Source: Antedon mediterranea (lineage: Eukaryota; Echinodermata; Crinoidea; Comatulida; Antedonidae). From it: a stretch of DNA of 64,000 nucleotides. Made by a program: the position numbers and the translations under genes. The stretch lies in NCBI RefSeq assembly GCF_964355755.1, contig NC_092672.1:11218501-11282500 (forward strand), written 5' to 3'. Below the pieces are notes generated by a model. That model was not told where the DNA came from. It searched no databases and saw only the letters and a list, made by a program, of their open reading frames with translations. Positions 1 to 64,000 of this stretch are shown here, in pieces; positions within the stretch are counted from its first letter, which is position 1; every line of letters begins with the position of its first letter.

Positions 1-1787
1 GATAAACCATGAGGCCTATATAGCACAATACAGATTTTTTTTAAGGTATTGGTGCTGTGTGATGGGTTGGCAACGAAGACCAAGCTAACTTTGGCAAGAA
101 ATATCGAATTTGGCTCTGATGCATAATTTCTGATGAAAGTAGGTCTTGGTATTCTATACACTAACAAAACGCATTCCGTAGCCCAGTTATCGCAATACTT
201 CATAAGCGAAAGATCTTTTGCGTGGTATTTGATTTATTTTATATACAGTATATTCACTTCTATTTTCTTTAAGGATGTATGTATATACAAACTTAAAAGG
301 TAGGCAAATATTTATGGGACATACACTGGTAGCGTCCTCCTTTTTGATGATTGTCATTCCATTAATTACATACACATGTACTGTACATGCTTGTGGGTTG
401 TGGGTTTGAAGGGGCCGGCCGCACACGTTGTATACTCACGAACGAACACGACGGTAATGCATCTTTCGCTCGTGTGACTTGTACGATGGTGGTCAAACAA
501 CCACGAGCCAATGTAAACAAGGAAAGCTAATTCAAGTTCGTTGTAATGATGCGTTCACATTGTCTTTTCGTATTTAAAAAACACTACTTTAATAAACAAA
601 AAACTTTTTTTTTAAATAAGGCCATAATTGGGATGATATACCGTCTGTGGACGTATTTTACCATATAAAATGATCAATACTATTTAAACAATTCATCTAA
701 AGTGAATATATTAGTATTTAAGAGAAACATCAGAAGGTTCTAATAAACATGATTTAAGTATTATTTAGCAAAAATTATGACCCAGCATGCCTATAATTAT
801 TATAGGCCTAATATTCTAACTACTGTATTATACATAAATAAATCAAATAATAGCTATCTTCTTATATTAACTTATGTTGAGTAATGGTGATAACAATTAA
901 TATAGTTTGAACTATATCTTATTTTTAAACAATATATGCACTTGTGTGTAGAGAGGAATAGTTAAAATAAAGAAAATTATGAAAAAAGTGGATAATACAT
1001 ATAAAAGTATAAAAAAGTATATAACTGACCAAACTGTTTCGATCAAACCGTATAAAAGATAGGCCTACAAGAAAGTACAAGAAAATGACTGAAAAAAAAA
1101 TCAAAATAACAAGGGAATATATATTTGGATGAAGTGTAAAATCATTGTATTGATCATTTGAGAATGGAATGAATAAAATAATGGTTAACGCCACAAAAGA
1201 GAAAGAAAAACAATAGAAATATCCCGAGAAGAATTATTTCAACATTTTCACACATTACAATAAATTGCCAGGGCGCCACCAAACAAACCACTTAAGTTCA
1301 ATGACCCCCCAAAGGCACGATAACTCTATAACATTAATAATGATTATGATTTATTAATAATGATGATTTGAATTTTCAACAGACGTGCTGACAATTAAAT
1401 GGACTATTTTTAGAAAATATTACGGGATGAATGGTGTACACTTGTCAATTTATTTCATAAAAAAGTTCATGATTCAATAAATTTATTTTTTTTTCTGAAG
1501 CCAGAAACCAGTCATTCGCCAAGGCAAAGTAGCTTTTCCTGAGGTTCTAAATTTACTTATGATGAATACCCGGCCTCGTACGTACCATTAGGTTTATATC
1601 GTGATCAAGTTATGATACATTAAACATGACATAGTTTCATTATAATATTCATATGCACTTCTCATAATTTATTTTCAAACGACAACGTTGTAGCCTTATT
1701 TATTTTACTTTATTTATTTATTTTATTTCACCTTATGTATAGAGTTTGATCCTAAACAGCGTATGCTGACAATCAAGGGGCCTCTGT

Positions 1788-1856
1788 GTGTATACTAGTA
1801 CACCGGAGTAACCCCCTACTCGTCTCAAAAGATGTACTTAGGTTCTTTAAAGTGTA
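1788..1856 (+). repeat. Dispersed repeat, 'ctagtacaccggrgtaac' family, copy 1
   Basis: This copy reads tactagtacaccggagtaa, then a run of Cs, a CTCGTCTC block and AAAGATGTACT(T)AGGTTCTTT. The same order of blocks occurs at about 8872-8931 and, more diverged, at about 34383-34443. Three copies at unrelated places show a dispersed repeat. I cannot assign it to a class; no terminal repeats or coding capacity are evident. Confidence 0.7.
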
Positions 1857-2514
1857 ATAACGACCCTACGTAGGCCTATAAACAATGAAATAAATGTTAG
1901 TATAATAATAATATTTCAACATTAATAGTATGCCATCATGGTATATTTTACATCTGTAGATGATAGTACAGTACACAGTACCATTACTGTCAGCAATATC
2001 ATTTATTAATATCATATTACTTTACTGGTTATTATCAGTACAGTAATACTGGAATATCAGTACATTCACATTTTTAAGCTTATAAAATAACAAGGCGTCT
2101 AGACGGTAGGTAGACACAAAATACAATGTGCGTTTATGTATTAAAAGGAACCTCATAACATATAGCCTGTTAGTAATTTATAATGTCACCAATGAGTTAC
2201 CTAATAAATGTATTTACTAAAAACATCTCAATAAACAGGATCAAGTATTTGATTCATTTTGGTGTTACTTTTTTCGGTGATTTTTAGTGTTCTTTTTGCC
2301 GGATGAGTTGTATACAGTTGAATCCTTATTAACCCTATGCTAAGTCAAAACTGAAGTTGCCTTAATAGGGGTTTTCGCGTTAAAATGAACAAGAACTGAT
2401 CTAAACTCAAGAAGAATTGAACATTTAGCATCCAACGTTCCACCAATGAAAACTTCCAAACAAGAGAAAGTATCATAACTATTATGATATAAATATTTGT
2501 ATTAGTAACGATAT

Positions 2515-2665
2515 AAATGTTGCTCTTTTTTTCATATCCTCTTAGTAGGGGTGTCCTATGCGTATGGGTTGGCAGTAGTGTTAAAACATATATTTACCCT
2601 CGTTTTGCAGGAAAGTGTCCCCTGAAAAGGTGTTTCCCAAATGATTTTATCATTATTATCAAAGG
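2515..2665 (+). repeat. Dispersed repeat with AGTGTCCCC motif
   Basis: Blocks such as TAGGGGTGTCC and GGAAAGTGTCCCCTGAA recur, in other arrangements, near 11570-11720, 12605-12690 and 18885-18965. The shared words suggest decayed members of one repeat family. Boundaries are approximate and the class is unknown. Confidence 0.45.
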
Positions 2666-2689
2666 AAAGTGTCCTGTTCATTAATTTAA

Positions 2690-3565
2690 TTTAATCATCA
2701 CCTTTTTATCTCCATCATTCTCTTCACCATAATCATTATCATTATTATTTTCTCTACTATCAACATTATCATCTTCATCATCAGCATAATCAGTATCAAC
2801 ATCAACATTATTTTCACCATCTCCATCAACGTCGTTATCTTATCACTTTCATCATCACTATTGATGTCTTCCTCCTTCTCATTATCAACATAAATTATAA
2901 TCATCATCATCTGTCCTCTCTCACCATTTCCATCATCGTCGTTATCTTATCACTTTCATCATCACTATTGATGTCTTCCTCCTTCTCATTATCAACATAA
3001 ATTATTATAATCATCATCATCATCATCATCTCTCACCATTTCCATCATCGTCGTTATCTTATCACTTTCATCATCACTATTGATGTCTTCCTCCTTCTCA
3101 TTATCAAAATAAATTATAATCATCATCATCATCATCTCTCACCATTTCCATCATCGTCATTATCTTATCACTTTCATCATCATTATCTTATCACTTTCAT
3201 CATCACTGTTGATGTCTTCCTTCTTCTCATTATCAACATAAATTATAATCATCATCATCTGTCCTCTCTCACCATTTCCATCATCGTCGTTATCTTATCA
3301 CTTTCATCATCACTGTTGATATCTTCCTTCTTCTCATTATCAACATAAATTATAATCATCATCATCTGTCCTCTCTCACCATTTCCATCATCGTCGTTAT
3401 CTTATCACTTTCATCATCACTGTTGATGTCTTTCTTCTTCTCATTATCAACATAAATTATAATCATCATCATCTGTCCTCTCTCACCATTTCCATCATCG
3501 TCGTTATCTTATCACTTTCATCATCACTGTTGATGTCTTCCTTCTTCTCATTACCAACATCCACT
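2690..3565. repeat. Satellite array, unit about 105-130 bp, rich in TCATCA/ATTATC
   Basis: The word CGTCGTTATCTTATCACTTT (or close) recurs near 2830, 2938, 3050, 3285, 3395 and 3500. It is followed each time by TCATCATCACT(A/G)TTGATGTCTT, a CTTCTTCTCATTATC block and a variable ATCATC microsatellite. The unit is roughly 110 bp and is repeated about seven times, with unit-length change coming from the ATCATC tract. The - strand open frame of 70 codons at 2698-2910 is just low-complexity translation of this array. Confidence 0.9.
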
Positions 3566-4683
3566 TCCTCCCACTTTTGTTATCGTTGTTAGTATTACCA
3601 CCACGTTCGTTATTACATAAATGATGTCCTTTGAATGTGTGTCACGTGAAAAGATTCAACACATTTTAACGTCATTAACCATTGCACTTTATCAACCAAT
3701 CACACGCCTTCATTCGACAAGTTCAAGGCGACGAGAATGATAGTATCTTGGGTCTGAAGTCATTATCATTCTACCCGGCTACAAAAAAGACAAAAACTTA
3801 CTGTTTATCGTGGGGATAAACACGTTAAATCTAGGCCAGGGTTACGATGACAGGTAAAATAAATATATGACTGAAAATCACGCCCTAGGATGCGCAACCA
3901 AATAAATAACTAGAACCAAAAAAATCAAATAAAACAAGCTATAATTATGTTGGTCGGAATTTTTTGAGCTGTTGCCAATGTATACGGCGACGTATAAATA
4001 GTTTAATCGCAATGTAAATGTACTTTACCATACGTTACCTGTATGTAAGATTTTACACGGACTGAAAGATTTATACGTAGGGTCACTCAATGTCGATTCT
4101 CGTAAAGTTACCACGGTGGTCTATTGTGGTCAGTTGAGTGTTGAAACTGCAGTGAAAGTCAATATCAAGGTCAAAGTAGAAGATAATAATTCACCACTAT
4201 GTTATCCGTTTGTGCTCATGGTCCTTGACCCTCATTATTATTACGTACGTTAACTATAGACAATGTTCTATTGGTGTTAATTAATAGTTATAAAATAAAT
4301 TACTACATGTTTCTGACATACATTCATCTAATAATAAGTATATTACATGGAAAAGAGAACCAACAAGAGAGAACACAAATCATAACACTTGGTACTCAAA
4401 ATATGCAGTTATATAAGATCAAAACAGTAAACACAGCCAGCAATGGGCTACAGCACAGCACAGCACTGCACAACATAAAAGGCGTTAGCTGTTTAATACA
4501 AATCGTTCAACCTTATTAAAATGTGGTTCTTTTTGTTTTATAGCTTTCCATTAGTTTCATTTTAAATAGTAACAAAGTAAATAAAGTAAAATAAACAAAG
4601 TAAAACGTAGAAAATCATATAGATTACACATAGGAACCCTTCGCCCCATCAAGAAGATCACATCACATCACACAGACACCAAT
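3566..4683. other. Intergenic DNA, no gene seen
   Basis: Unique-looking AT-rich sequence. An 82-codon frame at 4271-4519 has no recognisable motif and no splice context and is treated as chance. Confidence 0.5.
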
Positions 4684-5312
4684 AGCCAACCGTGCAAATA
4701 GAAATGCTTTAGTATACATGGAAATGCTTTGGTATAAATGGAAATGCTTTGTTGGAAATACTTTGGTGGAAATGCTTTGATATAAATGGAAATGCTTTGG
4801 TGGAAATGCCTTGGTATAAATGGAAATTCTTTTGGTGGAAATGCTTTGGTATAAATTGAAATGCTTTGGGGGAAATGCCTTGGTATAAATGGAAATGCTT
4901 TGGTGGAAATGCTTTGGTGGAAATGCCTTGGTATAAATGGAAAAGCTTTGGTGGAATGCTTTGTTTGAAATGCCTTGGTATAAATGGAAATGCTTTGGTG
5001 GAAATGCTTTAGTATAAATGGACATTCTTTGGTGGAAATACTTTGGTGGAAATGCTTTAGTATAAATGGACATTCTTTGGTATAGGCCTACATCGAAACG
5101 CTTTGGTGCAAACGAACATGTTCTAGTATACATGCAAATGCTTTGGTGCAAATGGAAATGCTTTGGTATATATGACAAATTATTTTGTGCAAATGGAATG
5201 CTTTTGGTTTAAACTAAAATGCTTTGGTGTAATTAAAAATGTTTTGGTGTAAATGGAAATGCTTTGACGTAAATGGCAATGCTTTGGTGTATACAGTATG
5301 GTATTCTTTGGT
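4684..5312. repeat. Minisatellite built from GAAATGCTTTGGT
   Basis: About 30 tandem variants of GAAATGCTTTGGT alternate with TATAAATG or GGAAAT spacers, giving units of about 12, 20 and 33 bp. Because the common compound unit is a multiple of three, a 171-codon frame stays open on the - strand (4663-5178). Its translation is a monotonous repeat of the pattern FHLYQSISTKAFPPKH and is not evidence for a protein gene. Confidence 0.92.
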
Positions 5313-5699
5313 TGTAGGCATTATACATGATAAATAAAAAATAATAATGAAATCAACAATTTACAACAACAATTTCTGTTTCTGTCTTAATACTTGATGT
5401 TTGATCTTGAAAACAATCATTTACTCTTTACAGCACTGCTGTATATTTGTATTTTCTACCATCAAACCGTTGTTACAGTTTTGTGCATTTAACACACATT
5501 ATATAATGAATTGACACACATAGAAATTACTAAAATTACAACAAATAAATCATGATAATAAACTTAAAAGTTCAAAGTAACAACAGATGTCACGACCTAA
5601 TGTTAATGACCTAATCTGGGTCAAACATTACGACGTCATCAGATTTACAACTGTGTCCCAGTTCAAAAAAAAGAACCATAGAGCATGCGTTCTTGAATA

Positions 5700-5841
5700 A
5701 AGTTCTGTCTACACTACCAAACTTTATGCGACAAAAAATCTGATGTTCCCATACAATGGACATGATGACGTCATATCACTACCATATTTGGGTACATGAC
5801 ACTTTTTTTGTCAAACTAGTTTGATGGTGTAGACAGAGCTT
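5700..5841. mobile_element. MITE-like inverted-repeat element, 142 bp
   Basis: The left end AAGTTCTGTCTACACTACCA matches the reverse complement of the right end (AAGCTCTGTCTACACCATCA), giving inverted repeats of about 24 bp with three mismatches. No coding capacity is present. Related sequence occurs at 30477-30515 and 30652-30745, so the element is dispersed. No clear target duplication is seen, so the superfamily cannot be named. Confidence 0.75.
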
Positions 5842-8800
5842 GACCCTACGGGTCTGAGAACCGGACATAGAGGCTCCTTGAGGAATACATATAGTCATTA
5901 GTAATAGTGTATTTTTAGTTCAATGAAAGATAAATGTTAGGCTTAATGGACGAGAATCCATCTTAAAGAGGGAGCCTTAACTAAAAATAATCTAAACCCC
6001 AAGCTTCCACTGTACTTTATTCAATTCAACTAAATTCATCGATCGACAAAGGCCAATATTAACTCATTTTGTAAACAAGGTAAGAACATTTTATTGACTT
6101 TTATAGAGTGTTTATAATTATTACAAAATCACTTATTTATCTTTTTTTTTGTCGGTAGGCCTAATTGTCTCCTATACTTTGTTTAATTCCAACCATGTAA
6201 CGATAAAGAATTTTCATTAATTTTATTCTTAGAAAATCTATACTTTTTTGTATAATGCACTTGGGGCACAGAGTACAGTTATTTTTTGGAAAAGTATAAA
6301 CTAAACAGAAAATAAAACCTTTTACACTTCAGTTTTCCAAAAACCAACACCATGTGCGATAAACCGTCACAGTTAATGCACCACAGTGCTGCTTTTTAAA
6401 GCTATTAATATCTCAATTTAATTTTCAAAGAATATTGATCATGTATCTTTCTACTGAAATTAAGACAATAGGTTTACAATTTAGAGATGCACACTCAGCA
6501 AATCAATATGTTAGTTTGCTTGTGATTTGCTTGTTCTCGTGTCTTGTATATTGCAATTGTTTTTGACAAAATAAATGAATGAATGAATCTGAAAAATGCC
6601 GATTAATATAAGGTGCAAAAAAAAAACTGTTTTCACGTCCCATGCCTAATTTAATTTTCTAATGGTCATTTACTGTTATAAAAGTTATATTCATTTAAAT
6701 GGTCTAATATATATATTTGTTATATATAATTGTATGATTGCGGTCGTCTACACATGCCACTGGATATCACTCACTTTTCGGCAGTGTATATTCTTCAGTA
6801 TCACAGGACGGTAATACAGCATCGCATGTACTATCATATCATAACTATTAACCTAACCTTACATGATACAGGCATCATATGATACACACGCTCGATATGC
6901 CATATTACCGAATATTGCTGATTGCATATTCTAAAAAATAACGAGTCCTATATAATTATTTATTACGAGATAATCTAAACAATATACGTTTGTTGCTTAT
7001 ATAACACATTTTAATGTTTGCATTAAACTGTATTTAATTTTGTACAAATGTATGTTTTGTTAATTGGCTTTTTAACTAATGTTAAAATAACAGAATTAAA
7101 ATTCTAGTTTTATTTATAATACGGTAAGAAGAAGTGCAACAATGCATCTTTAGCACAAAATGGGTTTTTATTGGAAATCATGTCTTCATCGACCCGTCTC
7201 ATGAAAAGGTCGTTGTTGATAAAAGTTAATAACAAACATAATGCAGTTCTATTTAACTCCAAGTGTTTTCGTTCCAGGACATGAAAATGATACCATTAAG
7301 GCTCAATGTGACGTCATTTTTGCCGAGCGTGTGAATTTTACTTTAGCGTGAATTTTTAGTGCAGCAATACTGTGCCACTTTTTGAATAAATTCAAATTGT
7401 GTAATTTTTTTAATTTTTGATATATTAGGCCTATTTGTTTTTGTTTCTATTGATTTGAATTTAGAGGGAAAGATGGCCTAATAAAGCCTACTCCATTATA
7501 GTCATTAAACATTATCATGGCATTTAAGTGATTTTAGCAGCTTTAAACCAATGACGAATACCCTTATTTCAAACAATTTTATATACTATTGTAAATCATT
7601 TCAAATGTTTAAATTTCACACTGTGAATTAGCTGTTCATTTCACTATATCAGGCTTAGATGTACTGTATTGAACAATGCAATTCCATAACACGATTACTT
7701 ATTTACATTAGAAAGTCTATAGGCATAATGATACTTCATTTTACTCAATGCACAGCCATCAGAGACAACGAACTCCTCCACTAACAATCTACGATAAAAC
7801 AAATCAATGACAAACACATTCAATAATAATTATATCATTTTAATTCTCACATTTTTGTCATAATTTCGAAGCACAAGTCTATCTAAATATACTTTTATGA
7901 TCTATTTTTAATTTGAAATGCAGTACTATAATATGGTAATTAATAATATATGGGTCTTTTGTGACGTAGATGTGTGCTTTGTGTATATCAATATATTTAC
8001 CTAAATGTATTTATAATTGCGTATCTTAAAATGCATGACGTCACAAAACATCATTAACTGTACGGATGGGTAAATATTAACGGATGCTACGTTTTTAAGA
8101 TCGATAAAGTGATTCTGTGCAATGGTAGGTGAACAAGCCAGGATTAGCCCGTATTTACATCGGTTTGTGAGAAACATCCTCTTCCATTCATTCAAAACGG
8201 AAACAAACGCGTTGAAGCGCGAGTTACCTGACAGGCAGTTATGTAAACGCACACTGATGCCACACTTCAGTCAATACTATTTTGTTGTTATTACGCCATC
8301 GATTTCAATGCCAAGTTTGGTTACGTTTCATATTGATTGTCACACAAATACTAACTGATCTGTTTGTGATCATTTAAAAAAATCAGATTTTAGCACTATG
8401 GTTTTGTTTCATATAAAATAGCAAAGTATCTTTTTATTTATTTTTAATTAGTCGTTATTGCTAAATTAAACGTAGCCCCCAACCCGCCGGACTTTTATGT
8501 GTGTAGCCGATTCTCGGTACTGTACAATTTGACCTGTATCGTAGGAAAATTATGTAATACAGAGTCACGTGTATCATTATGTAACGCCTGTACGCCTAAT
8601 CATACAGAAACCACACATGTGATACATTTCACGTGTCACTGTATTATATAATTTTCTATGATACTGGAGGTGGGACCACGTACAGATAATCTGGTGCATT
8701 ATTGTATATGTTCAAACGTATATCTTCGGGGACCACCTTGTGAATTAAAATGCCACACTATTAAAGATACAGAAGAAGTTAAAGGCGCTATCTTTTTTTA

Positions 8801-8870
8801 TTAAGTTGCTGCCTTCAACGAGCTGAAGATTTTGTAACGAGGAGGCCTACCTACCTATAAAGTGGCTGTG
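5842..8870. other. Intergenic DNA, no gene seen
   Basis: AT-rich sequence with no recognisable gene. A pair of overlapping frames on opposite strands at 8001-8358 (83 and 78 codons) shows no family motif, and neither has a splice context. Confidence 0.5.
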
Positions 8871-8871
8871 T

Positions 8872-8931
8872 GTACTAGTACACCGAGGTAACCCCCTCTT
8901 GTCTCGAAAGATGTACTAGGTTTTATGTACA
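8872..8931 (+). repeat. Dispersed repeat, 'ctagtacaccgrrgtaac' family, copy 2
   Basis: It shares ACTAGTACACCG, GTAACCCCCT, TTGTCTCGAAAGATGTACT and AGGTT in the same order as the copy near 1788. A tRNA-like or SINE-like stretch follows directly, so the two may be parts of one larger element. Confidence 0.7.
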
Positions 8932-8968
8932 CTGGACCTCGGTTAGTGATTCATGGTAACCAGAACCA

Positions 8969-9120
8969 TGGAGCGAGTGAGTCTCGAATCCTTGGCGATA
9001 TTATGGCTGTATATTACCGTTTTACTGTCTTAATCACTCACTCGCTCTATCCAATTGTTTAATTACATGTGCGGCATAATTGAGTAGAAGTATCCGGGTT
9101 CGAATCTCGGTTTATCCAGT
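8969..9120. repeat. Possible tRNA-related SINE fragment
   Basis: Two stretches look tRNA-related. On the + strand, CCGGGTTCGAATCTCGG near 9095 resembles an RNA polymerase III B box with its stem. On the - strand, GGATTCGAGACTC with 12-bp complementary arms (8971-8982 and 9036-9047) resembles a T arm plus acceptor stem. Neither folds into a clean cloverleaf by eye, so a decayed tRNA-derived SINE is more likely than a functional tRNA gene. Confidence 0.3.
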
Positions 9121-9748
9121 ATATTACTGCAAGGCGGTATTTTTTTAAAAGATTGTAATGTTTATTTTATTCCGATTACAAATGTAATATCATTGTTTGC
9201 ATACAGCAGAATACTATACTGCATAAGTATAATGATCATTTCCTAAAAAGTAGGAACTGCGGATTACCGTGCCTAGCTTCCATCGGTCTATTCAACGTAT
9301 TATATGATTATGTTAGGCCTATACTCAGATCTTCTTCCCTCGCTGTGTGATTAAGTGACGCGACGCGACCATGATGGTTTTAGCTTGCGGTGTGACGCGA
9401 CAATCACCTACGGTTATCATCACGTCTGTATAGCCGATGCGTCATCCACACTGGCAGTGTGTCACGCGTCGAAATGGAACGCAGTCTGGTGTCGGTAAGA
9501 CCTCGACACTACGAAGTCTGTCAAAATCGATTTTCTAGTTTGACTTGTATTTCTTGTACTAGAGAACGAGATATTTACACTCGCAATATCCGATTTATTG
9601 AATGCCTTAACAATGCAATCCTGGCGTCCAATAAACACATGGAGCATGAACTGGGGATATTGTAAAGAGTCTGCCAGATTTTTTCGCTATGACACCACGT
9701 AGGCCTACACGGTACTACAATAGGCCCTAAACTTGTATCAGTATGTAT

Positions 9749-10084
9749 CAAGCTTGGTTCCAACTTTGACGCCACGCAAGAGCGTAAGGGCGAGCCGCAA
9801 GAGTTTTACTAAAGCTTGGTTCCCACTAGAACGTAACGCAAGGACGTAAACGCAACACAAGCGTTTTAACCAATGACAAGCGAAGTTATAGACAGTTAGC
9901 AATCACAAGCGAATAAGCCATTGCTTGTGATTGGTCAATTCACTTTGCGTTGCGTTACGTCCTTGCGTTGCGTCGCTAGTGGGAACCACGCTTAAGATGG
10001 ATCGGAACTGTCTTTTATGATTGCTTTTGTTGCGTTGCGCCACATTGACGTTTGGACGTTGCGTTCAAGTGCGAACCAAGCCTT
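9749..10084. mobile_element. Outer copy of GGTTCC-ended fold-back element, split by another copy
   Basis: The left arm begins AAGCTTGGTTCCAACTT and continues with GACGCCACGCAAG. The right arm ends GTGCGAACCAAGCCTT after GTTGCGTTGCGCC. The arms are imperfect inverted repeats rich in CGCAACGCAA words. A complete copy of the same family lies inside at 9812-9993, so this is a nested insertion. Other copies or halves are at 29430-29554, 35155-35311, 37362-37425 and 60995-61147. Confidence 0.75.
9812..9993. mobile_element. Inner complete GTTCCCACTAG fold-back element, 182 bp
   Basis: It starts AAGCTTGGTTCCCACTAG and ends CTAGTGGGAACCACGCTT, a near-perfect terminal inverted repeat. Internal words CAAGCGAA and CGCAACGCAA also recur inverted, making much of the element self-complementary. 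There is no open frame. It resembles a non-autonomous DNA transposon; no clear target duplication is visible. Confidence 0.8.
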
Positions 10085-11569
10085 AGGCCTATAATAATTC
10101 TCATTTAAACTCGCGAAACAACTGTGTCTGTTTGTGGTATCGATACGGACGCGGTGCGCCGCAAGTTAAACTTTCGGCGTATACATGGTACCCACCTATA
10201 CACCTGACAAATCAAATAGGATTTCCCATGATGATATGATGTCTGTGTGATGTCAAGGGCCTGTGATTGGATGCGTTCACGTGGGTAATTCCATTAAGTC
10301 ACCAATCATTGTTCTATGAAATAGAAATAGAATGTATTTATAGAATAGGATGCGACATTTTTAGATCGTAATAGACACGTTTAAATACTAAGTATTAAAT
10401 ATATTTCCGTCAGTGGTTAGTGCTTCTTCCTTTATTTCATTTAAATAGATTCAATGTATCAAATATAGTTGAATGCCATTTCGGTACTTTTATTTCCAAG
10501 AATATCACTCTCACAAAATTAAGGCTATACCTGTAGTGTATTTTTATTAATAAACTTATAAATGCACGAGTCGTTCCTCTGTTTAACAAAGAACTATAAA
10601 ATGTGGGTAATGTCACCACTATATGGAATCACCAGACGAAATAGGCAAAATGAGAAATGAAATAGACATGTGATGTGACAACATGGAGCCTTAATGCTCA
10701 TCAGATCGAAACCAATATTACTTGTACAATACAACTTGTTTGATGTCATCATTTAAATGTAAAAGTTATTCTTTAAACAATTACATAAAATAGTGAAATC
10801 CACTCCTTGAGTGAATGACGTGGCTATTTTGAAGAGTTTTTAACCAATCACAAAAGAATGAGAGTTCATCTAGAAAATTATATTCATTTTACTCTTCCAT
10901 TTTGTTTACAGAAAACATCGTCTTAATTGACGGTATGTGTTTTGTAAACGTGAATAACTATTACTTAGGCCTCATTTCGAAGGTGAAACTTATGGATGTA
11001 TAAATCGTCTTAGATTATGAGTTAATTTGCAGGATGGATGTGGGTTCACGACGATATAATGACGAGTTTTGGGGTTTAAGGTACATGAGAAAATATCGTG
11101 TAGTATCTTTTAAATGAATAATTGAATTCAATTTACATTTAACATCTAACATCAAAGACAAATTTCCACACCGATAAGGCCAAATTCATCGACAACTAAC
11201 AAAGTTTATTATTATTAATTTGTCGTTGTCTTGCTTTACATGTTTGTTTGTCTTGTTTTGTTTCTGTTTGTTTAAACTCCAATATGATTACAATTTCTTA
11301 ACTGGCTACCCGTCACAAGTTTTTTTGGAGGGAAACCTCCAAATGTTATTACTTTCTGGGTGTTGCCTTTTAATTATTTATATTTAAATTGTTATTTTGT
11401 TTACTTTGAAATGATAAGAAATAAATGTTATTATGAAGATGAAGATGAAGTCTCTATAATAGCCTATAGAATACAAAGCAAGATTGAAAACGAAACTAAA
11501 CGAATATTTTTATTTTATACTGTAAAGCACATTTTGATGCTGTAGTCCGCTAACAATATAGAAGATTAA

Positions 11570-11720
11570 GGTAAACCCCTCTTTTGGGACACCCCTACAG
11601 AGGGGACATTTTCCGCGAAGCGAACGATTGGAAATGTTAAACATTATACCATGATACGGCAAACTCTCTTCAGGAGACCATATTAAGGGGTATCGCAGGT
11701 GTTAAAGAGGTGGAGGGGGT
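11570..11720 (+). repeat. GTGTCCCC/ACACCCCT-family repeat fragment
   Basis: It contains AAACCCCTCTTTTGGGACAC followed by CCCTACAGAGGGGACA and GCGAAGCGAACG. Matching words occur near 12605-12690, 2515-2665 and 18885-18965, partly in other order or orientation. Boundaries are approximate. Confidence 0.45.
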
Positions 11721-12604
11721 TAATTTTCTAATAGGGCATCAATCAGCAGAGTGCAATCACACACATTTTGAAAATCAACTGGATGCTAACTTATTATAGG
11801 CCTTGATTGATGTAATTAACATTTTGAAAGTAGGACTTACCGTTGTTTATAATCGAAAAGAAAACTTTATATTACTTTTTACACGTGTTCTGACGTCATC
11901 AAGTGTATCTCAGTACCTTAGTCATCCATTACGTAATAAGGTCATTTGGATTCTTGTTTTTTTACAAACTTCTCGGGTCTGCTAGAACTGGGTCAGTACT
12001 TCCGCTGTGTGTGCTTCGCTCCCTGTATCTGAACAAGGGATTATCCCGGGTCAGGCAACTCTCTTATTCGCATACTCCCCAGGGACACTACCTGGGTTGA
12101 GTATTACAAATAGGCAACTGGTTGTCAAAATGCGCGACGGAGTACCAACGTCTCCTAAATCCACTCACTTAACTCACCATTAAACATGATTTCTTGTCGG
12201 TCATTATAGTTCCTGATGTAAAAACTCGTATAATTAGTTAGTTCCTTTACTTATTTTCTATAACTTTCAATTAAGTCATAGCCTACATGTATTAGATAAC
12301 GAAATAACTATCCGACAATTAACACTAGACTCAGTCTAAAGTTAGTAATGTCATTATAGACAAAAAACGTAATAATAACGGCTAATGTTTTAATTTTCTT
12401 TAGCTTAACATTTGCATGTTTTTTCTTCAAATTATAGATCTTTCATTTCGAACCAATTAGTACGGTATGTTGTTTATGGTTATTAGGTCTAATGATTATG
12501 AATATGATTAGCGGTCTATAGCCTTTAATTACTATAAATGACATAGGTGTACTTACCGAAAGTGTATGCATGATTGACTCAACAAAGTGTCTCCGTACTG
12601 TAAT

Positions 12605-12690
12605 AATGCATGGCCCCTGAAAATTCCTCTAGTCCGTTCGCTTCACAGAAAAGTGTCCCCTTAATGGAGGTAACTACTACCACACCCTAT
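12605..12690 (+). repeat. GTGTCCCC-family repeat fragment
   Basis: It contains GTTCGCTTCACAGAAAAGTG followed by TCCCCTTAATGGAGG. Like the fragments near 2515, 11570 and 18885 it is probably a decayed dispersed repeat; class unknown. Confidence 0.45.
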
Positions 12691-12994
12691 GAAATGAAAA
12701 AATTAAGATGAATACATCATTTTGTAGTTTTAATAATTTAGTACTTTTAATAAATTTATTCACTATTTCAAAAAAAAAATATCAATAATGATTTCGCTTA
12801 TATACTATTTATATATTTTTGTAGTCTTTAAGAGAGATTCTTTAAATACCGTAGCCTATTCAACAAACAAATGTTAAATTATCTTTATGATAATTTAGAC
12901 CCGAATTGATTATTTTTTTATCAATAGTTAAAATTGTAAAATCAAGTTGATAACTACCAATGTGTGCCGTTGTCATAACAATAATAATATTTTG

Positions 12995-13235
12995 AAATGT
13001 CATTTATGAAAATTCACTAAGGTATGTCATTTATGCAAATTCACTAAGGTATGTCATTTATGCAAATTCACTAATGTATGTCATTTATGCAAATTTACTA
13101 CGGTATGAAATTTATGCAAATTTACTAAGGTACCGTATGTCATTTATGCAAATTCACTAAGGTATGTCATTTGTTCAAATTCACTAAGGTATATCATTTA
13201 TGCAAATTCACTAAGGTATGTCATTTATGCAAATA
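12995..13235 (+). repeat. 27-bp minisatellite carrying ATGCAAAT octamers
   Basis: Nine tandem units of about 27 bp read GGTATGTCATTTATGCAAAT then TCACTAA, one of them lengthened by 5 bp. Seven units keep an exact ATGCAAAT, the consensus octamer bound by POU-domain factors. The binding-site match is a sequence fact; any regulatory role is inference, since the octamer could simply be part of the unit that happened to amplify. Confidence 0.9.
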
Positions 13236-13239
13236 AGCA

Positions 13240-15667
13240 ACTCATTTCATTTAATTGAAAACGCGCATTTAAATATGTTGTGTTAGATATTATTTTGAAA
13301 ATTACATTATAAAAAGTTACATAATAAGCAAATTAAAACATTATAGAAAGTTCAGTGGTTTTTATTATAATTTTTTTAATGAGCGCGTCCACTTTGTGAT
13401 ACTGAATACATTGTTATTGTCAACAAGAAGTGATAAGGAAATGTTATTCTTTAAAATACATCTAATCTATTTTAAATTTTCTTAAATCAACCAGTTTGTT
13501 TGGCACCCGAAGTGACAAAAAATAAATGAAAGAAAGGGAAAAAGGGCAGAAAAACAGTGATTAACTTTTGTACTTTTTAGGCGGATTAATCGCGCTTTAA
13601 GGTGAACACTAAGCCTTGCTCATTATAGATTGACTAAAACCCGATGCTGTCCCACTTACAACACAAGGTCAAATATAGCCCGCGGCGTAATATTTCCCTA
13701 AACGCACCCTGTGATTAGTAATCGATTAATATTTAATTTCTTATACATGAACTCCGGCGATTTACTCATATTTCGCCTCCCTGGACGGCTGCCCCTAACC
13801 CAGAGACCTATATTTTCCCAGCGCGGCGACAAAATATTAAAAGATATTCTAGACTAAAAGGAGATAACAACCTCGTATTTCGAAAATGCATTTTAATGTT
13901 TTACTCAATTCAGTAAGCCAAATATAATTGTCTTAAGTCCTATAGATGTTGATGTAGAGTACCATGAGGATATATTTTTTATATAAAATGAGATTAAAAC
14001 ACTCTAGAAGAATAAACAAAATCTGTTTTTGGTACTTTTTTTAAACAAAAATTTAAGTGTGATTAATATTCTAGTTTTGTAGAATGAGGTATCAATCACT
14101 TACTTAGTTAGTTAATTATATTAATTAATGTGTATCAATTACTATTTTGTTCAGAATGGTGAAATGCTTATACATTATATTATATAGGCTAAATCGTTAT
14201 GAACCCGTACCTTAAATATTGTATGTAAAAAGTAATCTCGTAGGCGTACATAATTAATTTTCATAAAAATGTTGTTTAATGATGGATGGAAATCCATAGA
14301 GATTATATACACAAATGAAATAATGACATTTATAGTATGTATATACTGTACTTGAATGAAAAAGTTGCTAAAAATATACCGTAATAAATAACCCGTAATA
14401 AATAAACATCGGAAATACTAAAACTTTTGTTAGAATATGGTCACGTGTTATGTGTAAAACCTATTTGAGCTATGAGGATTCTAATAAATTTGACCAACTC
14501 ATTGTATCTAAATGACTGTCAGTAGTCAGTTACAATCTACCTAGAGACAGTTTAGTTGCAGAATTGGGTGACCACGTATTTTTTGTTTTGTAAATTGAAT
14601 TCGAGTTGTCTGTTATTCACGCCAACAGTATCTTTGTTTAGTTTATGATTTGTTCTTGTTTGTTCTTAATTAAATTGTTCAAAGTCTTTATTAGGGTGCC
14701 CTCAGATAAAACTCAAATATACAAAATACATAAACATATTAAAACTAAGACTAATTTAAATTTTTTTAATGTTTTTCTAAATTATTGTTGAGAGAGAGAG
14801 ACATAAAGTTCGAAAAACAATAAAAATAGAACATTATTACAATGTATGACCCTTACATTATTCACTCACGGTTTAATCTCTTCTTGTTGGGTTATAGGAC
14901 GAGCTTTGAATGTATTGTATCATTCATGTATTCTTATAAAGTTCTACACTAAATCAAATTTCGCCATTTTGAATTGTTTGTGCCAAAAAAAATCATAAAA
15001 TATAATAAAAAATATATATCTTATTTATTACATTATTTTATTATCTTATTCTTACTATATATAACATAGAATCTAAATGATAAATGTGAATTATAATTTA
15101 ATTTCTGAAATCAATTATTAATTGACATTTAAAGGATTGTTTCGATTTGTTATATATCAGACTGTACGATCAATTATGATGTAATATTTATCAAAAATGT
15201 CTTTGAAAATGACTAATCCTATTGCATTTTATTTTAAATAATAACTTTTCACAATTGTTGTGTATGCTTATTGAAACAGGAATGAATGAATAAGTCGGTT
15301 CTATGCTAAAATCGGTCTCAACTTGTTCTTTAAACGTTCTGTATTGGATTGGTTAAGTAACATATCTTTCAAATATGTCCTAGCACCGCGCTCACTTGGC
15401 CCTAACGAGTAAATGAGCTGTAAACCCAACGAATTAACCTACAAAATTAAACCTAGCCCCAGGGTACAGCTTCCGCCTTTGGCATCGTCATTTTCAAGTC
15501 CAAGGTAAAACGCAAACGATGTAGGCCTAAATGACTAGACTGTGCCAACAATATGGGAAAGGTCTAAAACACATTTTCAAATTTTCAAATTCTAAAATGT
15601 ATTATATAATTCATGGCACTCCGCCTGACATTTACTGGCTTTTTTATTCCCTCTCTCTTCTTATAGT

Positions 15668-15698
<31 letters not shown>

Positions 15699-18600
15699 GG
15701 CTAATTAGAAGAATTAATAATGTGATTGAAAGGTGTCATCAAGTACTACATGCGTTAGACTTGCCCCAAGTCTGTATTTTTTTTTTTTTTTTATTTATTT
15801 GTTTTTATTTCGACCGCGATTTTTGTCTGAAAATACAGACTTGTGAAACACGTATAGAAATCGATTTGCAGACCGCAAACATACGATAAGAATGACGTAG
15901 GTTATCATACCGTATTTGGCTATATGGGGTGGGCGGTATGTAAATATGGATTTCGAATCAACCAATGATCATTTTGTTTCAAAATGAAAGAGATCGAGTA
16001 CGTAGGCCTACCAGTGCTTAATGTACGATCGAGACTGTTGAAATATAAAATAGTAATGCCAAGTTGTTTTGTTTATTAATTGTTTAGTCCTTGGCCTAGG
16101 CCTCTTTCGTAGGTCCTACTCAACTCGCACGTATGACCTGCCAAATAAAACGCCAATGAAGTAGGCCTACATACCACCGGCACACAACAGGGCTACACCA
16201 CCACACAGAACAGGACAGGGTCTGGGTGGGAATTAAATCAAAATTATCTCCGCGTAATAAATGATCCATTCAATGTTTGATTTGCGGAGAAGCTAGCCTA
16301 TCATATATCAAGACGAGTTTTCATGTTTCAAAGATCCCATCAAATGTTTACCAGACTACTAGGCATATAAAATAATTTCTAGCCTTCAGAACTTTCATAA
16401 ATGTACCCAAGTACACATTGTCTAAACGTAACATAGCGCATGCGCATCATCTTATTTGTTGAGTCTTTGAAATTCTTAAATATGAATATTTAAACGGTGT
16501 ACGAGAGAGTAGCCAATCGCATGCAGCTGAAACTAGTCAACCGGATAATCGTATGCACCAAGAATTCTTGGTGTCAAACCACGTGACTTGTGCGTGTTTC
16601 CCCAGACGGAGTATCCAAAATCAAGTAGTATACGTATGAAACGCCATATGTGCCAAAATATTTATCTTTTAACTAATATTAAGACAAAACTCCGTCTGGA
16701 ACCCAGACTATACATGCGTTTGCGAACATAGGACAGTAGCACCGTTAAAACAAGGAGTCAATTTTCTATATTTTTTATATACACATTTATATACGTTTTT
16801 TTAAAGATTCTGCTATAGGCTAGATTGGGTTAGACTGGGTCTATATTACTGCCACCTTGTCTGACACAGATCTGATAAGAAAACAATTTTAAATAATAAA
16901 AAATAACATGAGCATGCGCACAATTCTCTATTATAGTGCAAGACGATGACCACCATCAAACACGATCCTCTTTATTTCTTTGAAACGCATTCTTACTAAC
17001 CGAAACAATATAAACTGACTACTTGAATTTCAATGAAGAAGAAAGGCACTAAAAATATGTTTAACCTGAACCGCAAATCCCAGATCAACGGAGAGTTGGC
17101 AACACAAAACATCAGGGACTCGCGTACAGGGAAACCACTGTCCCACGACAGGAACGCAATTTTCGCTAAATCTCATCCGTGTAAACTATATGTATTGTTT
17201 TCAGATTGAAACCTTCTTATTTAATTTGGCTAACGTTAAGTTTTAATTTTATTTAAATACAGTACAAAGTGATCGTATTTCGTACGGTGCTTTTTATTCA
17301 TTCTGTTCATAGAAATATAGGCGTGGGCGTCTCCAGTTAAACATAGCTACATTACAGAGTTTCAAGGAACCACGGTTATATCAATAATATTAAAATACTT
17401 AGTCTACATTTTTATTATGTGCCATTGTTACGTTGTATATATTGGTGTTTCCGAGTCAATGACATTACTTTTGAAAGTTAACTGCAGAATTAAACTGAAG
17501 GAGTTTATTACTTACAGACAACCTACGTTGAGTAATAATATGGTGAATTAACTACGATTAGCAATACTGAGAACACAATCTACTGTATGACATTTTCAAC
17601 AAAATATTTTTACGACTTACGTAAAAAATAGTATTTTGAAATTCTGCACTGTACAGCCAGTTCGCATATGTTCATTACACCCGCCATTCTTTCAACCAGG
17701 TAGTATCATCATATCATAACATACTGTTAAGCATAGGCCTAAATCAATATTTTCTTTATTGCAGATCCTGGCTAAGGGATAGATATTACAATTCAATACT
17801 ATATTGCATTGCAACTTTCAATTGCATGGGCGTTAATTGAAAATTATATAAATAAACTAATATCTTCTGGGAATCATGTTGATTTCCAAATTCCGTGGGC
17901 CTACTGTACCTTGGAGAGGTAGGCAAATCAAATATATCCGATAAAAAAGTTACTTTTCTATGTCAAGAAAAAAATGTATCCAACAGGAAACAACGCAATG
18001 ACATTAATACAAATAGGTGATTTGACCAATCATAAGTCAGTTACAATGATCCCTGTGTTAGATTTAGCATTTTTCCCAAGAGTTTTTCAATATAAATATA
18101 TTCAGGACACAATATATGTAAAACCAATAATCAAATGTGTTTTCCCCTTTACTGCAATAACTTTGCAAACATTCAAAGAGTGATAGCACTTTTAAAATCA
18201 TTGTACAATGAAATTATACTTTTCCCCTGTGAAGCATAATATTAAGTCTCATGATATGCCTACAATTTCGATACGCCACTGAATGTTATGCAACTCAAAG
18301 TAGTTCAACATGCTGGCAAAAAAAATATTTTGAATGCTGTCCAAATATAGAATGAAAAACAAAGTATTAAGAATGATTACTATTTAACAATGTGAAACCC
18401 ACCGTACTGTGGTAAAACGTTTGGTTCCGATTGCGTTAAAATCTACTCGTTTTGAATTGAAATTTGTCGATAAGATCCTAACGAGATTGTAATTGGTTGT
18501 TATATTCCATAGCGTGTGGTTGAGCCTAGCAACTGATTTCAAAATTGATCCCATTTGTAATATCGGTATGTTTCGCTAAGGAGACGTGATAAAATTTGCA

Positions 18601-21600
18601 CACGTGGGCTTCCATTATGAATAACTTAAGAACATTATGCTTTTACATTTCATTTCAGTTAAACATTATTCATTATAATTATGCCTAAGCATATTTTTAA
18701 TGTGGTATATAAACATATTTGGCATTTTAAACAATGTTCTATGAAAGAAACGTTCTAAGAATACCGATAAAACTACTGTGTATAAACCCCTAATGATTTA
18801 TTTCCTATTTGTAGTAGCATTTGTTGATTGACAATATGATCTATAATTTACCACGTTTGATACGATAAATACGGTATTGCACATCTTCGTATCGCGGGAA
18901 AGTGTCTCCTTGATAGGTGTGTCTCTTGAATAGGGGTTCCCAACGGAAAGAGTCTAACTGGAAAGAAATATATCAAAATATATGGCTAGCGAAAACATAA
19001 CGATTTTTTAAGATCACTAGGAACACCGATTTTAGAATGTCGTTCTTTAGACAACTGTTTTAAGTTTTAATGCTGTTTTCTAACAACCTTCTTCCAAATT
19101 GAATTTGATCGGGGTTATGATTGTGGTTGCCCCATGCCATGGCCAGGGAATACAACCATTTTAAGCTAATTGTTAACATGGACCACATTAGTATATGATT
19201 AAATCTTTCTAACAATATACTGATAATAAAGTAATTGCACCAACTACTGCCATTATTTTGAATCTGTTCCGAATTACAAGATGTCCACTAATTAGTAGTG
19301 GTAATAATGTGAAGTGGTTATTTAGTTGTTTTTGTCCACTAATTTTCAACTCCCAGGGTCCTGCAAGCTATTGTGATGAGATGCCAATATTATTTACTAA
19401 AACTACTAGTTTACCAAGTAGGCCTGTCTATCTAGCAGACTTTACCAAACTTAGATTGTTAGCCAACTAAACCTTTCAGTGTTAACTTCGGCTAAACCTG
19501 CTTTCTTCAGTTTTCCGAAGCTACTCAGATATTCTGTACTACCGTACACTACACAATATTGGAATACTAATCTTGTTAAATTCCAACTTGACTGTAACTG
19601 TAGTTATCGAATGAGCAAACTCGCAGATTGCAAACAAAAGTGTCATAGTAGGCTACAGTAGTTATAGTCTGGTGTACACACTAGGAAACTTTATAAAACG
19701 TTTGTTTTCAAATTGAGTAAAACTCGGCTGAACTTCTGCAAACTAGATTTTGTGTTGCAGTTTGTCGAAATTTGTCAATCTTTCTACTTTCTGAAGTTTT
19801 CAAATTAAATTTGCTGGATTTGGCCTGGAAAAGGAATGTTTGTTTTTGTTTGTGAAATAAATCAAACTGCTGGAAAATCAGTACAGTTTTTGTCGTTTAC
19901 AGTATAACATATCAATCTGGATGCCACGCGGCAACTTATAGTTTATTGAGGAATTGGCAGTCGCTGTTGAAAAATGTTACTTGCCAATATGAAACCCTTT
20001 CCTAATTTTTCCTATTTAATTTCCAGCTGTATATTCTAAGAAATAAATGTAAAGAATTCAGAATCAATATACCAAATTCATGCCATATTAAGCTCTTAAT
20101 AATACATTAATAATTAGGTTAAAGGCGATTTTTTTCGGTGAAATTGAATTAAAACTTATTCATTTGTGCACCAGATTGATGGAAATCATGCCCTGATTCT
20201 GTTGATGTTTTAAAAATGACCTTACATGCAATGGTTCGATGTCAACATAATTACTATACATTTATTTCATTTCTATTATTCATAGGCCCTACATTTTTTT
20301 TATTTACCTGTGTTTCTCAGAAATAAATAATAAAATATTCAAAACCTGAGACTATCGTCACTTTAATCTCAAACTAAACCATAACTATAATCCTCTCATC
20401 ATTTTTTAATTCTTTTTTTTTATTAGATTTTTTATACATGTTTTATTTTATAAGAACCAGTAGTGTTTTCACCACACGGCGATTTTTTAACGAGTTTAGC
20501 CTCAACGTGTTCTGGATTGGCAATGCATATTTTGGCTGCACAGTTTAGATAAAGTATATTTCAATCATGAAGAGTAGGCCTATACATGATATAAATATCA
20601 CTAGTGGGTGTAATTATATTTTTTTCACAATCTTAATGAAATATCAAAACATTTTCAATTTGTTTATAATATTTGCGCTTGAATGTACGGTATCTGCTTT
20701 TCACGAACCTGACTGCAAACGTATGTGAATTCTCATTGTATTTCTTTCAATTCAAAATCAGAAAATTAATAATTTCTAACATAAAAAATATGTTATGCTT
20801 ATTTGCTATTACATGTATTATATTACTAAGAGATTCCATTAGTGTATATTTAGACTGAATAGTCTGTTATGACAATAACTATTTTTAGCTGGTGGATGGG
20901 GACCATTAATGGTAATGAGATTACAGTCCAAGGGGCGTAATTAATTATGAGTTTTGCCTTATAATTGGGTACGGTATGGACACACACAACATCAGAGCGT
21001 GGCGTACACACAAAACACTCTGCGTTGTCGACGATCCGCGAAAATGGGTACGTTTGCTTGGGCTATCATTACATCGAGTGCAGCAACAAAGTCCCTATTT
21101 TGATGGGCGTGGCTACATCATAAAATATTCGTAGAAATAATAAAAAATGTGGCCAGGTGAAATGACACTAATAAATTAAGTTTACACACTTAGACCATGA
21201 CCTAATGACCTGATATCGTATTAAGATACATTTAATTTTAATAACTTAACTTGGTTATGAATACATAAGAACATTTTCAAGACATTGCACTTTTTGTAAC
21301 GACTTTTGCATACTTCTCCTATTAGGATTTACGGACCGTACGAATTTTGAAGCCACGTTTGTCTCATATTTGCAACGCTAATATTATACTGGGGTTAAAG
21401 GCCAAGTATTAGATAATAAACCGCAGGGCAGTGTAAACTTATATAAAAATATTACAATGTTTTACATAGGTGTTCATCATTTGGGAAGCCTACGCTCTTA
21501 AAACCTTATAACGAAATGATTCTTTAACCTAATTAAATGATAAAAATGCCGCAAAATAAATGATTCAATAGCCTTAAACCAGAGTAAACATATGCATATA

Positions 21601-22515
21601 AGGTCCTCGTGAAATATTTAAAAAATTGTACTCATTTTTGTCGAAATAGTAGATTTTATTATTCAACGATTGTTTCGCAATGCAAACAATGAAATTATAA
21701 CAGGTCGAGTTTCTGATGGTATTATGTAATACCAAGTGTATCCTTACTAATGATGGCCGTTTACGGTACTATTGCACGGTTAACAACATATTATTTGGTT
21801 CTATTTAGCTTCTTTATTTTAAAAATGTTTTGCAACGCTGGGCTGGTTATTACCTACAGTTCTCACAATACAATTAGGTGAGGTGCCCTATTTTGAATAA
21901 AGTTGTTCACACGGATAAAGAAACCTTTGTATATTCACAAACTATAACCGGTAAGTTAGGCTTCTGTAGGCCTACAATGTGTATGCTTACTTTAGAAAAT
22001 TATTAAAATTAAAATGCTCATCAAAACGTCATTTACTATACTATTTCTACTTAATTTTAAAGATCAAATGTTAAACAAATAATTATGAAATCAATTGCAT
22101 AATGATGAATCTCGTATAAAGGAAGATGTGTTGGCTTCTAAACGCCCACAAAATCACCTAAATCATGTTGTGAGTTAATGGTAATCCGTGGTATGTGAGC
22201 GTGTATAGTAATAACTAATAAGTACACCTTCTAGTAAGCCCTGATGAATCTATCGTAGGTTTTATTAAAAATACTTATTGATATCATGGGAGATAGTCCT
22301 TCTTGATTGGCTGAGGTGATGTTTAGCGTAGGAAGAAAATTACCACTGTTCCATCAGAGACTTGTATCGGCTCGTAAAAATAGTAATGCTAGAAAAATAA
22401 TATATGGGCATTATAATGAACTGATGATATTAAGAAGATATTGACATTGGTTATAAAGAGACCTACATAATTAACACGTGCTTCAATACAATTTGGCTCG
22501 ACTCGGAATGTGTTG
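13240..22515. other. Intergenic DNA, no gene seen
   Basis: About 9.3 kb without a recognisable gene. Short frames at 15689, 17974, 19258 and 19479 have no motif or splice context. Two comparatively GC-rich, non-repetitive blocks at about 13580-13830 and 15370-15520 stand out from the AT-rich background and are possible conserved non-coding elements (see findings). A GTGTCCCC-family repeat fragment lies at 18885-18965. Confidence 0.5.
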
Positions 22516-22518
22516 TTA

Positions 22519-22600
22519 GATATTTATTTATTTATTTATTTAATTTGGATTTATATAGCGCTTTTCCAAGTGACCAAAGCGCTGTACAATTGATAATACT
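22519..22600 (+). repeat. Dispersed repeat with 'ttatatagcgcttttcca' core
   Basis: A TTTA microsatellite leads into GGATTTATATAGCGCTTTTC and then CAAGTGACCAAAGCGCTGTA. This arrangement, with GCGCTTT/AAAGCGC inverted words after an A/T-rich leader, is a frequent dispersed repeat in animal genomes. That statement is from general knowledge; only one copy is in this window. Confidence 0.5.
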
Positions 22601-24830
22601 AAATCAACAATACTTACAAAAACAAATGTAGAAAATGGAATGGATACACAAAAATATATATATATAAAAACTATGAGGGCCTATACAAAAAGTTACCGTA
22701 ATTTCCTTAACATTATTTAGGAAAGAGATAGGTTTTTAACATTTAACAACACGAATATAAGATGGTAAGTTATTCCCTCCACAATCTAGGACCGATGACA
22801 ACATCACATTAGACCACTGTCAGCTTTTAATTTATTTATTTTATTTAGAAATAAAGAAATTAGGCTTATGTCTCAACATAATGCGTAAACCTAGCCATGC
22901 ACTTAAAAAGACGATTGCAATGCTGCCAACCATACTGAGAACATAACGGACCAAGATATTTGATTGTCAGAATGTTTTGATTTATAGCCATCACCTTTAG
23001 TTGAATTGCAGATATTTCTGTCTTTTACGTGATAATACTTATCACAGATTAAAAACTGCACATTGTTATAACAGAAACATGAAAAGACATTCCAAATATC
23101 ATAAAAAATATTGCAAAGACAATTCATTGAATGTAGTTTCTATATTGTTTAAAAGATATCTTAGTCACACATGTACACAAATGTTTTTTTTGCCTTGTAT
23201 CGGTTTTCAATTTGGTTTATTGATTATTTTGATTATGTGTCCCTCCACCTCATTAACAAAAGTGACCGGCATCGTTTACTACAAATATAATTTTCTATTT
23301 GATGTATGATATACGGTATATAATGATAACAGAAAAATGTTATAAATATAAAAATGCAATGAGAAATTAATGTGCGAGCTTTGTTTAAACCTACTTACTT
23401 GTAATTACTCTCCTATTATCGCGTCAGACAATACTAATCCACAATGTTTTACTTATTATATTTGACGTAATAATGAACAGGCTTAGACGAAAGGTGTCCA
23501 CTTAGATTTCATACAACACGTGCAAGTAGTTTGCTTCCTCGAGATATTGATAATGAAACCAAGTAGTTAGTTGATGAAACATATGTTTCGGGAAGCTGGG
23601 CTAATATTAAGTTCAGACCACACTGCTCAAGAAGGTGACGGCGACTGGTGAAGTGGCTTTCGTGGCGGGGTGAGTTTACGAAGCTAGGGTGACGAAAACG
23701 ATGTCAACTATTTAAGGAAAACAAACACCTCTTGTCTAATACCGAACTTAATTCTTCTGACCTATATTTGCAAGTATTGGAAGGTTTTTGTACTTTTTTG
23801 TTCTGTATATTAATCCTCACAGATTTGTGTATCCGATATTTTTTAATTACACAGCGAATCATCGTTTATGTAACACAGAAAGGCATAAACATTTTTATTT
23901 GTCATGTTTTTTTACAATTTCTTTTCAGTCTTTTGTTTGAAATCATGTAACTAGCTAGTTAATTTCTTTTGTTTATGTAACATTTTAAATTTAAAAAAAA
24001 TCCCTTCTGTTAATATATATTATTTAATGTTAACACTTCTGGTAAATTGTGTATTTTACTTTTTTTTTAAATATTGTATTCCTTATATTGAGAAAAAAAT
24101 CTCAATAAACTAACAGAAAGATAAATAGGATGTCAAACCGTTATAAAAACTAGGCCTATACAGGTCTACATTACGACGTGTCACTATTAAGTATATTATT
24201 TCCCATCCAACCCCATCCCACTCCCCATATATATATTTAAAAAAACGATCATTCATTTTGAAGGTGATCACATGCAATGTTAATTTCATGACTATACATC
24301 ATTATATCATCATACTTCAACAATGTTTTTCTTTTACCTCATTTTCAGCACGTTGAGCATGTTGTTAATTGTAACACAACAAAATAAACAGAACGTGTAA
24401 AATCATTGATTTTATATACAATAATAATATACTACGACGCATACAAATAAAGACCACTGATATGGTGCTACTGTATTCGGGGCAGCGGAAAGCAGAATGG
24501 AGTTATGTAATAGGAAACATATATATTTCAGAATAACATAACAAGAATCACATAGTTCGAAGAATTAGACGCTAAATGAACATCGGAGCAATTCGAGAAA
24601 ACAGTTTACCCTCAAGAGTGTATTATAGAGAAATTTGTAACATTTGTTCAAGATAGAAAATGAATTAATTCCCAGGATTTTATGGATGAATTTACATTGT
24701 ATATTTTCAGAATCCATTTAATATCACACTCCACCCCCTTCCGTCAATAACGATGATAATACTGTAATACTACTTGTGTACAATATTCATGATAAAAAAG
24801 TACGGTTATACAACATGTAATAGCTACTGT
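22601..24830. other. Intergenic DNA, no gene seen
   Basis: AT-rich. Overlapping frames on both strands at 22903-23309 and one at 23732-23950 have no recognisable family and no coherent splice structure. Confidence 0.5.
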
Positions 24831-25167
24831 GATTGGTCAATGGTGTTCCCTTCGGGGATTTGGCGTTGTCCTTGAATCGCGAATTAAAACAAAGAGTGGG
24901 CAGGCCTGACTAGTAATTTAATGCTACCGCGCGGTAGATTCAGTTCACTTTGAAACTCTTATTCTTTCACTTCGCCGGTGCCTAGGCTACACATGGTCTG
25001 GTACTCACTTCTCTCTCTTTTAACTCAATCTAAGTCGCTGACTTTAAGGCTAACATTACTGCAGATGTGGATACAGACGAGAAGTAACAGGAGAGATATT
25101 TTAAAGGAACTTCTTTTACCTACCTCAGTGCGTCTGTAACAAGTGGTCACTCTCTTTTGAAGATATT
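24830..25167 (+). promoter_or_regulatory. Probable promoter and 5' UTR of the carotenoid oxygenase gene
   Basis: An inverted CCAAT box (GATTGGTCAATGG) lies at 24831. From 24850 to 25167 base composition is more balanced than the flanks and contains CG dinucleotides (for example ACCGCGCGGT near 24926). The start codon at 25168 is preceded by GAAGATATT. No clear TATA box was found and the transcription start is not determined. The region is inferred to hold the promoter and leader because it directly precedes the first coding exon. Confidence 0.45.
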
Positions 25168-25252
25168 ATGGCAGAAAAAGATCCACATTTCGCACGACTG
25201 TTTGAATCAACTGTAAAAGAACAAATTGAACCAGTTGAAACAAAAATAAAAG
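25168..25252 (+). CDS. Carotenoid oxygenase exon 1
   Basis: It encodes residues 1-28 and the first base of codon 29. The ATG is followed by a short acidic and basic stretch (MAEKDPHFARLFES...) like the N-terminus of other superfamily members. The donor is AAAG|GTAAGT, phase 1. The exon is separated from exon 2 by a 9.3-kb intron, so its assignment rests on phase match (completing the Gly of G-N-I-P-K-W) and family-like content. Confidence 0.8.
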
Positions 25253-28200
25253 GTAAGTGTTAGTTGTTTTACAGTTACACACTCACGCTTTACTGACTTT
25301 CGGGCGTTAGACAAGGGCCATGCCGGTTAATTTAGTATGTCGATATATTAGGTCAAACTTTCGCAACCGAACATACCGCAAATTTGATATTAAATCTACA
25401 TCGGAAAATAACCAAGAACAGAGTCCATCCCCATATCTGTGTAGGGCTATAGTTTCTTTAGTTGATTAAAAGTCATATTGATAGATTTGTAACCACAAAC
25501 GATACTGGTTTGATTTTGACATTATCGTTATTGGGTTAACATCGCAATGTTCACGCTATCTGTGATGCCTGAGTGATAAGGTCAGCTATATTCGAACACC
25601 AATGGATGGTACACCTTATTATCATATCAGCCAATACCTTACTCTTCTTGTTCGGCCAATATGTATGTTTTCCATCGTAGATTTATAGGGTATTTAGAGG
25701 GTCAATTCGACCTCGTTGATAGTCTGCCCTTTCGGCGTTAGGAGGTCAGTTTTAAATTCTATCCACATCATAACCTATAGCATCTGATGGCTCACGCTGA
25801 TAGGTAACATTCTCCTTCAACACTCTAAGTATTGCCTACTGTGTTCCATTTGTCTATACACAATCAACGTTAAGCACCCCTACATTGATGCCTGCGATTT
25901 TGGCTGTGTCCGCACCGTGATGTACTCATGTAGGTCCAAACCAATAGAGGCTGATTTCTTGCAAAACATGTCCAACCAATATCTTATTCATTAGAGGTGA
26001 GTGTATAAACCAATGTTAATCATACGCATATCTTTTAAAGATACACTTAACATTAATGTTTTCCATCTTCCCGATATACGGTACGCTTTCCAGTTTGTTG
26101 CCATTTTTGTCTGTTTTTAGTACAGAATAGTTGGTTATGAATGTGTCTACTACTACTAAAACTATAAATTTGATTTATTTTTAAATAAATGACAATGTTG
26201 TAAGCCATTTTTAAAATAAGGCAGTTACATAGTATAGGCCTACAGGCTAACATGAAGAACATAAGAACTGTAAATATTATTTTAGATCGATTAAATAACC
26301 TATTATTAGTAGAAGTAGTAGGCCTAACTACGCTATAGTACACGTGGTGATGATCTTGATCAGTTAACATACTTTAGAGGCCACGCCCACAAACTTTGCC
26401 ATGGAAAAGGCGGCAAAATACACAACATAAACTAACTATATGAAGCAATGAATGCTAATGTTAATCGAAGTGATGCTATCTTCAATTTGCGTCCCTATCC
26501 CCTGTAATTCCTTAATGTTATAAAAGAAATTGGGTAGGCTAATAAATCTGGGAATGAAAACTGTACCAAAAATAAATCAAAAAAGTGAATTTGTATCAAA
26601 AAAGCGTAAATCAAAAACTGCTCACGCAATCCTCACCATAAAATATCGAAATCACCGTATTGACCCCAAGTGATGAAAATGAACGGCCTAGCTACATACA
26701 ACATATAAGGCCTACATATCTACAGTCTATTATGTTATATTTTGTTGTATTACAGAACAATAAACTATAGCAAATATATAAACTAGCTGACAGGTTTGGT
26801 CATGTTTGATGGTTTAAATATTTCCTGGCTAAATTCATAAAACGATCTAAGTTACATATTTATATAAAGAGCATAACACAATCGCAGACAAAAATGGCCT
26901 ATTTCTGTTAGGTGGTTTGACGCTCTGATCCCATCCGTCATGTCTTTGCACTGTTATCTTGAAATTGATTATTTTTACAGGGTTTGGCATTCCGTGTACT
27001 TGTACAGAGGGCAATTAGCACGTGGAAGAATGTGTAAAATCGTCAAATCTGCTCTAAAGATAGTTGAGAACGTGGTAGGCCTAGATTTGAGCAGTTTTCC
27101 ACGTCGTATAATTCTTATGCGATGCATAAAATTAGTAACCTGTACATTTTCCCTAGGCTATATTATTGGCCGGTTTCTTCAGCCTGAAAGTATTTGTATA
27201 ATGTTTTGCGTGTATGTTTTTGAACATGATATAGACCAGGTTATCTTACTCTTCCCTAATATCTAGATATAGGCCTTAGTAATGTACAAGAAATAGTATT
27301 TTGGAGCCAGTTCAGCCTTTTTGAATTTATAACTTTGCATTTCGGAGCCGAAGTGTGGAAGAGAACGTACCGTACCACACTTACCAAATATACATTGAAA
27401 ATATACTCGTTTATTATTGTAAGATGCTCTAATAATAGGCCCTATCTATAGATTTTCTGATGAGAAAAAATTGTAAGTCTATCAATCACTCAATCGTTCC
27501 ATTTTAAAGCGATCAAAGATCATTGCTCATAGCCTACTGTAGTTACAGCAAAACGGTACTGTTTTTGTATCGTTAAATTGCCATTTTAAACACTCAACAA
27601 ATATATTGTGTCAAATTAAATTCGTTCATTGATAAAATACTATTTGTATTTGCCAGACATAGTAGACACCAGGCACACACACATGTGTCATATTATATAA
27701 AACCGTATGAGAAATTATCGTAATATGTTACTTCCTCGGGTGAGTAAAGTTATAGTAATATCCGTTTCAAGTTTAAATACGAATATGGAGTGTTGTAGTG
27801 AATCTACATGCAAAACGAAATAAAGCGTTCGTGTATTCGTTAAATTTAAGAAAACCGCGTTAAAAATAGAATCACTCACGCGTTTGTTCAGCATCATGTC
27901 CACGCGTGGACGTCGTTAGGACTTTGAACTTGTTGATCAAGAGAGGGCGGTAAATCATGAAAAGGTGATGTTTAAATTGTGTTGCACCATGGATTAATGA
28001 ATATTCATTAATCCATGATATTCATTATTTCATGGTTGCATAGATTTCCGAATTAGACTGCGGAATATTATTTTTGCAATAGAAAAAAATGAGTTAAGTA
28101 TGCCTGTTACAGCAGCGAAATAGATAAGCCACATTAAAAAAAATGTACAGTGGTTCATTATAGATTAATAAAGTTAATTTACCAAGCCTACGAACACCTG

Positions 28201-31200
28201 TTGGTCGGTGGTCTCCCTATCGTCGTGAACGCCGCGATCCTTTGGCTTAGCGAGTTGAGGTGTGTAGCCTATCGTGGTTCAAAGCACTCTCTTTGAGTTT
28301 ATTTTAGGCCTTTGCTTACTGTAAGCTTAATGATACGATTATTGGTATCGCAATAAGCCTAACCCACCTACATGGGATTCGCACTCTCTCACGAACAGGC
28401 TCATCGAGGTCTACTTATACTATAAACTGAAAAACGAAATGAGGAAAATGTTTTATTATGTTATGTATTGTGCAGAGTAGGCTTACGTATAGTGTTGTTA
28501 TTATATCTTCCATTATTTTACCCTTTCTTAATACAAACTAAATGACAATATATACAACTGACGGTACTGTCGCTCGTACAATGACGTAACGACTAACTGA
28601 TGACGAAATATGATTATGTATATACATTGCGTGCCTTACTGTTATATTACCATTATATATTATTTTTCAGGTCTCGGGTTTAGCCCACTAAAAACGTAGA
28701 CATTTCATTAGTTTTACTCCTATAAAACGTCTAGCGTCGAGGGTCGAATTCATCTTCTAAATTACACTCTGCTCTGACCTTCTTTAGTCACCCCATTATG
28801 GACATTATTTCAGGCTTTATTGATTTAAAATTCGTTACTTAATTCAAAGGGCATGGGTAACCAATCAAACTACTGTTTCTTGTAGTTATACCTTTACAAC
28901 GGCACTGTTTTATTATTTTGTTTGACAAAAGCGACGTTTATCTGGTAATACATTAATACTGCACTACACAAAAAACGGTTATACACAGCAACATAGTAGT
29001 CAGCCAGCAACTCCTGATAAGGAAGGATTAAAAAACTGGTATATGTCATGAATATTTACTCTTTAATACCTATAATACTATAATATTTTGAGGTTTAGAT
29101 ATGGACTGGAGCCAATACTTCGATAGAAGAACGAATTTTAGTAAATTTCCTTCGGGTACCGTCGACCTCCTCTCTCGGATGAGATATTTATAAGCGGTAG
29201 CCTAGTTTAGTCACTAGGGGTGAGTTTCCTCTACAGTCTCTACCGACTGAATCATGCTATATGGAGATAAATAAATAGCGTGTCTATACCCAACACACAA
29301 CTTAAATTCAAACATCTGTTTAGGCCTAAAAAAATTAAAAAGAATGTGCATACTTAAAATACTTTAATTTTTCAGATACGGTGCCTGATCCCATTCTCTC
29401 TATACTGTATCACATAATATCACATTATTAGCTGGTATACTTTTTTCCCACTAGAGACGATACACAAACTTAACGCAAGTGATTGATTGATTATTCGACT
29501 GTTGCTTATCATTGGTCAACCCGCTTGCGTTGCGTCTCTCGTGGGAACCAGGCTATACTGGTATAATATGTTGGGTACGATGTATATTTTTACAGATTTG
29601 GTTACGTTAGGCTTACGTTGTCACATGTGATACACATATGACACCGTATTACATAATTTACAAATGACAACATTAACGTAATGTACCGAGATAGGTACCC
29701 GTAGAATTTATCTTTTATAATCTGAAAAATTCAGCTTATATTATTGTTTGCGAATGACACGATAAGTCTATACAGTTTATATTATACAGAACCATTTATT
29801 ATTTAGAAACCGTATGTTTTAATAGATGGAGTTAAATTTGAATGGGAAATCCCCTCCTTTTTTTTATCGGCGTGTTTATTATTAACGTGACGGATTGTCA
29901 CGCATTACTGTAAGAGGAGTACAATATAAAAGTTTATTAAGCTTCAATGATACTCAAGTTTATTGGGATGGGAGTTGTGTATGATATAGATATCAAGACC
30001 GTTCTAGGTACTTGGTGTTGTTAAACAAGGCATACATAACCGTTTACCCCTCATTCGAAGCCACCCAGAGCCTGCCGCCACCACCACCGTATACGGTTAA
30101 TTTGTATTATGCCAGCGTATCATATTCGTACATCCCGTTGTTAACTTTGATTGGCTTCCAGTACCTAGCGTTTTGTTTTGATCAGTACCCTACTGCGATG
30201 CTAATTTTATGTGAAAATTGAACCGTTTTCGATTTACGTTTTTACTCTACGATTTAATAATTTTGACAATTGGAATTACTATAGGCCTACAGTAAGCTAA
30301 TGATGTGTATTGGAAGATAAGATCATGATAGTTCTATGTTTAATGTCGGTGACGTTAAATGCTGATGGCGTTGATTATTTCGTATTGATAACGTTTGATT
30401 GTTCGATGGACTACGTAGTCGACGAATATAGTGACGTGTGGTATCATAAGTAATGATAGTGATAAAGATGATGGAGCTCTGTCTACACCATCAAACAGAA
30501 TGTCTATGTTTTTTTCCAAAGCAAATGATAATAATAAATGATATTTGACTTGACTTGACCATCCTGGTCTGAGACCCCATTTCATCATTGTAGGCCCTAC
30601 ATACTATTTTTTATTGTGATTTGTGATTTGATGAATAAATGTATTTGTATTTATACTATCAACGTTTATGTGACAAAAACATGTGGTGTGCCCATATATG
30701 GACATGATGGTGTCATATCACCACCATATTTGGACATATCACTACAATATTTGGTATTAGCAGCTATAGTTGGCAAGATACCTGTATCAGCTATTAGCAG
30801 CTATAGTTGGCAAGATACTTGTAACAGTAACAGCTATTAGCAGCTATAGTTGGCAAGATACTTGTAACAGTAACAGCTATTAGCAGCTATAGTTGGAACG
30901 ATACAAGATAGATTAGCTGTTACAAAAACTAATTTAGCGAGCAATAGTAGTAACTCATTTGATGGTAGCTGGTGGTTGTTCTTTCGTTGTTCCTCCGTCA
31001 ATATATAGAGAACCTAGAATCTTGATAAAGATCCGCTTTGTATATTTTGTCGAACGGTCTAGAATGTATGAAGTTGAATTGAATGTGTAATCGTATCATA
31101 CTACTATAATAAACGTATGTTGTTGTATAATCGGAAGCATATGATACATTCGATATTTTCGGCTAGTTGATGTGTTCTATAATACAACAGTGCATATGTA

Positions 31201-34200
31201 CATATGTGCATATCAATACATTTCCTTACTTATTCGTAACTCTATTACTCCGGTTCTTAAAAGTACTTTGCTATTATTTAAAAAAATACCTAAACTGGAA
31301 AACAATACTCGTTGGTGGTACAAATGTATAAAATTATCAGTGGGTATCAACCACACAATATTTGCAGCATTAGCATCGCACAGTAGGTCTATTAGAAATG
31401 GTTAGGACATAGAAATGTAAATGTGCTACTGTACAACGGACGTTCGACCACAGTTAACCATTGTTGAATAATACTCGTATTTAATTAATTAGTGCGTATA
31501 ATATCCGAATTATACGTTTCTATTAAATACACACATGACGAACCCCCACCTATCACAGACCAGTCTGTGTTTTAATATTAATGACCAAGTGCGATCTTCG
31601 GACTTATGTTTGTCGAGGGTATTTCGACCTGGCCTGGATAGCTACGCCGGCGGCCAGCGACCATCCACTGGCTGAGTGTGTGAAAATACAGATTGGTAGT
31701 GAATGCTAAGCGATGGGTATAATTGGACCTTTATTTTGATTTCTAAATTTAGCCGGACTCTGTGCTTATTGTCTGGCAATGAGACATGCCTGGAATTCCA
31801 ATAGACTACTATTAAGGCTTCACTATCTGTCGTTCCTTGCTAGAAATAGAAGATTAATAATAGTGGGTGGGTATAACGGGATGCAATACATAGTCGTATG
31901 GGGTATTACCCCTATACCATATGTACGTCAACAATTATTATTATTGTATTCATTATGTATGATTTAGAGCCCTTCAATTCGGAATACTCTAATTGCATTA
32001 CCGTTGACCCGGAATGTTTGACCGGTTCCAGCTTCGCTACAAAATTCATTGTATATAACTGTAAAATTGCCATTACGAGATTGTAAAGAAATCTTTGTAA
32101 TGCCAGATAGAAATATTCCTCTAAAACAACTTCGCAATTAATCAAAAGGTACCAGGCATCTGACAAATCGTTATTATACTATTTTATAGGCTATTTTATT
32201 GAAATGCGGTACACACAAAACATAAATGGGTACATTCTTCTCAAAATAAAGTACATGCTAAACAGTATTACTCCCGGGGACCGAATATTGGAACAATTAG
32301 CTTGAGTAACTAAATAAAACAATAGTACACGTGTGGATAATGTTACGCGGAATTCACGGGAAAAAAATCGGAGTCCTGTCTCGAATTGGGTTACCAATGC
32401 CAAAACAATTAACCTATTTAGATCTGTGTACTTTATAGTGTGTATAAAATAGTACCAGCCCGACGGCGAGCCCTCGCAGAACAACTTAAATGCGTCAAAT
32501 ATCATTTTCACCAGACTCGAATGTTCTTTTTTTTTATCAGCTTTTATTAAATATGTATTTATTTTATTTATATACAAATTATTTCCCTCCCTCCTCACAT
32601 TTATTTAAAGCCGCAGACCATTACTATTGGCCATTTTATTTTCCCCATATATAGTTTTATTTTCCATGATATAATTAGCCCCTATCGTGTTTGGTATCAC
32701 GGCAATTTTAAAAGCCTGCATAATAATTTTATATCCTGGAAAGGAAGCTAAACATTTTTAATTTACCTTATGTAGATATTAAGCAGGCCTTTGCGACAAA
32801 TTTTGTACTGTATTATGTTATCTTTTATTAACGTCTTTAGTTTTTTTTTTATTACTGTAGCCCTATGTTTGCATACCTCCGCGCCTAACTCCGGTACCTA
32901 TGTTTAAAGCCTATCTTTTGCGAACAACATTTTCAAGTAATTATGTCTTCAATCCTGTCGTTATAATGATTACTGTACTATGTTTACCAGTATTCAGATA
33001 ATTAAGATAAGTTATATCATATTGGTTTATAAGTGAGCACTAAAATAAACCCGACGGTATCTGTATTTTCAATGTTTTCTTACTATAAATATTTACAAAC
33101 TTTAACTCAATTACCTGAGATATTATTCAAAATTAATTTTCCACTTGTGTATAGATAGTTGATATGTCTCTTATCTATTACCTCACATACAGTTATGAAC
33201 CATTAAAAGGGAACCACTGTTTGCATTCACACTTCAAACAACTCAAAGTCAAGGTCATTGGAAAGATAACGATGATAGCAACACTTACACCCTGTAAACA
33301 ATGTCTCCATTTAAGCTTATCATGCAGGAATATTTATCAAAAATGCGTCGCACCTAAAATTCTTGGGACAGACTTCCCGCGTTCTTCAATTCAATGTAAT
33401 CATATTTGTATGCATGGCACATCAACTAGAACATCGGTAGATATTTACCGGTACTGCCAGTTACACTCGTGACTACTAGATGCGACCATAGAGATATTAT
33501 AGTGAACTCACTATAATATCTCTATGATGCGACACACGACGCTAAGGATCGACGATAAATGGATACACATACATTTTTCTTACAGAAATATTCGAAAATT
33601 GTTTATTTAGAACTACATGATAACCAGTTACGTTGATGATAAAATGAATATTTTAAAAAAGTCAATAAAATGACGTTATGATCAAAAAATGATTATAACC
33701 AGTTGTGTTTTTAAAGTTAAAAATGAAGTTTCCAATCATCCCCAGACACGCAACATAGTCGTAATACCGGTATATTTTGAGTACAACCAGAATGTGATCT
33801 TTATCACGGTCTATTTCTAGAAAATGTCTAGTCAAATTACATGGTATGTTACCATAAAATAATGTTACCCCTCCCTTCGGGAAAACAATCTATAAAGCCG
33901 TCACATGATAAGAACGTTGTGTATAATGTAATACACAGAGTCAACGAACCTAAAGCCTTACTACTACGATAAGTTGTTAAAATATTAGCCTAAAGTCGAT
34001 ACGAAAGACCCGCAATATCTCCATCATTGCCTTTAATCAAATAGTTTTGACATCTGGTTTTGAGCCGTTTCCAGGGTTGTCGTGACCTAGATTTATGAGA
34101 CCGTATTCATTGTCAAGGCCAGCACAGTTTCGACGATGAAGATCATTATTTTTTTGTTATAGAGGGCGCAATAGAAATGTATGTGTCGAAAGTGTCTGAC

Positions 34201-37200
34201 AAGTGGCATTGATCATTAAGAACTAGACCGAATACAATGATTCTTTATGTTGTTCTAATAATCATTTTATTCTCATGATAATGTTTTGGTATATATTACA
34301 CAATTTTAACTCCCCCGAGGATGCTTTCCAGTCAGCTCTCATTCATCTGTCCACAACGAGAAGGACGGTTGGACCAGTAGGCCTAGATGGATGCTAGACC
34401 TACACCCCGGGGTAACCCTACTCTTCCGAAAGATGCACTGTTTTATATTTTCTTATAATTATTGCATATATAACTTTTAATTAGAATTTTATAAAATATT
34501 TACATTAGTATTACCAAAGAATCAATCGAATCTAAGGTGTGATCACCTTGATGCTCTAATTGTCAAACAACCTTTAAAATGTTTCATTCTTTTTTTAATA
34601 GGAAACATTCCAAAATGGATTAAAGGTACAATGATTCGAAATGGACCAGGCCTGTTTGAAGTCGGTGACGATACATATAAACATTGGTTCGATGGCCTTT
34701 CATTACTTCACCGATTCAATCTTAATAACGGCAAAGTTACGTACCAGAGTCGATTTCTACAAAGCGAAGCGTACAAACGAGCAATGAAATATAAACGAAT
34801 TGTTATGACAGAATTTGGAACTCTCGGAATTCCGGATCCGTGTAAAAATATATTTGAGAGGTTCGCTTCACAGTTTCTTCCGTTGAACATTACTGATAAT
34901 GACGTCATTAATTTTATGAAAATTGGTGATGATTTATATACACTTACGGAAACGCAATACATTCGAAAAATTGATACGGAGGATTTAACGTCAAGTGAAA
35001 ACAGGGTAAGTTATATAAACATAATGTATAGTACTATCAATTAAAATGTTTTCATAAGATTTTAAAAACTAACAGAAAGACGTAAACCTGTCCATAAAAT
35101 TTCTTATTATCAAACTGTCGGTTATAATACAGTTGTATACAAACAGTGTATTGAGATTGGTTCCTATTTGGACGCAACCCAGCGACGTGGACGCAACCTA
35201 AGTGAGTTAACCAATCACAAGCGATAGTTGGGATGGTCTTTGCGTCGTGATTAGCCAAATTACTTACGGTGCGATTAGCGTTCTTGTATTACGTCTAAGA
35301 AAACCAAGCTTTACTAGTATATAGCCTACATTTTCCATGACATGCGTTATTTCATAGTGTCGCGCGCAGCTATATTAAAACACTCTTTCATACTATGCAT
35401 CATCACATGTTTTTAATCATGGATAAACCAAATACCTTGCTTAAATCAAACAATTATAGAGATGAGCGTGAAATATAGTTCGAATAAAACGACAAATTTA
35501 CCCCGTATCGAGCATTGAAATGACATTTTTCAACATTATTTGCAGGTTGATTTGTTCCGTACGTTTGCCGTTCTGACGCAAAGTTCACATCCGCACGTGG
35601 ACGTGGATGGTTGCACGTACAACATGGCGTCTTCCTACCTTCTTGGCTGCTACTACAACATTGTCAAATTCACACCAAATACAGGTACGTTTATATTAAG
35701 ATAATGTAATGGGTTGCGTTTAGAGAAATAAGTTATCAATCATCTCCAGCAGTGACAGTACAAATGGAACGTGTGGCATTTTACGTAGAGTTATTTACTT
35801 GGCAAAATAGAATGTTGCCAAGAATAGTACTTGCTTTGTTTGTTTGTTAGCACGATAGCGCCTATAATTTTGAAGTTATTCATTTTTCGGTATATACTTA
35901 CAGAACATGCCTATTACAATTCAAGAAAATCGGTTTATTAATAATTTCACAAATAAAAAAAAATGGTATTCTTTTAACATGGGCCGAAATATCAACATGC
36001 GCCCTCTGTGGCAACATTTTGCCAAGTACTTTACTCAGTTTCTGAGTGCTTTAATTTATACATCACTAAACAACAGATCAATTGTTTATAATACCATGTG
36101 CTTACAAATTCTAATTTATAGGTCTATAATATTGTACTACTGCAGTAAGCTTGACACAAAATATCTGTTCTTGTGTGAATGCACACTAACGTTTATTTAT
36201 TTTGTTTGTTTAGGTCCCGATCCGACATCTACTGCGGAAATAGTCTGTCGTATACCAGCAACGCGGTGGACGAAACCAAGTTACTATCACAGTTTTGGAA
36301 TGACAACAAACTATTTCATATTCCTTGAACAATCTTTGTATATAGACATACCTCGGCTTGCCATTTCTACCATGTGCCGAAAACCTATAGCTTCTTCGTT
36401 GTTCTATGACAAACACGAACCAGTGAGGTTCCATCTTGTGAACAGAAGCGATGGTAGCATCGTAAAAACGCAATACGTTTCTGACCCCATGTTTGGGATG
36501 CATGTCATTAATTCTTACGAACAAGACGGTCATGTTATTTTTGATATGTGCTGCTATGGAGATGGGTATCTTATCAGTAAATTTTATCTGGATTATTTAA
36601 GAAACGGAGACGAGAATGGAAAAACTGAATTTCCTTCACCGGAATTGAGAAGATACGTTTTACCGTTAAACATCAATTCGGTAAGTAACGACTAACGTAT
36701 CCATTACTTGCACTACTGCTTTTTTTAAATTTAGGGGAAAAAAGTTTTGCTTAAAATTAAACTATAGAGGGCGTCAACATTATGTTTGTTTTCATCTAAT
36801 TTTGTTAGAGTAGTACTGTATGTACAAACCATTCAAAGTAGGTCTAAACAATGATATATAGTAGTTACTTTTAACATAGTCTAGTCTGATTAGTGACATA
36901 ATAGGCAATTAATTGTTACGGTAAAGGTAAATGTGAGTCCCGTGTTCATTCTGAACGTAGGGAAATGAGCTGTTAGGAGCTCATTGTACTAAGCCTAAGT
37001 TACGGTGTGAAGTTCTGTCATTTTGTTGGTAGCATATTGTTTAAAAGGTTGTTAAGTTGCTAACCTAATTGTTGTTGTTTCATTTTACATAATTGTATGT
37101 TTTCACAGTGGACACCGCGAGATAGCAACCTAGTAACTTTAAAGAACAGCAAAGCAACCGCCAGGCTGCAGAAAAATGGACAAGTCTACCTTGTTCCGGA

Positions 37201-40085
37201 GTGCATGTCAGAAATTGGTAAGTGTGTATATTAAGAAGATCGAACTTGGAATTTCGAATTTACTAATGGCATTAACGGTATTGATATTATTACGGTACTC
37301 ATAAAAACTTAATTGTTGTTAAAATAAAATCAGTACGGTATGGCGTATGCCTGTGTAACTTTAAGCTTGGTTCCCACATGACAAAACCCAACGACGTAGG
37401 CGCAACGCAAGTTCGGATGATCCATCGCGTCCAAAAATCGAGAATCAGGAAGAAATACTGAAGAAATTCTCGACGCAACAAATAATTTTCAGATTAAGTG
37501 ATAGATTTAGAATAACATTGCAAAGAACATTAAATGTATATTGTCCTCTTGAAGAAAAAAATAAAATAATACATTTTTTTGTTGAATATACCATTATAAT
37601 GTCAGAATAATAGTTATTCACTTTGACAAAAAATGGATTGAAAAAACAATTTTTTACCTGAAAAACTGTAACTCAAAGCAAGAAATAGTCCAATTGACTG
37701 AAAGTTTGGTTGAATTTAATCGTTTATTTTGTCTTTTCATAAGTTATTTTTTTCTACGAAAGTAAAACTGCAAAATGACCTATTCAAAGTCTTTTAATTA
37801 ATTAATTAATTAATTAATCATGTTTTAGGAAGACAAATACATCTTTAAATAAATCTCTTTCCTTCATTATATATTTAGGGATTGACATGCCGTGTATTAA
37901 TTACAAGAAGTATAATGCCAAGCCTTACCGATACGCTTATGGGACATCTAACGTACCCGCAGGAGGATTCGTTGATGCAGTAAGTTGTTTTATATTAATA
38001 CGAATACACAATACTCTTTGAATCTATTTAAAATTATGACGCAAATCTTAGAAAGACATATAATAAACTTCCAGAAAAAGTAAACACTGCCTTACCAAAC
38101 TTATTCAAAAAGATCAAAGGCGATTATATAGACTTTAGCCAACTGTCTTTACGAGCCATCCTTATATAAAACAGTCCTTGTTTTATAATTATTAATGTAG
38201 AGTATATTATGCTATAACATGTCTATTTTTAGTAACATACTTTATTGGCCAAACAATTGAAGTAAAACTGTAAATCGACACTGCATAATATTGCAGAATC
38301 TGTTTGCGAACAAGGTGACTCATCAGCATACGGTGGCCAAAATCAGATTGATTCGATCTTGAATAGAGTGTCCTAACATTAATCATTGAACAAATTATAC
38401 TGTAAAAATAAATGTATTATGGTACCAGTATACGTTATAATAAATATCTCGTCTTCTGGTAGATTGCTGTCAAAAGACGAGACACAACTCTTGCTGTCTT
38501 TTAGTCAGTACATGATATTTTACGTGTATCGGGTGAAAAAATGTACGATAATAGTATAGGAAGCCTACAATTATGGATCTTTCATATTATTATCCACTTG
38601 GTTTATGTTTATTTAGATGGCAAAAATAGATCTTCACACTAAGGAAAGTAAGATTTGGCAAGAACCTAATTGCTACCCTTCGGAACCAATGTTCATCGAA
38701 TCTCCAGACGCTGTCGATGAAGATGACGGTAAGAAACTCATTAGCTATTAGGGAGGTTTCGCAACCTTACGAATACGATAACGAAAACGGATACGTCATA
38801 CATTTGTGAAACTTTTGAGCTGATCCCCATTTCATATTAGTAAAGCGTATTCGTGTTGACGAATATCACCAGTCATATTCGTAACTACAAAACGAGTATA
38901 GTTTTTGATCTATTTTGCACATTTTGTATTTGAATTAGGAATGATTCATGATTATAATATAATTATAGATTTATTGAAAGTAATTTACTAAAGTAATTTA
39001 CTAAAATGCCAGGTCAATTTAGATAAATAGCAGTTTTTAAAGTCCTCACTCGCTTTGATGTTACGCTAGGCCTAGGCAGCCAAGCACCAAGCAACACGTA
39101 CCTGCGCTTTGCTCAAATTTACCGCAGTCGATCATATTCGTTGCCATGCGAAACAGATTTTTTTATGGTTTACGAAAACGAATACGTGTGCGTGACGTAT
39201 CCGTTTTCGTTATCGTATTCGTAAGATTGCGAAACCTCTCTATTTCTGTAAAACATTTAAAATTGATGGCTTGGAATATGCATTGCTTGCCATTTCACAT
39301 ACAGTAGATAACATTATAAACACTAAAAAAAATAAGATGAAGACTTTTTCACCTAGATATAGAAAGTTATATTATAATCAAAGAACTTATAACACAAGAA
39401 TCTCCTGTTCTTCAATTTGCATTCAAAACACAGTATCGGAAGTACAGTGTTAAAAAGTCAAACTGGGCGACGCCATTTCACAGCATGGAGCAGCGCCCCC
39501 TCCAAACTAGGAAGTCAATTACTCTACCCCCCCCCCCCCCTAGAGTATTAGCAGATCCCCTCTATGATTTTGACTTTCTAATTTGATGCGGGCGCCCTAC
39601 TCCTCAGTCAATTACTCTATCCCCCCTAGAGCATTAGCAGATCCCCTCTATGATTTTGACTTTCTAATTTGATGCGGGCGCCCTACTCCTCAGTCAATTA
39701 CTCTATCCCCCCTAGAGCATTAGCAGATCCCCTCTATGATTTTGACTTTCTAATTCGATGCGGGCGCCCTACTCCATGGCTCACAACGGCGCCACCCATA
39801 GCTCTATTCTATCCCACAATGCCTTTCGAAATTGTTACGCGTTTCGGACGAACAGGAGATTCTTGTGTTATAAGTTCTTTGTTATAATATAAACTCATTT
39901 TAACTGATGAACATCCGTTTTATCTTATAGGTGTTATTTTATCGTGCATTGTTAATTCTGAACACCGTAGTGCATTTCTGCTTGTCTTGGATGCAAAAAC
40001 ATTTAAAGAAATAGGACGAGCCCAACTTCCTGACAACATAGAGTGTGGCTTAACATTCCATGGACATTTTGAGAAATGCTCATGA
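25168..40085 (+). CDS. Carotenoid oxygenase (BCO1/BCO2/RPE65 superfamily, BCO2-like)
   Basis: Eight exons join in frame (25168-25252, 34602-35005, 35546-35684, 36214-36680, 37109-37217, 37879-37979, 38617-38728, 39931-40085) into 523 codons plus stop, the usual length of this family. Members are non-haem iron enzymes that cleave carotenoids or isomerise retinyl esters on a seven-bladed beta-propeller. Visible family marks are RNGPGLF (residues 41-47), HWFDGLSLLHRF (56-67), TEFGTLGIPDPCKNIFERF (98-116), the four predicted iron ligands H178, H235, H306 and H516, and the second-shell acids E145 and E458. The third second-shell position is D404 where Glu is usual. The FERF ending of the PDPCKN motif is more like BCO2 than RPE65 or BCO1, but orthology needs a tree. 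No mitochondrial leader is obvious. All introns have GT/AG ends with phases 1,0,1,0,1,0,1 in order, a strikingly regular alternation. Intron 7 holds two MITEs. Confidence 0.93.
26053..26165 (-). mobile_element. LINE 3' fragment (reverse-transcriptase C-terminal tail)
   Basis: On the - strand, one frame reads ITNYSV..TDKNGNKLESV and another frame contains NRQKWQQ...EDGKH. This matches, with frameshifts, the end of the better preserved relic at 55079 (ITNHPAINRQKWKQIVES followed by EDGKR). Both stop at nearly the same place just before a TTAAC/TTAAT, as expected of 3' ends of one LINE family. It is a dead fragment. Confidence 0.7.
27988..28034. mobile_element. 47-bp palindromic micro-insertion with 7-bp flanking repeats (6/7 match)
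   Basis: The first 30 bases form a perfect palindrome (CATGGATTAATGAAT and its complement); the remaining 17 repeat a variant arm ending TTTCATG. The insert begins CATGGATTAATG and ends CATTATTTCATG, inverted with two mismatches in 12. Flanks are GTTGCAC at 27981-27987 and GTTGCAT at 28035-28041. This is structurally like the inserts at 33487 and 44813, though with an imperfect duplication. Confidence 0.6.
29430..29554. mobile_element. GTTCCCAC fold-back element, copy in intron 1
   Basis: The left end is AGCTGGT, interrupted, then TTCCCACTAGAGACG. The right end is CGTCTCTCGTGGGAACCAGG followed by CT. The interior carries AACGCAAGTGATT and CCGCTTGCGTTGCG, the same words as the copies at 9812 and 35155. 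It is non-coding. Confidence 0.72.
30477..30745. mobile_element. Rearranged copy of the 5700-type MITE
   Basis: GAGCTCTGTCTACACCATCA at about 30477 matches the inverted end of the element at 5700-5841. At 30652-30745, CTATCAACGTTTATGTGACA and then GGACATGATGGTGTCATATC matches its interior. About 140 bp of other sequence separates the two parts, so this is a mosaic of two fragments or an interrupted copy. Confidence 0.6.
30755..30900 (+). repeat. Minisatellite, 37-43-bp units
   Basis: AGCAGCTATAGTTGGCAAGA followed by TACTTGTAACAGTAACAGCT and ATT is repeated: one 37-bp unit, two 43-bp units and a partial unit. It directly abuts the MITE fragment at 30652-30745. Confidence 0.88.
33487..33526. 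mobile_element. 40-bp perfect hairpin insertion with 7-bp target duplication
   Basis: Two perfect 19-base arms starting CATAGAGATATTATAG surround a 2-base centre (AC). The identical 7-mer ATGCGAC occurs directly before (33480-33486) and directly after (33527-33533). Length, CA...TG ends and the 7-bp flanking repeat match the insert at 44813-44855, although the arm sequence differs. Confidence 0.75.
34383..34443 (+). repeat. Dispersed repeat, diverged third copy of the 1788 family
   Basis: CTAGACCTACACCCCGGGGT, AACCCTACTCTTCCGAAAGA and TGCACTG follow the same block order as copies near 1788 and 8872 with more differences. It lies 160 bp upstream of exon 2 of the carotenoid oxygenase gene. Confidence 0.55.
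34602..35005 (+). CDS. Carotenoid oxygenase exon 2
   Basis: It encodes residues 29-163. It carries IPKWIKGTMIRNGPGLFEVG, a family hallmark near the N-terminus, then HWFDGLSLLHRF, TEFGTLGIPDPCKNIFERF and LTETQYIRKID, in which E145 corresponds to a conserved second-shell glutamate. The acceptor is TTTTTTAATAG|GA (phase 1 in) and the donor ACAGG|GTAAGT (phase 0 out). Confidence 0.95.
35155..35311. mobile_element. GTTCC fold-back element in intron 2
   Basis: The left part is GATTGGTTCC then TTTGGACGCAACCCAGCGAC; the right part is TTACGTCTAAGAAAACCAAG. Internal AACCAATCACAAGCG and its diverged inverse give a fold-back structure. It is more decayed than the copy at 9812. Confidence 0.6.
35546..35684 (+). 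CDS. Carotenoid oxygenase exon 3
   Basis: It encodes residues 164-209. It contains SSHPHVDVDGCTYNMASS, where H178 of the HPH motif is the first predicted iron ligand, and CYYNIVKFTPNTG, a conserved strand of the propeller. The acceptor is TATTTGCAG|GTTG and the donor ACAG|GTACGT, phase 1. Confidence 0.95.
36214..36680 (+). CDS. Carotenoid oxygenase exon 4
   Basis: The largest exon, residues 210-365. KPSYYHSFGMTTNYFIFLEQ supplies the second predicted iron ligand H235, and GMHVINSYEQDGHVIFDMCC supplies the third, H306. The open frame runs upstream to 35907 but that part is intronic; TTTGTTTAG|GTCCC gives the phase needed to join exon 3. The donor is TTCG|GTAAGT, phase 0. Confidence 0.95.
37109..37217 (+). 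CDS. Carotenoid oxygenase exon 5
   Basis: It encodes residues 366-401, starting WTPRDSNLVTLKNSKATARL, a variable propeller region of the family. The acceptor is TTTTCACAG|TGG and the donor AATTG|GTAAGT. The reading frame is kept on both sides, which supports the exon although its sequence is less conserved. Confidence 0.88.
37362..37425 (+). mobile_element. Half copy of the GTTCCCAC fold-back element
   Basis: AAGCTTGGTTCCCACATGAC then CGTAGGCGCAACGCAAG matches the left arm of the copy at 9812. No matching right arm follows, so it is truncated. It lies in intron 5. Confidence 0.6.
37879..37979 (+). CDS. Carotenoid oxygenase exon 6
   Basis: It encodes residues 402-435. It carries GIDMPCINYKKYNAKPYRYA, equivalent to the EFPQINY region of relatives; the usual second-shell Glu is Asp404 here. 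The acceptor is ATATTTAG|GG and the donor GATGCA|GTAAGT, phase 0. Confidence 0.92.
38617..38728 (+). CDS. Carotenoid oxygenase exon 7
   Basis: It encodes residues 436-472. IWQEPNCYPSEPMFIESPDA contains E458, a conserved second-shell glutamate, followed by the DEDDG turn completed in exon 8. The acceptor is TTTATTTAG|ATGG. The donor GACG|GTAAGA lies 22 bp before the MITE that starts at 38751. Confidence 0.94.
38751..39240. mobile_element. 490-bp MITE with 48-bp inverted ends and TA flanks
   Basis: The left end GGGAGGTTTCGCAACCTTAC continues with GAATACGATAACGAAAACGG and ATACGTCA; the right end is its inverted copy with very few mismatches. It is flanked by TA on both sides, as expected for Tc1/mariner-type insertion (established for that superfamily; assignment here is inference). 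No coding capacity is visible. It occupies most of the first half of intron 7 of the carotenoid oxygenase gene. Confidence 0.85.
39379..39881. mobile_element. 503-bp element, CAAAGAAC ends, 7-bp target duplication, 86-bp internal triplication
   Basis: The ends are CAAAGAACTTATAACACAAG... and its inverse, about 34 bp each. The 7-mer TTATAAT flanks it on both sides (39372-39378 and 39882-39888). Inside, an 86-bp unit with GATGCGGGCGCCCTACTCC is present three times (at 39585, 39671 and 39757), after a C-tract. The sister copy at 43398 has one unit. It is non-coding; a 72-codon frame at 39669-39887 is translation of the repeat. It sits in intron 7, 49 bp before the last exon. Confidence 0.9.
39931..40085 (+). 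CDS. Carotenoid oxygenase exon 8 (terminal)
   Basis: It encodes residues 473-523 and the TGA stop. VILSCIVNSEHRSAFLLVLD is the conserved penultimate strand and LTFHGHFEK supplies the fourth predicted iron ligand, H516. The protein ends seven residues after this His, close to the family's usual C-terminus. The acceptor is TATCTTATAG|GTG. Confidence 0.95.
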
Positions 40086-40249
40086 GAAAACTTTTGACAA
40101 GAAGGTAGACGTATTTACCTCTCATGTCAACCTCAGGGATTCTTACTAACCTGAAAAAAGCAGAAGGAACATGGAAGAACAGAAAGACAGAGTTTGATGA
40201 CACATGTTACGGTAAGATAACAATCGGAAGATCAACCAAGGTGTTTTTG

Positions 40250-40760
40250 TCAGAACGTTAAAACATATCTATGATGTTGCAGACTCATGTTAACAGAATC
40301 TTGAAATAGACTCATGTTACCAGACTCTTGTAATAGACTCATGTTAACAGACTCTTTCTTGTAACAGACTGTACCAGACTCTTTTAATAGACTCATGTTA
40401 ACAGACTCTTGTAACATACTCGTATAATAGACTCCTGTAACAAACTCTTGTAACATTTCTGCGCCAACAAGGTGTTTCTGGTGGCAGAGTGGGTGACAAC
40501 AATCGTAACAAAGTCTTGTATAGACTCGTACCAGAATCTTGAAATAGACTCATGTTAACAGACTCTTGTAACATACTCGTATAATAGACTACTGTAACAA
40601 ACTCTTGTAAACATTTCTGCGCCAACAAGGTGTTTCAGGTAGAGTGGGTAACAACAATCGTAACAAACTCTTGTAACCGACTCGTACCAGACTCTTGTAA
40701 TAGACGCATGTTAACAGAATCTTGTAACATACTCGTATAATAGATTCCTGTTACATACTC
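40250..40760 (+). repeat. Minisatellite in the probable 3' UTR of the carotenoid oxygenase gene
   Basis: Degenerate units such as ACTCATGTTAACAGACTCTT and GTAACATACTCGTATAATAG recur. Larger blocks of roughly 180 bp, including TTCTGCGCCAACAAGGTGTT, are also repeated. A first polyadenylation signal AATAAA is seen only at 40891-40896, so the array may be transcribed in the 3' UTR. Confidence 0.8.
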
Positions 40761-40890
40761 TTCTGTGCCAACAATATTGAGTGCAGATAATGAAACAACA
40801 TAGACATATGAAGCGAAGTGTTATTATCGATTTTAAAAAGGCCTGCAAGTCAATTAAAAAAAAGTGCAATAGTTTCCTATAGAACCTTGA

Positions 40891-40896
40891 AATAAA
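40891..40896 (+). terminator. Candidate polyadenylation signal of the carotenoid oxygenase gene
   Basis: AATAAA lies 0.8 kb after the stop codon in GAACCTTGAAATAAATGTA. It is the first exact signal noticed downstream of the stop on the gene strand. In AT-rich DNA such hexamers occur by chance, so this is a candidate only. Confidence 0.35.
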
Positions 40897-41578
40897 TGTA
40901 TAGTATTCACGGCCAAATAGTGTTTAAAAAAACGTAGTTACAATAAATGCGGCATTATCCATGTGAAAAGGAAATAGTCACGAGAAGGTATGCTTTTCAA
41001 AAAAGTGTCAACGTTTCTGTGTGATATTAAATAGCAAACCATCACCTATTAAACACTTATACGGAATTATTTTAAATGAGAAAGCCGGTTTAGGGTTGGG
41101 CTCATAGCTGAATATGGGGTAACTTGTAGGGGAAACAACGCAGTAATAACTGCCTTTGTCGAAAAGCTTTGATAAAATATCATACGATACAAACTACGAA
41201 TGAATTGGCTAAATATTGCCTCTATTGCCGTAGGCCTAGTTTTATCAGTGACAGTATGATGAGACACAGCACGCGTGTACATTATGTTATTTGCTAAATG
41301 TACACGGTGCAAATCGTGTATATTGTGTATATTGTGTTTATCTCTGACGAGTCATACAGTACAGATTTGCCAAAACGACATACTTATTAGTCAATATGTT
41401 TATATGTGCTGCTTTTTATATGCCTTGAAATGAAGTTGCTTATAATAAAACAATAATTAATTTTTGAAATTATAAAAACAATGCTTTTTATTTTAGCCTA
41501 CTGACTAATTCAACATATCAATGCATTTGAATTGTTTTGTTTTAGTTTTAGTTTATGTAAACAATAAAAACAGTGATG

Positions 41579-41582
<4 letters not shown>

Positions 41583-41671
<89 letters not shown>

Positions 41672-41727
41672 AAATCAGGCAAAGAACATTAATTCTAAAC
41701 CACCCGGTAATATACTATATATATATA

Positions 41728-41758
<31 letters not shown>

Positions 41759-41760
41759 AT
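41583..41760. repeat. Two (TA)n microsatellite tracts
   Basis: An almost pure (TA)n run of about 85 bp at 41583-41668 and a second, interrupted run at about 41713-41760. The 99-codon frame across them (41521-41820) is a YI repeat produced by the microsatellite and is not a gene. Confidence 0.95.
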
Positions 41761-41820
41761 AAACGAAATCGTCAGGATAAAAGTGTTCAATGTCGTTTAA
41801 ACAACAATAAACTGAACTAA

Positions 41821-43397
41821 AGAACATAAGAACTTTAGTTTAACACTACACAATATGTATGTACTGTAAGCGGGGAAACTGTACACTGGTGGTGAAAATA
41901 CGAAACTTTATTTCACTCTCGCAGATATATTATATAGATGTGTGTGAGAGTAAAACTATCACAAAGCTTACCATGGATACAAATATATGATAATTAGGTA
42001 TGATATTATAATGATTATATCACATATTCAATTCAATATTTTTGTTTTAAATCCTAAATTTATATATTCTATAATAATTATAACATAATTTGTGCTTTTT
42101 AATTATTATTTTGAATGTGTGAGTAATTATTTTTATGTATTTAACCCATCGTAGCAACACTGTTTTAATAATTATAATTGTATATATAATTGCATATACC
42201 TATGCTTTCTAATGTAAACTGTTGCGTTGTTTTGTTTGATGTGATTCCAACGCAGGTAGTACTTAATTATGAATCATACACGCTACATTTTGTGTTGTCT
42301 ATGTATAAGCCTATTAACAGAACATGTTTGTTAAATCTACATCCTCACCTGTTCAGTTTAAACAAAATACGAAAACTTCGTTGAGAAAAAAACAATTGCG
42401 GTATTACAGATTATATAATCGTTAAAACACGCGCATGCGTATTAGGCCAACATATTTTGTAAGGTTATCTTATTTTTATCAGCCGATTCGACTCCTCGAG
42501 TCCATGAGGATCCTGAGTTAGTAGAGGTTCATGTTCGGAAATATTAATTGTCAAGCCTACATTCCACCGCCAAAATTGCAGAACTATAACATTGCGTCCG
42601 GGTTAGAAACGAAACTTCGGTCTACTTTTGACCAATCACTGTCCGTCTCGCAGTTTATAACATCTCGAAGGTCACGAATAAGTTAAAGCGGGTAGGACAA
42701 ATTGCAAGCGGAAAATGTGAATACATTTTTTCACTGAATAATGTCGGACGTCTTAATGTACCCGGTTCAATTTCAAACAGGTTCAAATGTACAGTAATGG
42801 TTAAACACAATTAGCAATAATTAACCCATTAAAATAATTATCTGTAGGGCCTTCTTGGTCGACTCTAGAAGCACTATGAAATACTTAATACCATTCGCTT
42901 TGTGTACCTGCATACACAAACAAACTTAGGTTAGAATCAGGGAAGAGTAATTCCCCTGGTTAGAATCTAAAGTTGCCATTATCTTCTCGATTCAGTTTAA
43001 TATTGAATGTACGTGCAATGGAAAAAATATATTTTAAAAATCATATTAATACATTGATAATTGATTTTGGTTAAATTCGCAGTTTTATTCAATTTGTAAA
43101 TTTCAGTACTGATTTAAAATTATAATTTTACATTTTGTTAAAGATAGTTTTTTTCTTAAAACAACTAATAAAAATGTAATAGAAAAAAGGCATAATTAAA
43201 TTATGTTATCCGAGTAACTATCAAAATAACACATTTGCATGCTGCGTTACATTAATACTTATGCCTATAATTTGTATGTATACATTTATAAATAATTGTT
43301 AACACATATGTTTTTTATTGCCTCGTATCCTTATGTTGTTAATTATCCAAAGTATATTAATAGTAAATTGTCATTGTCAATAGTTGATTAGTAATAA
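41821..43397. other. Intergenic DNA, no gene seen
   Basis: AT-rich sequence between the carotenoid oxygenase gene and the next gene. No exon-like segment was recognised. Confidence 0.5.
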
Positions 43398-43730
43398 CAA
43401 AGAACTTATAACACAAGAATCTCCTGTTCTTCAATTTGCATTCAAAACATAGTATCGGAAGTACAGGGTTAAAAAGTCAAACTGGGCGACGCCATTTCAC
43501 AGCATGGAGCAGCGCGTCCCCTCTAAACTAGGAAGTCAATTACTCTACCCCCCCCCCCTCCCTCTAGAGTATTAGCAGATCCCCTCTATGATTTTGACTT
43601 TCTAATTTGATGCGGGCGCCCTACTCCATGGCTCACAATGGCGCCACCCATTAGCTCTATTCTATCCCACAATGCCTTTCGAGATTGTTACGCGCTTCGG
43701 ACGAACAGGAGATTCTTGTGTTGTTCTTTG
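43398..43730. mobile_element. 333-bp element, CAAAGAAC ends, 7-bp target duplication
   Basis: Sister copy of 39379-39881: same ends (the right end has lost 5 bases, ATAAG), same C-tract, and a single internal GATGCGGGCGCCCTACTCC unit. The 7-mer GTAATAA flanks it exactly (43391-43397 and 43731-43737). Two different 7-bp duplications at two sites firmly define the element limits. Confidence 0.92.
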
Positions 43731-44609
43731 GTAATAATACCAAATGCTGCTTATTTGTAGAAACGTTACCATTGTAAACTATACCTATAGGCCTGACGTA
43801 GATGCACGTCATAACAATTATAAACTATGTAAATGAAGGTCTAACCTTCCCCAATTTCACGTGTATATAATAAGTTCGAATTAATTAGTAACAATTATTA
43901 AATGAGCTTTCTGCTGCACACAGAAACCTGAAATATGTAAATTAAATAATAATAAAATCGGTACAACACGATTATATATTAAGAACCATGGTAATAAGAT
44001 TATGGATTATTGTGTTATTATTTGTCAACAATGATTAATATGCAAATATTGAATAAATACAACTAAGCTTTAAAAAATAATATATAGTGATTGTTTTCTG
44101 AATCGGTGTTCATTCTCTGTAAATACTTCAGTTTATTTTAAACATGTAGGCTACACGAGTCCACACCAACAATAACCGTTCCATATCGAAACTGCGTAAA
44201 GTTAAAGTGTGCTCAACGGTCGAATCATTCGGACGTTTCTAATGGTTTTTACGAATAAATGTGATATTAAAACTATCTGGAGAACTGATAACAGATTGTT
44301 AGTAGGGGTCTGAGAGATTCTCCTTGACCTCTTAGTTGGTTTTTATTAGGTCTAGGTCTGATTTACTACATGATCAGTACACATGCACATCGTCTTTCTC
44401 CTCGGAAAAGCTTGAGACGATGGTAAGCGCCACAAAGCTGGGGTAAAGGTAGGGCGGAGGTTGAGAGCAACAGAACAAATGTTCCAGATATCGTTTCAAG
44501 CAACGCATGCGCAGCAATCAAAGGCAAATTCATAACAATAATAAAAAGTAAGTTCGTTTAAATGAATTATCGCGCGCAGAATCATGAAATGCCCGTTTAT
44601 CTGATCTGA

Positions 44610-44670
44610 CACGTGACCAGGAGCTCTAAAGGGGATATAAATACTGTATAATTCTATCACTGGTCTTTCA
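44610..44670 (+). promoter_or_regulatory. Candidate TATA-type promoter upstream of the unrecognised gene
   Basis: A palindromic E box CACGTG at 44610-44615 is followed by GGGGATATAAATAC, with TATAAATA at 44636-44643. Transcription would then begin near 44667-44672. The strong TATA match and position 1 kb before the first recognised coding exon make it plausible, but no exon linking it to 45651 could be proven. Confidence 0.35.
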
Positions 44671-44812
44671 ATGTTACGCCGACACTTTTTTTATTCTGTT
44701 TTCCTGTTAGGCCTATGTAATGTTAAATAATGTTCATGGTTTAGGGGGAAGGAGGGATTACGCAAACGATTTGATTTGTTAACGTTAAATTTAAACGTTT
44801 ACGTGCTCGTAC

Positions 44813-44855
44813 CAAAGATTGTATAGCGCCGCTACGCGGCGCTATACAATCTTTG
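44813..44855. mobile_element. 43-bp perfect hairpin insertion with 7-bp target duplication
   Basis: Perfect 20-base arms (CAAAGATTGTATAGCGCCGC and its complement) flank a 3-base loop, TAC. CTCGTAC is found directly before (44806-44812) and after (44856-44862). The CAAAG...CTTTG ends match the first five bases of the elements at 39379 and 43398, which also make 7-bp duplications. Confidence 0.8.
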
Positions 44856-45650
44856 CTCGTACGAAAGCTTTCTATTTTAGCACTGGATGTGTACGTTGGT
44901 GGTGCGTTGGTGGTTGTGATCAATCATATGTTCGAAAGATCCATACGCGAGGAATCAGAACACCGCGCGGGGCGTCCTGCAAATGCAGTGTGCTTCCCTC
45001 CTAAATCTCTGTTGTAAACACTGCAACACTATTCTGTTCAAACAAAAAAAAACAAAATAATATTTTTGTATACTAGGCTATACTATTAACATAATAAAAT
45101 TGTATTAAGGTAGGTCTAGTCTGGCATGACAGGTATTGGAATGTGTGAGTCGTTCTTGTTTCTAGGTCGGCCTACCTACAGGCCTAGCCTAGTAGCCTAG
45201 ATAAGCATGTAGGTTAGGTAGACCTTATAGCCTACTTAAAATGATTATGTCAAAGTTCGATAGCTTATTATAGGATACATTGGATGTGTGCGCTCCCTCG
45301 GACTTGACGACATCCATATGAAATTGTTGTTTTAGACTAGTTTTAGACTAGGCCTAGGCTTATACTGTCATCATGTGCAGAATGATTAGGTTTGCTAAAC
45401 TTAGTTAGTATGATAAACCTACATTAATTATTATGGCTCATGTGTACTTTAAACTCGAGACGAGTAGAGGATTCCCCCTTGTATACACACGGCCATTGTC
45501 ACACACATACACTTATCATAACTAATCAAGAGGACTGTTTTTATGGTCACCCTCTATAAATAAGGTGAAATAAAAATTAATAAATTAAATAAATTGACAG
45601 ATGTGTTAAGCACCGTCCCACAACCCCTTTAATTTCTATATTATTTCTAG

Positions 45651-47083
45651 TATATCATGTTCATGAAGTTTTGATACATTTTGCTAGATATTATGGTATT
45701 ACGACAATGATGGCTCTCCACTACGATCACGATGATAAATCACTTGATAGTTGTTTGCTGGAAAATACGTATTATTTTTGGACGCAGGATCCATTACTTG
45801 ATCAACAATACCATAAGTTAAAGCATTCTGGGGCTCTTCTAATTCGACCAAACCAACATGAAGTAAGTGGCTTAAACTACGCAGCCCCACCCACTGATGA
45901 ACCGAAAGAAATTAAAGGAATACCTCCGTATTGGTTAGACGAGCTTCACAATAAAAATACGGAATGTTGGGAAAAATACAAACAAATTAAAAATAAATAC
46001 TTTAAAATGCGAAATCTACTGCCGGTGTTTAAATCTGAAGAAACTTTACAACAAGACAAATGTTACCATACAGAGCTTGATACAAATATAAAGAAAATTG
46101 AAGTTTCAGAGACACACAAGACATCAACAGAAGCAATCCAACTATTTACCGCAGATGAAATAAAATCACAACGTCCCAATATTGAATCTAGTGAAAAGGA
46201 TGGAACTTATAATACCAATAGATTAGCAACATCAAATAAAACAAGAACAATTGTTGAATCATGCAAATTGTCTCCAAAACATATTGACGAAACTTATCGC
46301 GAAATTAGGACAATTTTGAATAATAAAGACGATTTGACCGGTGGAGTTATAAAGGATGGAACTTATAATACCAATAGATTAGCAACATCAAATAAAACAA
46401 GAACAATTGTTGAATCATGCAAATTGTCTCCAACACATATTGACGAAACTTATCGCGAGATTAGGACAATTTTGAATAATAAAGACGATTTGACCGGTGG
46501 AGTTATAAAATATAAAAATGATAAACTGGAAAAGACCAAGGTCAAAGGTACTAATAATAAGTCAACCGGTCGGCTATCCAATAATAAACGAGGGAAATAC
46601 TTTGATATGAGTTTAACTTCTCTACAAATAAAAGATATGCTAGCAGACTGTAAAGCAACTGATTGTGAAAAGGATATTGATGAAATTAAAGTAGTTAAAA
46701 CAATTAAGAAAGTGTCAAAAGAAAGACTTATTGAACAACAAGACACTACTGTAATGAAACAGGATTCAAATTGCACAAATGCCGTAAAAAATTATGCATG
46801 TCACTTCAAGGAAAATGATACCTCATCGTTTACGGATTATTCTATTCACATTGTCAACGAAGGAAAAGTAGACCAATCAATAGTTAAAGAACAAACTAGT
46901 AGGCCTACTGTTAGTAACAAGACTTTGTCCACCAAGAATCAAATATCCCAACCATCGGATCTAGAGAATGTGCTACGTATTCCGGATGACGAAACCAAAC
47001 AAAAAGTAAATGAATTCGTTGATCTTTTTCGCGTAAACATTCACAAACTTGCGCAGTGCGTCGTAAGTCCGATTAAAATCAGG
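45651..47083 (+). CDS. Large exon of the unrecognised gene
   Basis: It is open for 477 codons, counted from the codon at 45653. The first 110 residues look globular, with aromatic and Pro residues (PPYWLDELHNKNTECWEKYK); the rest is hydrophilic and low in hydrophobics. A 156-bp tandem duplication spans 46198-46353 and 46354-46509. The donor is AATCAGG|GTAAGT. The palindrome GTAGGCCTAC, so common in the non-coding DNA here, occurs once inside this coding exon near 46900. Confidence 0.85.
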
Positions 47084-50000
47084 GTAAGTATTTAGAAGTA
47101 GGTCTGTTGTTTAGTTATTGACGTTAATTTTTTTTATAAAAACGTTATTTATTACAACGAATTTAACAAATCTAGAGAATCTTCATCTGGTACTTTGCAA
47201 TATTTTCTGTTATGTTAAATAACAATAAAACACAATATATAATTATCGAATAAAGTACAGTTGTATTGTGGTTTTACTGTTTTTAAAGTGTTTTATGCAT
47301 GTTTTTAACCTTTTATTTTCTAAAACATGACCACATGTCAAACAGGTGCTACATCTATACCTGATATGGTATTTTTGACAATTAAACAAGTTTAAGATAT
47401 ATACTTTATAAATATGTTATAAATAAATAAAATAAAAATATATTCTGGTATGTCTGATATTTAGGCCTTCCTATTTTTGACAATTAAACAAGTTTAAGAA
47501 AAAAGTAAATGACCTACTACCATCAATTCGCATAATTTAAAAGCCAACTAAATTATTATTTTTCAGCAAGAACTTGGATATCTAATTGGTGCGGCAGACA
47601 CGGATATTACACTAAAGGGACATTTGCATGGTATGTCACCGGAGAGAATTATAATGCATCTTTTAGGAAACTCTATTCGAATTATACATGTGGCATAATT
47701 TTACCATCAATGTTTAAATAATGACCTCACGTATATTATGGGGAGGCGAAGACTAAAAATTGTGATTGTTTGAAAAAGGATGAACTTTATGCCACGGTCC
47801 AATCCACTCTCTAAGAGAGAAAAGGAGTGACAGAAAGAGAAAAAATGAGAAACAATGATTAGAAGAAAAAATTAAAAAAAATATCTAGCATATTGCTTCG
47901 ATATTAATGTGCGGTGTGATTCTGTCGATTAGCTCGGACCTCCCAACTCCCTACGATAAGCGCGGGAGTTTCATATCTCACTCTCCCGCTAAAATGCAAA
48001 AAAATCCGATAAAGAAACAAGAAGCCAGTTCACTGGTGGTCGAGGTGGTACCGGGTAATTGGTCGGGTAGCAATAGGCCGGTGGCCAAAGGTCGGGTGGC
48101 TAAACTGACCAGTACCCCAAAAGAATAGGCATATTAACCAACTGCAAACACACCACGTTTGTTTTTGTGTAAGTAGGCCTATACTTTGACACCAGTAAGG
48201 TTGGAGCAATATACCATATAATAACCTTGAAAAATTATTTTTTCACCTTAATTAAGACACTGTAAGAAATTTATGTTTTACATTAAAATGCGTTTTTAAG
48301 CAATATATTGAAAGAAATGTTGAATTTTTTTTAGTTAAGTAAAAGAAATGTTGACATGTTATTAATGTAAAAGAAATGTTGACATTTTATTAGGTAAAAA
48401 AAATGTTGAAATTTTATTAGGTAAAAGAAATGTTGACATTTTATTCAGTAAAATAAATGTTAACATGTTTTAAGCAAATGAAAAAATGTATACATTTTAT
48501 TAAGCAAAAGAAAAGTTAACATTATTCAGTAATATAATGTTGACATTTTATTAATGTAAAGAAATGTTATGTTATTTAGAACAAGGCCAACAGCCATTAA
48601 GTCGCGTGCTACAATGCATAGTGATACCGGACCGACAGACAGACCGACAGACAGACCGACAGACAGACAGACCGACCGACCGACATAGTGAACTATACTG
48701 ACCGAAATTACTGAACATGTTTAAAAATGTTGAAATGTTTAAAAACATTTATATTTTTCACTTTCGACGTGCTCGTATAACGTAATTTCGAGTTGAAAAG
48801 TAAGTCAAGAAAACAGAAATCGGGCAAAAAGAGTGCGCAATAACATTTAACGCGCAGTGCGCGCGCAAAAATATGCGCACTCATGGCAATTTTGTAAACG
48901 CTTAAAATTGCCTGAAATGTACTCTTATTTCATCGAAAATAAATTTTGAAAATTTTAAGCGTGCGTACGCATGCGTTACATGCGCTACGCACGTAATTGT
49001 ATTGCCATATGATGATTTATCCCCTGAAATTTATGAGTACCAAATTTTATTTAATTGTGATTCATGGTTGTGAAGATATGATTACAAACGTGATTTCGTT
49101 AAATCGTGCGTAGACCGCGTAATTTTTTATTGCGCACCGTGAAAACATAACCACATTGATTCCTGGCCATAAGGAATATACTGTGAAAAATTGACCTAGC
49201 TAGATTAAACTGATATCAAGATAAGGTCAGAAAGCGATAAAACGCATAGTGATACCGGACCGACAGACAGACAGACCGACAGACAGACCGACCGACCGAC
49301 ATAGTGAACTATAGAGTCGCTTCCACGCGACTAAAAATTGTGAAGTTTAAAAAAAAATATCTATGATACTGAAGAATATTATTATTATCAGTGTTTAATA
49401 CTATTATTCAGGATCAGTGATCGATTGATATCTAACCTTAATCACAGATATTGATCTAACGTAATCCACCGATCATTAAAACCGAACACGTTTTAATATA
49501 CAAAATCCAAAAATGAATAATTCCCATGAAAGTAGTGGTCGATTAATCTTTTAAAATTATTTGGTCCAACACGTACAGTAGTGACTTGTGCCATTTTTGC
49601 AACAAACAACCAACAATTCACTTTCAATTGGTTTGGTATTACAGTATTAATATGACTTTGTCAGCATAGTTAGTTTGTAAATTCGAGCTTGTGCAACGAC
49701 GATTTATTTGCAGTGATTTGAAAATGATCAATGTTTGGAACATCTGAATAATATTAATATTAAATGGGCGAGTGTATGAAGAGGAGACTGTGTAAATGTG
49801 TTTTTGTTGGTTTAATTAATAAATAATCATCAATTATAGACATAACATAATAAGAAAACTTTACATAAAAAATAGTATTTGATTCTAACATCTACCCTAT
49901 GTTTTAGGAGATTTGACTTGATATTAATAAACAGAGAAATATTTTGGCACATATGGCGTCTTAAAATATTTAATACTTGAGCTTAAAACTTCAGCTGGTG

Positions 50001-51152
50001 GACAAAATAACATACAAAAGATAATAAACTTGGAGGAAAGTCGGTTACACGCAAAATGTCATTACAAGAGCTCTTGTTGTTGTTTCACAAAAACCATAAA
50101 ACAGTTTTGCTTCGGAATATTTTACCCTTTTTCGCGAAACAGAACCCCCCATTCAATGTACAACCTTGATAAGCTCTGGTAGTTTGCGCTATGTGCATCA
50201 CAACAAGTAGACCTAGTTAAAAAAGAACATAATTAATTTAATGCGCATATAATGAGTGAAATAACTTGGAAGCAAAGCTCTACCATAAACTATCTAGAAA
50301 AAAATAATTCCCTTATGACAAACATGTGACGGTGTTTCAAGACATGTGTCATAATATTGGAAAATACTGTAATTAAGGTAATTATATAATACTCGGGATC
50401 AGCGATCGATTGCTATCTAACCTTAATCACAGATATTGATCTAACGTAATCCACCGATCATTAAACCTAACACGTTTTAAAATACAAAATCAAAAAATGA
50501 ATAATTCCCATGAAAGTGGTGGACGATTAATCTTTCAATTTTATTTGGTCCAACACGTACAGTGACTTGTGCCATTTTGTAAATGCGGAGAGGGGGGAAG
50601 GGCGAATCCAGTGGAGTATTGCATTTGATTTACAAAATAATAATGTTTTGTTAGCACGTTTAAAAAATCTGTATCCACCTTTGGGCAACATTAGGACCCT
50701 CTATTGTGTTCTAAATTCTATTATACTCCTCCATCTCGATTTTATCGATGATTGGGCCGGCCAATGTACACGTACAGTGTATTTGGTAGTGGTTTCAGCA
50801 ATTCTGAAACCTGTGTGGCAAAAACCCACTTTGATTAAATTCGGATTTAAGATAATCCAATAACAACACAACACTAACAAATACTATGTTGATAAAACAC
50901 CTCAATTTATTTAAATTATCATATAAAAATGGTAATACATGGTAATTCACATTTAAATTATACATTAATTGTAACTGTTATTGTACCAATTTATTTAAGC
51001 TTGTTTTAATTTGTATTTCCAGCTGTATTAATAATAATAATGCACAATTTATAAATACAGAATGAAATAATTAGGTCAATGCATTGCCTCACCCAATTAA
51101 TGTGTACTTTTATTATGTAGCGCATATGAAAAATACAAGGCTTGAAAAATAT

Positions 51153-51193
<41 letters not shown>

Positions 51194-51755
51194 TACCACG
51201 ATTCCGTACTTCATTTAGTCAATTTCATGTTACATTTAGAGGCGCAAAACTTTGGAACAACCTACCTTTTCTTTACAGAAAAATATCCTTAAAGAAACTC
51301 TTTAATTTTAAACTGAAACTTTATCTATTAGAAAAACATGATTTGTGAATAACGTTATACTATTATATTATTCAAACTTATGTAATTTAACTTTACAATC
51401 AATTGTGTTAATAATTAATGCATTTTACTTTAAAGGCCAAAACTCGAGTAGCGAAAGTTGATTTATTTTGGTCTTTTTTGTCACATTTGTTAATGAAGTT
51501 TTATTGTTTTATGTTATGTTATGATAATGACAAATAAAGTATTTACACAAAATTGACATTTTTGTATTTTTGTTTTTTAAAGATATATTCAAGCAAGTTA
51601 TGAGCGAGTTAATAGAAGATGTGATCCGACTGAAAGGTCAACGAAATAACGAACTGCGTTTGCGACTGAATCGGGAAGCTGAAGTAAGTTGGCTGCGAGA
51701 CCAACTACAAACATGTCGTATGAACAATGTTATCAGAAACCAACACAGACTATAA
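45651..51755 (+). CDS. Unrecognised gene, three 3' exons (5' end not found)
   Basis: Exons 45651-47083, 47567-47630 and 51583-51755 join in frame (phases 0 then 1) and end at TAA. Upstream, TTATTTCTAG|TA is a good acceptor needing one base from a missing earlier exon; the first in-frame Met is at 45707. The predicted part reads YHVHEVLIHFARYYGITTMM at its start, then a Tyr/Trp/Pro-rich block (for example YYFWTQDPLLDQQYHKL), a long Lys/Thr/Asn-rich region with two copies of a 52-residue segment, and a charged helical tail (VMSELIEDVIRLKGQ, REAEVSWLRDQLQTCRM) that could form a coiled coil. No domain family was recognised, and no signal peptide or membrane segment is seen. AATAAA follows at 51795. 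The long open frame with biased codons and good splice sites makes it a real gene. Confidence 0.8.
46198..46509 (+). repeat. In-frame 156-bp tandem duplication within the coding exon
   Basis: Two adjacent 156-bp (52-codon) copies, each starting GGATGGAACTTATAATACC, differ at only two noticed bases: AAA to ACA (Lys to Thr, after LSP) and GAA to GAG (silent). The duplication is therefore very recent and keeps the frame. Confidence 0.95.
47567..47630 (+). CDS. Middle small exon of the unrecognised gene
   Basis: 64 nt encoding QELGYLIGAADTDITLKGHL then H. The acceptor is TTATTTTTCAG|CAA and the donor CATG|GTATGT. It enters in phase 0 and leaves in phase 1, matching both neighbours. Confidence 0.75.
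48290..48560 (+). repeat. Minisatellite, about 28-bp units
   Basis: About nine degenerate units of AAAGAAATGTTGACATTTTA then TTAGGT. It ends 20 bp before the left edge of the 48580 element. Confidence 0.88.
48580..49338 (+). mobile_element. 759-bp element with GACAGACC microsatellites at both ends
   Basis: Near both ends lies the same module: GCATAGTGATACCGGACCGA, a (GACAGACC)n tract and CATAGTGAACTATA. Outside these are AGTCGCGTG and CACGCGACT, inverted to each other. The interior has words such as GCGCAGTGCGCGCGC. An inverted copy lies at 54130-54956; identity continues about 20 bp beyond AGTCGCGTG on one side, so the true ends are probably AACAAGGCC... and ...TAAAAAT. It is non-coding and no target duplication is clear. 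Confidence 0.85.
49411..50580 (+). repeat. Unit with about 185-bp direct repeats at both ends (985-bp period)
   Basis: A block starting GGATCAGTGATCGATTG at 49411 recurs at 50396, with long near-identity through ATTGATCTAACGTAATCCAC to GACTTGTGCCATTTT. Between lies about 800 bp with GTGTTTCAAGACATGTGTCA near its end. A second interior copy runs 51905-52803, followed by a partial end block at 52804. It is either a non-autonomous element with direct terminal repeats or part of a tandem array. Confidence 0.8.
51150..51190. repeat. (TA)n microsatellite
   Basis: A pure TA run next to the LINE fragment at 51196, within the last intron of the unrecognised gene. Confidence 0.9.
51196..51348 (+). mobile_element. 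LINE C-terminal fragment
   Basis: The frame reads PRFRTSFSQFHVTFRGAKLW then NNLPFLYRKIS and FKLKLYLLEKHDL followed by a stop. The order R-x(n)-F-x-GAKLWN-LP-x(n)-FK-KLK-YLL matches the extreme C-terminus of reverse-transcriptase proteins of Jockey/CR1-like LINEs (family knowledge). Only this tail is left. Confidence 0.75.
51583..51755 (+). CDS. Terminal exon of the unrecognised gene
   Basis: It encodes DIFKQVMSELIEDVIRLKGQ, then RNNELRLRLNREAEVSWLRD and QLQTCRMNNVIRNQHRL followed by TAA. It is strongly charged with heptad-like Leu/Val spacing. The acceptor TTTTTAAAG|AT matches phase 1 of the previous exon. It lies in a 1.3-kb segment between two parts of the 985-bp repeat unit. Confidence 0.78.
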
Positions 51756-51904
51756 ATGGAAATAATACGAAATGCCACTCCTTAAAAAAAAATCAATAAA
51801 TAAATTAATTAATTTTAACGAAAATCATCGAAATTAATTAGTTTTGGTTGATTTTTGTTTAGAATTAAAATTCATTGAAAATGTATTTTAATGTTCATGC
51901 AACT

Positions 51905-52910
51905 GAAAAAACAAACAACGAACAACCAACAATTCACTTTCAATTGTTTTGGTATTACAGTATTAATATGACTTTCAACATACTAAGTTTGTAAATTCAA
52001 GCTTGTGCGACGACGATTTATTTGCAGTGATACGTATTTGAAAATGATCAATGTTTGGAACATCTGAATAATATTAAATGGTCGAGTGTATGAAGAGAAG
52101 ACTGTGTAGATGTGTTTTGTTGGTTTAAAATAATACATAAGCAAGAGATGCCATCAACTATAGACATAACATAATAAGAAAACTTTACATATAACATCTA
52201 CTCTAGGTTTTAGGAGATTTGACTTAATATTAGTGAAAAGAGAAATGTTTTGGCACATATGGCGTTTTATACGTATAATACTTGAGCTTGAAACTTGTAG
52301 CTGGTGGACAAAATAACATAAAAAGAAGATTGGGGAGAAAGTCGGTTACACGCATAATGTCATTACAAGAGCTCTTGTTGTTAGTACTTTTTTAAGCAAT
52401 TTTTTTTTTGCTTCGGAGTATTTTACCCTTTTTCGTGAAACAGAACCCTCTATTTAATGTACAACCTTGTTAAGCTCTGGTAGTTTGCGCTATATGCATC
52501 ACAACAAGTAGGCCTAGTTAAAAAAGAAAGAACATTAAATATAATGCCCATATAATGAGTAAAAAAATTAGAATTTGCATGCTATATAATAATTCAAAGT
52601 CTGATTTTATTAATCATACCACCAGCCTGCAACTATTAGATAAGTGGAGGTTTACATTTATATGTTTGCGCCTGTATCGTGGAAGCAAAGCTCTACCATA
52701 AACTATCTCGAAAAATTTCTTTTGACAAACACGTGACGGTGTTTCAAGACATGTGTCATAATATTGGAAAAATACTGTAATTACGGTAATTATATAATAG
52801 TCAGGATCAGTGATCGATTGCTATCTAACCTTTAATCACAGATATTGATCTAACGTAATCCACCGATCATTAATCCTAACACGTTTTAAAATACAATGAA
52901 TAACAAAAAA
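51905..52910 (+). repeat. Second copy of the 985-bp unit
   Basis: It begins at AACAACCAACAATTCACTTT inside the unit and runs to 52803, then restarts with GGATCAGTGATCGATTG at 52804 and fades near 52910. It is slightly diverged from 49590-50395, with several indels, and includes about 140 bp of extra sequence around 52560-52700 that is absent from the first copy. Confidence 0.75.
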
Positions 52911-53039
52911 CCATTTCACAACAGAAAAATCAATGAAATCCACGGTTCAAACAATGCAATCGAAATAGAGTGAAAAATTTACAGCATAATCAATCACAGA
53001 CTACGGTAAACTATTTCAACCTTTGTTAAAAATGTAAAC

Positions 53040-53166
53040 AATTAATATTTATAAGAATGATCCGATTACTAACTGTCGACACCAGTGTTACTTTTTGATA
53101 ATACTATTGTAAATAATCTGCAATCATCAAAACTTATCATTTGTGGTGAAGAACTGGCCGAAAAAG
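53040..53166 (+). promoter_or_regulatory. Candidate promoter and 5' UTR exon of the F-type lectin gene
   Basis: TATTTATAAG at about 53047 could act as a TATA box. About 100 bp later GGCCGAAAAAG|GTACGTG at 53166/53167 is a good donor. The coding exon at 53473 is directly preceded by an acceptor (CTTTTCACAG|ATG), which demands an upstream leader exon; this is the best candidate nearby. Confidence 0.35.
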
Positions 53167-53472
53167 GTACGTGCAAAAAAATCGTTGTATTTTAATAATA
53201 CTAGTAATAATAATAATAATAATATTAGTAATAATAAAAGTATTAATACTAATTATACTGACACTGATAATAATAATGATAACATCATAGTAATAACATA
53301 ATAATAAATATAATATAATAATTATAATATTATAAATATTTCACTTATTTTTCACAGATGTTTAATAATAAAGGTTATAATAATAATTATTATTAAAATG
53401 TCAATAAATATAATATAATAATTATAAATATAATAATAATCATAATATAAATATTTCACTTACTTTTCACAG

Positions 53473-53608
53473 ATGTTTAAGTTAAGCTTTTTGCTCCTAT
53501 TCGTCTGCTGTGCGAAGTTGGTAGTGAGTCAACAATCGCAAAAATGTTTACGGTATCACGAACTTACAAACTATCTAACTGGCGTGCCAAGACGGGTAGT
53601 CATAGCAG
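53473..53608 (+). CDS. F-type lectin gene exon 1: signal peptide
   Basis: It encodes MFKLSFLLLFVCCAKLVVSQ, a short basic start and an 18-residue hydrophobic core, with likely cleavage after VVS. KCLRYHELTNYLTGVPRRVV then IA follows. The ATG is the first base after a 3' splice site, CTTTTCACAG. The donor GCAG|GTAAAG is phase 1. Confidence 0.85.
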
Positions 53609-56600
53609 GTAAAGAATGAAATGAAAACCATTACTTAAATGTAGATATCTTCTCACCGTGTCTGAATATAATTTCCCCCTTTTAATTCAACAACTTCACA
53701 AATAAAACATTCACCCACGATTATGTGTTTTAAAGCTAGATACAGATCTCATTTCTTTTCATAACATTTAACTTCCAGTTTATACCTTTTGTTGCTATTA
53801 CTAATTGTAATTGTATAAGTATTTAAATTTGTATCCGTTTTTGTCGACAGAATACAATGTAAACCATGTATATTTCTACTTGATTGTGTATAATCCTGTA
53901 TAAATATGTTGTTAAATAAATAAATGAGAATAATCGTGAGAGAAAAATGTTTACCAACAGGGTCCAAGACGTAAAATTGTTGTATTTTCCCCTTATCTCT
54001 TGGTCCGGTTGCTAATGATACAACATAATTACTCCAGCAATACTATTTTTGAGTAATTGGAGCCGCTCCCGCTCCAAACAAACTCATTATGGAGGTTTTT
54101 TTTGTGTTTTTTGTCCTCGTCTATACTGTATTTTTAGTCGCGTGGAAGCGACTCTATAGTTCTCTAAGTCGGTCGGTCGGTCTGTCTGTCTGTCTGTCTG
54201 TCGGTCTGTCTGTCGGTCTGTCTGTCGGTCTGTCTGTCTGTCGGTCCGGTATCACTATGCGTTTTATCGCTTTATGACCTTATCTTGATATCAGTTTAAT
54301 CTAGCTAAGTCAATTTTTCACAGAATATTCCTTATGGCCAGGAATCGATGTGGTTATGTTTTCACGGTGCACAATAAAAAATTACGCGGTCTACGCACGA
54401 TTTAACGAAATCACGTTTGTAATCATATCTTAACAACCATGAATCACAATTAAATAAAATTTGGTACTCATAAATTTCAGGGCATAAATCATCATATGGC
54501 AATACAATTACGTGCGTAGCGCATGTAACGCATGCGTACGCGCGCTTAAAATTTTCAAAATTTATTTTCGATGAAATAAGAGTACGTTTCAGGCAATTTT
54601 AAGCGTTTACAAAATTGCCATGAGTGCGCAGATTTTTGCGCGCGCACTGCGCGTTAAATGTTATTGCGCACACTTTTTGCCCGATTTCTGTTTTCTTGAC
54701 TTAATTTTCAACTCGAAATTACGTTATACGAGCACGTCAAATGTGACAGGCTACGCACGTGTAAATTAAAAAAATATAAATGTTTTTAAACATTTCAACA
54801 TTTTTAAACATGTTCAGTAATTTCGGTCAGTATAGTTCACTATGTCGGTCGGTCCGTCTGTCTGTCGGTCTGTCTGTCTGTCTGTCGGTCTGTTTGTCTG
54901 TCGGTCCGGTATCACTATGCATTGTAGCACGCGACTTAATGGCTGTTGGCCTTGTTATGTATCACTTGGGGAAAAAATACAATGAAAATACCCTAATTTC
55001 TATTTTCAATGTTGGTTGGTGTTCAGTTTCTGGCTAAAGAATTGCATTGCAGTAAAACACCATATTCACTTCTTCTTGTTAACGTTTTCCGTCTTCCGAC
55101 ATTACGCTTTCCACAATTTGTTTCCATTTTTGTCTGTTTATGGCAGGATGGTTTGTTATTGTGTTAGTGTCTACTTGTCCTTGTAAGCCTTTTTTTATTT
55201 GATTCATCCAGTTATTTCTTGGTCTTCCTACGGGTCGTTTTACTTTCCTGTTAGTTTCCTTCATTGTTTGTTTGATTGGGGTATCATCCGGTAATCTAAT
55301 TATGTGTCCATACCATTTTAGTCTCCTTCGTTTAATTCTTTTACTCCATTCTTCTTGTTCTGTTTACTCGTATATTTTCGTGTTACACACTCTATCTGTT
55401 AATTTAATATTTATCATCTTTCGCAACATTTTCCTGTGATATATATATCTATACTCTCTTGTAATTTTTTGTTTAGTACCCAGAGTTCACTGTTATATAA
55501 GAAAATACTTGAGATGTATGTGTCAAACCAACAGGATTTTACGTCTATTGACATCGTTTTGTGTTCTGGCATATTCACTCCCATTGTAAAATACCAATTC
55601 TCCTGCAAAGTTAACGATACTTGCCCCCAAAATGACATTGTTGTTATTGATTTTATTTTGTATGTGAAAAGAAACCGTCATCGAAGAAGAACAACAAGAT
55701 GTGGATGAAAACGAAATTGAAGGTATAACAATTTTTTGTTTATTGTACCACTCCATATAATTTATTTTTTTATTCTTTAATGTAATAATAATTTAATAAC
55801 ATTAATAATGCTAATTATGCAGACCTGTGAACTATATCGATAATATCGGGTAATAATTACTAGTCATTCATAAAAAGTTATTACAAATTGCGACAGTGGT
55901 TATTACAAAGTGCGACAGCGCTGAGTTATTACAAAGTGCGACAGCGTTGAGTTATTACAAAGTGCGACAGCGCTGAGTTATTACAAAGTGCGACAGCGCT
56001 GAGTTATTACAAAGTGCGACAGCGCTGAGTTATTACAAAGTACAATAGTAGTTACTGTATTACAAAGTGCGGCAGTTGTTATTACAAAGTGCGACAGCGT
56101 TGAGTTATTACAAAGTGCGACAGCGCTGAGTTATTACAAAGTGCGACAGCGCTGAGTTATTACAAAGTACAATAGTAGTTACTGTATTACAAAGTGCGGC
56201 AGTTGTTATTACAAAGTGCGACAGCGCTGAGTTATTACAAAGTGCGACAGCGCTGAGTTATTACAAAGTGCGACAGCGCTGAGTTATTACAAAGTACAAT
56301 AGTAGTTACTGTATTACAAAGTGCGGCAGTGGTTATTGCAAAGTACGACAGCAGTTATTAAAAAGTAGTGCCATAGTATTATGTTATTACAAAGTGCGAC
56401 AATTATTACAAAGTTCCACCATTTTACCGTATTATTACAAAGTTTGACAACTATATTACAATAATGTTACATCAGTTACTACAAGTGCCATAATAGTCAT
56501 TAAAAAGTGCGATAGCAGTTATTAAAAAGTGCGATAGCAGTTATTAAAAAGTGCGATAGCAGTTATTTTTAAATGTAATTATTTTTTTATTTAATTTTAA

Positions 56601-59600
56601 AATATTCCGTAATAGTTATTACAAAGTGCGACAACTTTATTAAAAAGTGCAATAGCAGTTATTACAAATGCCATAATAGTTATTACAAAGTGCGACAACT
56701 TTATTAAAAAGTGCGATAGCAGTTATTACAAATGCCATAATAGTTATTACAAGTGCGACAACTTTAAAAAAAAAGTGCAATAGCAGTTATTAAAAAGTGC
56801 GATAGCAGTTATTTTTAAATTTGATTATTTTTTAATTTAATTTTTAAAAATTCCATAATATTTATCACAAAGTGCGACAACTTTATTAAAAAGTGCAATA
56901 GCAGTTATTACAAGTGACATAATAGTTATTACAAAGTGCGAAAATTTTATTAAAAAGTGCGATAGCAGTTATTAAAAATTCCATAATAGTTATTACAAAG
57001 TGCGACAACTTTATTAAAAAGTGCGATAGCAGTTATTACAAATGTCATAATAGTTATTACAAAGTGCGAAAACTTTATTAAAAAGTGTTACAAAGTGCGA
57101 AAACTTTATTAAAAAGTGCAATAGCAGTTATTACAAATTCCATAATAGTTATTACAAAGTGCAACAACTTTATTAAAAAGTGCAATAGCAGTTATTACAA
57201 GTGCCATAATAGTTATTACAAAGTGCGAAAACTTTATTAAAAAGTGCGATAGCAGTTATTTCAAATTCCATAATAGTTATTACAAAGTGCGACAACTTTA
57301 TTAAAAAGTGCGATAACAGTTATTACAAATGCCATAATATTTATTACAAAGTGCGACAACTTTATTAAAAAGTGCAATAGCAGTTATTACAAATTCCATA
57401 ATAGTTATTACAAAGTGCGACAACTTTATTAAAAAGTGCGATAGCAGTTATTACACATTCCATAATAGTTATTTCAAAGTGCGACAATGTTATTACCAAT
57501 TGAGGTTGAAGTATTACAAAGTGCGACAATAGTCATTACAAATTGCTACAATTTTAAAACAAAAATAATCAGTTATTAAACTAGTTATTAAAAATGTGTG
57601 ACAATTTGTTTACAAAGTTTGAAAATTGTTATTAAAATAGTGTGACAATTTGTTTACAAATTAAATACAGATTTATTTAATTTAGATTCACTTTTTGTTT
57701 ATTTTCAGACGTCCTAAATGCTGACGAAGGTAAGCATTTTTATTATGAATATGCCTATACATTCCTTATTATAAGAAAAGATTATTGAATAATAATCTAT
57801 TACACAAAAACTAAGAAGCAAAATAACGTACAATAACATAATCGAAAAAATAACCTCTTTAGTAGAGTAAATCTATATATAAATTATGGTTAATTCTGAC
57901 ATAGGCGAGCACAATGGAAACACTTCGGTACTAAACTCCGCCTTATCTATCTCAGATGTACCGCGAATATACCGCGTTATAACGCCCTAATTATACAATA
58001 CGTTCACACGTACATGCGCATGCGTAGTAAATCAACAAACCCAGAGCCATAATAATAATAACATTATTTTGATGATTTTAAACAAAAAAATAGCTTTGAT
58101 CCATTTAATTTAACGGCTCTGGCTGTGCGCTCCATACACGATCTTCGTGTTTATTGTAGGCTACAGCGATTCTCTAGTAATTGCTAGCATTGTTTTTACA
58201 TATTTTTGGTTAAAATCATCTTTGCAGTAACTTTATGATTGCGTTATCTTAACTAAAATCTTTAAACAAATTGATTGTTTTGATATTTAAAACCTTGTGA
58301 ATGTTATACATTTTTTAAGCACATGACTCCATACACTACATAGGCATAGTTGGACACAAAGATTGCTAGTAATGTACCACGTGACTTTTTAAAATCCGTG
58401 AATGCGCCGAGAGGTTTGTTGATGTACTACGCATGCGCATGTACGTGTGAACAGATTGTATATTTAGGGCGTTATAACGCCGTATTTAGGGGGTTATCGG
58501 CGTTATAACGCCCTAATACGGCGTTATAACGCAGTATTATTATAATTTTTTATTCTTTGGCGGAAATCAGCCACCGTAGATAAAGGCTTTTTAAAGAAAA
58601 TTTCTGATTTCAATCGGTAAATTTTAACTCTACGCGCGGTAGAAGTAATTTCCGGGTTCACGGTAAGGTGCTGTGTCAATCACCTTGCAACTTCCCTGCA
58701 TGGTTGGTTTCTACCAGGGAGTTGTAAAACAAATCCCTGTTTCAACTAAGTTGGCCTCTGGTGCTTGGTGGCGATAGCCATTTTTAGTTTATTTTCGGAC
58801 CGCGCGTGTGAAGGTATATAGATAGTAGTACATAAAGATCAAATTAAATATATTCATAAAACATAGGAGTAGGCCTAATGTGGGAAATAATTATATAAGA
58901 TTACATCGAGAGAACTGATGATAAGAGCTTTTGTTTGAATGAAAAGAAACCCGGATAGACGATTTGTTGAGTAAGCTGCCAGGAATGTATGTATACTGTG
59001 CACCGTTAGGACCCTGGAAAACTGCCCATGTTGCAAGCCGTCTAAAAGTCTTCATCGTCTTCCTTCTTAGGCCAAAAAGGCTCACTGTGTCGCGAAATAA
59101 TGTATTAATTATACCAATTAGGATGGTATTTATTTGATTAAACGCCCGGAACACCTCTTCAATAAAACATCAATTAAAATAAGTATCGCCACCCTCTAGT
59201 AATAATAATTTTACCACCACCATTCTAAACAAAATTACAAATAGACGCCCTATAAAAAAAATTATGCGTTACCAATATGATCTATTCTTTGCAATTGCCA
59301 CAAATAGCCGCCCTATAAAAAAAATCATGCGTTACTAGTATGGTTTATTCTTTGCCATTGCCGCAAATAGCCGTCACAAGTAGTTTAAATTCGTCGTGTC
59401 ATTACCCTACCCTCTTGGGGTAGAATTATATTTACATAGAAAGTCACATATTGCTCATTCTTCTGAGGGCCTACTTATATTTATACAACATAACTGCCCA
59501 TCCTAATGATGGCTTATTGTATTTTTTATTTAATACTTTGAATTAATCTGTAAAACTATTAAGTTTGATGCATTGTGAAATAAAAACGAATGAACGAACG

Positions 59601-62600
59601 AACTTATGGCATGTTTTTTATTACAGATGTTGTAGAGATTGTTGAAGTTGTCGAACCGAGTAAGTAATTTATATATAGTCATTAAACTACTGCAGCAGCA
59701 ATGTTGGAAGCATGATCAACGTTGAATGTGAACATTATACCTAATAGTAGGCCTACAATGTAAATTCACAGTATGCATCGTTAGGAGGCTTTCGATTTGC
59801 GACTACCTAGAACTTGATACATGACGTAATATTAATTTGTTGCGCGCATGCGTTTAAGAGTGGTTTGGGAATTTGAGCCAAGTCGGTCGTCGTCAAACCC
59901 AGTTTCGGCGATTCCAGGTCCAGGTGACGATTCTGTACCAACAAACATGCGCATTTGTTTTGGTGTGCACGGTCTTGCAAACAAAAAAATTAGATGACTT
60001 TGGCCAAATAACGTCATGTATAAGTCCTACAGAAATAGGTCAAAAATCAAAACCTAATTACTCTACTGAAAATATCATCTTACATTTAATTTTATAGCAA
60101 TCCTAACAAGAGGAGAAGCTGTTACTGCTTCACAAAGTTCCGAGGGATGGTCCGGTGTGGCGTCACGGGCAATTGATGGCGGTTTACAAACTGGCTACAG
60201 CAGTGGCTCCTGTACTCATACACGTAAATATCATGCTAATATTATTATCATTTACATTATTTTTGCTAAAATTAAATAATAGTATTTTTATAAAATCATT
60301 TTGGGGATGTCATGTCCAAATAATTAATTACCTCGAGTATTTATTATATATGTATTCAAAATACCACTTTCAAACGTAGAGGCTACAATAAATTATTATT
60401 CTTTTATATATGGTAAAAGAGCATGACGTTTGAAATCAAACCCATCTTTAATACACACAAAATACGCACATAATGCTTCTACTAATAATGAAGAATTGTT
60501 CACATTTCATTTTTAAAGAAAACTCTGGCACCAGCTGGTGGAAGGCTGACTTGGCGGAGACCAGTGACATTTTGTTTGTCAGGATTTATAACCGGAACTG
60601 TAAGTTTAATTTACTCAAGTATTTTCATTTTTACGATTTGTCAGACGATAACTATACTTGTTATAAAAATTATGAAGCATAGGTTTTCCTGATTCCTAAG
60701 TGATGATTGCTTTCTGGTCGTAATGACTTTATCGCTTAGTTGTTGAAGTAAAGGGTTCATATTAGGCCTAATAATGTAGTATCCTTCTCATTTGATTTTT
60801 AAAGAATCGTACAATTTTTTTTTCTGATCAATCATCGTTGTGCTAGAGATGGAACTCTATTGGAACTAAGCTTTAGTCTTTACAAAATATATAAAATAAG
60901 GGTATACGATATATCCATATAGATATCTATATAAATATCTATTGTCCCGAATCCGTACACCAGATACGATAGTATGAACGCTTTTATTCTTTAACACTAA
61001 ACCCATTTTCCATAAATGCGGCGACGTATGCGCGATGCAAGAAGAGATCATACAAGCGACAGTTCAGATGATCCACAACTTTGTATACCATGTTAGTTGC
61101 GTGACGTATTCCTCCTTCTTGCGTTGCGTTCTGTGGGAACCAAGCATTAGTAAGTCAATGTTGTATGTTGATTATGTTTACAATTAAATATCCGTATTAA
61201 TCAACTATTGCTTATATAGCTTTTGGCGAACGTTTGGAATCAGCCGTAGTACGCGTTGGAGACAACGAAAATGCCGATGCCAATGACCCTTGTGGAAGTC
61301 CCGTAACTACGATTGACGTCAGAAACGGACCAGTCATCGACAAGTATTGTGCTGCCGGGACGAGGGGAAGATACATCAGTGTTCATGTTGCTAATTACCT
61401 CACCTTGTGCGAAGTAGAAGCTTATTCTGCAGGTAAGAAGCAGCAACAATTCGGCAATATTGTTTTCACTGATGATCTGAATTGTAATACTGAGCTTTTT
61501 AGAAAACTGCGCAAAAAATATCAAAATACATTTGCCTGAGTTTATTATAAAATATTATAGTGACTTAGGCCTCAATATTTAAATTGATGTATATGATATG
61601 ATGTATGCAAGTATATCAGATATTTAACACTAAAACACTATAATAGTTTAATTGCGAGAACACTATGGATACTAAATGAAGTATGTTTATTCATCAAATC
61701 ATTGTGTGAAAATAGTGCTATGTACAATGTTAAAGTAAAATTATAACATTAACTCATCAAATCTAGGGTCTTAGAAAACTACTAGATATGTTTACAAAAT
61801 GTTCCGTGGGTTAGGATTGAGGAAATCAATACAAATACAACTGTTCAGCTCAAAAGAGTAGAGTCCCCTGTAAATACTAATAAATACCTCGTTATATATT
61901 ATTTCAACATTACAGAGTTGCTGAGTCAAGGCCGTTTCGCTACACAAAGTTCTGAGGGATGGAGTGGCGTAGCAAGCAGAGCAGTTGATGCTTCGCACTC
62001 TGGGAACTACAACCACAATACCTGCACTCACACACGTAAGTTATAGACGTTTATTGTACCGTTCGGATGTCTGAATGTTGTAGAAAAAATAAACAAACAT
62101 CTTTTTGTATGATTATTTCGAATGTAGTTTTTTTACTAACTATATCAATAAGTTGAATAATGTGATTTTCCTTTAGAGCGCCAACCTCAGAATTGGTGGA
62201 AGCTTGATCTTGGAAATTCTTACACAGTCAGATTCGTGAGAATTTACAATAGACACGGTAAAAACTTATCTAGGCAAAGAACATGAATTATTCGTTCATA
62301 TTCTATTACTTTATTAAATATGCATTAGGTGTGACGTAATAATTGGACTGCCTCACATTATATATTACTTGAGGCAAGTTTAGGTAACAAGCAATATAGG
62401 CCTACTATTATAATATAATAATAAATTCATGTTAAAACAATACGTTAGTACAATTGCCATATTGTACAATATAACAATAGAAACAAAAATAGGCCTAATA
62501 AAGTTTGTTTTAATACTGAGAAATTAAAGTAACAATGAATTAAATTTAAGATTGCTGTAGAGAGCGATTAGCTGGTGCCATTGTCCGTGTTGGCGATGAC

Positions 62601-63925
62601 GAAGGCATGACGTCAAACCCTCAATGCGGAGAACCAATAGCAGCTGATGACACTACTGCATCATCCATCATCGACCGACAGTGCAATCCTACACTTGATG
62701 GTCAATACGTCAGTATATCCCTAGAAAACAACTACCTAACTCTTTGTGAAGTCGAAGTATGGGGAGATGGTATGAACTAATGTAGTTAGCGCAATAGCGT
62801 ATTAATTTTATGTGTAAAAGCATGTACAAATCTTTCAGAATAATAATAAATAATAGCTATAATTAATATATTTATATATATATAATAATAATCTTTTAGA
62901 GATAAAAAATAAATGTCACGGGCACTTGTGTGTCTGTATGCATACAATGTTCCAAGCTAAAACAGAATTCTTTGTTTATCTTTTTCAGGAGATATGGAAA
63001 GACCTGTCGTTTCTGAATCTCCTTCTGGTAATGCTCACTACTGGTCATAACAGACTAGATAATCATATTAAGATATGAATCCTATTCTTGACTTATCTTG
63101 TATTAGGCTTACATATAAATATAGTTCTAATTCTCCTGTCATTCTACTGCAGATACGAGGCTTCATACATGAAAGTCTTCCAGTGGATCTGAATACATGT
63201 CATGTAATGATATAAATATGTATATAATTATGACACTAAATAACTAATTCTAAATATGGTTAGATTCTAGCCCAATGAAGCAGCGGCTACTGCAAAACCA
63301 GCATGATGATAATAATTATGATTATTATGAAGTATTTTAAAATTAATTTAAGATGAAAAAATGAATGAATAAGGTACAATTACGAGAAAATTTCGAGAAA
63401 AGAAAAGAGCAAATATCTGACAATACCGTGCTCCCTGAAGCAAAGCTACTTTGAAATAGATATTCAATTTAAACCTGTTTGGGGCTGCTTCATTGGACTT
63501 GAATCTAAAGGGCCTTTCACACCTGTTCCGGCACGGTTCCGGTCCGGCAAATCGAACAAAAATGTTTCGTTTTTACGACGCTCCACGCAGCCAAGCACCA
63601 ACCGATATGCGCGTAGCCGCGTGAAAACGAAACATTGACGTTCGATTGGATTTGCCGTCGCCGGACCGGAACCGTGCCGGAGCAGGTGTGAAAGGCCCTT
63701 AACTCTAGTCAGGCAAGCTCGATTGTCTAGAACGCTAGGCTAGAGATACCGGAGTAAATGGGTTAGTGTCCCAAATTTGAATTGTATTTATGTTTACTTG
63801 CTAAGGGTTGTTGTCGGCTGGAAAACCCACTGCTCAGAGTTCATTAGGATGGCAAGGTTTATCGATGAGAGCCGTTGATGGCGATTACGGGGCAAGATAC
63901 AACCAGAGAACTTGTACTCATACTC
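53473..63925 (+). CDS. Secreted protein with tandem F-type lectin domains (3' end beyond window)
   Basis: Twelve exons are seen, all joined in phase 1: 53473-53608, 55672-55722, 57709-57729, 59627-59659, 60098-60223, 60519-60599, 61220-61432, 61916-62035, 62177-62257, 62563-62769, 62989-63027, 63806-63925. They give 409 codons so far. Order: signal peptide (about 1-19), a short Cys-containing region, an acidic linker (46-80), F-type lectin domain 1 (81-220), domain 2 (221-356), a linker (357-369), and the start of domain 3 (370 onward). F-type (fucolectin) domains bind fucose-containing glycans and serve in innate recognition in many invertebrates and fish (family knowledge). Family marks seen are SQSSEGWSGVASRAID, SCTHT, SWWKADL, VRIYNR, GERLESAVVRVGD, and conserved Cys in DPCG, KYC and LTLCEVE. 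The canonical sugar-binding R-x-D-x4-R stretch is altered in both complete domains (see findings). The 3' end lies outside the window. Confidence 0.92.
54130..54956 (-). mobile_element. 827-bp element, inverted copy of 48580-49338
   Basis: On the - strand it repeats the structure of the first copy: AACAAGGCCAACAGCCATTA, AGTCGCGTGCTAC, GACAGACC tract, GCGC-rich interior, second tract, and CACGCGACT. The tracts are longer here, explaining most of the size difference. Frames at 54089-54277 and 54780-55037 are translations of the microsatellite (SVGLSVCLSV...). Confidence 0.85.
55079..55640 (-). mobile_element. LINE relic: C-terminal part of a reverse transcriptase
   Basis: On the - strand, several frames joined by frameshifts contain YNSELWVLNKKLQESIDIY, RRRLKWYGHIIRLPDDTPIK, VKRPVGRPRNNWMNQI and NRQKWKQIVES. 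The order (YxSExWxL, then RRRLKWxGHIxRxPDD, then GRPRxxWxxQI, then DRxxWxxxV) is characteristic of the C-terminus of non-LTR retrotransposon polymerases (family knowledge). It is broken by frameshifts and is dead. A fragment of the same family is at 26053. Confidence 0.88.
55672..55722 (+). CDS. F-type lectin gene exon 2: acidic linker, 51 nt
   Basis: It encodes ETVIEEEQQDVDENEIE, with ten Glu/Asp among 17 residues. It enters and leaves in phase 1. The acceptor (TATGTGAAAAG) is poor in pyrimidines while the donor is GAAG|GTATAA, so splice strength may be low and the exon optional. It resembles the next two linker exons in acidity and phase. Confidence 0.65.
55723..57708 (+). other. Intron 2 of the lectin gene, mostly minisatellite
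   Basis: A 2-kb intron of which about 1.75 kb is the TTATTACAAAGTGCGACA array listed separately. Confidence 0.75.
55880..57665 (+). repeat. 1.75-kb minisatellite, TTATTACAAAGTGCGACAGC units
   Basis: More than 60 degenerate units. The 5' part is regular: a 26-bp unit GTTATTACAAAGTGCGACAG then CGCTGA, grouped into higher-order blocks marked by TACAATAGTAGTTACTGTA (near 56040, 56165 and 56295). The 3' part uses units of about 40-60 bp mixing TTATTAAAAAGTGCGATAGC, AGTTATTACAAATGCCATAA and CAACTTTATTAAAAAGTGC. It lies entirely in intron 2. Confidence 0.93.
57709..57729 (+). CDS. F-type lectin gene exon 3: 21-nt acidic microexon
   Basis: It encodes DVLNADE only. It is flanked by a strong acceptor (TTTATTTTCAG) and donor (GAAG|GTAAGC), both phase 1, so it is in frame with neighbours. 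The good splice sites and the acidic content like exons 2 and 4 support it despite its size. Confidence 0.65.
57974..58480. mobile_element. 507-bp element with about 68-bp inverted ends, GCGTTATAACGC termini
   Basis: The left end starts GCGTTATAACGCCCTAATTA and continues through CGTTCACACGTACATGCGCA and TGCGTAGTAAATCAACAAAC. The right end (58413-58480) is the inverse with a few mismatches. The end itself contains a 12-14-bp palindrome. On the right two further GGCGTTATAACGCC copies follow to 58532. Non-coding, in intron 3 of the lectin gene. Confidence 0.8.
58540..59626 (+). other. Rest of intron 3 of the lectin gene
   Basis: No exon recognised. A short local duplication is visible: AATAGACGCCCTATAAAAAA near 59240 and AATAGCCGCCCTATAAAAAA near 59306, each followed by an ATGCGTTACnA block, a unit of about 66 bp. 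An 87-codon - strand frame at 58891-59154 has no known motif. Confidence 0.5.
59627..59659 (+). CDS. F-type lectin gene exon 4: acidic linker, 33 nt
   Basis: It encodes DVVEIVEVVEP. The acceptor is TTTTTTATTACAG|AT and the donor CCGA|GTAAGT, phase 1 both sides. It completes a 35-residue acidic and Val-rich spacer between the N-terminal region and the first lectin domain. Confidence 0.7.
60098..61432 (+). CDS. F-type lectin domain 1 (three exons)
   Basis: Exons 60098-60223 (126 nt), 60519-60599 (81 nt) and 61220-61432 (213 nt) encode a 140-residue domain, residues 81-220. It has ASQSSEGWSGVASRAIDGG then SCTHT, SWWKADLAETSDILFVRIYN, and GERLESAVVRVGDNENADAN, ending CEVEAYSAG. The conserved Cys residues of the fold (SCTHT, DPCG, KYC, LTLCE) are present. 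The loop after IYNR reads NSFGER, without the usual D and adjacent CysCys. Confidence 0.92.
60995..61147. mobile_element. Decayed GTTCCCAC fold-back element in the lectin intron
   Basis: The right end TTGCGTTGCGTTCTGTGGGA then ACCAAGC is clear. The left side (CCATTTTCCATAAATGCGGC then GACG) is strongly diverged. It lies between the second and third exons of lectin domain 1. Confidence 0.5.
61916..62769 (+). CDS. F-type lectin domain 2 (three exons)
   Basis: Exons 61916-62035 (120 nt), 62177-62257 (81 nt) and 62563-62769 (207 nt) encode residues 221-356, with TQSSEGWSGVASRAVDAS, TCTHT, NWWKLDLGNSYTVRFVRIYN and ERLAGAIVRVGDDEG, ending LTLCEVEVWGDG. For the third exon the AG at 62561-62562 must be used; the AG two bases earlier gives an immediate in-frame stop. 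The loop after IYNR is only HER, shorter than in domain 1. Confidence 0.9.
62989..63027 (+). CDS. F-type lectin gene exon 11: linker, 39 nt
   Basis: It encodes GDMERPVVSESPS between lectin domains 2 and 3. The acceptor is TTTTTCAG|GA and the donor TCTG|GTAATG, phase 1 both sides. It is a hydrophilic spacer with acidic and Ser/Pro residues. Confidence 0.75.
63508..63700. mobile_element. 193-bp fold-back element, Harbinger-like ends
   Basis: The ends are AAGGGCCTTTCACACCTG followed by TCCGGCACGGTTCCGGTCCG, and the inverted counterpart. The interior also pairs (CGAAACATT/AATGTTTCG). TAA lies on both sides if the element is read as AGGGCC...GGCCCT, matching the 3-bp target preference of PIF/Harbinger transposons (family knowledge). 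Non-coding; it lies in the intron before lectin domain 3. Confidence 0.75.
63806..63925 (+). CDS. F-type lectin domain 3, first exon (domain cut by window end)
   Basis: It encodes GLLSAGKPTAQSSLGWQGLS, then MRAVDGDYGARYNQRTCTHT. At 120 nt in phase 1 to 1 it equals the first exon of domain 2. The donor is CTC|GTGAGT. The rest of the domain is outside the window. Confidence 0.9.
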
Positions 63926-64000
63926 GTGAGTTTTTACATTAATGATTATAGTGTACATTCTGTTATTACTTTTGCCAATAATTATATTATTAGTTGGCTA

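Follow-up and report, generated by a model that had tools for sequence, protein, structure and literature searches.

A 40-bp hairpin between 7-bp direct repeats in Antedon mediterranea is probably the excision footprint of a P-superfamily transposon

The 40-bp hairpin at position 33487 of the window (the whole 64,000-nucleotide stretch of Antedon mediterranea DNA that was analysed) is very likely the scar left by excision of a DNA transposon of the P superfamily or of a non-autonomous relative, a reading to which we give a probability of about 0.88. An earlier note, made from the letters of this DNA, had described a hairpin between two copies of ATGCGAC and interpreted it as a micro-transposon; the first observation was right, and the interpretation was probably wrong. 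On the footprint reading, the 7-bp repeats would have arisen when a larger element inserted, and the hairpin when it left. Units of this kind are read as excision footprints because their joints vary, their arms are partly missing, and the P element junctions described in PMC2895639 look alike.

The hairpins in the window

The features considered in the window are as follows.

33480..33486, plus strand: left 7-bp target-site duplication ATGCGAC, an exact match with 33527-33533
33487..33526, no strand assigned: probable 40-bp excision footprint of the CATAGAG family, two CATAGAGATATTATAGTGAACT ends inverted and joined
33527..33533, plus strand: right 7-bp target-site duplication ATGCGAC
44806..44812, plus strand: left 7-bp target-site duplication CTCGTAC
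44813..44855, no strand assigned: probable 43-bp excision footprint of another family with ends CAAAGATTGTATAGCGCCG, arms of 20 and centre TAC
44856..44862, plus strand: right 7-bp target-site duplication CTCGTAC
27988..28034, no strand assigned: weaker 47-bp candidate footprint with ends CATG...CATG, flanks GTTGCAC/GTTGCAT (6/7)
39379..39881, no strand assigned: element with ends CAAAGAACTTATAACACAAG, in which no transposase was found
43398..43730, no strand assigned: second copy of the 39379 element family

The unit at 33487-33526 (locus L001) consists of two perfect 19-nt arms around a centre AC, and on the minus strand it decomposes into 19 nt and 22 nt of the end with an overlap of 1 nt. 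Recurrence of the structure, which had also been claimed, held for 44813 (43 bp, arms of 20, CTCGTAC on both sides) and in part for 27988, where a 47-bp unit is present but is weaker, with flanks agreeing at 6/7. The left arm of the latter is repeated in inverted orientation inside the unit, possibly as templated filler. The larger elements were found, as stated earlier, to make 7-bp duplications, with exact copies of TTATAAT (39372-39378 and 39882-39888) around the first and of GTAATAA (43391-43397 and 43731-43737) around the second.

The earlier note had proposed a comparison with shuffled sequence, and this was run on the window. A strict test required a length of 24-120 bp, no more than 1 mismatch between the 12-nt ends, and 7-bp flanks that are exact and non-trivial. 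Only 33487-33526 and 44813-44855 passed it in the whole window, against none in 200 dinucleotide shuffles and 6 in total in 1,600 shuffles (0.004 expected per window, 2 observed). The perfect 40-bp hairpin between exact ATGCGAC copies at 33480-33533 was thus confirmed as lying beyond chance. Looser tests gave a weaker separation: when the 12-nt ends could differ at 2 positions and units could reach 200 bp, there were 183 passes in 1,600 shuffles and 3 observed, and with 10-nt ends 57 in 1,600 shuffles and 1 observed, the complexity filter of the latter having dropped the 33487 hairpin.

A random sample of 200 kb (loci L005-L024) was scanned as well. An initial scan requiring exact 7-bp flanks, whose complexity filter also dropped the 33487 hairpin, detected 44813 and, in L006, L007 and L016, units that lack CA...TG ends; a looser scan of window and random sample together gave 6 passes against a shuffle mean of 0.65. 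Inspection of weak matches to the CATAGAG end (7 in the random sample, 1 in the window) revealed two scars, one of 21 bp at L021:4554-4574 with exact GTTATAC flanks and one of 26 bp at L012:7843 with flanks agreeing at 6/7. In 177 trials with control 7-mers, 8 gave an exact match.

Abundance and target sites of the CATAGAG family

The 33487 40-mer, allowing up to 3 mismatches, occurs at four places in the genome (354-Mb, 18-contig assembly). Their flanks all differ; two are exact (ATGCGAC/ATGCGAC and ATTATTC/ATTATTC) and two agree at 6/7 (GTAGGCT/GTAGGTT and GTATAGA/GTATAGT). The end itself, CATAGAGATATTATAGTG, gave 731 + 732 = 1,463 matches in the whole genome at up to 2 mismatches, compared with 17 + 18 = 35 for the reversed pattern. 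One hairpin may match twice (59 sampled sites contain 84 end matches), so the number of CATAGAG sites is estimated at about 1,000.

The sample consisted of 63 loci, namely L001-L004 and 59 of L035-L094, with the tandem array L037 excluded. The fetched loci come from 60 stretches around the 100 exact matches listed of the 1,463, and since these 59 were selected for an exact 18-nt end, retained lengths below 18 lie outside the sample. With 7-bp flanks at no more than one mismatch, 48 of the 63 loci could be resolved (41 exact, 7 with one mismatch), leaving 15. The duplications differ between sites. Exact, site-specific 7-bp duplications at 41/63 loci imply that a transposase making such duplications is involved, and this part of the earlier proposal is upheld.

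The duplications fit the pattern NTNNNAN in 25 of the 41 exact CATAGAG cases, compared with 10.7% of background 7-mers (p 9e-15), and by eye the pattern is also fitted by those at 33480, 44806, 39372 and 43391. Judged from sequence, this target preference agrees with that of the P superfamily. A duplication length of 8 bp was considered and rejected: 33487, 44813, L033, L034 and L060 would allow 8, but L003, L038, 39379 and 43398 allow only 7. Where 8 bp is possible, the base preceding the 7-mer agrees with the last G of the unit.

Anatomy of the units

The 48 resolved units range from 22 to 46 bp with a mode of 36, besides two doubtful cases of 54 and 92 bp, and comprise 31 distinct sequences. 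One 36-mer, CATAGAGATATTATAGTGAACTATAATATCTCTATG, accounts for 17 loci with different 7-bp duplications, and the remaining 31 loci hold 30 distinct units; L060 has this 36-mer too, counted there with one flanking G. Apart from the 36-mer, one 35-mer is common to L051 and L074, and the 40-mers of L001 and L002 are nearly identical.

The left end is kept over 22 nt at 24 loci, 21 nt at 7, 20 nt at 6, 19 nt at 10 and 18 nt at 1. These values were obtained with a comparison string of 22 nt, longer retention being judged by eye against L038 only; the next base of L038 (G) continues in 2 of the 24 loci that keep 22 nt. Several loci with exact duplications are one-armed, with 1, 2, 5, 6 and 8 nt of the other arm kept at L093, L041, L039, L073 and L080, respectively; at L041 and L093, 21-22 nt of one end is retained and the other is almost gone. 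The fillers at L086 and L043 copy tail sequence, as seen by eye.

Like P footprints, the family thus has direct duplications in the 7-8 bp range and terminal-repeat tips joined with microhomology or filler, but it keeps up to 22 nt of an end where at most 17 nt would be expected of a P footprint. The 17-nt value cited here is for Drosophila P only, so this weakens identity with Drosophila P and not a P-like mechanism; retention beyond 17 nt is read here as a longer stagger. When 22-nt tails were modelled, the longest tip microhomology, ACT, gave exactly the 36-mer. Among the other filler-free joins, 9/16 lack microhomology, which is about the random expectation, so it is the 36-mer that carries the case for microhomology.

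An empty site, which the earlier note had suggested looking for, was found at L093, where the flank is repeated in tandem and the second copy lacks the insert, with CTGTGAC present once. The check succeeded to that extent, but the unfilled copy is a paralogue and belongs to a site other than 33487.

Search for parent elements

The only long element seen among the 63 sampled loci is L038 (566 bp, CATAGAG ends, flanks GTTTCAA). A genome search revealed no second full copy; partial matches were found at C11:14808816, C6:17545645 and C3:15245684, which share the first 33 bp only, and at one place covering bases 6-72 with 81% identity. PF21787, the P-type RNase H domain, has 35 matches in the genome, none of which was seen by eye near CATAGAG ends among the 100 listed of 1,463 matches. 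Among the matches listed, genome searches with the end, L038 and PF21787 found no autonomous element with CATAGAG ends.

For the 44813 family, the end CAAAGATTGTATAGCGCCG gave 555 genome matches at up to 3 mismatches, against 17 for the reversed pattern. The 100 exact matches that were listed include 17 facing pairs with a spacing of up to 1.5 kb: seven of 43 bp (including 44813), eight of 441-456 bp, one of 257 and one of 784. From these spacings, the hairpins and their probable parents appear to form two size classes, 43 and about 454 bp. In the P-type loci L025-L027, L030-L033, L095 and L096, the best matches to CAAAGATTG had 5-6 mismatches of 19.

A P-type element and footprints with its ends

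A family with CTGAGACAAC ends (CTGAGA family) does have a parent with a P-type transposase and matching ends, present as L033 and L034. The first is described as follows.

L033:1999-7549: P-type element of 5.55 kb with inverted ends CTGAGACAACAATCAAAG and a 7-bp duplication CGGACAC

L033 encodes both PF21787 and PF21788 in an open frame of 794 aa, and L034 is a copy with 99.4% identity and the duplication TATAAAC. A third near-identical P-type element of about 5.5 kb with the 794-aa frame lies at G000:C3:37947660-37953233. These three copies have probably been active recently.

Footprints with L033 ends were predicted before the genome was searched for them. The 18-nt end gave 70 matches at up to 2 mismatches, compared with 16 for the reversed pattern. 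Six of the eight exact matches are the ends of the three full-length copies, and another has a partner end with one mismatch at a distance of 5.9 kb, with PF21787 matches in between; the remaining one (C4:12650556) could be tied to no copy or pair. In 8 of the 11 one-mismatch matches, base 18 is the only difference.

Twenty CTGAGA places, selected for mismatches at bases 15-18, were fetched, and 18 are independent, as L097-L099 have one common flank. Exact 7-bp flanks were present at seven of the 18 (units of 18-33 bp), flanks with one mismatch at three and none at eight. More than 17 nt of the end is kept at 0/20 places, partly by construction; given the selection at bases 15-18, the family keeps no more than 17 nt of each end, as P footprints do. 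This limit fits the predicted 17-nt stagger, because footprints of 18 nt would be exact matches, and no more than one of the exact matches is left over. All seven exact footprints fit NTNNNAN by eye, and the own duplications of L033 and L034 fit it at position 6 and not at position 2.

A further near-identical pair of P-type loci, L095/L096 (99.5% over 5.7 kb), starts with TCTGCCACGC; no inverted counterpart of this end was found in the fetched part of the two loci.

Excision model

On this model, a larger element first inserted and duplicated 7 bp of target, as shown by the flanks and, at another site, by the unfilled tandem copy at L093. The transposase would then excise it by a long staggered cut within each terminal repeat, and the chromosome ends would be expected to retain single-stranded 3' tails corresponding to the first 17 to 22 bases of the element. 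Since the joined tails have identical sequence in opposite orientation, a near-perfect palindrome between the 7-bp copies would result. In the modelled case of the 36-bp product, a 22-nt tail would anneal through its tip ACT to an internal AGT of the other tail. At other sites the joins show no microhomology, 1-2 nt of it, or filler. From the length of end retained, the cut offset is inferred to be 17 nt in the L033 family and apparently up to 22 nt in the CATAGAG family.

Alternative explanations

The strongest competitor, although an improbable one, is a true micro-transposon, a 36-bp palindrome mobilised through its ends of about 17 nt or as an extruded hairpin, with the variants produced by later deletions at the unstable centre. 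The presence of the 36-mer at 17/48 resolved sites with different duplications would be explained in this way, as would the finding of a long element at only 1/63 sampled loci and of no second full L038 copy in the genome search. However, deletion from the 36-mer could not create the 22-nt arm seen at L035 and 33487-33526 or the fillers of L086 and L043, and the joints lie within the terminal repeat while the duplication is intact. Furthermore, hairpins of the same class carry the different ends of the P-type element L033, and the 44813 family includes, besides its 43-bp hairpins, facing ends separated by about 454 bp. A 36-bp duplex is also too short for pairing of both ends by looping. A version in which the 36-bp palindrome was formed as a scar and then became mobile, its 17-nt ends sufficing for local P-type transposases, is just as improbable; if true, it would be an exceptionally small cut-and-paste element.

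The earlier note had inferred that units of about 40 bp were mobilised by a transposase whose recognition target is very short ends or a hairpin structure. The 31 distinct units among 48, with their variable joints and fillers, do not support such a fixed unit, nor is a special enzyme supported, because hairpins of this kind are also left by L033, which is P-type and has different ends, and published P junctions are alike. A transposase recognising the hairpin as such was rejected on the variable units and on the production of such hairpins by a P-type element with other ends.

Slightly less probable again is that the footprints come from a different superfamily, whose transposase likewise cleaves deep within the element. 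No transposase could be linked directly to either set of ends, CATAGAG or CAAAGATTG, which leaves room for such an origin, but the 7-bp duplication, the Galileo-like target preference and the identical footprint anatomy for the P-type element L033 in this genome argue against it. In addition, a 17-nt stagger sets P apart from the other cut-and-paste transposons characterised, according to PMC7776569.

Ordinary very short MITEs, i.e. internally deleted P-type copies inserted independently, are more doubtful still. Their ends and duplication length would be those of the larger elements, as is observed for L038 and the paired ends of the 44813 family; the 31 distinct units among 48 loci speak against them, and several units, in which nearly one whole end is missing, are very unlikely to have inserted in that form.

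Palindromes arising by chance, or hairpins built by stepwise mutation, have a negligible probability: looser tests were poorly separated from shuffles, but chance is rejected on the strict-test shuffles, and the 1,463 versus 35 end matches and the unfilled tandem copy at L093 point the same way.

Comparison with known systems

P transposase is described as cleaving 17 bp inside each end, which generates 17-nt 3' extensions (PMC7776569). Rejoined fly donor sites carry, between the two duplications, up to 17 nt from one end and up to 17 nt from the other in inverted orientation, with microhomology or filler at the join; two excision joints were recovered 14 times each (PMC2895639, Table 1). The present units resemble these products of alternative end joining in layout and in the frequent recurrence of a few joints. 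They differ in having 7-bp rather than 8-bp duplications, in occurring naturally and genome-wide rather than in a laboratory excision assay, and, in the CATAGAG family, in keeping as much as 22 nt of the end instead of at most 17 (PMC2895639).

Galileo, a P-superfamily element of Drosophila buzzatii, makes 7-bp duplications with the consensus GTAGTAC (PMC2775673), which fits the NTNNNAN preference found here. Unlike the present units, Galileo has long, internally repetitive terminal repeats. Terminal inverted repeats are shared with MITEs and palindromic transposable elements, such as the 32 MITE-like clusters of 430-1678 nt, six of them palindromic, reported in PMC3212995; MITEs insert as a unit, however, whereas the hairpins described here are far shorter and best read as remnants.

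Titles and abstract openings of the papers listed on the smallest MITEs and on P-type or MITE footprints contained no mention of genome-wide P-type footprint palindromes, and searches on perfect-palindrome MITEs and on P-excision overhangs gave no paper. P-type footprints have been described in excision assays in flies, and a natural genome here seems to hold an estimated 1,000 or so of one family. What is new is this abundance and the reading of a cut offset from sequence. Such footprints would form a fossil record of excision, would make it possible to deduce from sequence how far inside the ends an uncharacterised transposase cuts, and would record how breaks are rejoined in the germ line of this animal. 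They are also a warning that short palindromes with target duplications are not necessarily transposons.

Other observations

The excluded locus L037 (G000:C1:19904600-19905200) contains 11 head-to-tail 43-bp units, each the 36-mer plus GTCCAGG (GTTCAGG in one), and is a footprint expanded into a tandem repeat. In the random sample, a 52-bp unit CATATAACCT...AGGTTATATG at L006:7699-7750 has exact 9-bp repeats CATATCATG on both sides, and the ends of L006:4936-5578 resemble those of this unit.

Within the window, a 25-bp unit CAGGGAGTT...AATCCCTG at 58715-58739 has flanks TTTCTAC/TTTCAAC (6/7) and is close to chance level. Inverted-repeat pairs at 57960-58494 (82-nt arms, 89%), 38749-39242 (50 nt, 96%) and 63508-63700 (41 nt, 98%) are perhaps larger non-autonomous elements. 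An ORF at 35907-36695 matches the RPE65 family (PF03055, 1.6e-27), so that the window has at least one gene.
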